Part shown: positions 1 through 64,000 of the stretch, piece by piece
Layout of the letters: the number at the start of each line of letters is the position of its first letter
How positions within the stretch are numbered: position 1 is the stretch's first letter
Assembly (NCBI RefSeq): GCF_036014115.1
Contig: NZ_CP107913.1
Location: 1,984,001-2,048,000 of the forward strand
Source of the DNA: Streptomyces sp. NBC_00448
GTDB lineage: Bacteria; Actinomycetota; Actinomycetes; Streptomycetales; Streptomycetaceae
Length of the DNA: 64,000 nucleotides
Direction of reading: 5' to 3'
Notes under the pieces: model-generated
Told to the model about the DNA's origin: nothing
Database searches by the model: none
Seen by the model: the letters and a program-made list of their open reading frames with translations, nothing else
Position numbers and translations under genes: made by a program

Positions 1-60
1 CGTCGCGGATCTGTCGCCAGGCTCGGACTCGGGCCTCGGGGTGATCGGATCGCGGTCCAT
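1..60 (-). CDS. N-terminus of an unknown protein, cut by the left window edge
   Basis: Only the first 20 codons are visible, reading MDRDPITPRPESEPGDRSAT. The ATG lies 6 bases after a good ribosome binding site (AAGGAG, reverse complement of 67-72), which is the main reason to call it. The peptide is polar and Pro/Glu/Arg-rich, so no signal peptide or membrane start is apparent. It is divergent from the secreted glycoside hydrolase at 473, and a palindrome at 190-207 lies between them, so this could be a regulator or partner of that enzyme. Function cannot be told from 20 residues. Confidence 0.55.
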   Translation of the reverse strand, partial: MDRDPITPRPESEPGDRSAT

Positions 61-472
61 GAAGCTCCTTACACGGGTGTGGACACTCGGAGATCGGGAC
101 CGGAGGCAGCAGCCCCCAGCCCGCCCATCGAAGCGAGCGGACACCAACTCCGGGTGAACATCCGCCGAGTGACGACCAGCAGTTTGGCAAAGTTGGCTAT
201 ACAACTTGCCTCGGCGAGATGAATGCCGGCCCGACGGCACCACCCGGCGGCCGGCTGGTGCGATCCGGCGCGCACCGAGGTCTTTACGGCGATGACATCG
301 ATGGACTACAACGGCAGTCATCCGATGTTCATGGGCACCGTCGCGAGGCGAGCGCGATGGCTCCCGTCAACTACGCCCAGGTGATGGCGTATTCATCGGA
401 GCACTTCTGGAGCACCGAGGAACGAACTCAAGCCGGACGCTCACCAAGCGTCGTGCAGCCCTGGAGGGCATC
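61..472. other. Divergent intergenic region with operator and possible coding remnant
   Basis: This 412-bp gap separates the leftmost minus-strand gene from the glycoside hydrolase. It holds a palindrome at 190-207 in an AT-richer patch. From about 290 to 430 two overlapping frames give peptide-like stretches (MDYNGSHPMFMG in one, NYAQVMAYSSEHFW in another) with less biased third positions than real genes nearby. That could be a decayed coding fragment, but I cannot name a family and no intact reading frame has a plausible start. Confidence 0.4.
190..207. promoter_or_regulatory. Putative operator, inverted repeat AAGTTG-N6-CAACTT
   Basis: Perfect 6-bp arms AAGTTG and CAACTT flank the hexamer GCTATA. 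The symmetry and size fit a GntR- or LacI-family dimer site. It lies between the divergent gene at 60 and the glycoside hydrolase at 473, as expected for control of a carbohydrate enzyme by its substrate. The cognate regulator is not identified in the window. Confidence 0.45.
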
Positions 473-3400
473 GTGCAGGTCATCTCCCGTAGTCGAAGAG
501 CTCCGTCACGGCGGGGTCTCGCCCTCTGGTCGGCGCTGCTCGCCGCGCTGGCGAGCAGCGTCCTGGCCGGCGCGGCCGGCGCGCAGGCAGCCGCGGCAGA
601 CACCGGAAAGGGGACCGCGGCCGGCACCGCCTGGCGGCAGGGCGCGTTCCACCTCGACCCGACCGGCGTGGCGTCCCGCTCCGACATCGTGCTCGGCTCC
701 CCCAACACCGACCCGACCGCGTCGACGCCGCTGGGCAACGGCTCGCTGGGCGTGGCGGCCTGGGCGGCCGGCGGCTTCACCGCGCAGCTCAACCGGTCCG
801 ACACCATGCCGAACCGCAAGTCGCCCGGGCAACTCACCATCCCCGGCCTGTCGGCGATCTCGCACGCCGCCGACTTCCACGGCCGACTCGACGTCAGCGA
901 CGGCGTGTTGCGCGAGTCCGGCGGCGGCATGTCGCTGAAGGCATGGGTGGCCGCCGGCAAGGACGAACTGGTCGTCGACGTCTCCGGCGCCGACCCGTCG
1001 ATCGCCCAGACCGCCTCGATCGACCTGTGGTCGCCCCGCAAGCCGGCCGCGGCCGTCACCGACCGCACCGGCACCCTCGCCGAGACCTGGGTGGACGGCG
1101 GCTCGGGCGGCAGCGGCAAGACCTTCGGCACCCTCGCCGCGCTCACCGCCGGCGGCCGACAGGTGAGCACCACCGTGGCGGGCCCGACCCGGATCAGCAC
1201 GAGTTTCAAGCCGAACGCCGACGGCACCTTCCGCGTCGTGGTCGCCGCCCCCGGCTGGGCCGGCGGCACCGCCACCCGCACGCCCGCGAGGACCGCCGCC
1301 GCGGTGATCGGCGGCGACGCGACCGCCCGCGAGACGTCCCTGCTCGCCGCCCAGGACCGCTGGTGGGACGGCTACTGGACGCACTCGGGCCTCGTCGAGA
1401 TGGACTCCGCCGACGGCAGCGCCGCCTACCTCGAGAACCTGCGCACGCTGTACCTCTACGAGGAGGCGGCGTCGATGAAGAAGGGCATCCTCCCGGGCAG
1501 CCAGGCCGGCGAGGCCGACATGTTCGCGTGGGACAAGGACACCCAGACCTGGACCCCGTCCGCGTACTGGCTGTGGAACCTGCGCACCCAGATCTCGGCG
1601 AACATGTCGTCGGGCAACTACGCCCTGAACACGCCGATCTTCGACATGTACGCCGACGACACCGCGCAGATCGAGGCGTGGACGAAGACCGCGATGGGCG
1701 GCCTGCCGGGCTCCTGCGTACCGGAGACGATGCGCTTCAACGGCAACGGCGGCGACCTGACGCCCGGCGCCAACGCGTCCTGCAGCGAGGCCAGTTCGCC
1801 GAACTGGAACGCGCTGGACATCTCCAGCGGCCCCGAGGTCGCGCTGTACATGTGGGAGCAGTACCAGGCCACCGGCGACAAGGCCGCGCTGAAGAAGTAC
1901 TTCCCCTTCATGAAGTCCACGCTCGCCTTCCAACTGGCGTACCAGACCGTCGGCAAGGACGGGCTGCTGCACGCCGACGCCAACGCGCACGAGACGCAGT
2001 GGGCGGTGCAGGACCCGACCACCGACATCGCCGTCGACCGGACCCTGTTCCCGATCATCACGCAGGCGGCGCAGGCGCTCGGCACCGCGAAGACCACCGA
2101 CGCGGCACTGCTCCAGCAGGTCGCCAAGGCGGAGACGCAGATCCCGCCGTACCCGCGCACCGACCAGGCCACCCGCACCCAACTGCTCAACCCGGACTAC
2201 TCGCAGGCGCAGACGCAGGCCGCGGACGCCACCGGGACCGACATGATCGCGATCTCCTACCAGCCCGCCGCCCAGCGCCGAAACGGCGAGAACATCGAAC
2301 TGGAGCCGCTGTGGCCGTGGAACACGGTCAGCGACCAGGACACCGACCTCTTCGCACTGGAGCAGCGTTCGTACGACCACCGGCCCAACAAGGGCGGCAA
2401 CGACTGGTCGATGGACGCGATCGACGCGGCCCGGCTGCAGGACCCCGCCGAGGTGCGCGCCGACCTCGTCTCGATCACCGAGGCCCACCAGGTCTACCCG
2501 AACGGCTTCGCCGACCTCGGCAACAGCGTCGGCTACCAGCCGTACATCGAGCAGGAGTCGGGCGCCGCGACAGCGGTCGACGAAGCGCTCGCGCAGGACT
2601 ACGACGGCATCGTCCGCTTCGCACCGGCCTGGCCGAGCGACTGGGACGGCAGCGGCAGCGTTTACCTCCAGCACCAGAACAAGGCCGACGTGCAGGTGCA
2701 GGACGGCAAGCTGGTCACCGCCGCGATCGAGGCGGGCAGCACCGGCACCCTGAAGGTGAAGAACCCCTGGCCCGGTCAGCGGGTCGAGGTCGTGGACGGC
2801 CGCACCGGCCGCACCGTGGTCAAGGCCGGCACCCCCGCTTTGCTCGACGTGCCGGTCCGCAAGGGCGGTTCGTACCTCGTCCAGCAGGTCGCCGCGCCCA
2901 CCACGGCCCTGCCGTACCGTCCGGTTACCGGCAGCGCCCCGACCGCGGCACGCCACCTCGGCGGCGTGCAGATCGGCCTCGACCACGCCTCCACCTCCGG
3001 CACGTCCACCGTCGGCACCGTACTCGGCGACACCAACGCCTCCTTCGGGCTGACCCAGCTCGACTACACCGGCTCGGCCGGCGCCACCACCACCGCCGGC
3101 ACCGTCGCCGGCCTGACCGCGCGCACCACCGGCACCGGCACCGGCACCAAGTCGACCGGCAGCGACCTCTACTTCGGCATCGCCGACGACACCGCCGCCA
3201 CGGCGAAGTACGACGCGAAGGTGACGGTCTCCTACTACGACGCCGGCACCGGCACGCTCGCGCTCCAGTACGACGCCGGCCCCCGCCACCCCTACCAGCA
3301 GGCGGCCACCACCGTGGCGCTGCACGACACCAAGACCTGGAGGACGGCCGAATTCACGCTCTCCGGCGCCTACTTCGGCGGGCTGCAAAGCGCCGGCGCC

Positions 3401-4510
3401 GACCTGCGGCTGCACTCGGCCACCCCGATCACCGTGCACAGCACGGCCGTTGCCGTCACCGGCGCGTGGGTGCCGGACCGGCGCGCCTTCCCGCCGGCGC
3501 CCGCGATCACCACCCCGCGCGACGGCGGCACCGTGAAGCTCGACTCCGCGCTCGCGGGCACGGCCGTCCCGAACGGCACCGTGACGGTGCACGAGGGCGA
3601 CCGCACGCTGTGCACCGGCACCGCCGACGCGGGCGGCGCGTGGAGCTGCGCCCCCGACGGCGGGCTCACCGCCGGGCAGCAGACCGCCACCGCGACGGTC
3701 ACCGACCCGACCGGGCTGACCGGTGACGCCTCGGCCGCGGTCGGCTTCGACGCCTCCGACCTGCCGCCCGGCACCGCCGTGGTGGGCGCGGTGGTCGGCG
3801 CCACCAACCACGCCTACGGGATGAGCGAGGACGAGACCCCCTCCGGCGGCTTCGACGGCCCGACCACCGCCGCGGTGGTCGACGGACTGAGCGCCCGCAC
3901 CAGCACCGACTCCAACATCTACTTCGACATCGACGACACCGTCGCCCACGCCGGCGTCTACACCGCCGAGTTCACCGTCTCCTACTACGACCAGGGCGCC
4001 GGCTCGTTCAACGTGCAGTACGACGACGGCACCGCCAACCCCTACAAGTCCGCGCCCGCCATCGCCCTCACCGGCAGCGACACCTGGAAGACCGCGACGG
4101 TGACCGTGGCGGACGCCTACTTCGGCGGGCAGCAGCACTCCGCCGCCGACTTCCGGCTGCGCAACGGCGGCGGGCAGGTCACCGTGCACAGCGTCGCGGT
4201 GAAGATCACCGGCGACGGGGTGCCCGACACCGCCGCCTTCGCCCCGCCGGTCACCCTCACCTCCCCCGCGCCGGGCGCGACCGTCAGCGCCACCCCGGCG
4301 CTCACCGGCACCAGCGAGCCCGACGCCCAGGTCACCGTCACCGCCGAGGACTCCACGCCCGTCTGCGCGGCCACCGCGGCCGACGACGGCACCTGGACCT
4401 GCACCCCGTCCCAGGCCCTCACCGCCGGCCCGCACACCCTCACGGCAAGCGCCAAGGACCCGACGGGCACCCCCGCGAAGGACGCGGACGTGGCGGTCAC
4501 CGTCCAGTAG
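473..4510 (+). CDS. Secreted six-hairpin glycoside hydrolase (GH95/DUF5703-like) with duplicated C-terminal modules
   Basis: A 1345-aa predicted secreted enzyme likely acting on polysaccharide or glycan outside the cell. The GTG start is supported by GGAGG five bases upstream. Residues 1-41 form a signal peptide with Arg-Arg pairs and an AQA-type cleavage region. The motif TPLGNGSLG (85-93) and the next ~100 residues resemble the beta-sandwich N-domain of GH95/DUF5703 proteins, and residues ~300-780 read as an (alpha/alpha)6 barrel region. The C-terminus has a ~150-aa module (about 843-1000), an Ig-like domain (about 1006-1097), then a second copy of each (about 1101-1248 and 1256-1344), probably for carbohydrate or wall binding. 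Substrate is not deducible; a strict alpha-L-fucosidase call would be too specific. Confidence 0.7.
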   Translation: MQVISRSRRAPSRRGLALWSALLAALASSVLAGAAGAQAAAADTGKGTAAGTAWRQGAFHLDPTGVASRSDIVLGSPNTDPTASTPLGNGSLGVAAWAAGGFTAQLNRSDTMPNRKSPGQLTIPGLSAISHAADFHGRLDVSDGVLRESGGGMSLKAWVAAGKDELVVDVSGADPSIAQTASIDLWSPRKPAAAVTDRTGTLAETWVDGGSGGSGKTFGTLAALTAGGRQVSTTVAGPTRISTSFKPNADGTFRVVVAAPGWAGGTATRTPARTAAAVIGGDATARETSLLAAQDRWWDGYWTHSGLVEMDSADGSAAYLENLRTLYLYEEAASMKKGILPGSQAGEADMFAWDKDTQTWTPSAYWLWNLRTQISANMSSGNYALNTPIFDMYADDTAQIEAWTKTAMGGLPGSCVPETMRFNGNGGDLTPGANASCSEASSPNWNALDISSGPEVALYMWEQYQATGDKAALKKYFPFMKSTLAFQLAYQTVGKDGLLHADANAHETQWAVQDPTTDIAVDRTLFPIITQAAQALGTAKTTDAALLQQVAKAETQIPPYPRTDQATRTQLLNPDYSQAQTQAADATGTDMIAISYQPAAQRRNGENIELEPLWPWNTVSDQDTDLFALEQRSYDHRPNKGGNDWSMDAIDAARLQDPAEVRADLVSITEAHQVYPNGFADLGNSVGYQPYIEQESGAATAVDEALAQDYDGIVRFAPAWPSDWDGSGSVYLQHQNKADVQVQDGKLVTAAIEAGSTGTLKVKNPWPGQRVEVVDGRTGRTVVKAGTPALLDVPVRKGGSYLVQQVAAPTTALPYRPVTGSAPTAARHLGGVQIGLDHASTSGTSTVGTVLGDTNASFGLTQLDYTGSAGATTTAGTVAGLTARTTGTGTGTKSTGSDLYFGIADDTAATAKYDAKVTVSYYDAGTGTLALQYDAGPRHPYQQAATTVALHDTKTWRTAEFTLSGAYFGGLQSAGADLRLHSATPITVHSTAVAVTGAWVPDRRAFPPAPAITTPRDGGTVKLDSALAGTAVPNGTVTVHEGDRTLCTGTADAGGAWSCAPDGGLTAGQQTATATVTDPTGLTGDASAAVGFDASDLPPGTAVVGAVVGATNHAYGMSEDETPSGGFDGPTTAAVVDGLSARTSTDSNIYFDIDDTVAHAGVYTAEFTVSYYDQGAGSFNVQYDDGTANPYKSAPAIALTGSDTWKTATVTVADAYFGGQQHSAADFRLRNGGGQVTVHSVAVKITGDGVPDTAAFAPPVTLTSPAPGATVSATPALTGTSEPDAQVTVTAEDSTPVCAATAADDGTWTCTPSQALTAGPHTLTASAKDPTGTPAKDADVAVTVQ

Positions 4511-4532
4511 GCGGCCGTCTCGCGCACACAGC

Positions 4533-4564
4533 AGCGGTGCCGGTCGAACCCGACCGGCACCGCT
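4533..4564. terminator. Bidirectional hairpin terminator
   Basis: A perfect 14-bp stem (left arm AGCGGTGCCGGTCG at 4533-4546, loop AACC, right arm 4551-4564) lies between the convergent genes ending at 4510 and 4583. There is no U-tract, as is usual in streptomycetes. Confidence 0.8.
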
Positions 4565-4582
4565 CGTGCGTTCCAAGGGCCG

Positions 4583-4963
4583 CTACCAGGCGGAGTGCTC
4601 CGTCGCCTGGTCGGCGATGCGCCAGGTCATGGTGGGCAGGCCGTCGCGGTCCCACTCGTAGTGCTCGAGGAGGGTGGTGCGCTCGTCGAAGACCCGGCTG
4701 ACGGCGAGCACGCCGTTGGGGTGCCAGTCCTTGAACTCGCCGACCACCTGGCCCATCCGCAGCGAGCCCTTCGAGCGGAGGGTGCCGTCCGGGTACCACT
4801 CGACGGTCGGGCCGTCGGGCACCCCCTCGCGGTAGGTGCTGAGCGCGACTCGGGCCTCGCCGGCGAACTCCTCCACCTCTCCGGTGTACAGCTCGTTCCG
4901 ATACACGACGCGCAGATCCTCGTCCTTGCCGACGTCCGGATCGTCGAAGTTGATGCGCTGCAC
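4583..4963 (-). CDS. YwqK-type MORN-repeat protein
   Basis: A 126-aa soluble protein with MORN-like repeats, recognisable as G-x-x-x-x-(W/F)-Y/H-P-(D/N)-G units such as TVEWYPDGTLRSKG and EFKDWHPNGVLAV. Proteins of this type are annotated as YwqK-family antitoxins, but no toxin partner sits next to it here, so a toxin-antitoxin role is only a family label. I start at GTG 4963 because AGGAG lies 8 bases upstream; the in-frame GTG at 4972 overlaps that site and is too close to it. Neighbours give no functional hint. Confidence 0.72.
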   Translation of the reverse strand: MQRINFDDPDVGKDEDLRVVYRNELYTGEVEEFAGEARVALSTYREGVPDGPTVEWYPDGTLRSKGSLRMGQVVGEFKDWHPNGVLAVSRVFDERTTLLEHYEWDRDGLPTMTWRIADQATEHSAW

Positions 4964-5159
4964 CGGCCTCACTCCTGTCCCAGTCCCCTTTTTCCGTTCC
5001 GCCCCGCGCCACTCGTGCGGCGGCGGTCCCCCACGCCGTCACCGGGCGGAGGACCGTACCGGACCTGCCTGGCCCCCAGTATGGCGGCCCCGCGGGACCC
5101 CCGACGCCGCGCGGGCGGCCGATTCGCCCGACAGGCGCAAAGCGCCCCGGAACGCGGGG

Positions 5160-6176
5160 TCACACGTCCTTGGCCGGGGAGGTCCTGGCGAGCCACTCGG
5201 CCGCTTCCGAGGCGGGGAGGGCGGCTTCGAGGACGAGGTCGCCCGGCATGTTGGAGAAGAGGCGGCCGGCCGGCCAGGCGCGTTCGTACGGCGGGGGGTC
5301 GAGGACGAGGAGGCGGACGCCGTCGACGACGGGGATGTCGGCGGGGATGCCCTCGTTCCAGATCCAGGTGCCGTCAGGGGCCACCAGGTTGAACGAGCCG
5401 GTGGTGTCGGTGTCGCCGGTCCCGGCGCGGCAGACGGCCACGGCCAGGTCGCTCGGCGCGGTGCCGGGGACGTGGCCGCCGCCGACGAGTTCGCCGGCCA
5501 GCAGCGTGTGCAGCTGGAAGTTGTCGCCGAGGCCGCTGATCCGGACCCGGTAGCCGGTGCCGCTCTCGCGGTGCAGCACCACCAGCGGTTCGTCGTCCAG
5601 GACGGCGAGCATGTAGCGCAGGTACTTCAGGCCGCCGCCGGTGGCGTCGCCGACCCGCTCGGCCGCATCGATCAGCGCGGCGCGGTCGGGCAGGGCGAGC
5701 CGGACCGGCTTGTGGTTGAGGACCGCAACCGCGGCCATCTCCCACTGCGGCAGCGTCCACCACGCCTCGGTGGCGGGCTGGCCGACCCGGTCGAAGACGG
5801 CGTCCTCGGGGTCGGAGTGCTCCGGGTCGGGCAGGTCGCCGCCGCCGGTGGCCGCCCACCGGGTGGTGAACTCCTCGGCGCCGGCGAGGGCTTCGCCGAC
5901 CCCGGCCAGCACGGTCGGCGCGCAGGCGAGCGGGTCGGCGCCGCGCTCCACGGCCGCGCCGATCACGACCGCGACCACCGACCGCGGCCCGGGCGGCACT
6001 TCGGGCAGAAGTGTCGCCAACCGGGGTGCCACGGCTGCCAGTTCGGCATCGTCGGCGTCGTGGAAGGTCTGCTGGAGCAGCCCGAACGCGTCTCCCGACG
6101 CCTGGGAGTCGCGGGCCCGCACGGCTGCCTCGAAGTCGGCGACCGCACTGCTGAAGGTGGCTTGTCCGGAGTTCAC
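5160..6176 (-). CDS. Conserved actinomycete protein of unknown function
   Basis: A 338-aa soluble protein with no signal peptide or membrane segment. The N-terminal ~100 residues are helical and Ala-rich (repeat-like); the middle and C-terminus are richer in beta-type stretches, with notable WWTLPQWEM and a late PPPYERAWPAGRLF segment. I do not recognise a family with a known activity. The GTG start follows a TAGGCT box by 6 bases, so the mRNA is probably leaderless. It is transcribed in the same direction as the amidohydrolase upstream but separated from it. Confidence 0.6.
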   Translation of the reverse strand: MNSGQATFSSAVADFEAAVRARDSQASGDAFGLLQQTFHDADDAELAAVAPRLATLLPEVPPGPRSVVAVVIGAAVERGADPLACAPTVLAGVGEALAGAEEFTTRWAATGGGDLPDPEHSDPEDAVFDRVGQPATEAWWTLPQWEMAAVAVLNHKPVRLALPDRAALIDAAERVGDATGGGLKYLRYMLAVLDDEPLVVLHRESGTGYRVRISGLGDNFQLHTLLAGELVGGGHVPGTAPSDLAVAVCRAGTGDTDTTGSFNLVAPDGTWIWNEGIPADIPVVDGVRLLVLDPPPYERAWPAGRLFSNMPGDLVLEAALPASEAAEWLARTSPAKDV

Positions 6177-6246
6177 CCGCGCAGCCTATCGGCCGGGTCG
6201 GACACCACGGCCGCGATGCCCGATACCCGGCAACTGCCCGTCCCGG

Positions 6247-7503
6247 TCAGGGCTTCGCGGCGGCGAAGCGGCCGAGGGCGGCCACGGTCAGCGCCTCGAC
6301 ACCCGCGCCGAGGGTGGGGTCGATCAGCGGCGCGAAGCGCGGGGAGTGGTTGCCGGGCAACTGGTCGAAGGTGCCGTCGGCCAGCGCGTCCAGCACCCTC
6401 TGGGTCTCCAGGCCGCCCCAGAACCAGAAGACCGTCGGCACCTGCGCGGCCGTACCGAACAGGCCGACGTCCTCGCTCGCGGTCACCAGCGGCATCGGCA
6501 GCATCCGGTCGGCGCCGAAGTGCCCGGCGAGGTCGGCCACCACCGCGCGGGTCGCCTCCGGGTCGCTGACCAGCACCGGCGCCGGGGTGTCCCAGGTGAT
6601 CTCGGGGTCCCGGGTGGCGCCGCCGGCCAGCGACTCCCCGCGCGCGACCCGCTCCACCGCCGTCCGCAGCAGCCGCCTTGTCTCGTCGTTGTACGACCGC
6701 AGGCTGACGCCCAGTTCCGCGGTGTCGGGGATGACGTTCTCCTTGCTGCCCGCCTGGAGCCGGCCCACCGTGACCACCGCGGACTCCTGCGGCGGCACCT
6801 CGCGGGCGACGATCCCCTGCAGCCGCAGCACGGTCGCGGCGGCCATCACCACCGGGTCCACGGTGCTCTCGGGCCGGGCGCCGTGGCCGCCCCGGCCGAA
6901 CAGCCGGATGACGGCGGTGTCGGCGCCGGCCATCACCGTGCCCTCGCGGTAGCCGATCCACCCGGCCGGCAGCGGGCCGACGTGCTGGCCCAGCACGATG
7001 TCGGGGCGCGGGAACCGCTCGAACAGGCCGTCCTCGATCATCGCCTGCGCGCCGCGCATCCGCTCCTCGGCGGGCTGGAACACCACCAGCAGGGTGCCGG
7101 ACCACTCCGCCCTCGCCCCGGCCAGCACCGTCGCCGCGCCCGCCAGGCACGCGGTGTGCATGTCGTGGCCGCACGCGTGCATCACCGGCACCTGCTCGCC
7201 GTCCTCGGCCCGGGCCCGTACCGTGCTCGCGTACGGCAGGCCGGTCTCCTCCCGCACCGGCAGCGCGTCCATGTCGGCGCGCACCATCACGGTCGGCCCC
7301 GGGCCGTTGGCCAGCACCCCGACCACCCCGGTGCCCCCGACACCCGTCGTCACGTCGTACCCCGCGGCCGCGAGCAGTTCCGCCGCCTTTGCCGCGGTCC
7401 GCCGCTCCTGGAAGGACAGTTCCGGGTGCGCGTGCAGGTCCTTGTACAGCTCGGTGAGTTGGGGCAGCAGCCCCTCCTCCCACCCGTCGGGCATGAGCGG
7501 CAT
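6247..7503 (-). CDS. M20 family metallopeptidase / amidohydrolase
   Basis: A 418-aa zinc-dependent amidohydrolase of the hippurate/IAA-amino-acid hydrolase branch, cleaving an N-acyl amide in the cytoplasm. The motif MHACGHDMHTACL carries Cys/His/Asp metal ligands, followed by FQPAEE with the catalytic/ligand glutamates, and a C-terminal His near GNHSPRF. A dimerisation domain sits between. The ATG at 7503 has GGAGGAG upstream; a longer reading frame extends into the divergent gene but has no ribosome site. It is divergent from the LanC-like gene with only 67 bases between. N-acyl substrate unknown. Confidence 0.85.
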   Translation of the reverse strand: MPLMPDGWEEGLLPQLTELYKDLHAHPELSFQERRTAAKAAELLAAAGYDVTTGVGGTGVVGVLANGPGPTVMVRADMDALPVREETGLPYASTVRARAEDGEQVPVMHACGHDMHTACLAGAATVLAGARAEWSGTLLVVFQPAEERMRGAQAMIEDGLFERFPRPDIVLGQHVGPLPAGWIGYREGTVMAGADTAVIRLFGRGGHGARPESTVDPVVMAAATVLRLQGIVAREVPPQESAVVTVGRLQAGSKENVIPDTAELGVSLRSYNDETRRLLRTAVERVARGESLAGGATRDPEITWDTPAPVLVSDPEATRAVVADLAGHFGADRMLPMPLVTASEDVGLFGTAAQVPTVFWFWGGLETQRVLDALADGTFDQLPGNHSPRFAPLIDPTLGAGVEALTVAALGRFAAAKP

Positions 7504-7570
7504 GGGGCTCCTCCTCGGTCGACACGTCAACCTGTCGATGCGGAGCGTACCCGCCGGTACGGTTGGTGCC

Positions 7571-8881
7571 GTGGCGACGACTCGACCGGATGACGCCGAG
7601 GCTCTGGCGACCGGGGCGCTCGACTGGCTCCTGGGGTGCTCGCGAAGTACCGCGGGCGGGGACCCGGCCGGAGGTCCGGGTACGGACCCGGGCGGAGGCC
7701 CCGGCGGGGGTCTGGCCTGGACCACCAGGCCGAGTGACGACGAGCTCAATCCCACCCTTTACAGCGGCACTTCGGGCATCGTGCTGGCCCTCCTGGAGGC
7801 GCGCGGGCACTTTCTCGACGACCGTTACGGCGACGCCGCCGTGCGCGGTGCCCGCAGCATCGCCGCCGCGGTCGGGGAGTGGGAGCTCAGCTCGCTGTAC
7901 TTCGGCCTGACCGGGATGGCCGTCGCGCTGCGCGCCGTGCACGACGTGCTGGGCGACACGGCCGCTGGCACCGCCGCCGACCGCGCCCTGGACCGGGTGC
8001 GCGCACGGTTCGACGGGACGCGCTGGGGACCGCAGTTCGACCTGCTCGGCGGCAACGCCGGCATCGCCCTCGGCGCGCTGGCGACCGGCGACGTCGAACT
8101 GGCCGTGCTCGCGGTGACTCCCTACCTGCGCACGGCGGAACCGACCCGGGCAGGCGTCCACTGGGAGACGCGGGTCGGAAGGGCCGCCCGGCAGCACCAC
8201 CTCTCGCACGGCACGCTGGGCGTCGTCCACGCCCTGGCCTCCGTCGGCCGGGCCGCGAACCGCCCCGACCTGGTCGAACTCGCGGCAGCCGGCGCCTCGG
8301 ACGTCGTGGCCCGGAACGAGGCCGGCCCGGAGGGCTTCCTGGTCCCGCACTCCGACCCGCAGGACCAGCCGGACCGTATCGAGCGGTACAGCTACGGCTG
8401 GTGCCAGGGCCCGGCCGGCGACGCGCAGGTCTTCCGCCTGCTGCGTGAGGTCCTCGGCGACCCGGCGTGGTCGGCGCTCGCCGACCGGTGCTGGTCCACC
8501 GTCACCCGCTCCGGCCTGCCCGAGCGGTCACGCCCCGGCTTCTGGGACAACAGCGGCCGCTGCTGCGGGACGGCGGGGGTGCTGGCGCTGGCCTGCGACC
8601 GGCACGTCGAGGAAGGCACGGGGCTCGCGTTCGCGGACGTCCTCGTCGCGGACCTGGTCTCCCGGGCGACCGTGGACGAGGGCGGCGCCCGCTGGTCGAA
8701 CGTCGAGCACCGGGCCACTCCGAGCGCGCTCGAACCGCTGACCGGATGGGCGATGGGCAACGCGGGCATCATCCGTGAACTGCTCCGCTGGGTCCGCGCC
8801 GGCACAGGCCGCGACCCGGCGTACGCGGTCACCTGGCCCGATCACCCGCCGACCCGCAACGCCCTTGGCGGAAAAGGCTAG
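7571..8881 (+). CDS. Solitary LanC-like lanthionine synthetase C family protein
   Basis: A 436-aa alpha-toroid protein of the LanC family. It carries the family motifs SHGTLG (His213), WCQGPAG (Cys278) and CCGTAGV (Cys331-Cys332), so the three zinc-ligand positions are present. A Gly/Pro-rich insert occupies residues ~29-48. Bacterial LanC enzymes cyclise thioether rings on precursor peptides, but no lanB/lanM dehydratase or Cys/Ser-rich precursor is visible nearby, so it is an orphan whose substrate may be glutathione- or mycothiol-like or a peptide encoded elsewhere. GTG 7571 follows TACGGT by 7 bases (leaderless). Its stop overlaps that of the convergent hydrolase by four bases. Confidence 0.82.
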   Translation: MATTRPDDAEALATGALDWLLGCSRSTAGGDPAGGPGTDPGGGPGGGLAWTTRPSDDELNPTLYSGTSGIVLALLEARGHFLDDRYGDAAVRGARSIAAAVGEWELSSLYFGLTGMAVALRAVHDVLGDTAAGTAADRALDRVRARFDGTRWGPQFDLLGGNAGIALGALATGDVELAVLAVTPYLRTAEPTRAGVHWETRVGRAARQHHLSHGTLGVVHALASVGRAANRPDLVELAAAGASDVVARNEAGPEGFLVPHSDPQDQPDRIERYSYGWCQGPAGDAQVFRLLREVLGDPAWSALADRCWSTVTRSGLPERSRPGFWDNSGRCCGTAGVLALACDRHVEEGTGLAFADVLVADLVSRATVDEGGARWSNVEHRATPSALEPLTGWAMGNAGIIRELLRWVRAGTGRDPAYAVTWPDHPPTRNALGGKG

Positions 8882-9717
8882 TTCGGGCTCGGAGCGTGGG
8901 TGGCGAGGAAGGGCAGGAGGTGGGTGAGGGTCTGCTGCGGGTCCTCCAGCATCGGTGAGTGGCCCAGGCCGGGCAGCAGTTCGACCCGCGCGCCGGGAAC
9001 TGATGTGTAGTCGGCGGCGGAAGACGGCCGCCAGCGGTGGTCCTGCTCGCCGAAGAGCACCAGCAGCGGCTTCGCCAGGACGGCCAGTCTCGCCGGGACC
9101 GCGCGCCGCCGCAGGAACTCCTCGGCGCCCCGCCCGGTCGCGACCGTCCCGTGCAGGGTCATGGCCCGCGCGTCGTCCACGATCTGCTGCGGGATCGCGT
9201 AGCCGGGGCGGCTGAAGCCCGTGCTCAGCGCACGGCGGATCAGGCCGTCGGTGCGGACCCGCCACAGGAGCGGCCCGAGGACCGGAGCGAGCACCAGCCG
9301 CCCCGCGAACCCGTCCGAGAGGAACGCGTCGAGCCGGGGCCCGGTGTCGATCAGCGCCAACGCGGCCACCAGGCCGGGCCGTTCGTCGGCGAGCGCGGTC
9401 ACCACCAGGCCGCCGGTCGAGTGGCCGATCCCGACGGCCCGCCGCACGCCGAGCCGGTCCAGTACCGCGCCGACCCGCCGCGCGTGCTCGGGTATCCGGT
9501 AGCCGGGTCCCTCCGGCGCGGCCGAACGGCCGTGGCCGAGCAGGTCGATCCGGACGACGTGGTACGCGCGGGCCAGTTCCGGCGCGATCGCGTCCCACCA
9601 GTGCGCCGACGCGGCGAGCCCGTGCACGAGCACGAGTGCCGGGGCGTCGCGGGGGCCGTCCTGCCGTACATGGAGGTCCCCTCCTTCGACGGGGAAGAGC
9701 AGGTCCTCAGTGGTCAT
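8878..9717 (-). CDS. Alpha/beta hydrolase
   Basis: A 279-aa cytoplasmic alpha/beta-fold hydrolase. Visible features are the oxyanion strand LVLVHGLAASAHWW, nucleophile elbow GHSTGG (Ser), the acid in FGEQDH and the catalytic His in LPGLGHSPM. Residues in between form a short helical cap. The substrate (ester, lactone or epoxide) cannot be told. I start at ATG 9717 (MTTEDLLFP), since the longer frame adds unlike residues. It is divergent from the AraC gene at 9796 (78 bases) and may be controlled by it. Confidence 0.85.
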   Translation of the reverse strand: MTTEDLLFPVEGGDLHVRQDGPRDAPALVLVHGLAASAHWWDAIAPELARAYHVVRIDLLGHGRSAAPEGPGYRIPEHARRVGAVLDRLGVRRAVGIGHSTGGLVVTALADERPGLVAALALIDTGPRLDAFLSDGFAGRLVLAPVLGPLLWRVRTDGLIRRALSTGFSRPGYAIPQQIVDDARAMTLHGTVATGRGAEEFLRRRAVPARLAVLAKPLLVLFGEQDHRWRPSSAADYTSVPGARVELLPGLGHSPMLEDPQQTLTHLLPFLATHAPSPN

Positions 9718-9795
9718 GGGCCGACTGTGCCGCCCCCGCACCCCCTACGTCTTGGACGAATGTTCCGGCCCGCCGGGGCGGCCTAGCATGGACGT

Positions 9796-10701
9796 ATGCG
9801 GTCCGGGGGGTACGAAAGCGGGTCCGGCGGCACGTCCGGAAACGGGGACGGCCGCGCGTCCGGGAGCAGGTACGGCAGCGCGTCCGTGTGGGATGTCGTC
9901 GGCCCGGCGCGGCGCGGCCGGCTGGCGGGGGTCGGCATGGCCGGCTTCCGGGACGGCGGCACGGCCTCGGTCGGCCAGCGGGTGATCCCGCACCCGTCGG
10001 TGATGCTGGCGGTGGAGTTCGGCGCGGGCTCGCCGATCGTGGCCGACGCGGCCGGGCGGCGGCAGCGGGGAAGCCTGGTCGCCGGCCCCGGGCTGGGGTC
10101 CGGCGGGGCCGTGTGGGTGCGGGGCAAGGACGTCGAGTGCCTGCAGATCCGCCTCTCGCCGCCGGTCGTCCGTACCCTGCTCGGCGTGTCCCCGGCCGAC
10201 CTCGACGGCTTCGTGGCCCTCGACGACGTGTGGGGCCGGGCGGCGACGGCACGCGTGCGCGAGCGGTTGAGCGAGGCCGCATCCTGGGAGCAGCGCTTCG
10301 CGTTGGCCGAGGAACTGCTCGAACGCGGCCGCGGCGCACGGGCGCCGGTCGACCCGGAGGTGGCGTGGGCGTGGCGGCGGATCGTCGCCGGCGGCGGCAC
10401 CGTACGCGTCGAGCGGCTGGCGGGCGAGGTCGGCTGGAGCCGCAAGCGGCTGTGGTCCCGGTTCCGTGCGCAGCTCGGGCTGCCGCCGAAGCGCGCGGCG
10501 CGGCTGGTCCGCTTCGACCGGGCGGTGCACCGCCTGGTCGCCGGGGAGGCCGCGGCCGGGGTCGCGGCCGAGTGCGGCTACACCGACCAGCCCCACCTCC
10601 ACCGCGACGTCATGGCGTTCGCCGGGGTCACCCCGTCGGCCGTGACCCGCGAGTCGTGGCTGGCCGTGGACGATGTCGCCTGGCCCACCCCCACCCGCTG
10701 A
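9796..10701 (+). CDS. AraC family transcriptional regulator
   Basis: A 301-aa regulator. The N-terminal ~30 residues are Gly/Ser-rich and probably unstructured; a sensor domain follows; two helix-turn-helix units occupy roughly the last 100 residues, recognised by RLAGEVGWSRKRLWSRFRAQLG and the second motif AAECGYTDQPHLHRDVMAFAGVTP. TAGCAT lies 6 bases before the ATG, so the transcript is probably leaderless. Its divergent neighbour, the alpha/beta hydrolase, is the most likely target. Confidence 0.88.
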   Translation: MRSGGYESGSGGTSGNGDGRASGSRYGSASVWDVVGPARRGRLAGVGMAGFRDGGTASVGQRVIPHPSVMLAVEFGAGSPIVADAAGRRQRGSLVAGPGLGSGGAVWVRGKDVECLQIRLSPPVVRTLLGVSPADLDGFVALDDVWGRAATARVRERLSEAASWEQRFALAEELLERGRGARAPVDPEVAWAWRRIVAGGGTVRVERLAGEVGWSRKRLWSRFRAQLGLPPKRAARLVRFDRAVHRLVAGEAAAGVAAECGYTDQPHLHRDVMAFAGVTPSAVTRESWLAVDDVAWPTPTR

Positions 10702-10721
10702 CCACCCGCTGGCCGGCCCCG

Positions 10722-11087
10722 TCAGCCCTCGGGGGTGACGAACTCGGGCTGGTCGAGGATACGGAGCCAGCTGCCGTCGGGCTGGCGCCGGACCACCTGG
10801 GCGCGGGCGCCGGCCCCGTCCCGAGGGGCCGTGGAGGTGAGCGCGACATCCCCGTTGACGAGCGTCGGCAGCGGCTGCTCGGGCGCGAAGTGCGGCCGGT
10901 TCGCCAGTACCTTCGCCCAGAGCGCCCTGATCGCCTCGCGTCCGACGGTCTGCCCGCCGGGCGGATACGCCAGCACCGCGTCCTGCGCGTAGAGCGCGGC
11001 GACCCCGTCCGCGTCACCGGCGTTGGACCGTTCGACGAACAGGCGGGTGATGTCCTCGGGGCGCATGGCCTTGGCGTACTCCGGCAT
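10722..11087 (-). CDS. SnoaL/NTF2-like protein, SgcJ/EcaC type
   Basis: A 121-aa cone-shaped NTF2-like fold protein. The opening ITRLFVERSNAGDADGVAAL, then YAQDAVLAYPPGGQTVGREAI, is typical of SgcJ/EcaC/SnoaL-like small enzymes or binding proteins. The ATG is chosen for GAGGAG 7 bases upstream. It is divergent from the LysR gene, whose probable operator at 11181-11198 lies between them, so it is likely LysR-regulated. Members of this fold do many things; no reaction is assigned. Confidence 0.75.
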   Translation of the reverse strand: MPEYAKAMRPEDITRLFVERSNAGDADGVAALYAQDAVLAYPPGGQTVGREAIRALWAKVLANRPHFAPEQPLPTLVNGDVALTSTAPRDGAGARAQVVRRQPDGSWLRILDQPEFVTPEG

Positions 11088-11180
11088 GGCGTTCTCCTCT
11101 CGTACGGCTGCTGCTCGTGGTTCCGCTTCCGTGTCCGCCTCCCAGCGTGGTCCGGCCACGGCCAGAAGTCCAACACATGG

Positions 11181-11198
11181 TTCTGATGCGAGTTAGAA
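11181..11198. promoter_or_regulatory. Putative LysR operator overlapping the regulator's -10
   Basis: Arms TTCTGA and TTAGAA flank TGCGAG with one mismatch, giving a near-palindrome of LysR T-N11-A size. TAGAAT (11194-11199) is a -10-like box 8 bases before the lysR ATG, so binding here would give autoregulation and control of the divergent NTF2-like gene. Confidence 0.5.
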
Positions 11199-11207
11199 TC
11201 AGCAGTC

Positions 11208-12083
11208 ATGGATCTGAGGCAGCTGGAGTACTTCGTCGCGGTCGCGGAGGAGCAGAACTTCACGCGGGCCGCGGAGCGAGTCCACATCAGCCAGTCCGGG
11301 GTGAGCGCGCAGGTCCGCCGCCTGGAGCAGGAGTTGGGCGCGGAGCTGTTCGACCGTTCCGCGCGCGCCGTGACACTCACGGTCGCGGGCAAGGCCGCGC
11401 TCGCACACGCGCGGGCCGCCCTCGCGGCCGTCGGCGCCGTGACGCAGGCGGTCGGCGAGGTCACGGAGGTGATCCGCGGGCGGCTCGCGGTGGGGATGGT
11501 CATCGGCTGCACCCTCACCCCGCTGTTCGACGCGCTCGCCGGTTTCCATCGCGCGCACCCGGGCGTCGAGATCGCGCTGCTGGAGGAGAACTCCGAGCGG
11601 CTGGTCGAGCAGGTGCGGTCCGGCGCGCTCGACCTCGCGCTGGTGGGGACGGCGAGCGCCGTGCCCGACGGGTTGGAGGCGCTCACCCTGATCAGCGAGC
11701 GACTGGTCGCCGCCGTACCGTCCGACCACCCGCTGGCCGGGCGGCGGCGGCTCGCGCTGCGCGACGTCACCGCGTACCCGATCATCTGCATGCCGCCCGG
11801 GACCGGGCTGCGGACCGTCTTCGACCGGGCGTGCGCGGCGGGCGGCCTCCACCCGGTGATCGCCTTCCAGGCGAGCGCGGCCGACGCGATCGCGGACCTC
11901 GCCGCGCGCGGGCTCGGGGTGGGGGTGCTCAGCGCGTCCATGGCCGAGCGCTGTCGCGACCGGCTGGTCGCCCACCCCCTCGACGGCGCCGCCGCCCCCA
12001 CCCATCTCTCCCTCGTCTGGCGCCCGGCCCCTCCCCCCGCCCTGCGCGCCCTTCTCCCCTACACCCGGCGGGCGTTCAGCTGA
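11208..12083 (+). CDS. LysR family transcriptional regulator
   Basis: A 291-aa LysR-type protein. The winged helix is at residues 1-60 (MDLRQLEYFVAVAEEQNFTR, then QSGVSAQVRRLEQELG), followed by a linker helix and a two-lobed periplasmic-binding-like effector domain (about 90-285). The ligand is unknown. It is divergent from the NTF2-like gene and should control it through the site at 11181-11198. Its 3' end is convergent with the IMP dehydrogenase gene. Confidence 0.9.
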   Translation: MDLRQLEYFVAVAEEQNFTRAAERVHISQSGVSAQVRRLEQELGAELFDRSARAVTLTVAGKAALAHARAALAAVGAVTQAVGEVTEVIRGRLAVGMVIGCTLTPLFDALAGFHRAHPGVEIALLEENSERLVEQVRSGALDLALVGTASAVPDGLEALTLISERLVAAVPSDHPLAGRRRLALRDVTAYPIICMPPGTGLRTVFDRACAAGGLHPVIAFQASAADAIADLAARGLGVGVLSASMAERCRDRLVAHPLDGAAAPTHLSLVWRPAPPPALRALLPYTRRAFS

Positions 12084-12148
12084 CGCGCGAGCACCTGACG
12101 CGTGCCGCATGCCCGAACACCCCGCGGTCCGGGGCTTCTCGCGACCGC

Positions 12149-13645
12149 TCAGGCGATGGTCGCCGGGGTGTCCCGCAGGGTGACGCTGGCGTGGCTCTCC
12201 TGGAAGCTCTGGTCGGAGACCAGGGTCAGCCGGGCCGTGGACTGGAACTCCGGCAGCGTGGCGGAGCCGCAGGAGACCATGGTCGTCTTGAGTTTGGCGA
12301 TGGTCAGGGCGAGCCCTTCGTCGAGGTCGCCGGCGTAGGGGACGTAGCCGTCGACGCCTTCCTCGAAGATCAGCCCCTCGCCGCCCTGGCCGTAGCGCTG
12401 CCAGTTGCGGGCCCGGTTCGAGCCCTCGCCCCAGTACTCCTTCACGAAGCCGTCACGGGTGGGGAGTTTCGCGCCGGCGGCCTGGTCGAAGCGGGCGAAG
12501 TAGCGTCCCATCATGACGAAGTCCGCGCCCATCGCCAGCGCCAGGGCCACGTGGTAGTCGTGCACGAGTCCGCCGTCGGAGCAGATCGGCACATACACGC
12601 CGGTGCGGTCGCGGAAGGCGTCCCGGGCCGCGGCGACGTCCAGCACCGCGCTGGCCTGGCCGCGTCCGATGCCCTTCTGGTCGCGGGTGATGCAGATCGA
12701 GCCGCCGCCCACACCGACCTTGACGAAGTCCGCGCCGGCCTCGGCGAGGAAGGTGAAGGCTTCGCCGTCGACCACGTTGCCGCCGCCGGTCGGGATCTCC
12801 GGGTAGTGCTTCTTCACCCAGGTCAGGGCCTGCGCCTGCCAGTCGCTGAAGCCGTCGGAGGAGTCGAAGCACAGCGCGTCGGCGCCCGCTTCGAGCAGCG
12901 CGGGGACGCGCTCCTGGTAGTCGTGGGTGTTGATGCCGGCGCCCACCCGCAGCCGCTTGGCGGAGTCCACCGCCTGGTGCGGGAAGCGCTTGTTGTCGGC
13001 GTAGTCCGACCGGAACACCAGGTGCTGCAGCCGGCCCTCGTCGTCCAGCACCGGCAGGCAGTCCAGCCGCTGGTCCCACAGCCGGGCGTTGGCCTCGGAG
13101 AGCGTGATGTCGGCGGCGGCGTGCGGCAGTTCGGCGATGGCGGTCATCCGACCGCTCACCGGTCCGTCGAGGTCGTGCCGTTGCGGGTGGAAGTCGCGGG
13201 AGGTCACCAGCCCGAGCAGGCGGCCGGTGGCGGTGCCGTCGTCGGTGACCGCGGCGGTGCTGTGCCCGGTGCGGTGCATGATGGCGACCAGCTGCCTGAG
13301 GCTGTCGTCCGGGCGGACGTTGGTGTCGCTGGTGACGAACCCGGCCTTGAAGTTCTTCACCTGACGGACCGCCGCGGCCTGGTCCTGGATCGACTGGTTG
13401 TGGTGCAGGAAGCTCAGCCCGCCGTTGCGGGCGAGCGCGATCGCGAGCTCCGGGGTGCTGACCGCCTGCATGATCGCGGACGTGAACGGGGACCCCAGTT
13501 CGATCGCCGACCGCTCCCCCACGCGATGCCGCACCAGCGGCGCGGACAGGTCGACCGTCGCGGGCGAGCAGTCGGTCCGGGTCCGGTTCGGCAGCAGCAG
13601 GAACTCGTTGAACGTCCTTGAGACCTCGGCGATGATCTGTGCCAC
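12149..13645 (-). CDS. guaB: IMP dehydrogenase, divergent GGGSICITR subfamily
   Basis: A 498-aa enzyme of the IMPDH/GMPR family, predicted to oxidise IMP to XMP with NAD. The TIM barrel is interrupted by a CBS pair (about 100-215), including GHSTAAVTDDG and LDCLPVLDDEG. The catalytic loop reads VGGGSICITRDQKGIGRGQ with Cys318; ordinary IMPDH has GPGSICTTR here. DALCFDSSDG and ICSDGG fit the IMP phosphate and barrel motifs. GTG 13645 has AGGAGG 7 bases upstream. This subfamily is better known to me from Firmicutes-type sequences, so this may be a second copy beside a housekeeping guaB elsewhere; a GMP reductase activity is less likely given the CBS pair. Confidence 0.8.
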   Translation of the reverse strand: MAQIIAEVSRTFNEFLLLPNRTRTDCSPATVDLSAPLVRHRVGERSAIELGSPFTSAIMQAVSTPELAIALARNGGLSFLHHNQSIQDQAAAVRQVKNFKAGFVTSDTNVRPDDSLRQLVAIMHRTGHSTAAVTDDGTATGRLLGLVTSRDFHPQRHDLDGPVSGRMTAIAELPHAAADITLSEANARLWDQRLDCLPVLDDEGRLQHLVFRSDYADNKRFPHQAVDSAKRLRVGAGINTHDYQERVPALLEAGADALCFDSSDGFSDWQAQALTWVKKHYPEIPTGGGNVVDGEAFTFLAEAGADFVKVGVGGGSICITRDQKGIGRGQASAVLDVAAARDAFRDRTGVYVPICSDGGLVHDYHVALALAMGADFVMMGRYFARFDQAAGAKLPTRDGFVKEYWGEGSNRARNWQRYGQGGEGLIFEEGVDGYVPYAGDLDEGLALTIAKLKTTMVSCGSATLPEFQSTARLTLVSDQSFQESHASVTLRDTPATIA

Positions 13646-13771
13646 GCGTTCCTCCTGACCCGTCGGCGCGGGCCCGGCTGCCCGGCCGTGACCTGGCACC
13701 TTATCGGCTGCCCCACCCCCGCACGAATCGCCTGCCCGCACCCGCCGTCGCGGCCTGGACCGGGGCCCGGG

Positions 13772-14638
13772 TCAGGCCGGGGCGGGGGCGGCGCGGAAGG
13801 CGTCGGCGTGACGTGCGCACCAGTCGGCGAAGGTGCGGGGGCGGCGCCCGAGCAGTCGCTGGACGGTGTCCGTACGGAACCCGACCGTGTCGGCCCGCAT
13901 GAGGGCGAGGCTCTCGGCGACGGCGTCGGCCAGTGCCGGGGGCGCCCCGTGCGGGAAGCGGGACCGTACGGCCTCGGCCGGGGTGGCGGCGGCGCGGACC
14001 TCGATGGCACGGCCGACCGTACGGGAGATGACCTGGACCTGCTCGGCGACGGTGAAGGTCTCGTCACCGGTGAGGGCGTACTCCCGGCCCTGGTGGCCGG
14101 CTTCGGTCAGGGCGAGGGCGGCGACCTCGGCGATGTCCGCGGGGTCGATCGGCGCGTGGCGGCCCGGGCCGATCGGGTCCAGGACGTAGTTGCCCGCACG
14201 GAGGGTGGGGAGCCAGTCGAGCGCGTTGGTCATGAAGCCGCCGGGGCGCAGGAAGGTGGCGGGGATGCCGCAGGCGCGGACGAGCCGCTCGCGCTCGTGG
14301 TGCCAGCGCCCCATCGCGGGCATCGGGTCGAAGGCGACGTGGAACGAGGACAGGTGCACGATGTGGCGCACCCCGGCGGCCTCAGCGGCGGCGAGGGCCG
14401 CGGCGGTGTGGTCGGTGCCGATGCCCTGGGTGAGCAGGAAGACCCGGTCGACGCCGGCGAACGCGGGTGCCAGCGTGGCGGGTTCGCCCAGGTCTCCGAC
14501 CGCGCGCCCGGCGCGCTCGGGCAGTCCGGCGGCGCGTGCGGGATCGCGGACGAGGATGCGTAACTCCGCGTCCCTCGCGTCGAGTTCGCGGACGAGCTCC
14601 CGGCCGATGTTCCCGGTGGCACCGGTGACCAGTATCAT
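13772..14638 (-). CDS. NmrA-like NAD(P)-binding protein
   Basis: A 288-aa atypical short-chain dehydrogenase of the NmrA/QOR2 type. The Rossmann motif is MILVTGATGNIGRELV; HIVHLSS and later HERERLVRACGIPATFLRPGGFM match the family. No classical YxxxK is evident, so it may be a redox sensor or a quinone/NADPH-binding reductase. The ATG has GGGGAG upstream. It is divergent from the MarR gene and sits behind a near-consensus promoter at 14682-14710, a usual arrangement for a MarR-repressed stress enzyme. Confidence 0.8.
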   Translation of the reverse strand: MILVTGATGNIGRELVRELDARDAELRILVRDPARAAGLPERAGRAVGDLGEPATLAPAFAGVDRVFLLTQGIGTDHTAAALAAAEAAGVRHIVHLSSFHVAFDPMPAMGRWHHERERLVRACGIPATFLRPGGFMTNALDWLPTLRAGNYVLDPIGPGRHAPIDPADIAEVAALALTEAGHQGREYALTGDETFTVAEQVQVISRTVGRAIEVRAAATPAEAVRSRFPHGAPPALADAVAESLALMRADTVGFRTDTVQRLLGRRPRTFADWCARHADAFRAAPAPA

Positions 14639-14681
14639 CGTGGCTCCCCAAAGTCGTTTGCCGTCTAGCGAGTTCAGGAAG

Positions 14682-14710
14682 ACGTTAGCCGGTGAATGAT
14701 TAGCCGTCAA
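14682..14710 (-). promoter_or_regulatory. Vegetative-type promoter for the NmrA-like gene
   Basis: Read on the minus strand: -35 TTGACG, 17-base spacer, -10 TAACGT, about 40 bases before the ATG at 14638. The heptamer TTAGCCG occurs twice inside it in direct orientation (14685-14691 and 14700-14706), a possible binding site for the divergent MarR protein. Confidence 0.6.
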
Positions 14711-14761
14711 CTGATCTGTGTGCGACGGGCGTTGGCTCCCGCACCTCACCGAGGGGCCGCG

Positions 14762-15223
14762 ATGTCGGAGTTCCTGGACCTGCACGGCCGTACGTCGAAG
14801 GCGCTCCGGGCCCTGGCCGACGCGGCCATGCGACGCCATGGGCTGCACGTCGGGCAGAACCACCTGCTCGCCGCGTTGTGGGAGCGGGACGGCCGCACGC
14901 CCGGCGAGGTCGCCGCCGCGCTCAACGTCACGACGCCCACCGTCGTCAAGATGGCCGACCGGATGACCGCCGCCGGGCTGCTCACCCGTCGCCGTGACGA
15001 CCGCGACAACCGCCTCGTCCGCCTCTGGCTCACCGACGCGGGGCGCGCGCTGCGTGAACCGGTGGAAGCGGAACGGCGGTTGATCGAGGAGAAGGTCACC
15101 GCTGACCTCACCGAGGCCGAACGCGAAGCCCTCCTCAGCGGCCTGGCGAAGGTCCTCCGAGCGGCACGCGAGCTGTCGCGCGAGGCGGATGATCAGGACG
15201 GCGGAAGGAAGGACGGCGGCTGA
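14762..15223 (+). CDS. MarR family transcriptional regulator
   Basis: A 153-aa winged-helix dimer protein. The recognition region reads GEVAAALNVTTPTVVKMADRM with the wing LLTRRRDDRDNRLVRLWLT. MarR proteins usually repress a divergent gene until a small aromatic or oxidant binds; here that gene is the NmrA-like enzyme. The ATG at 14762 is preceded by GAGGGG. Upstream in-frame codons back to 14696 lack a ribosome site. Confidence 0.88.
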   Translation: MSEFLDLHGRTSKALRALADAAMRRHGLHVGQNHLLAALWERDGRTPGEVAAALNVTTPTVVKMADRMTAAGLLTRRRDDRDNRLVRLWLTDAGRALREPVEAERRLIEEKVTADLTEAEREALLSGLAKVLRAARELSREADDQDGGRKDGG

Positions 15224-15241
15224 CCGAAGGGCGCCTGACCC

Positions 15242-16798
15242 TCACCAGTAGGTGAGGAGGAGGTGGTTGAGGAGGAGGGCCAGGACGGCCTGGGCGGCGA
15301 GCCAGGTGCGGCGGTCGGGGGCGGGGAGGAGCGCCGCGGTGGCGGGCAGCCAGAGGGTGAAGGGCAGCCAGATCCGCTCGGTCTCCGCCTTGCTCATGCC
15401 GGAGAGGTCGGCCGCGAGGAGCGCGAGCAGCATGGCGCAGGGCAGGAGGAGGACCGGGTCGAGCCGGGAGGGCCCGGAGAAGCGGGAAGCCCGGGAGAAG
15501 CCGGTGAGCCGACCGAGCCTGGCGAGCCCAGAGGGCCGTGCGGGCTCGGAGGTGGGGCGCGGGGCGCGCAGCGCGCCCGGACCGGCGGCGAGCGCGCGGC
15601 GCAGGCCCGCGAAGGAGGCGAGGCCGGCGGCCGCGAGGACGGTGCCGAGGTCGCCGAAGAGCCAGTAGGAGTACGGCCGATCACCGCCCGCGCCCTGGTA
15701 GTAGCGGATCTTGAGCAGGCGGTAGGCGTCCCACCAGTCGAAGCCGGCCAGGGTGAAGCAGACCGGCACGACGAGGGCGCCGAGCAGGACCAGCGGGAGG
15801 GGCCGCAGGGTGCGGGTGGACCAGAGCAGGGCGACGACCGGCACGACCAGCAGGGTCAGCCCGTAGGAGAGGTAGAGCGCGAGCCCGAGCAGCAGCCCGC
15901 TGCCGAGCGCGGCGGCGGCCCGCCGGGACCGCGACCGGCCGGTGGCGGCGAGCGCCAGCAGCGCCAGCGCCCAGGCGGCGACGGCGGCGAAGTAGCCGTC
16001 CGCGGAGGCGCCGACCCACACCGCCCCGGGGGTGAGGACGAGGAAGGGCGCGGCGGTCCGCGCGGCGCGTTCCGAGCCGAGCGCGCGCAGGGCGACCAGG
16101 ACGGCGGCGGCCACCGACGCGCCCGTGGTGATGACGAACGCGCCCGCCCAGGCGCCGCCGCCCAGCCCGATCCGGTCAAGACCGACGAAGGTCATCACCG
16201 CGGCGGCCGGGTGCCCGGCGACGTGCGCGTTCCAGTTGCCGGGCGAGCCGATGAGGATGTGGTGGGTGAAGTCCCGCAGCGTGGCGCCCGCGTGGCGGAA
16301 GCGCGGCACCTCGACGAGGTACTCGTTGCGGGTGGTGAGCCGGTTCGCCACGCCGCGCCGCCACCCGTCCACGAGCGCGAGCGACCACGTCCAGGCCATG
16401 GCGGCCGCCCACGCGGCCCACGGCAGCGCCCGCCACGGCAGCCGCTCGGCGAGCCGGGGCCCGTAGCCGACCGCCAGGACGGCGACCGCGACGGCGGCGG
16501 GGGTGCCGGGGCCGACGTGCGGGTCCCAGGTGGCGAGCAGCGGCGGCCAGGGGGCGTGCAGCTTGCCGGTACGGTGCTCGATCCGGGTGCCGACGACGGC
16601 GACGACCGCGAAGAGCACGAGTCCGGCGCCGGCGGCGGCGAGGTCCCGGCGGCGCCCGGCAGCGGGCGCCGCGACCGGTCCGGCGGGGACGGCAGGGACG
16701 GCGGGGACAGCGGAAACACCGGGTTCGCCGGGTTCGCGCGGCGGTTCGGCGCCGGGCTCGTGCAGGTTGGCGGGCGTGTTGGAGGGCGTGAGGGTCAC
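15242..16798 (-). CDS. Multi-pass GT-C-like integral membrane protein
   Basis: A 518-aa membrane protein with a Pro/Val-rich N-terminus followed by about 11-12 hydrophobic helices. An early extracytoplasmic loop (THHILIGSPGNWNAHVAGHP) and the overall form resemble polyprenol-dependent GT-C glycosyltransferases, though I cannot identify the acidic catalytic pair with certainty. I start at GTG 16798 because TAGGGT lies 7 bases upstream as at many starts here; ATG 16804 would sit only one base after that box. It is divergent from the molybdopterin oxidoreductase gene, next to sugar-nucleotide genes, hinting at envelope glycan work. Confidence 0.65.
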   Translation of the reverse strand: MTLTPSNTPANLHEPGAEPPREPGEPGVSAVPAVPAVPAGPVAAPAAGRRRDLAAAGAGLVLFAVVAVVGTRIEHRTGKLHAPWPPLLATWDPHVGPGTPAAVAVAVLAVGYGPRLAERLPWRALPWAAWAAAMAWTWSLALVDGWRRGVANRLTTRNEYLVEVPRFRHAGATLRDFTHHILIGSPGNWNAHVAGHPAAAVMTFVGLDRIGLGGGAWAGAFVITTGASVAAAVLVALRALGSERAARTAAPFLVLTPGAVWVGASADGYFAAVAAWALALLALAATGRSRSRRAAAALGSGLLLGLALYLSYGLTLLVVPVVALLWSTRTLRPLPLVLLGALVVPVCFTLAGFDWWDAYRLLKIRYYQGAGGDRPYSYWLFGDLGTVLAAAGLASFAGLRRALAAGPGALRAPRPTSEPARPSGLARLGRLTGFSRASRFSGPSRLDPVLLLPCAMLLALLAADLSGMSKAETERIWLPFTLWLPATAALLPAPDRRTWLAAQAVLALLLNHLLLTYW

Positions 16799-16913
16799 CC
16801 GCATCACCCTAGGCAGCGGGACCGGTCGCGCCCCGGCCCCGCACCAGGACGTCAGACTTTCGTCATACGTCGCAGCCCCGGTTCCGGCACCGCGCGGACC
16901 TACAGTCCGGGCC

Positions 16914-18419
16914 ATGGAAGTCCCCTCCGACCCCACCCCGGACCGGCCCGAGCAGCCTCCGTCGGCGCAGCCACCTTCCGAGCACCCGCCCTCCGAGCAC
17001 CCGCCGTCGAAGCAGCCGGCCTCGCCGCAGCCGCCGCCCGGGCCCACCCCGCCCCGCGCCGCCGACGCACCCGCGTCCGGCCCCCGCCCCGCCGACGACG
17101 CGTCCCCCACCCCCGCCTCGCCTCTCGCCCGCCTCAACTCCCTCCTCCCGCAGGGCCCTTGGCGCAGCCCCCTGCGCGGCCCCTGGCTCACCTCCGTCTT
17201 CGGGGTGGTCCTGCTCGTCGGCATCCCCGTGCTGTTCCTCACCGGCCTGCTGTCGTACGCCGCCTACAACCCGAACCTGTCGCCGGTCAACGACAAGACC
17301 CCGGGCAAGGGCCTGCTGGGCTTCTACCTCTTCTCGTGGCCGACCCATCCGTACTGGCTGTACCGCGTCGACCAGGGCGTGCACGTCACGCTCGGGATCG
17401 TGCTGGTGCCGGTGCTGCTGGCGAAGCTGTGGTCGGTGGTGCCGAAGCTCTTCACGCTGCCGCCGGTCCGCTCGCCCGCGCACGCGCTGGACCGGCTGTC
17501 GCTGCTGCTACTGGTGGGCGGCGGGATCTTCGAGTTCGTCACCGGCGTGCTGAACGTGCAGCTGGACTACCTCTTCCCCGGGTCGTTCTACCCGCTGCAC
17601 TTCTACGGCGCCTGGGTCTTCTTCGGCGCGGTGGCCGCGCATGTCGCGCTGCGGCTGCCGAGGACCGTACGGGCCCTGCGCAGCCGGGACTTCAGGGCCG
17701 AGTTGCGCACGCCGACCTCCCGTACGGTGCCGGAGGCCGAAGACGACTCCGGCCTGGTCTCCACGCATCCGGCGGCGCCGACGATGTCGCGGCGCGGGGC
17801 GCTGGGCATGGTCGGGCTCGGCTCGGTGGCGCTGTTCGTGGTCACCGCGGGCCAGAGCATCGGCGGGCCGCTGCGTGAGACCGCGCTGCTGGCGCCGCAC
17901 GGCCGCGACCCGGGCACGGGCCCGAACGGCTTCCCGATCAACAAGACCGCGGCGCTGGCGCACATCCGCCCGCAGGACGTGGGCGAGGGCTGGCGGCTCG
18001 TGGTGCACGGCGCCGGCAACGGCCACCGGGTGTCGCTGACCCTCGACGAGCTGCGGGCGATGGCCCGGCACGGCTCGGCGCTGCCGATCGCCTGCGTCGA
18101 GGGCTGGTCGACGTCGGACCAGCACTGGGAGGGGGTGCGGCTGGCCGACCTCGCGGCGCTGGTCGGCCACCCCACCGACCCGCCAGGGGTGTTCGTGGAG
18201 TCCGCGCAGTTGTCCGGGTCCTTCCGGGCGGTCGCGCTGCGCGCCAACCAGGTCCGCGACCCGCGCTCGCTGCTGGCGCTGCGGGTCAACGGCGCGGAGC
18301 TGTCCCACGACCACGGCTACCCGGCCCGGATCATCGTGCCGAACGCGCCCGGGGTGATGAACACCAAGTGGGTACGCCAACTCACCTTCGGCGCCACGAC
18401 CTTCGGAGCCCGCGCATGA
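16914..18419 (+). CDS. Membrane-anchored molybdopterin oxidoreductase (sulfite-oxidase/YedY fold)
   Basis: A 501-aa protein joining two parts. Residues ~1-75 are Pro-rich and cytoplasmic. Residues ~85-250 hold about five membrane helices with conserved histidines (DQGVHVTLG, YPLHFYGAW, AAHVALRL) that suggest b-type haem binding. After an Arg-rich junction (SRRGALGMVGLG) a sulfite-oxidase-fold molybdopterin domain follows (~310-495), with the likely Mo-ligand Cys in IACVEGWST (~393). It resembles YedY and YedZ fused in one chain. The ATG follows TACAGT by 7 bases (leaderless). It overlaps the next gene by four bases, so the two are co-translated. Substrate unknown. Confidence 0.8.
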   Translation: MEVPSDPTPDRPEQPPSAQPPSEHPPSEHPPSKQPASPQPPPGPTPPRAADAPASGPRPADDASPTPASPLARLNSLLPQGPWRSPLRGPWLTSVFGVVLLVGIPVLFLTGLLSYAAYNPNLSPVNDKTPGKGLLGFYLFSWPTHPYWLYRVDQGVHVTLGIVLVPVLLAKLWSVVPKLFTLPPVRSPAHALDRLSLLLLVGGGIFEFVTGVLNVQLDYLFPGSFYPLHFYGAWVFFGAVAAHVALRLPRTVRALRSRDFRAELRTPTSRTVPEAEDDSGLVSTHPAAPTMSRRGALGMVGLGSVALFVVTAGQSIGGPLRETALLAPHGRDPGTGPNGFPINKTAALAHIRPQDVGEGWRLVVHGAGNGHRVSLTLDELRAMARHGSALPIACVEGWSTSDQHWEGVRLADLAALVGHPTDPPGVFVESAQLSGSFRAVALRANQVRDPRSLLALRVNGAELSHDHGYPARIIVPNAPGVMNTKWVRQLTFGATTFGARA

Positions 18420-19000
18420 ACCGCCGCATGCCGCACCGCCGTACGCCGACTCCCCTCCGTCGTAAGCCGGTTGCCCGCCGCCGTACGCCGACTTCACCGC
18501 GCCACGGTCCGATCGAGCGGTTCCGGGCGCTGTACGGCGCCTCCCCCGCCCACCTGCTCATCCTCCTCGCCTCCTTCGCGGTCTGCGGGTACGCCGCCGA
18601 ACGGCTGCTGGAGCGGAACTGGTTCGACGTGGCGAAGTGGGTGGTGGGCGCGGCGCTGCTGCACGACCTGGTGCTGCTGCCGGCGTACGCGGTCGCGGAC
18701 TGGGCGCTGCACAAGGCGCTGGGCGCGCGGCGCTCCGGCTCGCGCAACGCCGTCGTCGACCACATCCGGTTGCCCGCCTTCCTGTCCCTGCTGCTCCTGC
18801 TCGTGTACTGGCCGCTGATCAGCGGGGCCAGGACGCACTACGCGGCGGCGACCGCGCTGGACCCGGACGTCTTCCTCGGCCGCTGGGCGCTGATCACCAC
18901 CGCGCTCTTCGCGGCCTCCGGGGCGGCGTTCGCGCTGCGCCGGTGGCGGGCGGCGCGGCGGCCCGGGCGAGGACCGGCGCGCGCGGACCCGTCCGGATGA
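18416..19000 (+). CDS. Small integral membrane protein
   Basis: A 194-aa protein with an Arg/Pro-rich basic N-terminus (about 35 residues) and four hydrophobic helices, ending in a basic tail. The ATG overlaps the stop of the oxidoreductase gene (ATGA), so it is translationally coupled and may be a subunit or assembly partner of that enzyme. No family with known activity is recognised. Confidence 0.72.
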   Translation: MNRRMPHRRTPTPLRRKPVARRRTPTSPRHGPIERFRALYGASPAHLLILLASFAVCGYAAERLLERNWFDVAKWVVGAALLHDLVLLPAYAVADWALHKALGARRSGSRNAVVDHIRLPAFLSLLLLLVYWPLISGARTHYAAATALDPDVFLGRWALITTALFAASGAAFALRRWRAARRPGRGPARADPSG

Positions 19001-19092
19001 GGACGCGGCAGCGGAAGCGGGGTCCTTACGGACCTGTGACGCCCCCGCGCGCAGCCGCCTGTGGGCCCGGCACGGACCCTAGGGTCGGCGCC

Positions 19093-20196
19093 ATGCGCGT
19101 ACTCGTCACCGGCGGCGCGGGCTTCATCGGCTCCCACATCGTCGCCGCCCTCACCGCCCGCGGGCACGAACCGGTCGTCCTCGACGCCCTGCTGCCCTCC
19201 GCCCACCCGGTGCCTCCCGCGCTGCCGCCGTTCCCCGCCGCGCGGTGGCTGCACGCCGACGTACGGGACGGCGCGGCGGTCGCGGGCGCGCTGCGGGGCG
19301 TGGACGCGGTGTGCCACCAGGCGGCGATGGTCGGCCTCGGCAAGGACTTCGCGGACGCGCCGGCGTACACCGACTGCAACGACGTCGGCACGGCGGTGCT
19401 GCTCGCCGCGATGGCCGCGGCCGGGGTGCGCGACCTGGTGCTCGCCGGTTCGATGGTCGTCTACGGCGAGGGCCGCTACGACTGCGCGCGGCACGGCCGG
19501 GTCGCGCCGGGCCCGCGCGCCGCCGGGGAGTTGGCGGCGGGCCGCTTCGAACCGCCGTGCCCGGTCTGCGGCGCGCCGCTGGCCCCCGGGCTGGTCGACG
19601 AGGACGCGCCGACCGACCCCCGCAACGTCTACGCGACGACCAAGCTCGCCCAGGAGCACCTGGCCGCGTCCTGGGCGCGCGCCACCGACAGCCGTGCCGT
19701 CGCCCTGCGTTACCACAACGTCTACGGTCCCGGCATGCCGCGCGACACCCCGTACGCCGGAGTGGCGTCCTTCTTCCGCTCCTCACTCGCGCGCGGCGAG
19801 GCGCCGCGGGTGTTCGAAGACGGCGGCCAGCGCCGCGACTTCGTGCACGTCCGCGATATCGCGGCGGCCAACGTCCTTGCTCTGGAGGCGGTTTCGGGCC
19901 GACCGCCGGGTACCTTCCGCGCCTTCAACGCCGGCAGCGGCACCCCGCACACCGTCGGCGAGATGGCCCGGGCGCTGGCGGACGCGCACGGCGGCCCGGC
20001 ACCCGTGGTCACCGGCGAGTTCCGGCTCGGCGACGTCCGGCACATCACCGCGTCCTCGGCACGGCTGCGCGACGAGATCGGCTGGCGCCCGCAGGTCGAA
20101 TTCCTCGACGGGGTGCGGGAGTTCGCGCATGCCGGGCTGCGCGGTCAGGCCCCGGCGGCGGCTCGTCCGGCGACGGAGCGGACCGGTGCGCGATGA
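19093..20196 (+). CDS. NAD-dependent sugar-nucleotide epimerase/dehydratase with Cys-rich insert
   Basis: A 367-aa extended SDR. TGGAGFIGSH near the N-terminus binds NAD, and VYATTKLAQEHL carries the catalytic Tyr-x-x-x-Lys. Between them an insert of about 40 residues (128-165) contains Cys, Cys-x-x-Cys (CPVCGAP) and His, which looks like a small zinc-binding loop. The family acts on nucleotide sugars such as UDP-glucose. The ATG follows TAGGGT by 7 bases (leaderless). It overlaps the DUF2064 gene by four bases, so these two act together, probably in making an envelope or secondary-metabolite glycan. Confidence 0.83.
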   Translation: MRVLVTGGAGFIGSHIVAALTARGHEPVVLDALLPSAHPVPPALPPFPAARWLHADVRDGAAVAGALRGVDAVCHQAAMVGLGKDFADAPAYTDCNDVGTAVLLAAMAAAGVRDLVLAGSMVVYGEGRYDCARHGRVAPGPRAAGELAAGRFEPPCPVCGAPLAPGLVDEDAPTDPRNVYATTKLAQEHLAASWARATDSRAVALRYHNVYGPGMPRDTPYAGVASFFRSSLARGEAPRVFEDGGQRRDFVHVRDIAAANVLALEAVSGRPPGTFRAFNAGSGTPHTVGEMARALADAHGGPAPVVTGEFRLGDVRHITASSARLRDEIGWRPQVEFLDGVREFAHAGLRGQAPAAARPATERTGAR

Positions 20197-20924
20197 CGAC
20201 CCTGCTGGTGATCGCCAAGGAGCCGGTGCCGGGCCGGGTCAAGACCCGCCTGACGCCCTATCACTCTCATGACGAGGCGGCGCTGCTGGCGCGGGCCGCG
20301 CTCACGGACACGCTGTCGGCGGTGCTGCGCACGCCCGCGACGCGCCGGGTGCTGGTGCTGGACGGTGCGCCCGGGCCGTGGCTGCCCCCGGGGTTCGAGG
20401 TGGTACCGCAGGTGGCGGGCGGGCTGGACGAACGGCTGGCGGCGGCGTTCGGGATGTGCCGGGGCCCGGCGGTGCTGGTGGGCATGGACACCCCGCAGCT
20501 CACCCCGGAGCTGCTGCGGCCCGCGGTGGAACCGTTCGCCTGGCGGGGGTGCTCGGCGTGGTTCGGGCCCGCGGCCGACGGCGGGTTCTGGGCGCTGGGC
20601 CTGGCCGACCCCGACCCGGCGCTGCTGCGCGGGGTGCCGATGTCGAAGCCGTGGACCGGGCGGGCCCAGCGCGACCGGCTGCTCGCGGCGGGGCTGGCCG
20701 TCCGCGATCTGCCGGTGCTGCGCGACGTGGACACCGCGGCGGACGCGAGGGAGGTGGCCGCGCTCGCGCCCGGCACCCGCTTCGCGCGGACGCTGGCGGC
20801 GCTGGCCGCGACGGGGCGGGCCGGGACGGGGCGGGCAGCGACCGGTCGGACCGGTGCGGACGCCCCGGACGCGGGCCCGGGATGGGCTACGGCTCGAAGC
20901 GGTAGCCCATCCCCGGCTCGGTGA
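20193..20924 (+). CDS. DUF2064/TIGR04282 glycosyltransferase-like protein
   Basis: A 243-aa GT-A-like nucleotidyl/glycosyl transferase. The opening MTTLLVIAKEPVPGRVKTRL is the hallmark of this family, and VLVGMDTPQLTPELL with GPAADGGFWALGL carry the acidic metal-binding positions. Family members are annotated in arsenosugar and other sugar pathways; the exact donor is unknown. ATGA overlap couples it to the epimerase. Its last 38 bases overlap the convergent kdpE gene, and the C-terminal ~35 residues are low-complexity, so the end may be a recent extension. Confidence 0.8.
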   Translation: MTTLLVIAKEPVPGRVKTRLTPYHSHDEAALLARAALTDTLSAVLRTPATRRVLVLDGAPGPWLPPGFEVVPQVAGGLDERLAAAFGMCRGPAVLVGMDTPQLTPELLRPAVEPFAWRGCSAWFGPAADGGFWALGLADPDPALLRGVPMSKPWTGRAQRDRLLAAGLAVRDLPVLRDVDTAADAREVAALAPGTRFARTLAALAATGRAGTGRAATGRTGADAPDAGPGWATARSGSPSPAR

Positions 20925-21579
20925 TGAGGTGGCGCGGCCGGGCCGGATCGGGTTCGAGCTTGCGGCGCAACTGCGCGAGGTAGACCCGCAGGTAGTTGGT
21001 CTCCGAGCGGTAGGAGGGCCCCCACACCTCCTGGAGCAGTTGCGTCTGCGTGACCAGCCGCCCGGGGTTGCGGACCAGGACTTCGAGCAGGTGCCACTCG
21101 GTGGGGGTGAGCCGTACATCGGCGCCGCCGCTGCCGTGCACCTTCTTCGCGGCCAGGTCCACCGTGAAGGCGTCGGTGACGACCACGGCCTGGTCGTCGG
21201 CGCCCGCGCCGGTGCCGGGTTCGGCGCGGCGGACCGCGGCACGCAGCCGGGCCAGCAACTCGTCCATGCCGAACGGCTTGGTGACGTAGTCGTCGGCGCC
21301 CGCGTCGAGCGCCTGGACCTTCTCCTTGGAGGCGTGCCGGGCCGACAGCACGATGATCGGCACCCGGGTCCAGCCGCGCAGCCCGCGGATCACCTGGGCG
21401 CCGTCCATGTCGGGCAGGCTCAGGTCGAGCAGCACCACGTCGGGGTTGTGGGCGGCGGCCAGCCGCAGCGCGCCGGCGCCGTCGGGCGCGGCGTCCACGT
21501 CGTAGTGGCGGGCCCGCAGGTTGATCACCAGCGCCCGCACCAGCTGGGGTTCGTCGTCCACTACCAGGACCCGGGTCAT
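20887..21579 (-). CDS. kdpE: Response regulator KdpE
   Basis: A 230-aa OmpR-class regulator. The receiver domain has DDEP, the phospho-Asp in VLLDLSLPDMDG and Lys in YVTKPFG; the winged helix (LTPTEWHLLEVL to YLRVYLAQLRRKLEP, then GMGYRFEP) is KdpE-like. It answers the sensor KdpD, whose stop codon overlaps this start (ATGA). Its normal target, kdpFABC, is not in the window; the divergent KimA-like permease is a likely local target through the direct repeat at 24578-24596. Confidence 0.92.
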   Translation of the reverse strand: MTRVLVVDDEPQLVRALVINLRARHYDVDAAPDGAGALRLAAAHNPDVVLLDLSLPDMDGAQVIRGLRGWTRVPIIVLSARHASKEKVQALDAGADDYVTKPFGMDELLARLRAAVRRAEPGTGAGADDQAVVVTDAFTVDLAAKKVHGSGGADVRLTPTEWHLLEVLVRNPGRLVTQTQLLQEVWGPSYRSETNYLRVYLAQLRRKLEPDPARPRHLITEPGMGYRFEP

Positions 21580-24419
21580 CGTTCGGGCACTGCCTCTCGC
21601 AGATCGGGGTCGGGGGTGGCGCCGGGCGCGGTGGGCAGCGTGAAGACCATGCTCAGGCCGCCTCCGGGGGTGTCCTCCGCGGTCAGGGTGCCGCCCATCG
21701 CCTCGGTGAAGCCGCGGGCCACCGCCAGGCCGAGCCCGACGCCCGTACCGGCCGGGGGCGCGTCGCCGTAGCGCTGGAACGGTTCGAACACCAGGTCCTT
21801 CGCCTCCTCCGGTACGCCCGGACCGCGGTCGATCACCCGCACCTCGACCCGGGTGCCGTCCGGCAGCGCCAGCGGGTCGGCCCTGATCACGACCGGGGCG
21901 CCCGGCGGGCTGTACTTGACGGCGTTCTCCACCACGTTGGCGACGGCCCGCTCCAGCAGTCCGGTGTCGGCGCGCACCAGCGGCAGCGCCTCCGGCACCT
22001 CCAGCCGTACGGCGTCGGCCGGCACTTCGGCGAGCGCGGCCGGCACCACCTCCTCCAGGGCGATGTCGCGCAGCAGCGCGTTGACCGCGCCGGTGCGCAG
22101 CCGGCTCATGTCGAGCAGGTTGCCGATGAGGTGGTTGAGCCGGTCGGCGCCGGTCTCGATGCCGGCGAGCAACTCCGCCTCGTCCTCGGCGCTCCAGTCC
22201 ACCTCGTCGGAGCGCAGCGAGGTGACGGCCGCCTTGATGCCGGCGAGCGGGGTGCGCAGGTCGTGGGAGACCGCGGCGAGCAGCGCGGTGCGGATACGGT
22301 TCCCCTCGGCGAGCCGGCGCGCCCGGGCGGCCTGCTCGGCCAGCCGCCTGCGCTCCAGCAGCGCGGCGGTCTGCGCGGCGAACGCGACCAGCACCCGGCG
22401 GTCCTGGGCCGGCAGCACCCGCCCGTTCAGCGCCAGCACCAGCCGCTCGCCGGCCGGCACCTCCACGTCGGCCCCTTCGGGTTCCACCGCGGGATTCGGC
22501 CCGACCGAGGCCGCGGTACGCCATCCGCCCTGCCGCCCCGGCCACCCCGCGCCGCCCGCCCGGCCGGCCCCGCCGGGCGCCGGTGCGGCCTGGCCGCCCC
22601 CTCCCGCGCTGCCGGAGGAACCCGAGGCGCCCGAGGCACCGATCCGCCCTCCCACGTCCGCCCGGCCGCCCCGGCCCCCGCGGCCGGCCGCGGGCGGCGC
22701 ACCCTCGTCGTCAGGGCCGCCGTCCGCGTCCGCCGCGGTGGCGCCCGTGCCTCCGTCGGGGGCGCCCCCGACGGTGGCGTCCACCGGGCCGGAAGCGTCC
22801 GCGTCGTGGTACTCCAGCAGCGCCGCGGACTCCATCGCGAAGGTCTCGCGCACCCGGTCGAGCAGCGCGGTGATGCTGTCGGTGCCGTCCTCGCCGCGCA
22901 GGACGGCACCGGCGAGGTAGCCGAGGATCTCGGTCTCGGCACGGCTGCGGGCGGCCTGTTGGGCGCGGCGGGCGGCGAGGTCCACCACGGAGGCGACCGC
23001 GATCCCGACGGCGACGAAGATCACCAGGGCGAGCAGGTTCTGCGGGTCGGAGATGGTGAAGGTGTGGGTGGGGGGCGCGAAGAAGTAGTTGAGCAGGAGT
23101 GAGCCGAGCAGGGCCGCGGCGATCGCCGGGAAGACCCCGCCGACCAGGGCGGCGGCGACCGTGAGGGTGAGGAAGAGCAGCAGCGGCGTGGTGAGACCGG
23201 GCGAGCCGGAGCCGGCGCGCAGCGCGAGGGTGAGCAGCGGCGGTCCGCCGAGGCCGATCAGCCAGCCGCCGACCGCGCGGGCCCGGCCCAGGCCGATCGG
23301 CAGCCGCCCGGGCAGCCGGGGCCGGCCGCCGGCGACGTGCTCGTGGGTGACGATGTGCACGTCGATGTCGCCGGACTCACGAGCCACGGTGGCGCCGACC
23401 CCGGGCCCGAGGACGTACTGCCAGGCTTTGCGGCGGCTGGAGCCGAGCACGATCTGGGTGGCGTCCACGCCGCGCGCGAAGTCGAGCATCGCGGCGGGGA
23501 TGTCGCCGCCGACCACGGAGTGGTAGCTGCCGCCGAGGTCCTCGACCAGCCGGCGCTGCCCGCCGAGGTCGCCCGCGGACGCGCCGACCAGGCCGTCGGA
23601 GCGCACCACGTGCACCGCGAGCAGTTCGCTGCCGGACCCCTTCGCCGCGATCCGGGCGGCCCGCCGGATCAAGGTGGCGCCCTCGGGGCCGCCGGTGAGG
23701 CCGACCACGATGCGCTCGCGGGTCTGCCAGGTCTGGGCGATGCCGTGCTCGGCGCGGTAGCGCAGCAGGTACTCGTCGACCCGGTCCGCGGTCCACAGCA
23801 GCGCCAGTTCGCGCAGCGCGGTGAGGTTGCCGGGCCGGAAGTAGTGCGACAGGGCGGCGTCGACCCGGTCGGGGGCGTAGACGTTGCCGTGCGCGAGGCG
23901 GCGGCGCAGCGCGTCGGGGTCCATGTCGACCAGCTCGATCTGCGCGGCGCGCCGGACCACCTCGTCGGGCACGGTCTCCTGCTGCCGCACTCCGGTGATG
24001 CCCTCGACGACGTCGCCCAGGGACTCCAGGTGCTGGATGTTGACGGTGGAGACCACGTCGATGCCCGCCCGCAGCAGTTCCTCGACGTCCTGCCAGCGCT
24101 TGGCGTGGCGGCTGCCGGGCACGTTGGTGTGGGCCAGTTCGTCGACGAGCGCGACCTTGGGGCGGCGCGCCAGCACCGCGTCGAGGTCCATCTCGGTGAA
24201 CTCCGCGCCGCGGTGCGCCACGCGGCGCCGGGGGACGGACTCCAGGCCGGCGAGGAGTTCGCGGGTGCGGGGGCGGCCGTGGTCCTCGACGTAGGCCGCG
24301 ACCACGTCGGTGCCGCGGGCCAGGCGGCGGTGGGCCTCGCCGAGCATCGCGTAGGTCTTGCCCACGCCCGGGGCGGCGCCGAGGTAGATCCGCAGACTGC
24401 CGCCGTGCGACGTGGCCAC
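21576..24419 (-). CDS. kdpD: Osmosensitive K+ sensor histidine kinase KdpD
   Basis: A 947-aa membrane kinase. In order: KdpD domain with Walker A (GAAPGVGKTYAM, residues ~13-24) and LVDELAHTN, a universal-stress-like domain (~250-375), four membrane helices of the DUF4118 type (~400-500), a GAF-like region, an H-box (AVSHDLRTPLAGIKAAV, ~720) and the ATPase boxes (NVVENAVKYSPPG, GTGVGLGLAVARG). Within the GAF region residues ~540-640 are a Gly/Ala/Pro-rich low-complexity insert not normal for the family. GTG 24419 follows GGAGAGG. Divergent from the KimA-like gene. Confidence 0.92.
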   Translation of the reverse strand: MATSHGGSLRIYLGAAPGVGKTYAMLGEAHRRLARGTDVVAAYVEDHGRPRTRELLAGLESVPRRRVAHRGAEFTEMDLDAVLARRPKVALVDELAHTNVPGSRHAKRWQDVEELLRAGIDVVSTVNIQHLESLGDVVEGITGVRQQETVPDEVVRRAAQIELVDMDPDALRRRLAHGNVYAPDRVDAALSHYFRPGNLTALRELALLWTADRVDEYLLRYRAEHGIAQTWQTRERIVVGLTGGPEGATLIRRAARIAAKGSGSELLAVHVVRSDGLVGASAGDLGGQRRLVEDLGGSYHSVVGGDIPAAMLDFARGVDATQIVLGSSRRKAWQYVLGPGVGATVARESGDIDVHIVTHEHVAGGRPRLPGRLPIGLGRARAVGGWLIGLGGPPLLTLALRAGSGSPGLTTPLLLFLTLTVAAALVGGVFPAIAAALLGSLLLNYFFAPPTHTFTISDPQNLLALVIFVAVGIAVASVVDLAARRAQQAARSRAETEILGYLAGAVLRGEDGTDSITALLDRVRETFAMESAALLEYHDADASGPVDATVGGAPDGGTGATAADADGGPDDEGAPPAAGRGGRGGRADVGGRIGASGASGSSGSAGGGGQAAPAPGGAGRAGGAGWPGRQGGWRTAASVGPNPAVEPEGADVEVPAGERLVLALNGRVLPAQDRRVLVAFAAQTAALLERRRLAEQAARARRLAEGNRIRTALLAAVSHDLRTPLAGIKAAVTSLRSDEVDWSAEDEAELLAGIETGADRLNHLIGNLLDMSRLRTGAVNALLRDIALEEVVPAALAEVPADAVRLEVPEALPLVRADTGLLERAVANVVENAVKYSPPGAPVVIRADPLALPDGTRVEVRVIDRGPGVPEEAKDLVFEPFQRYGDAPPAGTGVGLGLAVARGFTEAMGGTLTAEDTPGGGLSMVFTLPTAPGATPDPDLREAVPER

Positions 24420-24577
24420 CGGTACCTCTCCCTCTCGCTCTCGCGTATCCACCGCCTTCGCGCTCCGCGGGCACCTTCGAGCATAGGGCGCCCGGCGACC
24501 GCGCATCGCGCGCGACCAGCGAGAGTGCGGCGCCCTCGGCCGCGTCCCGCCCGGCCGGCGGGGCACCAGACGGAAAC

Positions 24578-24598
24578 GCGTTAAGGACGCGCTAAGAT
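24578..24598 (+). promoter_or_regulatory. Candidate KdpE direct-repeat site and promoter
   Basis: GCGTTAAG and GCGCTAAG form a direct repeat with an 11-bp period, as OmpR-class tandem sites have. TAAGAT (24593-24598) inside the second copy is a good -10 for rightward transcription; no good -35 is present, which suits an activator-dependent promoter. It lies between kdpD and the KimA-like gene. Confidence 0.5.
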
Positions 24599-24695
24599 CC
24601 CCGGCCCGCACCCCCGAATGTCCGATTCGCCCCGACTCCGTGCAGTAGTGATAGGGAAGCCCGCCCACCTTTTCGAATTCCCGAACGGACTGCCC

Positions 24696-26693
24696 ATGCT
24701 GTCGTCCACCACCCGGCCCGCGACCGCGGCGCTCCCCGAGAGCCACGGGTACCGGGTGAAGAAGCACCTGCTGGGCAAGCCGCTGGTCACCGAGCAGCTG
24801 AAGGGCGAGCGGCTGTCCAACCCGATCGCGCTGGGCGTACTCGCCTCGGACTGCATCTCCTCGATGGCCTACGGCTCCGAGCAGATGCTGGTGGTGCTGA
24901 TCCCGGCGATCGGCGTCGCGGCGTTCACCGCGCTCATACCCCTGACCGCGGCGATCCTGTGTGTCCTGCTGCTGCTGACGCTCTCCTACCGCGACGTGGT
25001 GATGGCCTACACCCGGGCCGGTGGCTCCTACGTGGTGGCCCGGGAGAACTTCGGACCGCGGATCGCCCAGGTCGCCGCGGTCGCGCTGCTGATCGACTAC
25101 ATCGTCACCGTCGCGGTCCAGGCGGCGGCCGGCACCGACGCGCTGGTGTCGCTGATCCACCTGCTGTGGGGCGACGCCCGCCTGACCGCCCTGGACGACA
25201 ACAAGCTCTTCATCACCATCGGGGTGGTGCTCCTGCTGTGCTGGGGCAACCTGCGCGGCATCCGTGAGGCGGGCCGCTCCTTCGCCCTGCCCGCCTACCT
25301 GTTCATCAGCGCGATGGCGCTGCTGATCATCACCGGCTTCACCCGCTTCCTGCTCGGTGACCACTCCCGCATCGACGTGCACACCCCGGGCATGGTCGGC
25401 CTCGGCACCGACACCCACGGCTTCTTCTACGGCGCCTCGCTGCTGATCCTGCTGCGCGCGTTCGCCAACGGCGGCTCGTCGCTGACCGGCCTGGAGGCGA
25501 TCTCCAACGGCGTCAGCGTCTTCCGCAGCCCGCAGGGCCCCAACGCCCGCCGCACCATGGTCGCGATGTCCTGCATCCTGGGCACCGGCGTCCTCGGGGT
25601 GTCCCTGCTCGCGCACATCACGCACGCCACGCCGTACGTCGCGCAGACCCCGACCGTGGTCTCACAGGAGGCGAGTTGGGCCTTCGGCGGCAACTGGTAC
25701 GGCACCGCGGGCCTGGTCTTCGTGCAGCTCGCGACCGCGCTGATCCTCTACATGGGGGCGAACACCTCCTTCAACGGCTTCCCGTTCCTGGCCAGTTTCG
25801 TGGCCGAGGACTCCTTCCTGCCCCGCCAGCTCACCCGGCGCGGCCACCGGCTGGCCTTCTCCAACGGCATCATCGTGCTGACCGTGGTGTCGCTGACGCT
25901 GCTGATCGCCACCAAGGGCAGCCTGAACGCGCTCGTCGGGCTCTACGCGATCGGGGTGTTCTCCGGCTTCACCATGGCCGGCGCCGGCCTGGTCCGGCAC
26001 CACTGGAGGTCGCGCGACGGCAGGTGGCGGGCGAAGCTCGCGCTCAACGGCCTGGCCTGCGGGGTGTCGCTGCTGGTCGCCCTGATCTTCGCGGTGACCA
26101 AGTTCACCGAGGGCGCGTGGGTGGTGGTGCTGGTGTTCCCGATCGGCGTGTGGGCGCTGATCAAGGTGAACAAGCGCTACCGCGAGGAGGCCGCCGCGCT
26201 GGCGGCCGCGCCCGCCGACGCCACCCAACCGCGCGCCGACAGCCAGGTGATGTACATCCTGGTGGACCGGGTCGACCTGGCCGTGCTCAAGGCGATCCGC
26301 TACGCCCGCGCGCTGCGGCCGACCGAGATCCGCGCGGTCCACGTCATGGTCGACGCCCAGGAGGCGAAGCGGCTGGCGGCGCAGTGGAACCGCACCGAGG
26401 TCGGCGACCTGCGGCTGGAGATGGTGGAGTGCCCGGACCGCCGGATCAGCCGCGCGGTGCTCGAACTGGTCGACCGCCGCATCCGCGAGCAGCGCGCCCA
26501 GGTCACCCTGCTGATCCCCGAGCGCAACTACTCCCCGATCCTCGGCCGTCTGCTGCACCGGCGCACCGCGGACCACATCGCCCGCGCGGTCGGCCGACTG
26601 CCCGACGTCGTGGCCACCATCGTCCCGTTCGACGTCGCCGAGCCGCACGAGGAGCGGGCGCCCGACGGTTCGGCCGCCGCCCGGCGCCCGTGA
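24696..26693 (+). CDS. KimA-like APC family potassium permease
   Basis: A 665-aa transporter. The entry motif KKHLLGKPL, then LSNPIALGVLASDCISSMAYGSEQM, matches the KimA/YdaO-type branch of APC permeases that import K+. About 12 membrane helices run to residue ~490; a cytosolic domain with a universal-stress-like fold follows (MYILVDRVD onwards). I start at ATG 24696: the upstream in-frame stretch from 24618 uses gta, ata, ctt and cga codons atypical for the window. The -10 at 24593 would give a leader of about 90 bases. Divergence from kdpDE strongly suggests potassium homeostasis. Confidence 0.8.
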   Translation: MLSSTTRPATAALPESHGYRVKKHLLGKPLVTEQLKGERLSNPIALGVLASDCISSMAYGSEQMLVVLIPAIGVAAFTALIPLTAAILCVLLLLTLSYRDVVMAYTRAGGSYVVARENFGPRIAQVAAVALLIDYIVTVAVQAAAGTDALVSLIHLLWGDARLTALDDNKLFITIGVVLLLCWGNLRGIREAGRSFALPAYLFISAMALLIITGFTRFLLGDHSRIDVHTPGMVGLGTDTHGFFYGASLLILLRAFANGGSSLTGLEAISNGVSVFRSPQGPNARRTMVAMSCILGTGVLGVSLLAHITHATPYVAQTPTVVSQEASWAFGGNWYGTAGLVFVQLATALILYMGANTSFNGFPFLASFVAEDSFLPRQLTRRGHRLAFSNGIIVLTVVSLTLLIATKGSLNALVGLYAIGVFSGFTMAGAGLVRHHWRSRDGRWRAKLALNGLACGVSLLVALIFAVTKFTEGAWVVVLVFPIGVWALIKVNKRYREEAAALAAAPADATQPRADSQVMYILVDRVDLAVLKAIRYARALRPTEIRAVHVMVDAQEAKRLAAQWNRTEVGDLRLEMVECPDRRISRAVLELVDRRIREQRAQVTLLIPERNYSPILGRLLHRRTADHIARAVGRLPDVVATIVPFDVAEPHEERAPDGSAAARRP

Positions 26694-26857
26694 CCGAGGT
26701 CGCCCGCTTGGATACGGGTAAGGTGCCCGCGGCCGTACCGGCGGCGGACCAGGCCCGCGCGGTGAAGGAGTCGAAGCCCCGGCCCGCCGCGGGGCGCCGG
26801 GGCGCGCTCCGCGGGCGTAACGTGTCCGGGCCCGCGCACCGACCCGAAGGGAACAGC

Positions 26858-27238
26858 GTGATCGAGGAGTTGACGGCCTTCGTACGCGCCCGCATGACGG
26901 AGGACCTGACGTACGCGTGGGGCGGCGCCGTCGCGGGCGGGCAGTGGACGGCCGAGGGGCCGCGCCTGGTCGTGGACAGCGGCGCCGCGTTCGAGATGGC
27001 GGCGCCGCTCGCCGCGCACACCGCCCACCACGACCCGGCACGGGTGGTCCGCGCGGTCGCCGCCAAGCAGGCGATCGTCGCCAAGTGCGAACGCCACCTG
27101 GCGCAGGGCGCACCCGGGCTCGACGCCCGCGACAGCGAGCTCTTCGTCGCGCAGATCCTCGTCGCGCTGGCCGCGGAGTGGGCGTCCCACCCCGACTACC
27201 GCGCCGAGTGGAACGGCTCCCCCGCCGGCGGAGCGTAG
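26858..27238 (+). CDS. DUF6221-like small protein
   Basis: A 126-aa soluble protein. The pattern ELTAFVRARMTEDL near the start, a central AHHDPARVVRAVAAKQAIVAK helix and the ending HPDYRAEW match the short actinomycete proteins called DUF6221. Function unknown; such proteins are often found singly or near mobile regions. GTG 26858 has AAGGGA 6 bases upstream. A TAACGT box at 26818-26823 could be its -10. Confidence 0.72.
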   Translation: MIEELTAFVRARMTEDLTYAWGGAVAGGQWTAEGPRLVVDSGAAFEMAAPLAAHTAHHDPARVVRAVAAKQAIVAKCERHLAQGAPGLDARDSELFVAQILVALAAEWASHPDYRAEWNGSPAGGA

Positions 27239-27432
27239 CCCCCGTCCCGGGCGAACGGCCGTGCGCGCGGCCCGGCACACCCTCCGATCTCCTTGGGCAA
27301 CATGCCGCATATCAGGCGCCTTAGGAGTACCCGGCGCCGATACCGGCGCCGGTATCAGCACGCCGTAGGCAACCTGCCGTACGCCGCCCGCACTTCGCAC
27401 CCCGTTGGCCTCGAGGTGGCGCGGATACGGCA

Positions 27433-27510
27433 GTGGGCCGCTCCGGGTCGATCGGAGCGGCCCACCGCGACGCGCGGCCGTCGTATGCCGGACGGTCGGC
27501 CGCGCGCGTC
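27433..27510. terminator. Two tandem hairpins between convergent genes
   Basis: The first stem is perfect over 13 bp (GTGGGCCGCTCCG at 27433-27445 with 27453-27465, 7-base loop). The second pairs 27469-27480 with 27497-27510 over 10-12 bp. They end at the stop codon of the small membrane protein on the minus strand and face the end of the DUF6221-like gene. A further perfect palindrome, GATACCGGCGCCGGTATC, lies at 27339-27356. Confidence 0.75.
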
Positions 27511-27678
27511 TCACCACCGGTACCAGCGGCCCCTCCCGGAGCCGGACCCCGGCCGGATCAGGAATCCGAGCAGCCACAGCACCAGCACGACCACCGCGAC
27601 CCACCAGAGGATCTGCACGGCGAATCCGAATCCGAACAGAAGCAGTGCCAGCAAGAGCACAACGAGCAACGGTCCCAT
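27511..27678 (-). CDS. Small hydrophobic membrane protein
   Basis: A 55-aa protein with two hydrophobic stretches (PLLVVLLLALLLFGFGFAV and ILWWVAVVVLVLWLLGFLI) and a polar basic tail (GRGRWYRW). It resembles the very short lmo0937-type hydrophobic proteins that many streptomycetes annotate only as hydrophobic protein. The ATG at 27678 follows AGGAGG by 9 bases. Role unknown, perhaps in the membrane stress response. Two hairpins directly after its stop probably end its transcript. Confidence 0.75.
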   Translation of the reverse strand: MGPLLVVLLLALLLFGFGFAVQILWWVAVVVLVLWLLGFLIRPGSGSGRGRWYRW

Positions 27679-27781
27679 GGTTACCAGCCTCCTGGACGAC
27701 CGTGTGCCCCCGTTCCGCTTCCGCACGCCGTGCCATGGGTCCCGGGTCGGCCGTGGCCGTCATGCGCTATGTTCGATGACC

Positions 27782-28552
27782 ATGTCGCCGAACAGTCATC
27801 CCGCCCAGCGCCCCGCGGCCCCGCCCGCCGAGGCGCTGCGGGTGATCAACTTCGACCTCGCCCGCGGCCAGCGCTTCGGCGAGCACGAGCACACCACGCA
27901 CCAACTGGTGTGGTCCCCGGCGGGCGTGCTGACCGTGGACATCGCGGACCACTCGTGGGTGCTGCCGCCGACCCTGGCGCTGTGGATACCCGCCGGGGTC
28001 CCACACACCACGGGGGCCACCCGCCCGGCGCAGATGCGCAGCGTCTACCTGCTGCCGGACCGCTGCCCGGTGCGCTGGACGCAGCCGACCGTGGTCGGGG
28101 TGCCGCCGCTGCTGCGGGAGTTGATCACCCACCTCGGCTCCCCCGACCTCGGCGCGGAGCCGCGGGCCCGGGCGGAGGCCGTGCTCTTCGACCTGGTGCG
28201 ACCGGTCACGGTGACCACGATCGAGCTGCCGATGCCCAAGGACGGGCGGGCCCGGAAGGTCGCCGAGGCGCTGCTCGCCCGCCCGGCCGACCACCGCCCG
28301 CTGGAGGAGTGGGGCCGGGAGGTCGGCGCCAGCGCCCGCACCCTGGCCCGGCTGTTCAGCGCCGAGACCGGGATGTCCTTCGGCCGCTGGCGGACCCGGG
28401 CCCGGCTGCGGGCAGGGCTCGAACACATGGCGGCCGACCGCCCGTTGGCGGCGGTCGCCCACCACGTCGGCTACACCACGCCCAGTTCCTTCATCGCCGC
28501 CTTCCGCCAGGAGACCGGCCGCACCCCCGGCGCGTACTTCACCGCGCGCTGA
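27782..28552 (+). CDS. AraC family regulator with cupin sensor
   Basis: A 256-aa regulator. The cupin half holds GQRFGEHEHTTHQLVWSPAG and WVLPPTLALWIPAGVPHTTG; the AraC DNA-binding half ends with HHVGYTTPSSFIAAFRQETG and RTPGAYF. It is convergent with, and next to, the iron-siderophore binding-protein gene, and AraC regulators with this layout often control siderophore uptake, so that role is inferred. TATGTT 8 bases before ATG 27782 supports a leaderless start; an in-frame ATG lies two codons upstream. Confidence 0.85.
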   Translation: MSPNSHPAQRPAAPPAEALRVINFDLARGQRFGEHEHTTHQLVWSPAGVLTVDIADHSWVLPPTLALWIPAGVPHTTGATRPAQMRSVYLLPDRCPVRWTQPTVVGVPPLLRELITHLGSPDLGAEPRARAEAVLFDLVRPVTVTTIELPMPKDGRARKVAEALLARPADHRPLEEWGREVGASARTLARLFSAETGMSFGRWRTRARLRAGLEHMAADRPLAAVAHHVGYTTPSSFIAAFRQETGRTPGAYFTAR

Positions 28553-28568
28553 GCCTCCGCACCGGGCG

Positions 28569-29627
28569 TCACAGCGAGCCGAGCGCCTTCTCGAAGTCGC
28601 CGAGGGCCGCGATCGCGTCCTCGTAGCCGCCGGGCAGGAAGTAGACGCTGCCGAAGAGGCGGCCGGCCTTGGTGGCGGCGAGTTGCTGGAACGACTTCTG
28701 GGCGAAGAGCTTGAGGCCGAGGTTGGCGGGCTTGCCGTCGTTGGTCGTGTAGTAGAAGATCGCGTCGGCGTCGGAGAGCTTGCTGGTCACCAGCTCGTAG
28801 GAGACGGACTGCTGCTCAGCGAGCCGGGTGCTGCCGGTGGCGAAGACGGCGCCCGCGTCCGCGAGGATGCCGCCGATCGGCGAACCGTGCCCGTACAGCC
28901 ACCAGTTGCCCTCGTCGAAGCCGCCCTGGAGGAGGTCCCAGCGGGTGCGGGCGAGCACGGCGGCGTGCGCCTTCTTGATGGCGGCGGCGCGCTCGGTGTA
29001 GCGCTGCTTGAGCTTGGTCAGGGCGTCGGGGACGCCGAGGACGGCCGCGGTCTGGTCGGACATGTCGCGCCAGGGCGCCTTGGACTTGCTGAACGGGAGC
29101 AGCACGGTGGGGGCGAGCGCGGTGAACTGGTCGTAGGGGAGGTTCGCCTGGGCGTCGATGCCGATGATCAGATCGGGCTTGAGCGCGGCGACCTTCTCCA
29201 CCTGGATGGCGCCGCCGACGCCGTCGGAGACCTTGGGTATCGCCTTCCACCGGGTGAGGTCGCGCGGCGGGACGTACTCCTCGCCCGCGTTGAAGACGCC
29301 CGCCGGGGTCAGCCCGAGGTCGAACATCGCGGCCATCGGGAAGTCGTTGATCGCCACCACCCGCTTGGGCGCGGCCGGCACCTTCACCGGCCCCTTGGCG
29401 GTGTCGACGGTACGGGTGCCCGAACTTCCCTTCGACGCCTTGCCGGAGCCGCCCTCCGAGCCCGAACCGCCGCCGTTGGAGCCGCAGGCGGCGAGCCCGA
29501 ACAGCGCGGCGCCGGCGGCCCCCGCGGTCAGCAGCCCGCGCCGGGTCGGACGGCCGGCGAGGCGGCCGGTGGGCTCGCCGTCGGATGCGGCGGCCGGCTC
29601 GGCGAGCGGGCGGGGCGGCAGGGACAT
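28569..29627 (-). CDS. Iron-siderophore ABC transporter substrate-binding lipoprotein
   Basis: A 352-aa extracytoplasmic binding protein of the FepB/FhuD class that hands Fe(III)-siderophore to the FecCD permeases encoded divergently. It has a twin-Arg (RR at 29-30) in PTRRGLLTAGAAG and a lipobox LAAC with Cys48, so it is a lipoprotein, possibly Tat-exported. The core has KRVVAINDFPMAAMFDLGLTP and later LKPDLIIGID, both family motifs. ATG 29627 follows GGAGG by 6 bases. Iron boxes at 29681-29709 just upstream imply repression by iron-loaded DmdR/IdeR. Confidence 0.9.
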   Translation of the reverse strand: MSLPPRPLAEPAAASDGEPTGRLAGRPTRRGLLTAGAAGAALFGLAACGSNGGGSGSEGGSGKASKGSSGTRTVDTAKGPVKVPAAPKRVVAINDFPMAAMFDLGLTPAGVFNAGEEYVPPRDLTRWKAIPKVSDGVGGAIQVEKVAALKPDLIIGIDAQANLPYDQFTALAPTVLLPFSKSKAPWRDMSDQTAAVLGVPDALTKLKQRYTERAAAIKKAHAAVLARTRWDLLQGGFDEGNWWLYGHGSPIGGILADAGAVFATGSTRLAEQQSVSYELVTSKLSDADAIFYYTTNDGKPANLGLKLFAQKSFQQLAATKAGRLFGSVYFLPGGYEDAIAALGDFEKALGSL

Positions 29628-29680
29628 CGGGACCTCCGGTACGGCGACAGGCACGGCCGGCGAGCGGACCAAGCCAGAAC

Positions 29681-29709
29681 TTAGGGTGACCTAACTTTGG
29701 CTACCCTAA
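29681..29709. promoter_or_regulatory. Overlapping IdeR/DmdR iron boxes before the binding-protein gene
   Basis: TTAGGGTGACCTAA (29681-29694) is palindromic, and the 19 bases at 29691-29709 match 14 of 19 positions of the actinobacterial iron box (TTAGGTTAGGCTAACCTAA). They sit about 55 bases before the start at 29627, where a bound repressor would block transcription when iron is plentiful. Confidence 0.75.
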
Positions 29710-30000
29710 GTGGAATCTCCGGCGGCGGAATCTCCGCTCGGACGCCCGATAGCGCCAGCCCGACAGCGACGCGGCGGATCGACTGGGCCGCCCAGCCGCC
29801 CCGCGAGCGGTCAACGCGCCGTCCGCACAAGCCCTTTCGGCCGCACGGCCCGGCCGGACGCACCCGGCGCCGGCGACCGCGAGGCGACGAGGGCCCCGCG
29901 CGCGATGTCCGTCCAGCGACACTGGACGACCGTCCTTCGCGGGATGGACGCCGTCTCATGGGGCAGCACGCGGGGGGCGGGTGCGGTCGGCCGCAAAGAT
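29710..30000. other. Gap between two iron boxes, no gene seen
   Basis: This 291-bp stretch separates the two iron-box regions of the divergent siderophore-uptake operons. Open frames exist but have no ribosome sites, family resemblance or consistent codon bias. It probably holds the 5' regions of both transcripts. Confidence 0.5.
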
Positions 30001-30019
30001 TTAGGTTAGCCTCCCCTTA
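30001..30019. promoter_or_regulatory. IdeR/DmdR iron box before the FecCD permease operon
   Basis: The 19 bases beginning TTAGGTTAGCCT match the actinobacterial iron box at 15-16 of 19 positions; the left half is perfect. It lies 36 bases before the first permease start, so this operon should be iron-repressed together with the divergent binding protein. Confidence 0.8.
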
Positions 30020-30054
30020 CTTCCCGTGGAGGGAAGTCCGCCGAGGAGAGCCCC

Positions 30055-31179
30055 ATGAACGTCTCGCGCGCCCGAGTCGGGCCCGCCCCGGCCGCCGGGT
30101 CCGGTGGGTCCGGTGGGTCCACCAGGCCCGCCGGAACCGTCCGGCGCGCCCCCGCCCCGGCCTCGGTCCCGGGGCGCCGGCGCGCCACCGCCCTGTCCGC
30201 GGGGCTGCTCGTCGCCGCGGCCGTACTCACGCTCGCGGTCGTGGCCAGCCTCGCCATCGGCGCCAAGTCGGTGCCGCCGGGCACCGTGTGGGACACGGTG
30301 TTCCACCACGACCCGAACAACGCCGACCAGGTCATCGTCACCTCGCTGCGCCTGCCGCGCACCGTGATCGGGCTGCTCGCCGGGGCCGCGCTCGGCCTGT
30401 CCGGCACCCTCATGCAGGGCCTGACCCGCAACCCGCTCGCCGACCCCGGCCTGCTCGGCGTCAACTCCGGCGCCTCGCTCGCCGTCGTCACCGCGATCAG
30501 CGTTTTCGGGGTGACCTCCTTCACCGGCTACGTGTGGTTCGGCTTCGTCGGTGCCGCGGCCGCCGCGCTGCTCGTCTACGCCGTCGGCTCGCTCGGCCGC
30601 GAGGGCGCCACCCCGGTCAAGCTCGCGCTCGCCGGCGCCGCGGTCAGCGCGGGCCTGTCCTCGCTGACCACCGCCGTACTGCTCACCGACACCGCGACGT
30701 TCGACCGGTTCCGGTTCTGGGAGGTCGGCTCGCTGGCCGGGCGCGGGCTGTCCACCGCGTACCAGGCCGGGCCGTTCGTCCTGGTGGGCGCGGTGTGCGC
30801 GCTCGGCTCCGGGCGCCTGCTCAACACCCTCGGCCTCGGCGACGACGCCGCGCGGGGCCTGGGCCAGAACGTGGCGGCCGCAAGGCTGTTCTGCGCGCTG
30901 TCGGTGGTCCTGCTCTGCGGCTCGGCCACCGCCCTGGCCGGCCCGATCGCCTTCGTCGGCCTCACCGTGCCGCACACCGTGCGCTTCTTCACCGGGCCCG
31001 ACCACCGCTGGATACTGCCGTACTCGATGCTGATCGCCCCCGCCCTCCTGCTCGTCTCCGACGTGGTCGGCCGCGTCGCGGCCCGCCCGGGCGAGATCCA
31101 GGTCGGCATCGTCACGGCCGTGATCGGGGCGCCCGTCCTCGTCGTCCTGGTACGCCGCAGCCGATTGGCGGGACTGTAG
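30055..31179 (+). CDS. FecCD family iron-siderophore permease, first subunit
   Basis: A 374-aa inner-membrane subunit of a siderophore importer. A Pro/Ser-rich N-terminus (~45 residues) is followed by about nine helices. LRLPRTVIGLLAGAALGLSG and GLTRNPLADPGLLGVNSGAS are FecCD hallmarks, as is ATALAGPIAFVGLTVPH. It should pair with the next permease as a heterodimer driven by the ATPase at 32342. The ATG follows GAGGAGAG. Iron box upstream. Confidence 0.92.
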   Translation: MNVSRARVGPAPAAGSGGSGGSTRPAGTVRRAPAPASVPGRRRATALSAGLLVAAAVLTLAVVASLAIGAKSVPPGTVWDTVFHHDPNNADQVIVTSLRLPRTVIGLLAGAALGLSGTLMQGLTRNPLADPGLLGVNSGASLAVVTAISVFGVTSFTGYVWFGFVGAAAAALLVYAVGSLGREGATPVKLALAGAAVSAGLSSLTTAVLLTDTATFDRFRFWEVGSLAGRGLSTAYQAGPFVLVGAVCALGSGRLLNTLGLGDDAARGLGQNVAAARLFCALSVVLLCGSATALAGPIAFVGLTVPHTVRFFTGPDHRWILPYSMLIAPALLLVSDVVGRVAARPGEIQVGIVTAVIGAPVLVVLVRRSRLAGL

Positions 31180-32337
31180 ATGGCCGCGAACGCCTCCGGC
31201 GGCAGCCGGACCGGCCTCCCCTCGCCGCGCGCCGCGGCCACGGGAACGGGACCGGCCGCCATCGGAGCGGTCGGCGCGGGCGCGGCTCCCGGACGGGGCG
31301 TCTCCGCGGAGGCGCTGCGGGCCGTACGGGCCGCGCGCAGCCGGCCGCGGGTGCGGGCGAGCGCGGTCACGCTCGCCATGGCGGTGGTGGTCTTCGCGCT
31401 GTTCTGCGCGTCGCTGTCGGTGGGGAGTTTCCGTATCCCGGTGCTGGACGTGCTGCGGACGCTGGGCGGCGGTGGCGACGCCGGGACCCGGTTCATCGTG
31501 GTGCAGGTGCGGATGCCGCGCGCGATGACGGGAGTCGCGGCGGGTGCGGCCTTCGGGCTGTCCGGGGCGACCTTCCAGTCGCTGATCCGCAATCCGCTGG
31601 CGAGTCCCGACGTCATCGGGATCACCGCGGGCGCCAGTGCCGCGGCCGTGATCTCGATCGTGGTGTTCTCGCTGTCGGGCACGGCGGTGTCGCTGACCGC
31701 GGTGGCCGGGGCGCTGGTGACGGCGCTGCTGATCTACCTGCTCGCGTGGCGCCGGGGCGTGACCGGCTACCGGCTGGTGCTGGTCGGTATCGGGGTCGCG
31801 GCGGCGCTGTCCAGCGTGGTCTCCTTCCTGCTCACCCGCGCCGACGTCTACACCGCGCAGCAGGCGCTGCTGTGGCTGACCGGCAGCCTCGACGGCGCGG
31901 ACTGGCCGCGGGCGCGCGGGGTGCTGTACCCGCTGGTGGTGCTGCTACCGGCCGCGTTCGTCGCCGCCCGCACGCTGCCCGCGCTCGGCCTCGGCGACGA
32001 CGCCGCGCGGGGGCTGGGCGTCCGGGTGGAGCGCGGCCGGCTGGGGCTGATCCTCGCCGGGGTCTGCCTGGCCGCCGTGGCCACGGCGGCCGCCGGGCCG
32101 GTCGCGTTCGTCGCGTTCCTGTCCGGGCCGGTCGCCCGTCGGCTGCTGCACGGCCGCGGTCCGGCGCTGGTGCTGTCCGCGCTGACCGGCGCCGCCCTCA
32201 TGCTCGGCTGCGACTTCGCCGGGCAACACCTGCTGGGGCCGACCGAGTTCCCGGTCGGCGTGGTCACCGGGGTGCTGGGTGCGCCCGCCCTGCTGTGGCT
32301 GCTCGCCCGCGCCAACCGTGTCGGCCAGGGAGGCTGA
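31180..32337 (+). CDS. FecCD family iron-siderophore permease, second subunit
   Basis: A 385-aa permease paralogous to the preceding one and partnering it. After a ~55-residue polar, Ala/Gly-rich N-terminus come the helices, with RMPRAMTGVAAGAAFGLSGA and LIRNPLASPDVIGITAGAS. Its ATG abuts the previous stop codon (no gap), so translation is coupled. A long conserved motif near the end (AGPVAFVAFLSGPVARRL) contacts the ATPase in this family. Confidence 0.92.
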   Translation: MAANASGGSRTGLPSPRAAATGTGPAAIGAVGAGAAPGRGVSAEALRAVRAARSRPRVRASAVTLAMAVVVFALFCASLSVGSFRIPVLDVLRTLGGGGDAGTRFIVVQVRMPRAMTGVAAGAAFGLSGATFQSLIRNPLASPDVIGITAGASAAAVISIVVFSLSGTAVSLTAVAGALVTALLIYLLAWRRGVTGYRLVLVGIGVAAALSSVVSFLLTRADVYTAQQALLWLTGSLDGADWPRARGVLYPLVVLLPAAFVAARTLPALGLGDDAARGLGVRVERGRLGLILAGVCLAAVATAAAGPVAFVAFLSGPVARRLLHGRGPALVLSALTGAALMLGCDFAGQHLLGPTEFPVGVVTGVLGAPALLWLLARANRVGQGG

Positions 32338-32341
32338 ACCC

Positions 32342-33295
32342 TTGAGCAACACCGATACCGACGCCGCGGCCGGAGCGACGGCCGACACCACCGCCGGCGC
32401 CACCGCCGGCGCCACGACCGGCGCCACGACCGGCGACCGGGACGCAACCGCACCGGACGCCGCCGCACCGGACGTCCCCGGCCGGGCCCTCGCGGACCCG
32501 CCGAGTTCGCTCGCCGCCAGCGAGGTGCACCTGGGGTACGAGCAGCGGACCGTGGTCCGCGGGGTGAGCGTCGAGATCCCCACCGGTCGGGTCACGATGA
32601 TCGTCGGCCCGAACGCCTGCGGGAAGTCCACGCTGCTGCGGGGCCTGGCCCGGCTGCTCACGCCGAGCGCGGGCGAGGTGCTGCTCGACGGCCGCAGCAT
32701 CCACTCCCTGCCGACCAAGCAGGTGGCCGAGCGGCTCGGAATACTCCCGCAGACGCCGATCGCGCCGGACGGTATCCGGGTCGTGGACCTCGTGGGACGC
32801 GGCCGCTACCCGCACCAGGGGTGGTTCCGGCGCTGGACCGCCGCAGACGACAAGGCGGTCACCGAGGCGCTGGCCGCGACCGACACGCTCGATCTCGCGG
32901 ACCGCTCGGTGGACGAGCTCTCCGGGGGGCAGCGGCAGCGGGTCTGGATCGCCGTCGCGCTGGCCCAGCGCACCGGCGTGCTCCTGCTCGACGAGCCCAC
33001 CACGTATCTCGACCTGCCGCACCAGGTCGAGGTCCTGGACCTCGTCACCGACCTCAACCGCGAGCGCGGCGCCACGGTCGTCACCGTCCTGCACGACCTC
33101 AACCTCGCCTGCCGCTACGGCGACCACCTCATCGCCATGAAGGACGGCGAGATCTGTGCGGAGGGGGCGCCGCGCGAGGTCGTCACCGCGGAGACGGTCC
33201 GCGAGATCTTCGGCATCGACTGCAGGGTCGTCTCCGACGAGGTCTCGGGCACCCCCCTGGTCCTCCCCATCGGCCGCCACCACGTGCTCCGCTAG
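32342..33295 (+). CDS. Iron-siderophore ABC transporter ATP-binding protein
   Basis: A 317-aa ATPase (about 265 without its linker) that powers the FecCD importer. Walker A is GPNACGKSTLL, signature LSGGQRQRV, Walker B LLLDEPTTYLD and H-loop TVLHDLNLA. The start is probably TTG 32342, with AGGGAGG 8 bases upstream right after the second permease; no ATG or GTG of similar quality exists. The first ~55 residues are an Ala/Thr/Asp-rich linker built on a 12-bp tandem repeat, unusual for this family. Confidence 0.88.
   Translation: MSNTDTDAAAGATADTTAGATAGATTGATTGDRDATAPDAAAPDVPGRALADPPSSLAASEVHLGYEQRTVVRGVSVEIPTGRVTMIVGPNACGKSTLLRGLARLLTPSAGEVLLDGRSIHSLPTKQVAERLGILPQTPIAPDGIRVVDLVGRGRYPHQGWFRRWTAADDKAVTEALAATDTLDLADRSVDELSGGQRQRVWIAVALAQRTGVLLLDEPTTYLDLPHQVEVLDLVTDLNRERGATVVTVLHDLNLACRYGDHLIAMKDGEICAEGAPREVVTAETVREIFGIDCRVVSDEVSGTPLVLPIGRHHVLR
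32390..32437 (+). repeat. Four tandem 12-bp repeats inside the ATPase linker
   Basis: Units ACCGCCGGCGCC (twice), ACGACCGGCGCC and ACGACCGGCGAC run without gaps and encode TAGATAGATTGATTGD. Slippage here would lengthen or shorten the linker without breaking the frame. Confidence 0.8.
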
Positions 33296-33432
33296 CCCCC
33301 GCCTCGGGGAGCGGACCGGAACCGTCGCGGCGGGGAGCCGCGGGGCGGGGCGCCCCCCGAATGGACGCGCCGCCGTCGGCTGCCCACCCGTGAGCGGGTA
33401 CTGCTGACGTACCCGAGCCGCAAAGGACCCCC

Positions 33433-35814
33433 ATGCCCACCGGTCTGAACGACGAGGAACTGTCCGCGCTGGACGCCCACTGGCGTGCGGCGAACTATCT
33501 GGCCGTGGGCCAGATCTACCTGCTCGACGGCAACCCGCTGCTGACGGAGCCGCTGCGCCCGGAGCACGTGAAGCCGAGGCTGCTGGGCCACTGGGGCACA
33601 TCCCCCGGCCTGAACCTGGTGCACACCCACCTGAACCGGGTGGTGAAGGCCCGCGACCTGGACGCGATCTGCGTGTGGGGCCCGGGCCACGGCGGCCCCG
33701 CGGTGCTGGCGAACTCCTGGCTGGAGGGCAGCTACAGCCGCACCTACCCCGACATCACCCGGGACGGCGCCGGAATGGGCCGACTGTTCCGCCAGTTCTC
33801 CTTCCCCGGCGGGGTGCCCAGCCACGTGGCACCGGAGACCCCGGGGTCGATCCACGAGGGCGGCGAGCTGGGCTACGCCCTGTCCCACGCCTACGGTGCC
33901 GCGTTCGACAACCCCGGTCTGCTGGTGACCTGCGTGATCGGCGACGGCGAGGCCGAGACGGGACCACTGGCCACCTCCTGGCACGGCAACAAGTTCCTCG
34001 ACCCCCGGCACGACGGCGCCGTCCTGCCGATCCTGCACCTGAACGGCTACAAGATCGCCAACCCCACCGTCCTGGCCCGGCTCCCCGAGGACGAACTCGA
34101 CGCGCTGCTGCGCGGCTACGGCCACGACCCGATCCACGTCATCGGCGACGAACCCGCCGCGGTGCACCGTGCGATGGCCGCGGCGATGGACACCGCGCTG
34201 GACCGGATCACCGCGCTCCAGGAGGCGGCCCGTACGGGTGGGGACCCGGCGGCGGACGGCGTCGACCGGCCGCGCTGGCCGATGATCGTGCTGCGCACCC
34301 CGAAGGGCTGGACCGGCCCGGCGGTGGTCGACGGCCTGCCGGTCGAGGGCACCTGGCGCGCCCACCAGGTCCCGCTCTCCGAAGTCCGCACCAACCCCGA
34401 ACACCTGCGGCAACTGGAGGAGTGGCTGCTGTCCTACCGCCCCACCGAGCTCTTCGACGACGCCGGCCGCCCCCGCGAGCAGGTGCTGGCCTGCGTGCCG
34501 TCCGGCGACCGGCGGCTGGGCGCGAACCCGCACACCAACGGCGGCCTGCTGCTGCGCGACCTGCCGGTCCCCGACCTGGACGAGTTCGCGGTCGCGGTCG
34601 AGCGGCCCGGCACCGACATGCACGAACCGACCCGCGTGCTGGGGCAGTTGCTGGAGCAGGTGATGGCCGACACCGCGCAGCGCCGCGACTTCCGGATCGT
34701 CGGCCCCGACGAGACCGCCTCCAACCGCCTCGACGCGGTCTACGCCGCCTCGGGCAAGTCCTGGCAGGAGCGGCTGGTGGACACCGACGAGCACCTCGAC
34801 CGGCACGGCCGGGTGCTGGAGATCCTCTCCGAACACACCTGCCAGGGCTGGCTGGAGGGCTACCTGCTCACCGGCAGGCACGGCCTGTTCTCCTGCTACG
34901 AGGCGTTCGTCCACATCGTCGACTCCATGGTCAACCAGCACATCAAGTGGCTGCGCACCACCCGCAGACTGCCGTGGCGGCGCCCGATCGCCTCCCTCAA
35001 CTACCTGCTCACCTCGCACGTCTGGCGGCAGGACCACAACGGCTTCTCGCACCAGGACCCCGGCTTCATCGACCACGTCCTGAACAAGTCCCCCGAGGTG
35101 GTCCGCGTCTACCTCCCGCCGGACGCCAACACCCTCCTGTCGGTCGCCGAACACGCCCTGAAATCACGGGACTACGTCAACGTCATCGTCGCCGGCAAGC
35201 AACCCTGCTTCGACTGGCTGACGATGGACGAGGCCCGCGCGCACTGTGCCCGCGGCGCGGGCATCTGGGAGTGGGCCGGCACCGAGGACGGCACCCGCGA
35301 ACCGGATGTCGTGCTGGCCTGCGCCGGCGACGTGCCCACCCAAGAGATTGTGGCCGCCGCCCAGTTGCTCCGCCACCACCTGCCGCAGCTCGCGGTGCGC
35401 GTCGTCAACGTCGTGGACCTCGCCCGTCTCCTGCCGGAGAAGGAGCACCCGCACGGCATGTCCGACCCGCAGTACGACGCGCTGTTCACCGCCGACCGGC
35501 CGGTGATCTTCGCGTACCACGGCTACCCGTGGCTGATCCACCGGCTCGCCTACCGCCGTACCGGCCACCGCGACCTGCATGTGCGCGGCTACAAGGAGAT
35601 CGGCACCACCACCACGCCGTTCGACATGGTCGTCAGCAACGACCTCGACCGCTACCGCCTGGTCATGGACGTCATCGACCGCGTGCCGGGGCTTGCCGTA
35701 CGGGCCGCCCCCGTACGGCAGTTGATGGAGGACACCCGGCTGCGGCACCGGAGCTGGATTCGGGCCCACGGTACCGACCTGCCGGAGGTGGCCGACTGGC
35801 GGTGGGACGGCTGA
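33433..35814 (+). CDS. xfp: Xylulose-5-phosphate/fructose-6-phosphate phosphoketolase
   Basis: A 793-aa thiamine-diphosphate enzyme that splits xylulose 5-P or fructose 6-P with phosphate to acetyl phosphate. [10 protein letters not shown] near residue 55, [19 protein letters not shown] and the cofactor motif [19 protein letters not shown] are family hallmarks; length is that of the full family. A GGA-rich ribosome site precedes the ATG. It stands alone, with the iron operon before it and a long structured gap after it, so regulation cannot be told from neighbours. Confidence 0.95.
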
Positions 35815-35940
35815 GGGCACGCACCGCCGCGGGTGGGATGAGGAGGGGGCGGACTACCGCGGTTCGGCTGACCGGGCGGGAGGTGGAGAACGGGTGGTGC
35901 GGGCGGGCTGGTTGGCGGGGGGTCGCTGGGGCTCCGGTGG

Positions 35941-36035
35941 CGGGGTTCGAGACTGCATATTTACGGCGCCTGCGGGTGTTTCCGATCGTTACTGTCTCTC
36001 CTCGCGCCACAAATATACGAACGTCTCGAACCCCG
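35941..36035. repeat. 95-bp inverted repeat with 13-bp perfect arms and AT-rich shoulders
   Basis: The arm CGGGGTTCGAGAC (35941-35953) is exactly complementary to 36023-36035. Inside each arm a second matched pair, ATATTT (35957-35962) and AAATAT (36011-36016), follows after 3 and 6 bases. The 48-base centre is AT-richer than its surroundings. It could be a tiny non-autonomous element, a regulatory RNA stem or a bipartite protein site; no transposase or target duplication is evident. Confidence 0.6.
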
Positions 36036-36078
36036 CCCCCTTCGCCCCCGCTCGCTCCCTCCAGGGCTCCAGGGCTGC

Positions 36079-36166
36079 GGTTCGGGGCTGGGGTTCAGGG
36101 CTGGGGGTCGGGGCTGGGGGCAGGGGGGTGGGGTTCAGGGCTGAGGGCAGGGCTGGGGGCAGGTGG
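36079..36166 (+). repeat. G-run tract with quadruplex-forming pattern
   Basis: Runs of 3-6 G separated by 2-4 bases (CT, TTCA, TC, CA) repeat more than ten times on the + strand, built from imperfect copies of GGGCTGGGG. At least two independent G-quadruplex motifs fit. It ends about 220 bases before the MMPL start. Confidence 0.7.
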
Positions 36167-36383
36167 CGCCGGGGGTGGGACCCGGGTGCGGCCGGCCGGG
36201 GGTACGGGGCGGGGGCGCCCGCGGGCGTACTCCTGTGGGGGTAGTGGGGGGCGGGCTACCCGCTCGGGAGGCGGGGGGAAGTCGGTCCTACGCGGGACGA
36301 TCGCGGCGTCGTGGCCGGAAACGATGGTCGGGTGTCCGGGCGCCGGGTGCCCGGGGTGACGACCGTCGAGAGGGGAACCCACC

Positions 36384-38603
36384 ATGAGGGCCGCAGAGTT
36401 GGGGGCGGGTGCCGGGCCGGGGGCCGGTGGTCCGGGAGGGGGGCGCCGGGGGGTGCGGCGGCTGCCGTGGCTGGTGCTGGCGCTGTGGATCGGGGTGCTG
36501 GCCGTGGCGGTGCCGCTGGCCGGCCGGCTCGGGGACGTGCAGCGCGACAGCGTGGTGGACTATCTGCCGGCGAGTGCCGACTCCACCCAGGTCGCCGAGA
36601 TCCAGCAGGAGTTGCCGGGTGGTGAGGCCACCGACCTGGTGATCGTCTACCACCGTGACGGCGGTCTCACCGCGGCTGACCGCGATACGGCCGGCCGGCA
36701 GACCGCCCGGCTGGCGCGTACCTACCGGCTCGGTGGTGACGGGGTGCCGACGGGTGTGCCGTCGAAGGACGGCAGCACGCTGATGTACCCGGTCTCCAGC
36801 ACCCAGCCCGGCCAGGACTCCGATGCGAAGCGGAAGTTCGTCGACGGGGTGCGGGACATCACCACGGGCGGGCACGGGCTGACGGTGAAGGTCGGCGGGC
36901 CGGGCGGGCTGGACGCCGACGCGGCGGAGGTCTACGGCTCGCTGGGCGGTCCTCTGCTCTACACCACCGTGCTGGTGGTGGCGGTGCTGCTGATCCTGAT
37001 CTACCGCAGCCCGGCGCTGTGGCTGGTGCCGCTCTTCGCGGCCGGCGCCGCGGACGTGCTGTCGATGGCGGTGACGTACCTGCTCAACCGGGCGTTCGGG
37101 ATCACCGTCAGCGGCCAGAGTTCGGGGGTGATGACGATCCTCGTGTTCGGCGTGGGCACGGACTACGCGCTGCTGCTGGTGGCCCGCTACCGCGAGGAAC
37201 TGCGGCGCACCGCCCGGCCGTACGACGCGATGCGCACCGCGCTGCGCCGGTGCGCCCCGGCGGTCCTGGCGTCGGCCGGCACCGTGGCCGCGGGCATGCT
37301 GTGCCTGCTGGCGGCGGACCTCAACAGCAGCCGCGGCATGGGTCCGGCCGCCGCGGTGGGCGTGCTCAGCGCGCTGGCGGCGATGGTGACGCTGCTGCCA
37401 GCGCTGCTGGTGCTGCTGGGACGGCGGCTGTTCTGGCCGCTGGTGCCGGAGCCGGGCACCGAGCCGAAGCAGCGGCGCGGCGGCTTCACGGCGATCGGCG
37501 GGCTGGTCGGCCGCCGGCCGGTGGCGGTGCTGGTCTCCGGCGTGGTGCTGCTCGGCGCGCTGGCGTTGGGCGTGCTGCACCTGCCGGGCAGCGTGAAGCA
37601 GCAGGACAGCTTCGCCACCCGGCCGGACTCGATCGTGGCGGCGCGGCTCCTCGCCAAGGCATACCCGGACCAGGCGAGCCAGCCGATCACGGTGATCTCG
37701 CCGGCCGGGGCGGCGGCCGGGGCCGAGCGGACCGCCCGCGGCACCGGCGGCGTGGCGGAGGTCCGGCCGGGACGCACAGGCGGCGGCTGGAGCGAGTTCT
37801 TCGTCACCGCCGACAGCCCGCCGCAGTCCGCCGCCGAGACCGCGACCATCAGGCAGTTGCGGTCGGCGCTGCACGGCTCCTACGTCGGCGGGCCCAGCGC
37901 GCAGCAGATCGACCTGCGGTCCACCAACAGCCGGGACCGCGCGATCGTGGTGCCGATCGTGCTGGCGGCGGTGGTGCTGATCCTGATCCTGCTGCTGCGC
38001 AGCCTGGTCGCGCCGCTGCTGCTGGCCGCCGCCGTGATCGCCGTGTGGGGTTCCGCGCTGGGCGTCGGCGGGCTCGTCTTCGGGCGGGTCTTCGGCTTCC
38101 ACGGCACCGATCCGGGGCTGGCGCTGCTCAGCTTCGTGTTCCTGGTCGCCCTCGGCGTGGACTACGGCATCTTCCTGATGCACCGGATGCGGGAGGAGGC
38201 GCTGCACGGCGCGCCGCCGCGGCAGGCCACGCTCGGCGCGCTGCGGACCACCGGCGGGGTGATCACCTCGGCGGGGATCGTGCTGGCGGCGACGTTCTCG
38301 GTGCTGGTGAACATGCCGCTGGTGCAACTGGCCGAGCTGGGCTTCGTGATCGCGGTCGGGGTGCTGCTGGACACGTTCGTGGTGCGGACGTTCCTGGTGA
38401 CGTCGGCGTCGCTGCTGCTGGGGCGGCGGCTGTGGGCGCCGGGCGCGCTCGGCCGGGTCCGCCCGCAGGGCGGCGGACCGGGCGACGGCGGCCACGGTGG
38501 TGACGGCAACGACCTTGCCGGCAGCGGCCGTTCGCAGGTGACCGGCGGCGCGGACGGCGAGGGGGCGGCCGGCGCCGAGCAGCCCGCACCGGCCGCCGGC
38601 TGA
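36384..38603 (+). CDS. MMPL/RND family transporter
   Basis: A 739-aa exporter with two repeats of one helix, a large external domain and a bundle of five helices. Motifs include VLLILIYRSPALWLVPLF, FGVGTDYALLLVARYREEL in the first half and LGVDYGIFLMHRMREEA in the second, which carry the proton-relay Asp residues of this family. MMPL proteins export lipids, siderophores or drugs; the substrate here is unknown. The ATG follows AGAGGGG. The last ~50 residues are Gly/Ala-rich and probably cytoplasmic. No TetR gene is adjacent, unlike many MMPL loci. Confidence 0.9.
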   Translation: MRAAELGAGAGPGAGGPGGGRRGVRRLPWLVLALWIGVLAVAVPLAGRLGDVQRDSVVDYLPASADSTQVAEIQQELPGGEATDLVIVYHRDGGLTAADRDTAGRQTARLARTYRLGGDGVPTGVPSKDGSTLMYPVSSTQPGQDSDAKRKFVDGVRDITTGGHGLTVKVGGPGGLDADAAEVYGSLGGPLLYTTVLVVAVLLILIYRSPALWLVPLFAAGAADVLSMAVTYLLNRAFGITVSGQSSGVMTILVFGVGTDYALLLVARYREELRRTARPYDAMRTALRRCAPAVLASAGTVAAGMLCLLAADLNSSRGMGPAAAVGVLSALAAMVTLLPALLVLLGRRLFWPLVPEPGTEPKQRRGGFTAIGGLVGRRPVAVLVSGVVLLGALALGVLHLPGSVKQQDSFATRPDSIVAARLLAKAYPDQASQPITVISPAGAAAGAERTARGTGGVAEVRPGRTGGGWSEFFVTADSPPQSAAETATIRQLRSALHGSYVGGPSAQQIDLRSTNSRDRAIVVPIVLAAVVLILILLLRSLVAPLLLAAAVIAVWGSALGVGGLVFGRVFGFHGTDPGLALLSFVFLVALGVDYGIFLMHRMREEALHGAPPRQATLGALRTTGGVITSAGIVLAATFSVLVNMPLVQLAELGFVIAVGVLLDTFVVRTFLVTSASLLLGRRLWAPGALGRVRPQGGGPGDGGHGGDGNDLAGSGRSQVTGGADGEGAAGAEQPAPAAG

Positions 38604-38640
38604 CGCGGTACGGCCGGCACGCCGGTCGTCGTACGCCGCC

Positions 38641-38675
38641 GGGCGGGCGCCTCCTGGTGAGGGGGGCGCCCGCCC
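38641..38675. terminator. Bidirectional hairpin terminator
   Basis: GGGCGGGCGCC (38641-38651) pairs perfectly with 38665-38675 around a 13-base loop that can extend the stem. It lies between the convergent MMPL and binding-protein-like genes. Confidence 0.8.
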
Positions 38676-38775
38676 TGCGGTACGTGCCGGGGCGCCGCAC
38701 CGCCCGCCGGACGGCGTACGGCCGGTCGTCAGCGCGGCGAAGGAACGGCGCCTCCGGTCGGCGCTTCGACTCCGG

Positions 38776-39675
38776 TCACTGTGACGCCCGCGCCTGTGCC
38801 CGCAGGGCGTCCGCGACCGCCCGGAGGAAGGTGGCGTACGCGCCCGGGGCGGGCGGGAGTTCGGGGTTCCAGGGCAGCACCTGGGCGGTGAGGGACAGCC
38901 GTTGCCAGGCGGGGATGTCGGCGAGCGCGGACAGCGGCGCGGCGTTGGCGCGGGTGTCGGCGAGGACGACGCCGGCGCCGCCGACTGCTGCCAGCGCCTG
39001 ATCCCAGTCCACAGTGCGCCAGTTGACGCCCGGACCGCGGCCGGGGTCGGCCATCCGCACCCCGAGGTCCGCGAGGTGCCGTAGCTCCGGCCAGGTGTCC
39101 GGCCGGGCCAGGTGCACCTGTTCGGGCCCGCCCGGCGACAGGGCGACCACCCGGGCGGTTCCCTCGCCGACCGCCAGAACCCGTAACTCCTCCTCGGCGA
39201 GGGCGAGTTCGCCGCCGACGACGCCGGCTTCCGCGCCGAACGCCGTCGTTAGGTCGGCGAACCGGCCGAGTATCGTCCGCAGCGACGCGTCGCCGCCGAC
39301 TCCGAGCGCGACCACCGGTACGCCCGCTGCCTCGGCCACGGACTCCGCGAGGGCGTACGGCGCCTTCCCGTCGTAGGTCACGTCCACCACCACGTCCGGG
39401 CGCAGCTCGCGCAGTGCGTCCGGCGCGACGTCCGCTCCCCCGCCCAGGTAGGCGACTTGGCGCGGGTCGAGCCCGCCGAGCTTCGCCGGGTCGGCGGCCG
39501 CGCCGCTGTCGTGGCCGGACCCGTAGACCGCCACCGGCCGCACGCCGTACTCCCACAGCGCCGCCCCGGCTCGTACGTACGCCACCACCCGCGGCGGCGC
39601 GCCCGGCCCGGACGAGGTGCTGCCCCGGTCGTCGGTGAACTCCCAACCCGCCTGCCGCGCAATGCCGTTCGTCAT
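38776..39675 (-). CDS. FepB/BtuF-like substrate-binding-fold protein lacking a signal peptide
   Basis: A 299-aa protein with the fold of iron-siderophore binding proteins: PPRVVAYVRAGAALWEYGVRPVAVYG, then LRELRPDVVVDVTYDG and GVPVVALGVGG are typical. It has no signal peptide, lipobox or membrane segment and begins MTNGIARQAGWEF after AAGGGGG, so it is predicted to stay in the cytoplasm. No permease or ATPase adjoins it. It may bind an iron complex inside the cell, release it, or be a retired transporter part. Confidence 0.75.
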   Translation of the reverse strand: MTNGIARQAGWEFTDDRGSTSSGPGAPPRVVAYVRAGAALWEYGVRPVAVYGSGHDSGAAADPAKLGGLDPRQVAYLGGGADVAPDALRELRPDVVVDVTYDGKAPYALAESVAEAAGVPVVALGVGGDASLRTILGRFADLTTAFGAEAGVVGGELALAEEELRVLAVGEGTARVVALSPGGPEQVHLARPDTWPELRHLADLGVRMADPGRGPGVNWRTVDWDQALAAVGGAGVVLADTRANAAPLSALADIPAWQRLSLTAQVLPWNPELPPAPGAYATFLRAVADALRAQARASQ

Positions 39676-39895
39676 TCGGTGCCCCCTTCGCGATCCGCGC
39701 GGAGCCTCGCGGGCCCCGCCGCGTGCTCTCCACCCTGCGCTCCGACCGGCCGCGCCACAAGGGTGCCTGCAGCGGGTGGGTGCGGGGGTCGAGCAACCGG
39801 GGTGCGGCGAGCGGGAGTACGGCGGGCAGGGGCTGCGGTCGGGCGGCGGGGCGCAGGAGGAGGAGGCGGGGGCTGCGGCCAGGCGGGTGCGGCGG

Positions 39896-40807
39896 TCAGG
39901 CGGCGGACGGCGTGAAGTAGTCGCCGTGCTCCAGGTCCTCCAGCAGCGTCGGGTGGGTCGGCGTCCAGCCGAGCAGCTGCCGGGTGCCGTCGCTGGAGAC
40001 GGGCGCGTCGATGCCGAACACCCGGGCCATGAAGGGGTTTCCGAAGTGCTCAGCCGCCTCCTCGGGTGCCAGGGAGGCGGTGGGCAGGCCGAGCATCCGT
40101 CCGATCGTCTCGGCGATGCTCTTGAAGGCGACGCCGCCTTCTGCCGCGCCGTGCAGCACGCTGCCCGCGGGAGCGGACTCCAGCGCCAGCCTGAACAGGC
40201 GGGCGGCGTCGGCCCGGTGGACGGCGGGCCAGCGGTTGGCGCCGGTGCCGATGTAGGCCGAGGTGCCGGTCTTGCGCGCGGCGGCGACCAGCATCGGGAC
40301 GAACCCGTAGTCGCCGGGACCGTGCACGGTGGGCGCCAGCCGGACCAGGCTCGCGCGCACTCCCCGCGCGGCGGAGCCCAGGCACGCCCGCTCGCCCGGG
40401 ATGCGGAAGGCCCCGATCGAGGCGGGGTCGGGCGCGTCCTGCTCGCCGCTCACCCGGCCGACGGGCATCACCAGCGTGCCGGAGGTGCTGACGAACGGCT
40501 TGCCCGAATCCGTGAGCGCCCCGCCGAGCGCCTCGATCGCGGTGCGGTCGCGCCTGATGAGGTCCTCCGGGTCGGCGAAGTCGCCGCCGAAGGCCATGTG
40601 CAGGACGCCGTCCGCCGCCTCCGCTCCTGCCCGCAGGCTGTCGAGGTCCTCCAGCGAGCCGCGGTGCACGGTCGCGCCGAGCCCCTCCAGGCGCGCGGCC
40701 GAGGCGTCGGAACGCGCCAGGCCGGTGACCTTGTGCCCGGCCGCGACCAGTTCGGCGACGACGGTCGGTCCGGTCAGCCCGGAACCTCCGGTGACGAAGA
40801 CATGCAC
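39896..40807 (-). CDS. NAD-dependent epimerase/dehydratase-like SDR
   Basis: A 303-aa extended SDR-like protein. FVTGGSGLTGPTVVAELVAAG is the cofactor motif. The catalytic Tyr/Lys are not obvious: FVSTSGTLVMPVG keeps a Ser, but the YxxxK site reads FRIPGERACL, so activity differs from classical epimerases. GTG 40807 has AAGGGAG 8 bases upstream. It is divergent from a TetR gene with two operator copies between them and should be its main target, perhaps detoxifying a reactive compound. Confidence 0.8.
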   Translation of the reverse strand: MHVFVTGGSGLTGPTVVAELVAAGHKVTGLARSDASAARLEGLGATVHRGSLEDLDSLRAGAEAADGVLHMAFGGDFADPEDLIRRDRTAIEALGGALTDSGKPFVSTSGTLVMPVGRVSGEQDAPDPASIGAFRIPGERACLGSAARGVRASLVRLAPTVHGPGDYGFVPMLVAAARKTGTSAYIGTGANRWPAVHRADAARLFRLALESAPAGSVLHGAAEGGVAFKSIAETIGRMLGLPTASLAPEEAAEHFGNPFMARVFGIDAPVSSDGTRQLLGWTPTHPTLLEDLEHGDYFTPSAA

Positions 40808-40842
40808 GATGAACTCCCTTGAGCCGGTTCGGCACTGCTCCA

Positions 40843-40867
40843 CGTAGCGACAGGGACTGTCACTACG
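40843..40867. promoter_or_regulatory. TetR operator copy 1
   Basis: A 25-bp palindrome: CGTAGCGACAG, centre GGA, then CTGTCACTACG (one mismatch). It lies 36 bases before the SDR start. Confidence 0.75.
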
Positions 40868-40882
40868 GCCTTCAACGTAGCA

Positions 40883-40907
40883 CGTAACGTCAGAGACTGT
40901 CGCTACG
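40883..40907. promoter_or_regulatory. TetR operator copy 2
   Basis: A second 25-bp copy: CGTAACGTCAG, centre AGA, then CTGTCGCTACG (two mismatches). Its centre is exactly 40 bp from that of copy 1, so two dimers would sit on nearly the same face of the helix. Confidence 0.75.
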
Positions 40908-41067
40908 CCGTGGATGCCGATCCGTCGGCCTGTCGCCCGCCACCGCCCCGTCGAGCCGTCGATCCGGCGCCCCGCCGATCCGCCGATCCGCCGGCGCCCC
41001 GCCGCGACGAGGGGCGGGCCGACCACCTTGACGTCGGCTTCTGCCGGTATTGGCCTATGCTGCTGGG

Positions 41068-41661
41068 ATGCCACGGGATGGACGGCCGGCGCGCCTACGA
41101 CTCCAGCAGGCCGCTCTCGACCTGTACACGGAGCGCGGCTTCGACCAGGTCACCACCGCCGAGATCGCGGCGCACGCGGGCGTCACCGAGCGGACCTTCT
41201 ACCGGCACTTCGCCGACAAGCGCGAAGTACTCTTCGGCCAGGAGGACTTCCTGCGTGACGCGCTGGAGCGCGCCGTCGCGGAGGCGCCCGGCACCCTCGG
41301 TCCGCTCGCGACGGTGCTGTGGGCGTTCCGCCGGATCACGCCGCTGCTGGAGGACAACCGGCCGCTCTCCGAGCCGCTGCACCGGCTCGCCAACGCGACC
41401 CCGGCGCTGCGCGAACGCGAACTCGCCAAGACCGCGTCCCTGGCCTGCACCATGACCACGGCGCTGGGCCGGCGCGGCGTCGGCGACCGGTGCGCGTCGC
41501 TCGCCGCCCGCACCGCACTGGCCGTCGCCGGACAGGCGACCCACCTGTGGATCGAGCAGTCCGCCCGCCCGCTCGACCACTTCCTCGTCCAGGCGATCGA
41601 CGACCTGCACTCGCTCTGCGAGACGGGCGACCTCCCGAAGGACACGCACGTCAGCGCCTGA
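41068..41661 (+). CDS. TetR family transcriptional regulator
   Basis: A 197-aa repressor. The N-terminal helix-turn-helix reads TTAEIAAHAGVTERTFYRHF; the rest is an all-helical ligand and dimer domain. TATGCT 6 bases before ATG 41068 supports a leaderless start. It is divergent from the SDR gene, and the two 25-bp palindromes between them are its probable binding sites. Ligand unknown. Confidence 0.9.
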   Translation: MPRDGRPARLRLQQAALDLYTERGFDQVTTAEIAAHAGVTERTFYRHFADKREVLFGQEDFLRDALERAVAEAPGTLGPLATVLWAFRRITPLLEDNRPLSEPLHRLANATPALRERELAKTASLACTMTTALGRRGVGDRCASLAARTALAVAGQATHLWIEQSARPLDHFLVQAIDDLHSLCETGDLPKDTHVSA

Positions 41662-41864
41662 GCACGTCAGCGCCTGAACCCGCCTGGACGCAGCGCTTCG
41701 AGCACACCCCGCCGCGCGCCTCGGCGGGCTGCGGTCCGCGGCGGACCGCCGGCGCCGAGCACCCGCCCGGCGCCGAACGGCTCCCCCGTAGCCCTGTACG
41801 GATGGTTCGACCGGGGCCTCGGACCGGCGCCCGAGGAGCCCGCGCGCTGGCTACGCTTCCTGGC

Positions 41865-42362
41865 ATGTCTCCCGCGATCGAGGTCCTGGCCCCTGCCGAG
41901 GTGGACCGCCTGAAGAGCCTGTGGGGGCAACTCCTGGCCCACCACAGTCGCGAGGCGGCACACCTGGCGGCCCTCGGCGCGGTGCGCTCGCCCGAGGAGT
42001 CCTGGCACCTGCGGCGGGGACAGTACCTCGACTGGCTACGGGAACCGCTCGCCGCGATCCTGGTCGCCCGCGACGGGGACCGCCTGCTGGGCTACGCGTG
42101 CGTGCGGGTGGTCGACGCTCCGGGGTCCTGGCAGTGGGGGGACCGGGTCGGCGTGCTGGAGACGCTCGTGGTCGACGACGAGGCGCGCGGCGCCGGGATC
42201 GGTCAGGCCCTCGTCGGGGCCGTGCGTACGCGTCTCGCCGGGTCGGGCGTCCAGGTCATGAAGATCTCCGTCATCGCGGGCAACGCCGGCGCCCTGCGCT
42301 TCTACCAGCGGGAAGGCGCCGTCGACTTCGTGCGGACGCTGGTCATGCCCGTCCCGGGGTGA
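41865..42362 (+). CDS. GNAT family N-acetyltransferase
   Basis: A 165-aa acetyltransferase. The acetyl-CoA motif is LVVDDEARGAGIGQALVG (R/Q-x-x-G-x-G/A), with a final GALRFYQREGAVDF strand-helix typical of the fold. Acceptor unknown. TACGCT 7 bases before ATG 41865 suggests a leaderless transcript. The 203-base gap before it has no clear feature, although one frame there (LYGWFDRGLGPAPEEP) looks faintly like a coding remnant. Confidence 0.87.
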   Translation: MSPAIEVLAPAEVDRLKSLWGQLLAHHSREAAHLAALGAVRSPEESWHLRRGQYLDWLREPLAAILVARDGDRLLGYACVRVVDAPGSWQWGDRVGVLETLVVDDEARGAGIGQALVGAVRTRLAGSGVQVMKISVIAGNAGALRFYQREGAVDFVRTLVMPVPG

Positions 42363-42410
42363 CGGCGCGGACCGGTCCACCGCCGCGATACCGAGCCGGC
42401 TCCGGCGCCC

Positions 42411-43448
42411 TCATGACGGAGGGCGCCGTCGCCACGGGCGCCGGGCGGCGAGCGGGCCGGGCGCGGTCCGGGATGCGGGTCCGACCGCCGTCGGGGCGGA
42501 CGGGCGGCGGGCGGGGGCGAAGATCCGTGGGCGGGTGGCCGGTTCGGCGGGGCCGCTCCCGTACGGTTCGGCCGCGGCTGGTGGCGTGACGGCCGGGCGC
42601 GGGCGGCGGGCGGGGGCCGCGCCCGGACGGCCGAGCAGGACACCGGCCAGGACGAGTGGCAGGCCGGCGAGTTGGCGCGCGGTGAGCGGCTCGTGGGCGA
42701 CCGCGGTGCCGAGCAGCACGCCGGTCACCGGATTGAGCAGCCCGACCAGGCCGACGGTGGCGGCGGGCAGATGCCGCAGCGCCGCGAACCAGGCCGTGAA
42801 GGCGACGGCGGTGGCGATCACGGCGACGTACCCGAAGCCGAGCAGCGCCCGGGCGCCGAGGGCGGGCGGCGCGCCCTCGAAGACCGCCGCGAAGGGCAGC
42901 AGGAGCAGGCCGCCGGCGAGCAACTGCCAGCAGGTGGAGGCCAGTACGTCGACGCCGGCGCCCCAGCGCTTGGCGAGCACGTAGCCGAGCGCGGACAGCA
43001 GCATCGCGCCCACGGAGGCCGCCACGCCCAGCGGGTCGGCGCCGTCCGAGCCGCCCCACAGCATCAGGCAGACCCCGCCGATGCCGACTGCGGCGCCCAA
43101 GAGGTGTGCGGCGCGCGGGCGTTCGGCGATCAGCGGCCAGGCGATCAGCGCCATCACCAGGGGCGAGGCCGCCATGACGGTCGCGGCGGTGCTGGTCGGC
43201 AGGCGCTGCGCGGCGAGGTAGACCAGGGCGAAGAAGCCGCCGGCGTTGAGCACTCCGAGCAGGGCCGACCGCCACCACCACGCGCCGCGGGGGAGCTTGC
43301 GGCGCAACGCGAAGAGCAGCAGCCCGGCGGGTACCGCCCTGATCGCTCCGCCGTAGAGCGGGTCGCCCGGGGGCAGCGCCGCCTTGGTGACGTAGTAGTT
43401 CGCACCCCAGGCCACCGGGGCGACCGCCGCGAGCAGCACCCATCGCAT
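42411..43448 (-). CDS. EamA/DMT family transporter
   Basis: A 345-aa exporter with ten hydrophobic helices in two EamA repeats (VAWGANYYVTKAALPPGDPL in the first, YVAVIATAVAFTAWFAALRH in the second). Family members export metabolites or amino acids. The last ~55 residues form a Pro/Arg-rich tail not usual in the family. The ATG follows GGAAG by 6 bases. It is divergent from a MarR gene with two operator copies lying over its -10 region, so it is probably a MarR-repressed efflux pump. Confidence 0.88.
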   Translation of the reverse strand: MRWVLLAAVAPVAWGANYYVTKAALPPGDPLYGGAIRAVPAGLLLFALRRKLPRGAWWWRSALLGVLNAGGFFALVYLAAQRLPTSTAATVMAASPLVMALIAWPLIAERPRAAHLLGAAVGIGGVCLMLWGGSDGADPLGVAASVGAMLLSALGYVLAKRWGAGVDVLASTCWQLLAGGLLLLPFAAVFEGAPPALGARALLGFGYVAVIATAVAFTAWFAALRHLPAATVGLVGLLNPVTGVLLGTAVAHEPLTARQLAGLPLVLAGVLLGRPGAAPARRPRPAVTPPAAAEPYGSGPAEPATRPRIFAPARRPSAPTAVGPASRTAPGPLAARRPWRRRPPS

Positions 43449-43453
43449 ATTGG

Positions 43454-43486
43454 CTTCCACGGAAGATATTATGCCTTCCACGGAAG
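43454..43486. promoter_or_regulatory. Twin MarR operators with 21-bp spacing
   Basis: CTTCCACGGAAG occurs at 43454-43465 and again, identically, at 43475-43486, exactly 21 bp (two helical turns) apart. Between them is TAATAT on the minus strand, a likely -10 for the EamA gene, and TATAGT (43488-43493) right after is the -10 of the leaderless marR. Both promoters would be covered. Confidence 0.8.
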
Positions 43487-43499
43487 CTATAGTGAAGGC

Positions 43500-44090
43500 A
43501 TGCCCGCGCACCCCGCAGAACCGGCCGACCCAGGCGGCCCGGCCGCCCCCGGTGACCCTGGTGACGCCGGCGCCCCCGGCACCCGCCGCCCCCTGGACCA
43601 CATCGGCCGTATCCAGGCCGCATGGGCCCGCGAGCGGCCCGAGATCGACGTCTCGCCGCAGGGCGTCATCGGGCGGCTGCACCGCGTCGCCGGGCTGCTC
43701 ACCGAGCAGTTGTGCGTCGTCTACCGCCGATTCGGCCTGAGCGAGGGCGAGTTCGACGTGCTCGCCGCCCTGCGCCGGGCCGGCCCGCGGTACGAACGCG
43801 CACCCGGCGAGCTGGCCGCGCACACCATGGTCACGACCGGCGCGATGACGAAGCGGATCGACCGGCTGGAGCGCGGCGGCCTCGTCACCCGCCGCCGCGC
43901 CTCCGACGACGGGCGCGGCCGCGTGGTCGGACTCACCCCGGCCGGACGCGCGTTGATCGACCAGGCGTTCGCCGAGCACATGCGGAACGAACGGCGCCTC
44001 CTGGACGCGCTCCCGCCCGGCGACGCCGCCCACCTGGAGGCCCTCCTGACCTCCTGGCTCGCCGAGATCGAACCCCCGCGCGACGCGTAG
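43500..44090 (+). CDS. MarR family transcriptional regulator
   Basis: A 196-aa regulator. A Pro/Gly/Ala-rich N-terminus (~32 residues) precedes the winged helix: GELAAHTMVTTGAMTKRIDR and GLVTRRRASDDGRGRVVGLT. TATAGT lies 6 bases before the ATG. It should repress itself and the divergent EamA transporter through the operator pair at 43454-43486. Confidence 0.9.
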   Translation: MPAHPAEPADPGGPAAPGDPGDAGAPGTRRPLDHIGRIQAAWARERPEIDVSPQGVIGRLHRVAGLLTEQLCVVYRRFGLSEGEFDVLAALRRAGPRYERAPGELAAHTMVTTGAMTKRIDRLERGGLVTRRRASDDGRGRVVGLTPAGRALIDQAFAEHMRNERRLLDALPPGDAAHLEALLTSWLAEIEPPRDA

Positions 44091-44155
44091 GGCGGTAGCG
44101 GCAGGCACGGAAGGCCGGCGTCCGCGATCGTGCGCGCCGGTGACATCCTTGGGCG

Positions 44156-44821
44156 GTGTTCTCCTCCGACCACGTGGGCGCCGTGTTCTTCGACGTCGAC
44201 GGCACCCTCGTCCCCGGTACGAGTTCGTCGGTCTTCCTGGCCGGATTCCTCGGCCACCGCGACGAGTTGGCCGAGGCCGAGGCCGCATACGCCTGCGGCG
44301 CCCTGGACAACCGGCAGGTCTCCGAGCTGGATGCCGCGGGCTGGGCGGGTACGCCCGAGGAACGGGTCAACGGCTGGCTCGACGGGCTTCCCCTGGTCAC
44401 GGGCATCGCGGAGACCGTGGCCTGGTGCCGGCGGAACGAGCTGCTGCCCGTGCTGGCGACCCTCGCCTGGTCTCCGGTCGGCGGCCACCTGGCCGACCGC
44501 TTCGGCTTCCACGCGTTCTGCGGGCCGCGGCTGGAGACCGCGGACGGCCGGTTCACGGGCCGGGTCGCCCGTCACTTCGACGAGCACGACAAGCGGGACT
44601 TCGCCCGCGCGCAGGCGCGAGAGTCGGGGCTGTCCCTCCGTTCCTGCGCAGCCGTCGGGGACAGCCGCTCCGACCTGCCGCTGTTCGCATCCGTCGGGTT
44701 GAGCGTGGCGTTCAACGGCTCGGCGGGCGCGCGGGCGGCGGCCACCGCCACCGTGGACGATGACGACCTGCGAAGCGTGCTTCCCGTCCTGGGCCGCCTG
44801 GTCACGGCCGCTCGCCGATGA
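44156..44821 (+). CDS. HAD family phosphatase, SerB-like
   Basis: A 221-aa haloacid-dehalogenase hydrolase. VFFDVDGTLV carries the nucleophile Asp13 and acid/base Asp15; the C-terminal GDSRSDLPLF carries the Mg-binding acids, and a Lys sits near DEHDKRDFARA. The helical cap fits the phosphoserine phosphatase branch (HAD-IB), but the substrate is not certain. GTG 44156 follows CATCCT by 6 bases. Confidence 0.85.
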   Translation: MFSSDHVGAVFFDVDGTLVPGTSSSVFLAGFLGHRDELAEAEAAYACGALDNRQVSELDAAGWAGTPEERVNGWLDGLPLVTGIAETVAWCRRNELLPVLATLAWSPVGGHLADRFGFHAFCGPRLETADGRFTGRVARHFDEHDKRDFARAQARESGLSLRSCAAVGDSRSDLPLFASVGLSVAFNGSAGARAAATATVDDDDLRSVLPVLGRLVTAARR

Positions 44822-44967
44822 CCCTCGATGGCCGTCGATGGCGGCTGCGAGGGCGGGCGCCGGGTGGCGGTGGGCGGCGAACCGCGAGCCGGTCGCGTCA
44901 CGCAGCCGCCGTGCGGCGCCTCGCCGAACGGGGCCGGGCTGGGCCAGGCCGACGCCCCGAGACGGCC

Positions 44968-45177
44968 GTGAGCGACTTCGACGCCACGCACGCCATTCTC
45001 GGCAAGCTGGGCTATGGCCCAGGCTTTCGACGCCGACGAAGTACATCTGACGGGCGGGGAACCCACCCTGCACACCGAGGTGTCCGGCCTGATCTCCGGC
45101 CTCACCAGCATGGGCCGCAGCCCGCACTCCGTACCCCGCACCCCCGCACCCCCGGGGTGGATCGATTCGGAAACGTG
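44968..45177 (+). pseudogene. Frameshifted fragment of a radical SAM-like gene
   Basis: One frame from GTG 44968 reads VSDFDATHAILGKLGYG; a second frame from about 45013 reads AQAFDADEVHLTGGEPTLH then TEVSGLISGLTSMG before stopping at 45177. LTGGEPTLH is the S-adenosylmethionine contact motif of radical SAM enzymes. The Cys-x3-x-x-Cys cluster loop and the rest of the barrel are missing, so this is a decayed remnant rather than an active gene. The identification rests on one motif. Confidence 0.45.
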
Positions 45178-45239
45178 ATCGGTCCCGATCAGGAATCATC
45201 GTTGGACGCGGGCCGTATTCGTCCTGCATGCTTCCTGGC

Positions 45240-45398
45240 ATGACGACGCACATGCTCGCGGAGAGGCCCGGCCGGCACGGCCCGGCCCGCGGTGTCGCGT
45301 TCGTCGAGGTGCCCGCGCCGGCCGGTTCCCCGCTGCTCACCCAGCGCAGGGTCATCGACTTCGGCACCGGCACCTCCGCCGGCTGTCGCCGCGGCTAA
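45240..45398 (+). CDS. Putative regulatory leader peptide of the sulfonate operon
   Basis: A 52-aa reading frame beginning MTTHMLAERPGRHG and ending LLTQRRVIDFGTGTSAGCRR-G. The tail matches the pattern of short actinobacterial leader peptides found before sulfur-uptake operons, which carry a basic-His/Ile-Asp-Leu-like stretch and a Ser-Ala-x-Cys end. Translation of such Cys codons is thought to sense cysteine and set downstream expression. It precedes the ssu genes by 227 bases. CATGCT lies 7 bases before the ATG (leaderless). A shorter start at a GTG (VPAPAGSPLL) is also possible. Confidence 0.6.
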   Translation: MTTHMLAERPGRHGPARGVAFVEVPAPAGSPLLTQRRVIDFGTGTSAGCRRG

Positions 45399-45625
45399 CC
45401 GAGCCGTTCCACGGCAGCGGGCCGACCGCCAGGCCCCGCAGGCGGGTGACCGAACCCGCGCCCGTGGTGCGGCCCTTCGCGCGCCTCCCGCCACCGCAGC
45501 GGTACGCGTCACCGCAGCGCCGTACGCGTATCCACCCCGCCCCGTTCCCCGGCACCCCTGCCCCGTCGCGTTGCCGCGTGCCCCGAGCGCCGCGCGGTCC
45601 GCGCCCCTGCCCCAAGGACACCGCC

Positions 45626-46378
45626 ATGAGCTCCGTGAGCACCGTGCCCGACCCCACGTCATGGGAGATCCCGCCGTCGCTGAACCCGCGCGGCACCGTG
45701 CTGCTGCTGCCGGGCCGCGGCGAGGACCCGCGGCTGTACGAGCGGTTCGGCGCGCGGATCGCCGCGGACGCCTACCGGGTGCGGGCGGTGGCCGACCCGA
45801 GCAGGTGGCCGCGGGAGGCGGCGCGTCAGGTGAAGGAGGCGTTGGCGGAAGGGGAGCCGGCGAAGCCGCTGGTACTGGCGGGGTCGGACGCGGGCGCGCT
45901 GTTCGCGGTGGGCCTGGTGGCGGCCGGTGAGGTGGAGGTCGACGCGCTGGTGCTGGCCGGGCTTCCGACGAAGGACGTGGAGGCGGCCCAACCCGCCGAC
46001 TGGTCCGAGGAGTTGGGCTCGCGCACCGCGTGCCCCACCCACCAGGGCCGGCTGGCCGAGCCGGGGCGGCTGGAGCGCGGCGCGCTGTACGCGCCGCTGC
46101 CGCGGGAGTGGTACGACCGCGCGGACCTGTCGAAGGTCTCCGTGCCGGTGCTCGGTCTGCACGGCGCGGCCGACCCGGTCAGCCCGCCGGCCGCCGCGCG
46201 CACGGCGTACGCGGCCGCGCCCCGCGCGGAGTTGGTGACGCTCGCCGACGGACGGCACGACGCGTTCAACGACATCTCGCACCGCACCGCCGCCGCGACC
46301 GTGGTGCTGTTCCTGGAACGGCTGCGGCTCGGCGCGGACTTGGCACCCATCGCGAGCTCCGAAGAGCTGCCCCGATGA
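45626..46378 (+). CDS. Alpha/beta hydrolase of the sulfonate locus
   Basis: A 250-aa alpha/beta-fold protein. TVLLLPGRGEDPRLYERFG is the oxyanion-strand region; the elbow reads LAGSDAGALFA, so the nucleophile would be Ser followed by Asp; VLGLHGAADPVSP holds the acid and GRHDAFND the His. Its role beside sulfonate uptake genes is unknown; it may release or process the organosulfur substrate. The ATG follows AAGGA. Its stop overlaps the next start (ATGA). Confidence 0.75.
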   Translation: MSSVSTVPDPTSWEIPPSLNPRGTVLLLPGRGEDPRLYERFGARIAADAYRVRAVADPSRWPREAARQVKEALAEGEPAKPLVLAGSDAGALFAVGLVAAGEVEVDALVLAGLPTKDVEAAQPADWSEELGSRTACPTHQGRLAEPGRLERGALYAPLPREWYDRADLSKVSVPVLGLHGAADPVSPPAAARTAYAAAPRAELVTLADGRHDAFNDISHRTAAATVVLFLERLRLGADLAPIASSEELPR

Positions 46379-46668
46379 GCGGCGACGCGGCCGGACCGGG
46401 CCCGGCTCCCGTGCGCTACGTGGTCATCGGCGCGGGCGCGGTGGGCGTCACGCTCGCCGCCGGGCTGCACCGCACGGGCGCCGACGTGCTGCTGGTGGCC
46501 CGCGGCCGGCAACTCGCCGCGCTGCGCTCGGGCCGGCTGCGGCTGGTGCGGCCGGACGGCGCCGCGGCCGATGCGTCGTCCCATGCCGTTGCCGTTGCCG
46601 TTGCCGAGCCCGAGTCCGATGCCGACGTCGCACCCGAACGCGTCGGCCCCGAAGGGGGATTGCGATGA
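46375..46668 (+). CDS. Truncated ketopantoate-reductase-like Rossmann domain
   Basis: A 97-aa protein carrying only the nucleotide-binding start of the ApbA/PanE family: VRYVVIGAGAVGVTLAAGLH then ADVLLVARGRQLAALRSGRL. Normal members are about 300 residues and add a helical catalytic domain with Lys and Glu, absent here. The tail becomes repetitive (Ala-Val from three GCCGTT units) and ends at a stop overlapping the permease start (ATGA). It looks like an internally deleted gene whose ends were kept, preserving translational coupling to ssuC. Confidence 0.7.
   Translation: MSGDAAGPGPAPVRYVVIGAGAVGVTLAAGLHRTGADVLLVARGRQLAALRSGRLRLVRPDGAAADASSHAVAVAVAEPESDADVAPERVGPEGGLR
46585..46602 (+). repeat. 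Three tandem GCCGTT units
   Basis: The hexamer GCCGTT repeats three times, followed by GCCGAG, at the point where the truncated reductase loses family similarity. Slipped pairing at such a repeat could have caused the deletion. Confidence 0.7.
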
Positions 46669-47645
46669 GCACGAGTGAGATGTCCCGCCCGCCGAACGCC
46701 GCGACTGCCGGCACCGGCACCGGCACCGGCTGTCCCGCCACGCCAGAAGGCGGCGCGCGCCTGTCGAAGGAGCCGCCGGAGGACACCGGCCCCGTCGCGC
46801 CACCCGCGAACGACGGCGACCAGAGCGCCGAGAGCAGCGGCGACGTGGAGACGATCCGGCCGGCCCACGAGCGGCGCCGCCGCCAGGTGCCGCGGCCCCT
46901 GCGCCGGGCCTCGGGCCCGGTCGGCGCACTGCTGCTGTGGTGGCTGCTCAGCGCGACCGGGGTGCTCTCGCCCGACACCCTCGCCTCCCCGGTGCGGGTC
47001 TTCCACAAGGGCTGGAACCTGGCCGCCGACGGCCAACTCGGCTCCGCGATAAGGGTGTCCACCCAGCGCGTGATCGAGGGCTTCCTGATCGGCGCGGTCG
47101 CGGGCACCGCGCTGGCCCTGCTCGCCGGGCTGTTCCGGCTCGGCGAGGACCTGATCGACTCCACCGTCGGCATGCTGCGCGCGCTGCCCTGGGTGGGCCT
47201 GATCCCGCTGTTCATCGTCTGGTTCGGCATCGACGAGAAGCCCAAGATCGCGCTCGTGGTGATCGCGGTGACCTTCCCGCTGTACTTCAACATCTACGCC
47301 GGAATCCGTGGCGTGGACCCCCAACTGGTCGAGGCGGGAACGGTGTTGGGCCTCACCCGCTGGGGCCAGATTCGGCACATCGTGCTGCCGGGCGCGCTGC
47401 CCGGCGCCCTGGTCGGCCTGCGCTACGCCCTCGGCAGCGCCTGGCTCGCCCTGGTCTTCGCCGAGCAGATCAACGCGAGCAACGGCATCGGCTACCTCAT
47501 GAACAACGCCGAGCAGTTCTTCCAGACCGACGTGATCGTGGTCTGCCTGGTGGTCTACGCGGTGCTCGGCCTGATCAGCGACCTGATCGTGCGGCTCTGC
47601 ACCAAGTACCTGCTGTCCTGGCGCGCATCCTTCGACGGAGCATGA
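46665..47645 (+). CDS. ssuC: Sulfonate ABC transporter permease
   Basis: A 326-aa membrane subunit of an alkanesulfonate/taurine-type importer. About 80 polar N-terminal residues precede six helices. The coupling motif facing the ATPase reads EAGTVLGLTRWGQIRHIVLPGALPG, and ALPWVGLIPLFIVWFGI is typical of SsuC/NrtB permeases. Four-base overlaps join it to the genes before and after, so it is translated together with the ATPase SsuB. Confidence 0.9.
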   Translation: MSTSEMSRPPNAATAGTGTGTGCPATPEGGARLSKEPPEDTGPVAPPANDGDQSAESSGDVETIRPAHERRRRQVPRPLRRASGPVGALLLWWLLSATGVLSPDTLASPVRVFHKGWNLAADGQLGSAIRVSTQRVIEGFLIGAVAGTALALLAGLFRLGEDLIDSTVGMLRALPWVGLIPLFIVWFGIDEKPKIALVVIAVTFPLYFNIYAGIRGVDPQLVEAGTVLGLTRWGQIRHIVLPGALPGALVGLRYALGSAWLALVFAEQINASNGIGYLMNNAEQFFQTDVIVVCLVVYAVLGLISDLIVRLCTKYLLSWRASFDGA

Positions 47646-48499
47646 CGATGACGACTCCCACCGCACAGACTCACCCGACCGCGGACACATCAGAGGCCCG
47701 CACCGCGGACGGGACCGGCACCGGTGCCCGCCCCGACACCTCCGTACGCGTCCGGGGCCTGGTCCGCGCCTTCGACCGGCGCCGGGTCGTCGACGGGCTC
47801 GACCTCGACATCCGGCCGGGCGAGTTCGTCGCCCTGCTCGGGCACAGCGGGTGCGGCAAGAGCACCCTGCTGCGGGTGCTGGCCGGCCTCGACCGCGACA
47901 TCGAGGGCACCGTCACGGTGCCGCGGCGCCGCGCGGTGGCCTTCCAGGCGCCCCGGCTGCTGCCGTGGAAACGGGTGTGGCGCAACGTCGTACTGGGCCT
48001 GCCCGGCCGCGCCGACCGCGCGCTCGCCGAGCGCTACCTCGCCGAGGTCGGCCTGACCGAGCGTGCCGCCGTGTGGCCGAAGACGCTGTCCGGCGGCGAG
48101 GCGCAGCGCGTGTCGCTGGCCCGCGCGCTGGTACGGCAACCCGACCTGCTGCTGCTCGACGAGCCGTTCGGCGCGCTCGACGCGCTGACCAGGACCAACG
48201 CCCAAAGGTTGGTGGGCGAGTTGTGGTCCCGGCACAACTGCGGGGTCCTGCTGGTCACCCACGACGTGGAGGAGGCCGTACTGCTCGCCGACCGGGTGCT
48301 GGTCATGCGGGACGGCCGGATCGCCCACGAGGCGGTGGTCGACCTGCCCCGGCCACGCGACATCGGCGCACCCGAGTTCGTCGCGTTGCGTACGTCGCTG
48401 CTCGCCCGCCTCGGCGTCGGCCCGCACGACCCGAACGACCCGGCAGACCCCGCAGGCCCGGCCGACCCGGCCGACTTCGCAGACCCCGCCGACGCGTAG
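47642..48499 (+). CDS. ssuB: Sulfonate ABC transporter ATP-binding protein
   Basis: A 285-aa ATPase. Walker A GHSGCGKSTLL, Q-loop FQAPRLLPWKRVWRN, signature LSGGEAQRVSLARAL, Walker B LLLLDEPFGALDALT and H-loop VTHDVEEAV are all present. The Q-loop and short beta-hairpin are of SsuB/TauB type. The C-terminus has a (Asp-Pro-Ala)-rich tail of ~25 residues. It overlaps ssuC by four bases; 174 bases without a gene separate it from ssuA. Confidence 0.92.
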   Translation: MTMTTPTAQTHPTADTSEARTADGTGTGARPDTSVRVRGLVRAFDRRRVVDGLDLDIRPGEFVALLGHSGCGKSTLLRVLAGLDRDIEGTVTVPRRRAVAFQAPRLLPWKRVWRNVVLGLPGRADRALAERYLAEVGLTERAAVWPKTLSGGEAQRVSLARALVRQPDLLLLDEPFGALDALTRTNAQRLVGELWSRHNCGVLLVTHDVEEAVLLADRVLVMRDGRIAHEAVVDLPRPRDIGAPEFVALRTSLLARLGVGPHDPNDPADPAGPADPADFADPADA

Positions 48500-48673
48500 C
48501 CCCGCCCCCACCGCACCCGTAGACCCCACAGCGGCTCCACGCGCCAACTCCCGTACTCCGACCGGCGTACGCCGAACCGCCCTGCCCGCTCCCGCTCGAC
48601 ACCCGAAATCGGCACCCCGAACCCGCGGCACGCCGTACCCGTATCCCGCGCTCCACGAACCCCGAGGACAGCC

Positions 48674-49798
48674 ATGCCCCGCCCCCTTCCGCGGCTCCTC
48701 GCCGCGGCCGCCGCCGTCACGCTCAGCCTCACGCTCCTCGCGGCCTGCGGCGACGCGAAGAAGACGGACACCCACGTCAAGGCCGCGTCCGGCGGCACCG
48801 ACCTGTCCGGCGTGACCTTGACGCTCGGCGACCAGGCCAACGGACTCCAGACCCTGCTCAACGCGGCCGGCACCCTCAAGAACACCCCGTACAAGGTGAA
48901 GTGGGCCGAGTTCCAGGGCGCGGCGCCGCTGTTCCAGGCGATGCAGAGCGGCCAGGTCGACACCGGCAGCGCCGCGGACCTGCCCACGCTCCAGGCGGTC
49001 AGCGGCGGCCTGAAGATCAAGCTGGTGGCCGCCTCGTCGGCCGACGGCTCCGGCACCGCGATCCTCACCCAGCCCGGTTCCGCGGTACGGACGGTCCAGG
49101 ACCTCAAGGGCAAGGACGTCGTGATCTCCTCGGCCAAGGGCAGCATCGCCGAGTACCTGCTGGCGAAGGCGCTCACCGACGCGGGCCTGAAGTACTCCGA
49201 CGTCCACGTGCAGTACCTGCTGCCGACCGCCGCGCAGGCCGCGTTCAACGCCAAGAAGATCGGCAACTGGGCGACGTTCGGCATCTACCAGGACATCGCC
49301 GTGCAGAAGGGCGCGAAGATCGTGGTGGACGGTCGGGACGGCCGTACCAGCGGGATCGGCTTCATCTCGGCCGCGCAGTCGTCGCTGACCGATCCGGCCC
49401 GCAAGGCGGCCATCGCCGACTTCCTCGGCCGGCTCGCCGAGGCGTACGCGTGGGCCGCCACCCACCGCGACCAGTACGCCCAGGTCTTCGCGCGGAAGAA
49501 CGGCGTGCCCCTGGACGTGGCGAAGACCGTGGTGGGGCAGGGCGCCGACTCCCTGGTGCCGGTCTCCCCCGCCGTCACCGCCAAGGTGCAGGCCGTATCG
49601 GACCTGATGCACACCATCGGCTCGCTCCCCACCGACGTGAAGGTGGCGGGCACCGTCGACACCTCCGCGTTCCCGCACGCCCTCGCGCCCACGACTGCCA
49701 CGACTGCCACGACGCCCACCGCGAGCACTTCCGCGAACCCGAACCCGAACGCGAACCCGTCCGCGACCTCGTCCGCCTCCGCGACCCCCGCCAACTGA
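48674..49798 (+). CDS. ssuA: Sulfonate-binding lipoprotein
   Basis: A 374-aa extracytoplasmic binding protein for organosulfonates. The signal peptide ends in a lipobox LLAAC (Cys25), so it is membrane-anchored. Two lobes follow, with AAPLFQAMQSGQVDTGSAAD and GKDVVISSAKGSIAEYLLAKA as SsuA/TauA-type motifs. The C-terminal ~35 residues are Thr/Ala/Asn/Pro-rich (NPNPNANPSA), likely a surface linker. The ATG follows GAGGA. It precedes ssuD by 15 bases. Confidence 0.9.
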   Translation: MPRPLPRLLAAAAAVTLSLTLLAACGDAKKTDTHVKAASGGTDLSGVTLTLGDQANGLQTLLNAAGTLKNTPYKVKWAEFQGAAPLFQAMQSGQVDTGSAADLPTLQAVSGGLKIKLVAASSADGSGTAILTQPGSAVRTVQDLKGKDVVISSAKGSIAEYLLAKALTDAGLKYSDVHVQYLLPTAAQAAFNAKKIGNWATFGIYQDIAVQKGAKIVVDGRDGRTSGIGFISAAQSSLTDPARKAAIADFLGRLAEAYAWAATHRDQYAQVFARKNGVPLDVAKTVVGQGADSLVPVSPAVTAKVQAVSDLMHTIGSLPTDVKVAGTVDTSAFPHALAPTTATTATTPTASTSANPNPNANPSATSSASATPAN

Positions 49799-49813
49799 TC
49801 GGAGCCCAGGCCC

Positions 49814-50917
49814 ATGCCCGTCGAGTTCATCAGCGCCACGCACACCACCAACACCACCGAGGCCACCGCCGGCGGCCGGCACGCCGGCTTCGACGTCGAC
49901 TACACCCGCCGTTTCGTACGGGCCCTGGACGACGGCGGTTTCGACTGGACGCTGGTCGCCTACAGCTCCGCCGGCGTCGACGCCGAGCAGATCGCCCAGT
50001 TCGTCGTGAACAACTCCGAGCGGGTCAAGCCGATGCTCGCGCACCGTCCCGGCTTCGTCTTCCCCACCCGGGTCGCCAAGGCGCTCGCCACCATCGACCG
50101 GATCGGCAAGGGCCGGCTCGGCCTGCACATCATCTCCGGCGGCAACGACACGGAGCAGGCCCGCGAGGGCGACTACCTCACCAAGGTCCAGCGGTACGCC
50201 CGCTCCGAGGAGTTCATCCGGGTGCTGCGCCAGGTGTGGGCGGCGACCGGGCCGATCAGCCACGCGGGAGAGTACTACCGGTTCGAGGGGTTCGCCACGG
50301 ACATCAAGCCGTACCAGGACGCCATCCCCATCTCGGTCGGCGGCTCCTCACGGGAGGCGTACGAGGTCGGCGGGCGGCAGGGCGACATCTTCGGGCTGTG
50401 GGGCGAGCCGCTCAAGGAGACCGCCGAGCAGATCGCCGCCGTCAACGCCGTGGCCGACGCGGCGGGCCGCCCGCACCCGCGGATCTGGGTCTCGTTCCGC
50501 CCGATCGTGGCCGCCACCGACGAACTCGCCTGGGAGAAGGCGCACCGCATCCTCGGCCAGGTCAAGGAGACGGTGGCGGCGACCCCGAAGGGCGCGCGCT
50601 ACCCCGCCCCCGGGGACGGCCGCCCCGCGAACGTCGGCTCGCAGCGGCTGCTCGACGTCGCCGCGCGCGGCGAGCTGCACGACCGCGCGCTGTGGACGCC
50701 GCTGGTCACCGCGACCAACGCGGCGGGCAGTTCCACGGCACTGGTCGGCAGCTACGAGACGGTGGCCAAGGCGCTGCTGGACTACGTCGACATCGGGTGC
50801 GAGCTGCTGTCGATCCGCGGGTACGACCCGCTCAACGACGCGATCGACTACGCACGGTACGTCCTGCCCCTGGTCCGCCAGGAACTCGCGCACCGGGGTA
50901 CACCCGTCGCCGCGTGA
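49814..50917 (+). CDS. ssuD: FMNH2-dependent alkanesulfonate monooxygenase
   Basis: A 367-aa bacterial-luciferase-like flavin monooxygenase that cleaves the C-S bond of sulfonates to aldehyde and sulfite. Family motifs are GFDWTLVAYSSAG, AHRPGFVFPTRVAKALATID, GRLGLHIISGGNDTEQAREGD and ISVGGSSREAY. It needs reduced FMN from a separate reductase, probably the one at 52149. It ends the ssu operon, followed by hairpins. Some members of this clade act on other organosulfur compounds, so the precise sulfonate is uncertain. Confidence 0.88.
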   Translation: MPVEFISATHTTNTTEATAGGRHAGFDVDYTRRFVRALDDGGFDWTLVAYSSAGVDAEQIAQFVVNNSERVKPMLAHRPGFVFPTRVAKALATIDRIGKGRLGLHIISGGNDTEQAREGDYLTKVQRYARSEEFIRVLRQVWAATGPISHAGEYYRFEGFATDIKPYQDAIPISVGGSSREAYEVGGRQGDIFGLWGEPLKETAEQIAAVNAVADAAGRPHPRIWVSFRPIVAATDELAWEKAHRILGQVKETVAATPKGARYPAPGDGRPANVGSQRLLDVAARGELHDRALWTPLVTATNAAGSSTALVGSYETVAKALLDYVDIGCELLSIRGYDPLNDAIDYARYVLPLVRQELAHRGTPVAA

Positions 50918-50986
50918 CGGGGTGGCCCGGTCCCCCGGGGTGGTGGGTGCTGTCGGTTCCGGGACCACCTGACGGTGGGCGGTTCT

Positions 50987-51097
50987 CGCGCAGTTCCCCG
51001 CGCCCCGTGTCCGTGGCCGCTCGCCGCGCAAGAGGTGCAGCCGACCAGGGGCGCTGAAGGTGCCTCCCAGGCAAAGCCTCAAGGGAGGAACTGCGCG
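50987..51097. repeat. Streptomycete GCGCAGTTCCCC-type intergenic palindrome, expanded
   Basis: CGCGCAGTTCC (50987-50997) pairs perfectly with 51087-51097, and GCGCCCC (51000-51006) with GGGGCGC (51048-51054). Such arms usually stand close together in a common Streptomyces intergenic hairpin; here about 90 bases separate them, and a second hairpin is nested inside. Confidence 0.65.
51063..51088. terminator. Nested hairpin terminator after ssuD
   Basis: CCTCCC (51063-51068) pairs with GGGAGG (51083-51088), and AGGC/GCCT continue the stem around an AAA loop with a three-base bulge. It lies between the convergent ends of ssuD and the LysR gene. Confidence 0.7.
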
Positions 51098-51153
51098 GCA
51101 AGGCAGCCCGATCGGATGGAGGAGAGCCAATGAACAGCCCCGACGGAGGGCGG

Positions 51154-52014
51154 TCAGACGCGGTGGGCCAGCAGGTCGCGGACCGCGCCGGCGGTGGTCC
51201 CGGCCAGCCACGGCGGGGCGTCGGCCCGGGTGCGCAGGTGCAGCATCTCGGGCGGCACCGGCGGCAGGTCGTCACGCCGCTGGAGCCCTTCCGGGGGCGG
51301 GCCGACATCGGCGAGCAGGCCGACGCCGAGGCCGCCGCGGATCGCGTTCATCACGCCCGCGAGGTAGGCCGCCTCCACGACGACCGCCGACGACAGGTCG
51401 TGCTCGGCGAGGGTGTCCAGCGCGCGGCGGCGGATCGTACAGGGATGGTCGATGACGACCACCGGGATGGGCGTGCCGGGCGCCGGCATCCGCCAGTTCG
51501 GGGCGGAGAACCACGACAGCGGAAGCGCGCCGGCCGGGACGCTGTCGCTGCCGCGGGCATCGCCGATGAAGACGGCCACGTCGATGCCGCCGCGGTCCAG
51601 GCCGTCGTTGAGCTGGGCGCTGCGGTCCAGCCGGAACCGTACGCCGCGGCTGGGGTAGTGCTCCTTGAGCACGCCGGTGATCGCGGGCAGGATGCGGTCG
51701 GCGGCGTGCTCGGTGGAGCCGACCACGAGGGTGCCGGCGCCGTTGCCGCCGCGGCCGAGCCGGACCAGCGCCTCGTCGTGGGCGGCGAGGATCTTCCGTG
51801 CCTCGGCGAGCAGCGTCTCACCGGACGGGGTGAACCGCGTGACGCGGCCTGCGCGTTCGACCAGCGGCCGCCCCACCGCCTTCTCCAGCCGCCGCACGTG
51901 CTGGCTCACCGCGGACTGGGACATCCCGATCGCCGCGGCCGCGCGGTGGAAGCCGCCGCAGTCGGCTATGGACGTGAAGGTGCGCAGAGCGGCGATGTCC
52001 AGTACGTCGGCCAT
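51154..52014 (-). CDS. LysR family regulator near the sulfonate locus
   Basis: A 286-aa LysR-type protein: winged helix at residues 1-60 (LDIAALRTFTSIADCGGFHR, QSAVSQHVRRLEKAVG), then effector-binding lobes. It lies between ssuD and a divergent flavin reductase gene, with 134 bases of spacer that hold imperfect repeats around CAACCTGCGG and CAACCTTGCAG, a likely binding region. Control of the reductase, and perhaps of ssu genes, is inferred from position only. Confidence 0.88.
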   Translation of the reverse strand: MADVLDIAALRTFTSIADCGGFHRAAAAIGMSQSAVSQHVRRLEKAVGRPLVERAGRVTRFTPSGETLLAEARKILAAHDEALVRLGRGGNGAGTLVVGSTEHAADRILPAITGVLKEHYPSRGVRFRLDRSAQLNDGLDRGGIDVAVFIGDARGSDSVPAGALPLSWFSAPNWRMPAPGTPIPVVVIDHPCTIRRRALDTLAEHDLSSAVVVEAAYLAGVMNAIRGGLGVGLLADVGPPPEGLQRRDDLPPVPPEMLHLRTRADAPPWLAGTTAGAVRDLLAHRV

Positions 52015-52148
52015 CTCGCGAGCGTATCAACCTGCGGTTTCAGCAACCTTGCAGCGATATGTCCGCACTCCGAACGGTGACCCGACCGGCCCGACCCGAC
52101 CCCGGCCCGACCCGAGCATTCCGAGCAACCCGTGACCCTGGGAGAAGC

Positions 52149-52679
52149 ATGACCGCCGAGACCGTTGCCGACACCGCCTCCGACACCGCCCCGGGCGCCG
52201 CCGAAGTGCCCTCGATACCCGAGCAGTTCAGGACCGCCTTCCGTGGCCATCCGGCCGGAGTGGTGGTGGTCACCGTGCCCGGGGCCGGCCGGCCCGCGGG
52301 CTTCACCGCGACCTCGGTGGCCTCCCTCTCCCTCGACCCCGCGCTGCTCTCCTTCGGCATCTCGGGAACCGCGTCGAGCTGGCCGCACCTGCGGGACAGC
52401 GCGACCGCCGTGGTGCACTTCCTGGCCGCAGAACACGAGCACCTGGCCCGGCGGTTCGCGACCAGCGGCATCGACCGGTTCGCCGCGCCGACCCGGTTCA
52501 GCACGCTTCCGGGCGCCGAACCCGTACTCGACGACGTGTCCAACTGGCTGCTGGTCGACATCGAGGCGCGGGTCCCGGCGGGCGACCACCGACTGGTGAT
52601 CGGCCGGGTGACCCGCGCCCATGTCGGCGTCCGGCAGCGCCCGCTGCTCTATCACGACGGCCGATACCACACGCTGTGA
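52149..52679 (+). CDS. Flavin reductase
   Basis: A 176-aa split-barrel FMN-binding reductase of the HpaC/DIM6 type. HPAGVVVVTVPGAGRPAGFTATSVASLSLDPALLSF carries the FMN-binding GFTATS motif; it is the usual length. It would use NAD(P)H to make reduced FMN for a two-component monooxygenase, most plausibly SsuD nearby. The ATG follows GGAG by 5 bases. It is divergent from the LysR gene. Another monooxygenase partner elsewhere cannot be excluded. Confidence 0.86.
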   Translation: MTAETVADTASDTAPGAAEVPSIPEQFRTAFRGHPAGVVVVTVPGAGRPAGFTATSVASLSLDPALLSFGISGTASSWPHLRDSATAVVHFLAAEHEHLARRFATSGIDRFAAPTRFSTLPGAEPVLDDVSNWLLVDIEARVPAGDHRLVIGRVTRAHVGVRQRPLLYHDGRYHTL

Positions 52680-52712
52680 GCGGGCGGGCCGAAATGGTCG
52701 GGTGAGGCCGGC

Positions 52713-53189
52713 TCACTCCGACGGCGCCGCCGGGGGCGTCGGGTGCACCGGGGGCGTCGGCCAAGCGCCGCCGATGGAAGAGTTGTTGACGTCCCGGGCC
52801 TGGATGACCGGACTGTTGTACGCGGTGCCGCTGAACGTGTTGTGCACCACGCTGATCGAACCGCTCCCGGCCGGCGATCCGAACTCGTCCAGCAGCGCCC
52901 GCAGTTCGGCCGCCGCCGCGGGGTCGGCGCGCAGGACGCGCCGCAGCCGGGCGCGCCACTCGTCGGCCACGTCCGCCGCCGTGTCGGCGTCCCCGGCCTG
53001 CTGAGCGGCCACCAACTCCGCCCGCGAGGAATCCAGTTGGCCGCCGACCGTACCGCCGTCGCCGCCCCGGGCGAAGAAGGCGGCCAGCCGACCGCGGACC
53101 TGCCCCCAGGCGTCGGAGACCATCAGCCCCACCAGCGAGGTCGCCCCCGAAGCCGCGAGAGCGGTGAGTTCCGCTTCCACCCGTTCCAC
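52713..53189 (-). CDS. Unknown protein with helical N-half and VIQARDV-type tail
   Basis: A 158-aa protein. The first ~110 residues are Ala/Asp/Glu/Arg-rich helices (LTALAASGATSLVGLMVSDA onwards). The C-terminus reads NTFSGTAYNSPVIQARDVNN, a pattern like the SGTVHGPVVQARD-type segments seen in several streptomycete NTPase and effector-associated proteins, then a Pro-rich end. No function is assigned. Start is taken at GTG 53189; GTG 53180 is an alternative. It is divergent from the LacI gene. Confidence 0.6.
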   Translation of the reverse strand: MERVEAELTALAASGATSLVGLMVSDAWGQVRGRLAAFFARGGDGGTVGGQLDSSRAELVAAQQAGDADTAADVADEWRARLRRVLRADPAAAAELRALLDEFGSPAGSGSISVVHNTFSGTAYNSPVIQARDVNNSSIGGAWPTPPVHPTPPAAPSE

Positions 53190-53354
53190 CCCGTCCCGTC
53201 CGGTCCGCTGCCGTGCCGCCCTTCCACGGTAGGACAACGCCGCCCGGGCCGCCGGGGTTCGCCGGGAGTGCCGCGGGCCCGCCGCCGCGCCGGGTTCGCG
53301 ATACTGCTCCGACAGGCAGGTACGGCGAGGCGGCGGGCGAAGGGCACGGGATCT

Positions 53355-54428
53355 ATGGCGCGGGACACGGAACCCGAGGAGGCAGGCGGCGCGGGCGGCG
53401 AAGGCGGCGCCGGCGGGCTGGCGCGGGTGGCCGCCGAGGCGGGCGTGTCCGTGTCCACGGTGTCGAAGGTGCTGCACGGGCGCTCGGACGTCGCCTCGCG
53501 CACCCGGGCCCGGGTGCAGCGGCTGCTGGAGCAGCACGGGTACGGAACCGCGCCGCGCGGGCGGGCCGTACCGACCGCGCTGGCGGCCGGCGGGCTGATC
53601 GACTTCGTGATCGGGGAACTGGACGGTCCCTGGGCGGTCCAGCTGGTGCGCGGAGCCGAGGAGGCGCTGCACGCGGTCGGCATGGGCCTGGTGGTGTCGG
53701 CGGCGCACGAGAGCGAGAGCGGGCAGGCCCGGAACTGGCTGGAGGCACTGGCCAACCGGCCGACCCGCGGCGCGATCCTCGTCGTGCCCGGGCTGACGGA
53801 CGCGCAGCGGGTCGAACTGGGGCGGCTGGGGCTGCCGTTCGCGCTGATCGCGCCCGCGGAGGAGCCGCCGCCCGGCGTGCCCTGGGTGGGGGCGACCAAC
53901 TGGCCCGGCGGGCTCGCGGCCACCCGGCACCTGGTCCGGCTGGGGCACCGCAGGATCGCGGTGATCGGCGGGCCCCCGGACCGGCTCGCCTCGCGCGCCC
54001 GCGTCGACGGGTACCGCTCCGCGCTCGACGAGGGCGGGCTGCCCTTCGACCCCGAACTGGTCCGCTACGGCGACTTCTCGCACGGGCCCGCGTACGAGCA
54101 CGCGCTCGACCTGCTGCGCCTCCCGGACCGCCCCACCGCGATCTTCGCCGGCAGCGACCAGCAGGCGCTCAGCACCTACCGCGCCGCCGACCGCCTCGGG
54201 CTGCGCGTGCCGGCCGACCTCAGCGTGGTCGGCTTCGACGACCTCGACTTCGCGGACTGGGTCACCCCGCGGCTCACCACCGTGCGCACCCCGCTGCCGG
54301 AGATGGCCGCGGTCGCCACCCGCATGGTCCTCCAACTCCTCGCGGGCCAGGTCCCCGAGACCACCCGCGTCGAAGTGGCCGGCGAACTCGTCCTCCGCGA
54401 CAGCACCGCTCCCCCCAGGGTCCCCTGA
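53355..54428 (+). CDS. LacI family transcriptional regulator
   Basis: A 357-aa repressor. After a Gly/Glu-rich N-terminus (~20 residues) comes the headpiece ARVAAEAGVSVSTVSKVLHG with the hinge helix, then the sugar-binding core (GGLIDFVIGELDGPWAVQLV; PTAIFAGSDQQALSTYRAA; LSVVGFDDLDFADWVTP). It probably senses a carbohydrate and controls sugar uptake or hydrolase genes, but none lies next to it, so its target is probably elsewhere. No strong ribosome site precedes the ATG. Confidence 0.9.
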   Translation: MARDTEPEEAGGAGGEGGAGGLARVAAEAGVSVSTVSKVLHGRSDVASRTRARVQRLLEQHGYGTAPRGRAVPTALAAGGLIDFVIGELDGPWAVQLVRGAEEALHAVGMGLVVSAAHESESGQARNWLEALANRPTRGAILVVPGLTDAQRVELGRLGLPFALIAPAEEPPPGVPWVGATNWPGGLAATRHLVRLGHRRIAVIGGPPDRLASRARVDGYRSALDEGGLPFDPELVRYGDFSHGPAYEHALDLLRLPDRPTAIFAGSDQQALSTYRAADRLGLRVPADLSVVGFDDLDFADWVTPRLTTVRTPLPEMAAVATRMVLQLLAGQVPETTRVEVAGELVLRDSTAPPRVP

Positions 54429-54476
54429 CCCCCGGGCCGCCCCGCCCCGCCGCTCACGGGACCACCTGCCGCTGGG

Positions 54477-54912
54477 GTGGTCGCTCGCACCGTTTCCCGC
54501 GGCCCAGGGGGACGGTGGACCATCGCCAGCGTTGCCGGGCGCACCGTCGAAGCTCACCTCCCTCACTGGGCCGAGGGCGACCCCAGCGCGCACAACGTGC
54601 CCGAGGAAATGCCGGCGGTCTGCGTCGCCGACGTTCATCACTGCAGGTCCTTCGCCGGGCGCACGTTGCCCGTCTCCGCAGTCACCCGCCAGGGTGCCGG
54701 GGCCCTGGAGGAGGAGGTCCTTTCCTCCACGCTGGACTGCACACCGTGAACCGCCTGAGGCCTGCCTGCCGGTGGTCAATGTGCGTGGGTGCGGGGAGAG
54801 TTGGCTCACCGATCTCGCGCCGGAGGATCTGACGCGGCTCGCCTCGGACCTCAGGCAACTGACGCGGCGTCTCGACCGTGAGGTGCGGCCCGCGCTGGTG
54901 GCGGCGCGGGGG
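54477..54912 (+). pseudogene. Small unknown gene split by a frameshift
   Basis: A frame from GTG 54477 (VVARTVSRGPGGRWTIASVA ... HLPHWAEGDPSAHNVPEE) stops at 54749 after STLDCTP. Another frame continues at once with EPPEACLPVVNVRGCGESWL, then TDLAPEDLTRLASDLRQL and REVRPALVAAR, which reads as the same protein. Removing one base near 54748 would join them into about 145 residues. No stop follows in the second frame before the convergent fumarylacetoacetase gene. Codon bias is coding-like in both parts. It resembles short actinomycete proteins with a C-x-P-W-type core, but I assign no family. Confidence 0.5.
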
Positions 54913-56145
54913 TCAGGGGAGGGGAGGGACGATGCGGGTGCGGACTTCGGCGAGGGCGAGGCGGGTGCCGGCCGGGCCGGGGGCGGTCGCGGAGAGGACG
55001 ACCTCGTCGCCGTCGTGGAGGAAGGACCGCTGGGAGCCGTCGGGGAGGCGCAGCGGCTCCTCCCCGTTCCAGGTGAGCTCGATGAGCGCCCCGCGGGTGT
55101 CGCGCTCGGGTCCGCTGACGGTGCCCGACCCGAAGAGGTCCCCGGTCCGCAGGCTCGCCCCGTTCACCGTGAGGTGCGCCACCATCTGCGGGTAGGTCCA
55201 GTACATCGTGGCGAACGGCGGCCGCGCGACGAGATGCCCGTTCAGCCGTACCTCGATCGCGATGTCGAGGGCCGACGGCCGCGCGGCGCCGTCGTCGAGG
55301 TAGGCCGGCGGGCGGGGGGCACGCGGCGGCGGGGAGGTACGGGCGTGGTGCAGCGCGTCGAGCGGCGTCACCCACGCGGAGACGGACGTGGCGAAGGACT
55401 TCCCGAGCATGGGGCCGAGCGGGACGTACTCCCACGCCTGGATGTCCCGCGCCGACCAGTCGTTGAGCAGGCACAGGCCGAAGACGTGGTCGTCGGCGTC
55501 GGCGAGCGCGACCCGCTCGCCCTGCGCGGAGGGCGCGCCGACCACGAAGCCCACCTCGGCCTCGATGTCCAGCCGCAGCGAGGGCCCGTAGGAGGGCACC
55601 TGCTCGCCGGGCTCGCGGCGCTGCCCGCAGGGCCGTACGACGTCGGTGCCGGAGACCACCACGGTGCCTGCCCGGCCGTGGTAGCCGATCGGCATGTACT
55701 TCCAGTTCGGCGGCAGCGCGTCGGCGCCCGGGCGGAAGATCCGGCCGACGTTGGAGGCGTGGTGCTCCGAGGCGTAGAAGTCGGCGTAGTCCGCGACCTC
55801 GAACGGCAGGTACGGGACCGTGTCCGGGAGCGGGACCAGGCAGGGCGCCACGGCGGCGCGGTGCCGCTGCTCGGTCAGCCACGCGGTGACCGCGGCCCGT
55901 ACCCGCGTCCAGGCCGGCCGGCCCGCGGCCAGCAGCGGGTTCAGCGACGGCGCGGCCAGCAGCTCCGCGAGGTCGGCGGGCGCACCGGTGGCGCGGGCGG
56001 CCGCACCCGCGTCGAGTACGTGCTCCCCGTAGCGGACCCCGAGCCGCCGCCGGGGGTCGCCGGCCGTGCTGAAGACGCCGTACGGCAGGTTGTGCACCCC
56101 GAACAGCGCGTCGTGCGGGAGGTCGAACGGGTCGGCGGGGCTCAA
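54913..56145 (-). CDS. fahA: Fumarylacetoacetase
   Basis: A 410-aa enzyme that splits fumarylacetoacetate to fumarate and acetoacetate, the last step of tyrosine breakdown. FGVHNLPYGVFST opens the N-terminal SH3-like domain; DYADFYASEHHASNVGRIFR, PIGYHGRAG, IEAEVGFVVG and LLNDWSARDIQAWEY carry the metal ligands and catalytic His. Length is normal. The start is TTG 56145 with GGAGG 5 bases upstream. hmgA and other tyrosine genes are not beside it. Confidence 0.93.
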   Translation of the reverse strand: MSPADPFDLPHDALFGVHNLPYGVFSTAGDPRRRLGVRYGEHVLDAGAAARATGAPADLAELLAAPSLNPLLAAGRPAWTRVRAAVTAWLTEQRHRAAVAPCLVPLPDTVPYLPFEVADYADFYASEHHASNVGRIFRPGADALPPNWKYMPIGYHGRAGTVVVSGTDVVRPCGQRREPGEQVPSYGPSLRLDIEAEVGFVVGAPSAQGERVALADADDHVFGLCLLNDWSARDIQAWEYVPLGPMLGKSFATSVSAWVTPLDALHHARTSPPPRAPRPPAYLDDGAARPSALDIAIEVRLNGHLVARPPFATMYWTYPQMVAHLTVNGASLRTGDLFGSGTVSGPERDTRGALIELTWNGEEPLRLPDGSQRSFLHDGDEVVLSATAPGPAGTRLALAEVRTRIVPPLP

Positions 56146-56322
56146 CGGACCTCCACGGGCGGCCGGCGGTGATCACGTGGCGCGCTCGTGCGACGTGATC
56201 ATGCAAACGCCCCGAGGATACCGCCGGGCCTCGGGCCTCGGGTTCCGGGCGGGCCGGCCCGGCTCCGGTGACGTACGCGGGTACGCCGCGGCGCCCGCGC
56301 GGTGCGTGCGCCGAGAACGGGT

Positions 56323-56352
56323 TTGGAGCTGCCCGCACCGCAAACGTAAAGT
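56323..56352 (+). promoter_or_regulatory. Probable promoter of the zinc-ribbon SDR
   Basis: TTGGAG, an 18-base spacer and TAAAGT fit a vegetative promoter; transcription would begin about 60 bases before the ATG at 56422. Confidence 0.5.
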
Positions 56353-56421
56353 TCGCCCCATGACCGGGCGGGGAACGCGGGGCCCGGCACCCACGGGGAT
56401 CACACGGAGAGCAGCGGTTTC

Positions 56422-57975
56422 ATGACGGCGACCACACAGGACCTGGACCAGACCCCGGACCCGGACCGGTTCCGGGGTCTGGAGCAGTTCCCGGCCCAGG
56501 GCGCGGCCTCGGGCACCGACCCCTACGCTGCCGAACCCCCGCAGGCCCCCGGTATCGACCCGGCCCGCCTCGCCCAGTGCCTCGCCGTGCTCGCCGAGCT
56601 GGACGACCTCCCCGTCGACCACCCCGACGCCGTCGCCGTACGCCGGGCCACCGCCGGGATCTACCGCACGGTGAAGCAGCGCCGCCGCCAGGAGCGCCGG
56701 GCCGCCAAGACCGCCAACGACAAGGCCGTCACCGAGGCCACCGCCACCGGCGCCGCCGACCGGATCGACGACGAGACGCTCGGCATCCAGCTCAGCACCT
56801 CCGTGACCACCGAGATCGCCGGCATCCTGGAGCGGCCCCGCTCCTGCTACGTCTGCAAGACCCGCTACGTCGAGGTCGACGCGTTCTACCACCAGCTGTG
56901 CCCGCCGTGCGCGGCCGAGAACCGGGCCCGCCGCGACGCCCGCACCGACCTGACCGGGCGGCGCGCCCTGCTCACCGGTGGCCGCGCCAAGATCGGCATG
57001 TACATCGCGCTGCGGCTGCTGCGCGACGGCGCCCACACCACCATCACCACCCGCTTCCCGAACGACGCGATCCGCCGCTTCAAGGCGATGCCGGACAGCG
57101 CCGACTGGCTGCACCGGCTCAAGGTCGTCGGCATCGACCTGCGCGACCCCGCCCAGGTGGTCGCGCTCGCCGACTCGGTGGCCGCCGCGGGCCCGCTGGA
57201 CATCCTCATCAACAACGCGGCCCAGACCGTACGCCGCTCCCCGCGCGCCTACAGCGAACTGGTCGCCGCGGAGTCCGCGCCGCTGCCCGCGGGCGAGCTG
57301 CCCGCCGCCGAGGTGTTCGGCGAGTTCGGCTCGGGTGCGCGGACCGCGGCCGCGCTGCCCTCGCCGCGCGGCGAACTGCTCACCCCCGACGAGGTCACCG
57401 GCCTCGCCCTGGTCAGCGGCTCCGCCTCGCTCGCCCGGATCGAGGCGGGCACCGCGATCGACGCCGGCGGCCTCGTACCGGACCTCGACCCCACCAACAC
57501 CTGGGTGCAGACCGTCGGCGAGGTCGACCCGATCGAGCTGCTCGAAGTCCAACTGTGCAACGTCACCGCGCCGTTCGTGCTGATCAGCCGGCTGCGCCCG
57601 GCGATGGCGGCGGCCACCGCCCGGCGCAAGTACGTGGTCAACGTCTCCGCCATGGAAGGGCAGTTCAGCCGCGGCTACAAGGGCCCCGGCCACCCGCACA
57701 CCAACATGGCCAAGGCCGCGCTCAACATGCTCACCCGCACCAGCGCGCAGGAGATGCTGGACGCCGACGGCATCCTCATGACCGCCGTGGACACCGGCTG
57801 GATCACCGACGAGCGGCCGCACCCCGACAAGGTCCGGCTCGCCGCCGAGGGCTTCCACGCCCCGCTCGACCTGGTCGACGGCGCCGCCCGCGTCTACGAC
57901 CCGGTGGTGCGCGGCGAGCAGGGCGAGGACCTGTACGGCTGCTTCCTCAAGGACTACCGCCCGTCGGCGTGGTGA
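56422..57975 (+). CDS. SDR-fold protein with zinc ribbon and altered catalytic site
   Basis: A 517-aa protein. Residues 1-135 are an acidic/helical N-domain; 142-163 form a Cys4 site (CYVCKTRYVEVDAFYH then LCPPC); a Rossmann fold follows (TGGRAKIGMYIA at 185-196, INNAA at 263-267). Ser409 is kept in VVNVSAMEG and Lys431 in NMAKAALNML, but the Tyr of YxxxK is replaced by Thr427. A ~100-residue insert (270-370) separates the two halves. It is therefore either a non-redox binding protein or uses another residue such as Tyr419. Function unknown. Confidence 0.78.
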   Translation: MTATTQDLDQTPDPDRFRGLEQFPAQGAASGTDPYAAEPPQAPGIDPARLAQCLAVLAELDDLPVDHPDAVAVRRATAGIYRTVKQRRRQERRAAKTANDKAVTEATATGAADRIDDETLGIQLSTSVTTEIAGILERPRSCYVCKTRYVEVDAFYHQLCPPCAAENRARRDARTDLTGRRALLTGGRAKIGMYIALRLLRDGAHTTITTRFPNDAIRRFKAMPDSADWLHRLKVVGIDLRDPAQVVALADSVAAAGPLDILINNAAQTVRRSPRAYSELVAAESAPLPAGELPAAEVFGEFGSGARTAAALPSPRGELLTPDEVTGLALVSGSASLARIEAGTAIDAGGLVPDLDPTNTWVQTVGEVDPIELLEVQLCNVTAPFVLISRLRPAMAAATARRKYVVNVSAMEGQFSRGYKGPGHPHTNMAKAALNMLTRTSAQEMLDADGILMTAVDTGWITDERPHPDKVRLAAEGFHAPLDLVDGAARVYDPVVRGEQGEDLYGCFLKDYRPSAW

Positions 57976-58014
57976 GCCCGCGCCGCGGATGAGGGCGCGG
58001 CCTACGCTGGCCGG

Positions 58015-58470
58015 GTGGCCCTCTTCGTCATCGAGCGCACCACCGCCCTGCCGCCGGCCGAGGCGTGGCGGCGGCTCACCACGTGGGAACGGCACTCCGC
58101 CACGGTGCCGCTGACCCGTATCGAGGTGCTGACCCCGCCGCCGTCGGGGGTCGGCACCGCGTTCGTGGCGCGTACCGGGGTCGGCCGGGCCGGTTTCGCC
58201 GACCCGATGCGGGTCGAGGTGTGGCAGCCGCCAGGGGGCGACGGGCACGGGCGGTGCCGGCTGGTGAAGACCGGGCGGGTGGTCGTCGGCTGGGCCGAGA
58301 TCGAGGTGGGGCCGGCGGCCGGCACCACCCGCGCCGGCTCCCGGGTGTGCTGGCGCGAGGACCTGCGCGTACGCGGGCTGCCGGGCGCTCTCTTCGACCC
58401 GGTGACGTCCCTCGCGGGGCGGATGGTCTTCGGCCGGGTCCTGGACACGCTGCTCGCGGGGCGCCCCTGA
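58015..58470 (+). CDS. SRPBCC (START/polyketide cyclase-like) protein
   Basis: A 151-aa helix-grip protein. VIERTTALPPAEAWRRLTTWERHSATVPLT is a typical SRPBCC start, and the long C-terminal helix closes the fold. Such proteins bind lipids, polyketides or other hydrophobic molecules; no catalytic residues can be named. TACGCT 6 bases before GTG 58015 suggests a leaderless transcript. It follows the SDR gene by 39 bases. Confidence 0.8.
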   Translation: MALFVIERTTALPPAEAWRRLTTWERHSATVPLTRIEVLTPPPSGVGTAFVARTGVGRAGFADPMRVEVWQPPGGDGHGRCRLVKTGRVVVGWAEIEVGPAAGTTRAGSRVCWREDLRVRGLPGALFDPVTSLAGRMVFGRVLDTLLAGRP

Positions 58471-58635
58471 GCTTCCGGGGCGGCTGCGCCGAGTTCCCGG
58501 GACGGCGGCGCGGAGGGCCTTCCGGAGAGCCTTCGCCCGTCGCGTCGATGAGTTCCGCCGACCGGAGCGGTCTACCCCGGTGTACGGCACCCGGCCGCAC
58601 GCGTACACCCGCTCCGCACCCTGGAAGCAGGCCCC

Positions 58636-59028
58636 ATGTCCACCAAGATCTTCGTCAACCTCCCGGTCAAGGACCTCTCCCGGTCGATGGGCTTCTTCAC
58701 CGGCCTCGGCTTCACCTTCAACCCGGACTTCACCGACGACAAGGCCGCGTGCATGGTCATCAGCGACGACATCTACGCGATGCTGCTGACCGAGCCCTAC
58801 TTCCGGACGTTCACCGGCAAGGCCGTCACCGACACCGCGACCTCCAGTGAGGCGATCGTCGCGCTCCTCCTCGACACCCGGCAGGACGTCGACCGGATCG
58901 CCGAGGCGGCCCTCGCGGGCGGCGGCCGGACCGCCGAGGAGACCAACGAGAACAGCCCCATGTACACCCGGGCCTTCTTCGATCTCGACGGCCACCACTG
59001 GGAGTTCTTCCACGCCGGCGGCGCGTAG
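58636..59028 (+). CDS. VOC family (glyoxalase-like) protein
   Basis: A 130-aa protein of the vicinal oxygen chelate fold: KIFVNLPVKDLSRSMGFFTG opens the first module and FDLDGHHWEFFH the last. Members are metal-dependent dioxygenases, isomerases or antibiotic-binding proteins; some lack metal. The His/Glu set is incomplete for classic glyoxalase I. GGAAG precedes the ATG at some distance. Single-gene unit. Confidence 0.82.
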   Translation: MSTKIFVNLPVKDLSRSMGFFTGLGFTFNPDFTDDKAACMVISDDIYAMLLTEPYFRTFTGKAVTDTATSSEAIVALLLDTRQDVDRIAEAALAGGGRTAEETNENSPMYTRAFFDLDGHHWEFFHAGGA

Positions 59029-59147
59029 ACCGAAGGGAGCCGAAAACAGCGCCGCCACCCGCCGGCAGGTGGTCCCGCGACCGGCGGAACGCAGGTGCCC
59101 GGGAGGGGCGGGCGCGGCGCGCTCGCGCAATACGCTTGTACCGCGCA

Positions 59148-59170
59148 GGAACGTTCCGCGCGGGGGTGTC
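59148..59170 (+). promoter_or_regulatory. ECF-sigma (SigE-like) promoter before the PBP gene
   Basis: GGAAC at 59148-59152, a 15-base spacer and GTC at 59168-59170 match the streptomycete SigE-type consensus for cell-envelope stress genes. Transcription would begin about 15 bases before the start codon at 59194. Confidence 0.55.
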
Positions 59171-59193
59171 CACACACGAGGGGGGATCGGGCC

Positions 59194-60846
59194 GTGCCCG
59201 TTGCAAGAGGAGTGAAGATAGGCATCATCGGCGCCGTCTGCGCCGGGATGTTCGGCGTGGCCGGCTACGGCGCCTACAACATGTACACGGCGCTGGACGG
59301 CTCGGGGGGCGGCGGGGGCACGCGCACCGTGGCGAACACGGACCCGACGTCGGCCCCGAAGCCGCCGTCGGCCCAGCAGGTCGCGGACACCGCGCACAGG
59401 TTCCTGACCGCGTGGGCCGCCGGTCAGACCGCGAAGGCGGCGGCCGCCACGGACGCGGCGGACGCCGCGACGACCGACCTCACCGACTTCCACCAGCAGG
59501 GACACGTCACGTCGGTGGCGATCAGCGGCATCGCCCCGACCACCGGTGCGTCCGGCGGCGCGTCGTTCACGGTCACCGCGCGCCTGTCGTACGACGGCAT
59601 CACGTCCACCTGGACGTACGCCTCGGCGCTCACCGTGGACCGCGACTCCGCCGGCGACGTGGCCGTCACGTGGAAGCCCTCCGTGCTCAACCCGGCGCTG
59701 GCGGACGGTGACTCGGTGGTCACCGGGACCGCGAAGTCGCCCGGGATCGATGTCACCGACCGGCACGGAAAGGTGCTCACCGGCAAGAGCTACCCGTCGC
59801 TGGCCCGGATCATCGAGGACCTCAAGTCCCGCCACGGCGACCAGGTCAAGGGCGGCACCGCGGGCATCGAGACCTACGTGCAGCACAGCGACGGGTCTGC
59901 CGGGAAGGTGCTGAAGGTGCTGCGCAAGGGCCGGAACAAGAAGCTCCCGACGACGCTGGACGCGGATGTGCAGGCCGCCGCGGAGAAGGCGGTGAAGAGC
60001 AAGAACGGCGCCGGGGTCACCGCGCTGAACATCTACGACGGCACCATCCTGGCGGTCGCCAACAGCGACCCGAGCGGCACCGACATCGCGCTCCAGGGCG
60101 CGGACGCCCCCGGCTCCACGATGAAGATCGTCACGTCCGCCGCGCTGCTCGAACGCGGCATGGGGCCCGGCTCGTCCGCCCCGTGCAAGAGCACGGACAA
60201 CGTGGCCAACGGCCGGATGTACAAGAACGACTCGCCGAGCCTGCAGAACGCGAACGCCGATCTGCGCTGGGACTTCGCGAACTCCTGCAACACCGGCTTC
60301 ATCACGCAGGCGCCCGCGCTCGGCGCCACCGGACTGCGGGACACCGCCGCCCAGTTCGGGCTCACCAAGCCGTGGAACATCGGCACCGCCACCCCGGACG
60401 ACCAGCCGAGCTTCCCCGACGGCAGCGGGCCCGACGAGCTGACCTCCGAGATGATCGGGCAGGGCAAGGTGGTGGCGAACCCGATGATCATGGCGTCGGT
60501 CGCCGCCACGGCGGCCACCGGCAGCTTCCACGAGCCGCGGATCGTGGCCGCGAGCATGATCGACGGCCGGATCTCCGCGGCCGGCGTCGGTTCCCGGGTG
60601 TCGGGCGACCTGCGGCAGCTGATGCGCGCGGCCATCACGAACGGCACCGCCACCGGCGTCATGAGCGGCTTCGGCTCCGACTCGGGCGCGAAGACCGGCT
60701 CGGCCGAGGTCGACGGCCAGGCCGCCACCAACGGCTGGTTCACCGCGTACGCGGGCGGCGTGGCGGTGGCCGCGGTCGTCCACGACGCCGGGTTCGGCAA
60801 CACCTCCGCGGGGCCGATCGTGGCGCAGGTGCTGCGGGCGTCCTGA
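59194..60846 (+). CDS. Class B penicillin-binding protein (MecA_N plus transpeptidase)
   Basis: A 550-aa membrane-anchored peptidoglycan transpeptidase. One helix (residues ~8-30) anchors it; an NTF2-like MecA_N domain spans ~60-165; the transpeptidase has SxxK (Ser308 in PGSTMKI), SxN (Ser364 in SCNTGF) and KTG (499-501). The dimerisation domain between is short. GTG 59194 follows a G-rich ribosome site. A SigE-like promoter lies upstream, so wall stress may induce it. MecA_N-type PBPs are often low-affinity for beta-lactams. It lies one gene from the phenolic-lipid operon. Confidence 0.9.
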   Translation: MPVARGVKIGIIGAVCAGMFGVAGYGAYNMYTALDGSGGGGGTRTVANTDPTSAPKPPSAQQVADTAHRFLTAWAAGQTAKAAAATDAADAATTDLTDFHQQGHVTSVAISGIAPTTGASGGASFTVTARLSYDGITSTWTYASALTVDRDSAGDVAVTWKPSVLNPALADGDSVVTGTAKSPGIDVTDRHGKVLTGKSYPSLARIIEDLKSRHGDQVKGGTAGIETYVQHSDGSAGKVLKVLRKGRNKKLPTTLDADVQAAAEKAVKSKNGAGVTALNIYDGTILAVANSDPSGTDIALQGADAPGSTMKIVTSAALLERGMGPGSSAPCKSTDNVANGRMYKNDSPSLQNANADLRWDFANSCNTGFITQAPALGATGLRDTAAQFGLTKPWNIGTATPDDQPSFPDGSGPDELTSEMIGQGKVVANPMIMASVAATAATGSFHEPRIVAASMIDGRISAAGVGSRVSGDLRQLMRAAITNGTATGVMSGFGSDSGAKTGSAEVDGQAATNGWFTAYAGGVAVAAVVHDAGFGNTSAGPIVAQVLRAS

Positions 60847-60894
60847 CCGGCGAGGCCGTACGGGCGGCGGGGGCGGCCCGCGCCGCTCGTACGG

Positions 60895-61749
60895 TCAGGC
60901 CAGCGCGTCGCCGTGCAGGAGGAGCAGCGTGACGGCGGTGACCGCCATCGCCAAGGTGGTGAGGAACGGCAGCCGGCTGTGCCGGCCCGCGCCCGCGGTG
61001 CGGACCGTGGCGACCGCCAGCACGCCGGTCACGGCGAGCGCCGCCCACCCGGCGCGACCGACCGGCCCCGGCGGGCCGAAGACGAGGACCGCGGCCGCGG
61101 CCAGCAGCGGCACCGGGGCGAGCAGGCGGCTGCGGCGCCGCCCGATCCGCTGCGGCAGGCCGCGCACGCCCGCGGCCAGGTCCGCGTCGATGTCCGGCAG
61201 CACGTTCGTGACGTGGGCGCCGACGCCGAGCAGCGCGCCCGCCGCGACCGCCCAGCCCGGCGGGACCGGGTGCCCGGGCAGGCCCAGCGTCACGAACGCG
61301 GGCAGCAGCCCGAACCCGACGGCGTACGGCAGCCACGACAGCGCGGTGCGCTTCACGCCCAGGTTGTACGCCCATGCCGCCGCGACCCCGGTCAGGTGCG
61401 CGGCGCCGGCCGCCAGCCCGCAGGCCAGCGAGGCCACGACGCACACGGCGAGCGCCCCCGCGGCCGCGGCCGCGGCCATGCCGCGTGTCGGCGCCCCCGC
61501 CGCCAGCGGCTTGTCCGTGCGGCCCGCCGCCCGGTCCCGTTCGACGTCCACGACGTCGTTGCACCAGCCCACCGACGCCTGACCGCTCAGCACCGCGGCC
61601 GCGACCAGCCCGCAGCCGCCCGCACCCCGCCCCGACGCCCCGGCGAGCGCCGTCACCAGCACCGTCACCGCCACGGTCGGCTCCGGATGCGACGCCTTCA
61701 CCAGCCCCCACGCCACCCCGCCCGTACCCGCACCCGCGTCGACCGCCAC
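60895..61749 (-). CDS. UbiA family prenyltransferase
   Basis: A 284-aa membrane prenyltransferase. The first Asp-rich motif reads NDVVDVERD and a second DIDAD; about eight helices surround them. It transfers a polyprenyl group to an aromatic or quinone acceptor. GTG 61749 follows TAGCGT by 6 bases (leaderless). It is divergent from the type III polyketide synthase, so the acceptor may be an alkylresorcinol-derived quinone, or the enzyme may be part of another pathway. Confidence 0.87.
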   Translation of the reverse strand: MAVDAGAGTGGVAWGLVKASHPEPTVAVTVLVTALAGASGRGAGGCGLVAAAVLSGQASVGWCNDVVDVERDRAAGRTDKPLAAGAPTRGMAAAAAAGALAVCVVASLACGLAAGAAHLTGVAAAWAYNLGVKRTALSWLPYAVGFGLLPAFVTLGLPGHPVPPGWAVAAGALLGVGAHVTNVLPDIDADLAAGVRGLPQRIGRRRSRLLAPVPLLAAAAVLVFGPPGPVGRAGWAALAVTGVLAVATVRTAGAGRHSRLPFLTTLAMAVTAVTLLLLHGDALA

Positions 61750-61908
61750 CCCACCACGCTAGGCGGCGGGGCTCCCGTACGCCGTGACGGCTCGCCGTCA
61801 CCACGGCTCCCGACCTCCGCGGGAGAACCGCGCGCCCGGCCCCGCACCGGCCGCCAGGTTCCGGAACGGCAGAACGGGGCAGCCCGGCGGGTTGATACGG
61901 CCACGTTT

Positions 61909-61928
61909 GGACGGATTTGACGCCGTCC
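61909..61928. promoter_or_regulatory. Inverted repeat at the polyketide synthase promoter
   Basis: GGACGG and CCGTCC flank ATTTGACG, giving a 20-bp site that ends 4 bases before the -10 TATGCT (61933-61938) of the polyketide synthase gene. A protein bound here would block that promoter. Confidence 0.45.
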
Positions 61929-61944
61929 TTCCTATGCTGAGGCA

Positions 61945-63018
61945 ATGAGCCGAATCGTGGGCGTCCACGCGGTGCTGCCGCCGTACCGGTACCCGCAGCA
62001 CGAAATCAGGGATGCCCTCGTGGAGATGGGAGCGGTGGGCCCGGAGGGCCGGGGCGTGCTGGACCGTATCCACGCGGCGTCCACGGTGAAGTGCAGGTAC
62101 CTGGCGATGCCGTTGGAGCGGTACGGCACGTTGGGCGGGTTCGGCGAGGCGAACGCCGCTTACGTGAGCGCGGCGACGGAGTTGGCGCAGGAAGCCGTCA
62201 GGGGCGCCCTGCACCGCGCGGACATCGCCGCCGCCGACGTGGAGTTGGTGGTGTCGACGTCGGTGACGGGCCTGGCCGTGCCGTCGATCGAAGCGCGGCT
62301 GGCCGCCCGGTGGGGGCTGCCCGCGCACGTCAAGCGCGTCCCGATCTTCGGGCTGGGCTGCGTCGCGGGAGCCGCGGGGCTCGCCCGGGTGCACGACTAC
62401 CTCGAAGGGCACCCGCACGGCGTGGCGGTGCTGCTCTGCGTGGAGTTGTGCTCGCTGACGGTGCAACGCGGTGACCCGTCCATCGCGAACGTGGTGGCGA
62501 GTTCCCTCTTCGGCGACGGCGCGGCCGCGCTGGTGGCGGTCGGCCGGGAGCACCCGGCGGCGCGGGCGCGGGGCCCCGAGCGGGGCCCCGAAACGGTGGC
62601 GACCCGCAGCCACCTCTACCCGGACACCGAACGCCTGCTCGGCTGGGACATCGCCGACAGCGGCTTCCGGATCGTCCTGGGCAGCGACCTGCCGGACACG
62701 GTGCTGCGCCATCTCGGCCCGGAGGTACGGGAGTTCCTCACCGACCACGACCTGAAACCGGAGGACGTCACGGGCTGGATCTGCCACCCGGGCGGCCCGA
62801 AGGTGCTGGAGGCGGTCCGGGAGACCCTCGATCTGCCCGCGCGCGCCCTGGAGTTGACGTGGCGCTCGCTCGCTGAGGTCGGCAACCTCTCCTCCGCCTC
62901 CGTGCTGCACATCCTGCGCGACACCCTGGACCGGCGCCTGCCGCTGCCCGGGACCCCCGGCCTGATGCTCTCGATGGGCCCGGGCTTCAGCTCCGAACTC
63001 GTCCTTCTCCGTTGGTAG
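61945..63018 (+). CDS. Type III polyketide synthase, alkylresorcinol synthase-like
   Basis: A 357-aa chalcone-synthase-fold enzyme. The catalytic triad is Cys139 (FGLGCVAGA), His281 (CHPGGPKVL) and Asn314 (GNLSSASVL). It extends long-chain acyl-CoA with malonyl or methylmalonyl units to resorcinol lipids, as judged from its neighbours, which match the SrsA-SrsB-SrsC order of the phenolic-lipid pathway of Streptomyces griseus. TATGCT lies 6 bases before the ATG (leaderless). A pyrone product is an alternative. Confidence 0.85.
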   Translation: MSRIVGVHAVLPPYRYPQHEIRDALVEMGAVGPEGRGVLDRIHAASTVKCRYLAMPLERYGTLGGFGEANAAYVSAATELAQEAVRGALHRADIAAADVELVVSTSVTGLAVPSIEARLAARWGLPAHVKRVPIFGLGCVAGAAGLARVHDYLEGHPHGVAVLLCVELCSLTVQRGDPSIANVVASSLFGDGAAALVAVGREHPAARARGPERGPETVATRSHLYPDTERLLGWDIADSGFRIVLGSDLPDTVLRHLGPEVREFLTDHDLKPEDVTGWICHPGGPKVLEAVRETLDLPARALELTWRSLAEVGNLSSASVLHILRDTLDRRLPLPGTPGLMLSMGPGFSSELVLLRW

Positions 63019-63025
63019 GCCGCCG

Positions 63026-63586
63026 ATGACGTCGTTCGCCCCGTCCACCGCGTACACCGTGCTGGTGCTGCTGGTCGCCGCCGAGCGGCTGGCCGAACTG
63101 GCCACCGCACGGCGCAACGCGGCGTGGAGCCGTGCCCGCGGCGGCGTCGAGCACGGCCGCGGCCACTACCCGGTGATGGTGCTGCTGCACACCGCCTTGC
63201 TGGCCGGGTGCCTGGTGGAGACCGGGTGGGGCGGGCGGCCGTTCGTGCCCGCGCTCGGCTGGCCGATGCTCGTACTCGCCCTGGCCGCACAGGCGTTGCG
63301 CTGGTGGTGCATCCGCACGCTCGGGCCGCGCTGGAACACCCGGGTGATCGTGGTGCCGGGGCTGCCGCTGGTGGACGGCGGACCGTACCGGTGGATGGGC
63401 CACCCCAACTACCTCGCGGTCGTCGTCGAGGGCGCGGCGCTGCCGCTGGTGCACGGCGCCTGGATCACCGCGATCTGCTTCACGCTGCTCGACGCGCCAC
63501 TGCTCGCGGTCCGGCTGCGCTGCGAGAACGCGGCGCTGGCGCTCGCCCCCGACGCGGCGCCGCCCGTCGCGGTGGCCGCGCCGTGA
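63026..63586 (+). CDS. ICMT-like membrane methyltransferase, SrsB-like
   Basis: A 186-aa integral membrane methyltransferase of the isoprenylcysteine carboxyl methyltransferase type. NTRVIVVPGLPLVDGGPYRWMGHPNYLAVVVEG carries the SAM-binding PYRxxRHPNY-like motif. In the phenolic lipid pathway it methylates the resorcinol hydroxyl. It starts 7 bases after the synthase stop and overlaps the flavoprotein gene by four bases. Confidence 0.85.
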   Translation: MTSFAPSTAYTVLVLLVAAERLAELATARRNAAWSRARGGVEHGRGHYPVMVLLHTALLAGCLVETGWGGRPFVPALGWPMLVLALAAQALRWWCIRTLGPRWNTRVIVVPGLPLVDGGPYRWMGHPNYLAVVVEGAALPLVHGAWITAICFTLLDAPLLAVRLRCENAALALAPDAAPPVAVAAP

Positions 63587-64000
63587 TCGACCTGCTGGTC
63601 GCCGGGGGCGGGCCGGCCGGGCTGGCCACCGCGATCCACGCGGCGCGCGCGGGGCTCGACGTGGTGGTGGCCGAGCCCCGGCCGGGTCCGGTGGACAAGG
63701 CGTGCGGCGAGGGGCTGATGCCCGCTGCCGTACGGGCGCTGGCCGACCTCGGGGTGGCCGTCGGCGGGCGCCCGCTGCGCGGCATCCGCTACGTCGACGC
63801 CCGGTACGAGGCCGAGGCGCACTTCCGGGCCGGGCCCGGGCGGGGGGTGCGGCGCACCGAGCTGCACGCGGCGCTCGCCCACCGGGTCGCCCAACTCGGC
63901 GTGCCCGTACTGCCGTTGCGGATCGACGCGGTACGGCAGGGCCCGGACGGGGTGACCGCGGCCGGACTCGCCGCACGCTACCTCGCCGCCGCGGACGGAC
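63583..64000 (+). CDS. FAD-dependent hydroxylase, SrsC-like (cut by right edge)
   Basis: The first 139 residues of a flavoprotein monooxygenase. LLVAGGGPAGLATAIHAARAGLDVVVAEPR binds FAD, and DKACGEGLMPAAVRAL is typical of the geranylgeranyl-reductase/aromatic hydroxylase branch. It should hydroxylate the methylated alkylresorcinol toward a quinol. GTG 63583 overlaps the methyltransferase stop (GTGA). The rest lies outside the window. Confidence 0.82.
   Translation, partial: MIDLLVAGGGPAGLATAIHAARAGLDVVVAEPRPGPVDKACGEGLMPAAVRALADLGVAVGGRPLRGIRYVDARYEAEAHFRAGPGRGVRRTELHAALAHRVAQLGVPVLPLRIDAVRQGPDGVTAAGLAARYLAAADG

Follow-up and report, generated by a model that had tools for sequence, protein, structure and literature searches.

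A conserved leader ORF upstream of a hydrolase-ssu operon in Streptomyces sp. NBC_00448 resembles the actinobacterial Cys leaders and carries a near-invariant UGU codon near its end

Introduction

Does the short open reading frame that lies ahead of a set of sulfonate-type genes in Streptomyces sp. NBC_00448 encode a leader peptide and, if so, what would that leader sense? The source genome is a single contig of 9.65 Mb, of which we analyzed the 64,000 nt from 1984001 to 2048000 (called the window; positions below are those of the window). A first-pass annotation had described a coding-biased short frame just 5' of the sulfonate genes, and all of its elements were present: the frame, its tail, a 227-nt gap and a sulfonate-type operon.

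Results

The leader ORF and its promoter

The frame (45240-45398, + strand) runs from the ATG at 45240 to a TAA that ends at 45398, and encodes 52 residues plus the stop with a C-terminus that reads LLTQRRVIDFGTGTSAGCRRG. G or C occupies the third position of 49 of the 52 codons. The peptide contains a single cysteine, residue 49, and its UGU codon (45384-45386, +), the presumed sensing codon, is located within a tail, LTQRRVIDFGTGTSAGCR (45336-45389, +), that is conserved in the alignment of relatives. As a second in-frame ATG at 45228 falls within the -10-like box, the likely product has 52 rather than 56 residues. The GTG at 45309 was disfavored as the start because both the promoter spacing and the near-full-length homologs favor ATG 45240.

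Upstream of the frame are a -35-like TTGGAC (45202-45207, +) and a -10-like CATGCT (45227-45232, +), giving the layout TTGGAC, 19 nt, CATGCT, 7 nt, ATG 45240. The TTGGAC, the CA..CT of the -10-like box and the ATG are unchanged in all nine aligned loci, with spacers of 18-19 nt and 6-7 nt, and by reading CATGAT stands 6 nt before the ATG in most of 37 Streptomyces-type loci. A strict sigma-70 scan returned zero promoters; CATGCT has only three of the six consensus bases and the spacer is beyond the limit of the scan. The -10-like box stands 6-7 nt 5' of the ATG in 9/9 aligned loci, a spacing that fits a predicted leaderless transcript starting at or beside ATG 45240, as first suspected. The 52-residue frame is confirmed as a conserved, apparently leaderless leader ORF, and the original observation was real.

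A near-palindrome, TGATCGGTCCCGATCA (45176-45191, +), of the form TGATCG-ATCn-CGATCA adjoins the -35-like box on its upstream side, is conserved in the nine aligned upstream regions and could be an operator to which a regulator binds. A role as an operator used throughout the genome was set aside; the sequence occurs once exactly, with four one-mismatch rows and 71 strand-wise matches with two or fewer mismatches. Farther upstream, the short frame at 45014-45175 matches radical-SAM (MoaA-like) proteins weakly (E 8e-4) and appears to be the remains of a gene.

The downstream operon

The 227 bases between leader and operon (45399-45625) agree with the spacing first given. The first gene of the operon (45626-46378, +) encodes an alpha/beta hydrolase (Pfam PF12146, 3.8e-12), and AAGGAC (45614-45619, +), 6 nt before its ATG at 45626, is the likely ribosome-binding site (RBS). 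Then follow, on the same strand, a 97-residue PanE-like N-terminal fragment (46375-46668; TIGR00745, 6.6e-12 over 72 residues), an SsuC-like permease (46665-47645; NF008470, 1.1e-64, below cut-off), an SsuB-like ATP-binding protein (47642-48499; NF008420, 1.2e-73, below cut-off), an SsuA-like substrate-binding protein (48674-49798; TIGR01728, 1.7e-43, just below cut-off) and an SsuD-like LLM monooxygenase (49814-50917; TIGR03565, 1.7e-48, below cut-off; PF00296, 7.4e-57). As all of the operon genes score under the curated equivalog cut-offs, ssu is used here as a family-level name. In one relative (L073) the PanE position is taken by a frame on the 627-residue scale that reads as a PanE-rhodanese fusion, and in two Streptomyces loci (L075 and L113) the second gene is rhodanese-like by gene-by-gene reading. 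In the window, most of such a PanE-rhodanese-type gene has apparently been lost, and the 97-residue fragment is what is left.

Conservation of the leader and linkage to the operon

Near-full-length relatives of the 52-residue query were found in six genomes of the same genus (E 3e-18 to 5e-7), and nine aligned leaders have in common M1, L33, T34, R36, R37, V38, D40, F41, G42, C49 and R50. We assembled a subfamily of 54 leaders (that of the window, L073-L115 and ten more loci; the operon after L114 is a different one), in which synonymous codons vary at Thr, both Arg, Val, Ile and Gly. Retention of the peptide despite this synonymous variation indicates that selection acts on the peptide. The SA-x-C end, the conservation of which in relatives the first-pass annotation had made decisive for its proposal, persisted: Cys is at D+9 in 54/54, Ser at D+6 in 48/54 and Ala at D+7 in 45/54.

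A profile search of 35 genomes of the genus gave leader matches at E 1e-3 in 11, or in 10 once a weak match in G027, which falls within a 591-aa open frame, was discounted. Those 10 are exactly the genomes with a hydrolase homolog at E 1e-63 or better, a boundary between close and weak homologs that was set post hoc with the results already known. Nine of the remaining genomes have weaker hydrolase homologs and no leader match at E 1e-3, and 16 lack a homolog at E 1e-10. In the family, 44 of 394 genomes gave a leader match at E 1e-4, some of these being weak and inside long frames. Among named genomes the leader was confirmed at 43 loci by a scan with the pattern LT[QK]RRV[IV]DF, which biases the set to window-type tails and may have omitted the window's own record. 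At 40 of the 43 loci the hydrolase gene follows downstream on the same strand, together with one or more of the genes for SsuC, SsuB, SsuA and the LLM protein. The exceptions are L111, where the sequence stops 275 nt past the leader, L115, at which the hydrolase is replaced by an SsuA match 121 nt downstream, and L114, a Dormibacteraeota metagenome-assembled genome (MAG) with neither hydrolase nor ssu gene. Judged from these genome comparisons, the association of leader and operon exceeds chance.

Two of the exceptional loci have features of their own. In A. oryziradicis, L115 and L021 (G029:C346:37117-38425) form a divergent leader pair about 1.2 kb apart, with the hydrolase after one and an SsuA-like gene after the other. 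The L114 leader (3780-3860) reads NLTQRRVVDFSHCTSAACK with UGU as its last Cys codon, and its next gene reads as cysteine-dioxygenase-like; either the family is widely spread or the contig is misbinned.

The first-pass remark that the peptide is longer than usual fits the genus, in which leaders have 38-54 residues, but does not carry over to its orthologs, since leaders of 27-28 residues precede the same operon at 37 of the 43 named loci (36 named Streptomyces plus L103). Two other Streptomyces loci, L111 and L113, have 44-residue leaders. The occurrence of the 27-28 residue orthologs before the same operon argues that the long N-terminus is dispensable.

Relationship to the actinobacterial Cys leaders

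Neither the 52- nor the 29-residue form of the peptide matched NF042934 (cut-off 27 bits) at E 10, the leader locus is absent from the 19 NF042934 matches in its own genome, and the peptide is below the reach of all NCBIfam and Pfam models. Three of the cousins scanned (L069, L070 and L072), with LTSRRHIDFGRTSSAICR-like tails, scored over the NF042934 cut-off. In that scan L113 and L114 were wrong-frame stretches and L081 and L066 were shortened, and the blanks for L113, L114 and L081 carry little weight. An Arg at -13, an Asp at -9 and the terminal Cys, at fixed spacing, are found in 110/110 NF042934 hits and in 54/54 subfamily leaders. The window leader shares this Arg, Asp and Cys spacing with NF042934 (cis_reg_atten, 'putative leader peptide'), NF042936 (leader_Ms4527A) and NF042933 (leader_Ms5788A, 'Cys-rich leader peptide'), together with a last Cys encoded by UGU and a sulfur-type operon downstream. 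The differences lie after the Asp, where position -8 is Leu and position -6 Arg in 110/110 NF042934 hits whereas the window subfamily has Phe-Gly for Leu-x (Phe in 54/54) and has lost Arg -6 in 52/54 (retained in 2/54), and in length, the NF042934-type leaders being short ORFs and the window leader having 52 residues.

The source genome has 19 NF042934 matches at E 10, six of them over the cut-off, and matches at E 10 in 10 of 14 control genomes included none over it. Class-wide, hits at E 1e-4 were found in 181 of 296 genomes, with 177 over the cut-off (controls 0/14). The best 12 of the 19 own-genome matches (E up to 0.15) were taken as candidate leaders. By NCBIfam, and with several names below equivalog cut-offs, the next genes encode an LLM monooxygenase (L116, L118 and L119), a nitrite/sulfite-reductase-family protein (L117), a 3-mercaptopyruvate-type sulfurtransferase (L120), an O-acetylhomoserine/O-acetylserine sulfhydrylase (L126), a dicarboxylate-type symporter (L123), a permease closest to cystine permeases (L124) and a peptide/nickel-type binding protein (L127). 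By reading, L121 precedes a cysteine-dioxygenase-like gene (no NCBIfam hit at 1e-25), L122 a small sulfur-carrier and cysteine-synthase pair and L125 an ABC permease. Thus, 8/12 are apparently sulfur-related and 4/12 precede transporters without a clear substrate. Two of the candidates, L116 and L125 (G000:C1:1911972-1912564), are divergent and about 0.5 kb apart, before the LLM monooxygenase and the ABC permease.

The likeness of the tail to leaders of sulfur operons, noted at the outset, was thereby borne out, via the cousins over the NF042934 cut-off and the 12 own-genome candidates. By motif and spacing the window leader is a divergent variant of the actinobacterial Cys leaders (NF042934, Ms4527A and Ms5788A) that those models miss. 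Three loci of another Streptomycetaceae genus (L063, L064 and L066) carry a further subfamily, PLLTxRRxVDFGxxxSAxCR, also with UGU, and genes of the window operon are absent from about 1.5 kb around them.

The last motif Cys codon is UGU

UGU encodes the last Cys of the motif in 54/54 subfamily leaders, in 12/12 own-genome candidates and in 7/7 cousins. For the remaining cysteines beyond the Asp, the 54 leaders use UGC (40) more often than UGU (8): the D+5 Cys is UGC in 35/35 and the D+8 Cys, directly before the last Cys, is UGU in 5/5. Class-wide, UGU was found in 109/110 leaders, the single UGC being that of L244. These 110 leaders (30 loci plus 80 hand-picked from listed rows; 95 genomes of 42 genera; 103 distinct motif DNAs) are related by descent, and nominal p-values for the bias are therefore too favorable. 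NF042934 scores protein and thus could not have preferred UGU.

Other Cys positions of the motif and ordinary genes favor UGC. Earlier motif Cys codons of the 110 leaders are UGC 112 and UGU 15, long ORFs of the same loci have UGC 622 and UGU 105, and those of the window have UGC 177 and UGU 18; between motif and stop UGU is raised too (UGC 47, UGU 31). A or T occupies the third position at a frequency of 0.99 at the last Cys codon versus at most 0.27 at the 17 preceding codons. The Cys-Arg pair at -7/-6 uses UGC 60 times and UGU 3 times, whereas a last Cys that directly precedes Arg has UGU in 49 cases and UGC in one. The codon after the last Cys varies (CGC 33, TGT 12 and others in the 110 leaders).

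ARAGORN found two tRNA-Cys genes in the source genome, both with anticodon GCA (63 tRNA matches, one of which, in L312, is without identity), and UGU should therefore be read by wobble. Selective charging of isoacceptors is offered as a cause of E. coli attenuator codon bias in passages of PMC1183508, but does not explain UGU where one anticodon reads both Cys codons, as in the source genome. The literature searched, outside which lie subscription papers such as Canestrari et al. 2020, contained no publication on such a UGU rule. The presumed sensing Cys is almost always encoded by the same rare codon, a family-wide rule.

A proposed mechanism

The comparisons show that coding is conserved, that the promoter has a spacing of the leaderless type, that the leader is linked to ssu genes, that UGU is near-invariant and that the gap is C-rich. 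Translation of the leader, the stall and the cysteine signal we infer. Given these sequence data, we think it rather probable that the hydrolase-ssu operon is controlled by a leader peptide that responds to cysteine and belongs with the actinobacterial Cys leaders. Transcription would start at or beside ATG 45240 and a ribosome would translate the 52-codon ORF. When cysteinyl-tRNA is scarce, the ribosome would stall with UGU 45384-45386 in the A site, and the conserved tail of the nascent chain may strengthen the stall. Held three sense codons short of the stop, the ribosome would cover the start of the 227-nt C-rich gap and so block Rho (or another silencing step), and the hydrolase-ssu operon would be on and sulfonate sulfur scavenged. 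With ample cysteine, the ribosome would finish, the gap would be exposed and expression would drop. Counting against the cysteine-leader reading are that no NCBIfam model is reached, that two otherwise fixed motif columns are changed and that the leader has a lone Cys rather than a run.

The gap and the output step

The gap (45399-45625, +) has 112 C, 70 G, 23 A and 22 T and is a possible Rho-loading region. The terminator hairpin and U-run of a classical attenuator are absent from the window leader, zero intrinsic terminators being found in 45100-45750, and the gap folds no better than its shuffles (z +0.71). RNAalifold on 37 loci gave scattered pairs only and no conserved gap fold, and Rfam gave one match, on the opposite strand (E 1.3, far under the gathering score). 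The C-rich, G-poor RNA past the leader stop that characterizes Rho-dependent attenuators is present in the window, and recurs in the relatives. In pooled composition 43 gaps are 46% C and 24% G, and the (C-G)/(C+G) skew averages 0.34 in 37 Streptomyces-type gaps, every one above 0, versus -0.015 in 45 control gaps of the named loci, 2% of which reach 0.31. The skew is 0.23 in the window gap and 0.09-0.47 in the 12 own-genome candidates. Class-wide, the 100 nt past the leader stop have a mean skew of 0.20 (n=110) that fades after about 150 nt, versus 0.004 for 20 other gaps of those loci and 0.01 for 109 stretches upstream. In its composition, which is no proof of a Rho site, the gap fits Rho-dependent attenuation. 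The weakest link is the assignment of the output to Rho, which, given the rest of the mechanism, we put at somewhat less than an even chance.

Streptomyces-type gaps, for example that of L081 from leader stop to hydrolase, contain CTGACACGTG in 28/37 cases, mostly within the near-palindrome CTGACACGTGACAG; neither element was seen in the window gap.

The same cysteine sensor could instead act by translation attenuation, in which the gap RNA would hide the hydrolase RBS until a Cys-stalled ribosome opened it, as for mycobacterial leaders. There is precedent, as leaderless M. smegmatis ORFs with contiguous Cys codons are described in passages of PMC9031893 as regulating downstream translation by attenuation, a term also used in parts of PMC13236596. 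We modeled this for 43 leaders out of the 54 (the window leader, those of 34 Streptomyces-type loci and eight more), leaving out L076, L079 and L086 by choice and L049, L050, L053, L065, L068, L111, L114 and L115, at which the next gene start was unmapped. With the RNA blocked as far as the stalled ribosome, accessibility of the RBS rose by more than 0.05 in five and fell in six (means 0.361 versus 0.366 free), although such modeling is weak for GC-rich RNA. Opening of the RBS by a stalled ribosome was set aside for want of a consistent effect across the 43 loci. The ordinary folding of the window gap also speaks against this output, which we consider unlikely.

The UGU bears on another alternative, that cysteine is sensed only as the amino acid and the codon is retained for its role in the RNA, in pairing or in a protein-binding site, and not for how it is decoded. 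Across the 37 Streptomyces-type loci the tail DNA is highly conserved, and several of them have a GACAG farther downstream with which CTGTC could pair. However, UGU is retained before unrelated operons in the varied contexts noted above, and the other codons of the motif are unconstrained at their third bases, making this reading improbable. The GACAG pairing itself was set aside because UGU stands in other contexts at other operons and the tail varies too little for covariation. That the peptide acts in trans as a small protein, or that the frame has no regulatory role, is very improbable: peptide-level conservation alone would fit, but the linkage to one operon is strict, the N-terminal half is lost in Streptomyces and a trans-acting peptide needs no codon-level conservation at one residue.

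Discussion

The cysteine-responsive leader proposed here has counterparts among known and suggested attenuators. Like the window leader, for which a leaderless transcript is predicted, the polycysteine leaderless ORFs of mycobacteria, reportedly the subject of Canestrari et al. 2020, are short ORFs with Cys near the end, sulfur genes downstream and cysteine as the proposed signal. They have a Cys run whereas the window leader has one Cys, although some of its relatives have CC or CxC, and their reported output is translation attenuation, for which modeling of window-type leaders gave no support. In the tnaC system, in which the signal is free tryptophan, a ribosome stalled near the leader stop masks a Rho-loading site much as proposed for the window, where Rho is a proposal from composition.

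The mycobacterial ORFs are treated in parts of PMC9031893, PMC13236596 and PMC9094748, and tnaC-type Rho-dependent attenuation of E. coli is mentioned in passages of PMC1262725. Those passages (2005) describe candidate cys-operon leaders in Mycobacterium, Propionibacterium and Bifidobacterium that, like the window leader, have Cys codons near the stop and no terminator and for which Rho is suggested, with reserve for those of mycobacteria. These leaders differ in having runs of Cys codons, and ssu operons and Streptomycetaceae lie outside the coverage of the passages. The uORFC-8-2 motif 5' of cysS in Rhodobacterales is likewise a Cys-codon leader, for which parts of PMC8632094 propose ribosome-mediated attenuation, but there UGC is the preferred, dominant codon and a terminator is present, whereas UGU is near-invariant in the window family and a terminator was not found at the window.

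A tentative extension, which we rate slightly below even, is that the family is a codon-specific sensor: the nascent motif would hold the ribosome, reading of UGU through the G34-U3 wobble of tRNA-Cys(GCA) would be rate-limiting, and codon identity, beyond the amino acid itself, would be a regulatory input common to many sulfur operons of actinobacteria. If so, UGU could report the state of tRNA-Cys (charging or anticodon-loop modification) with a gain beyond that of UGC. A UGU to UGC change leaves the peptide unaltered and is hence a direct probe of the mode of cysteine sensing. For the actinobacterial Cys leaders as a whole, the window locus adds a putative leader subfamily outside the curated models and links sulfonate scavenging to this family.
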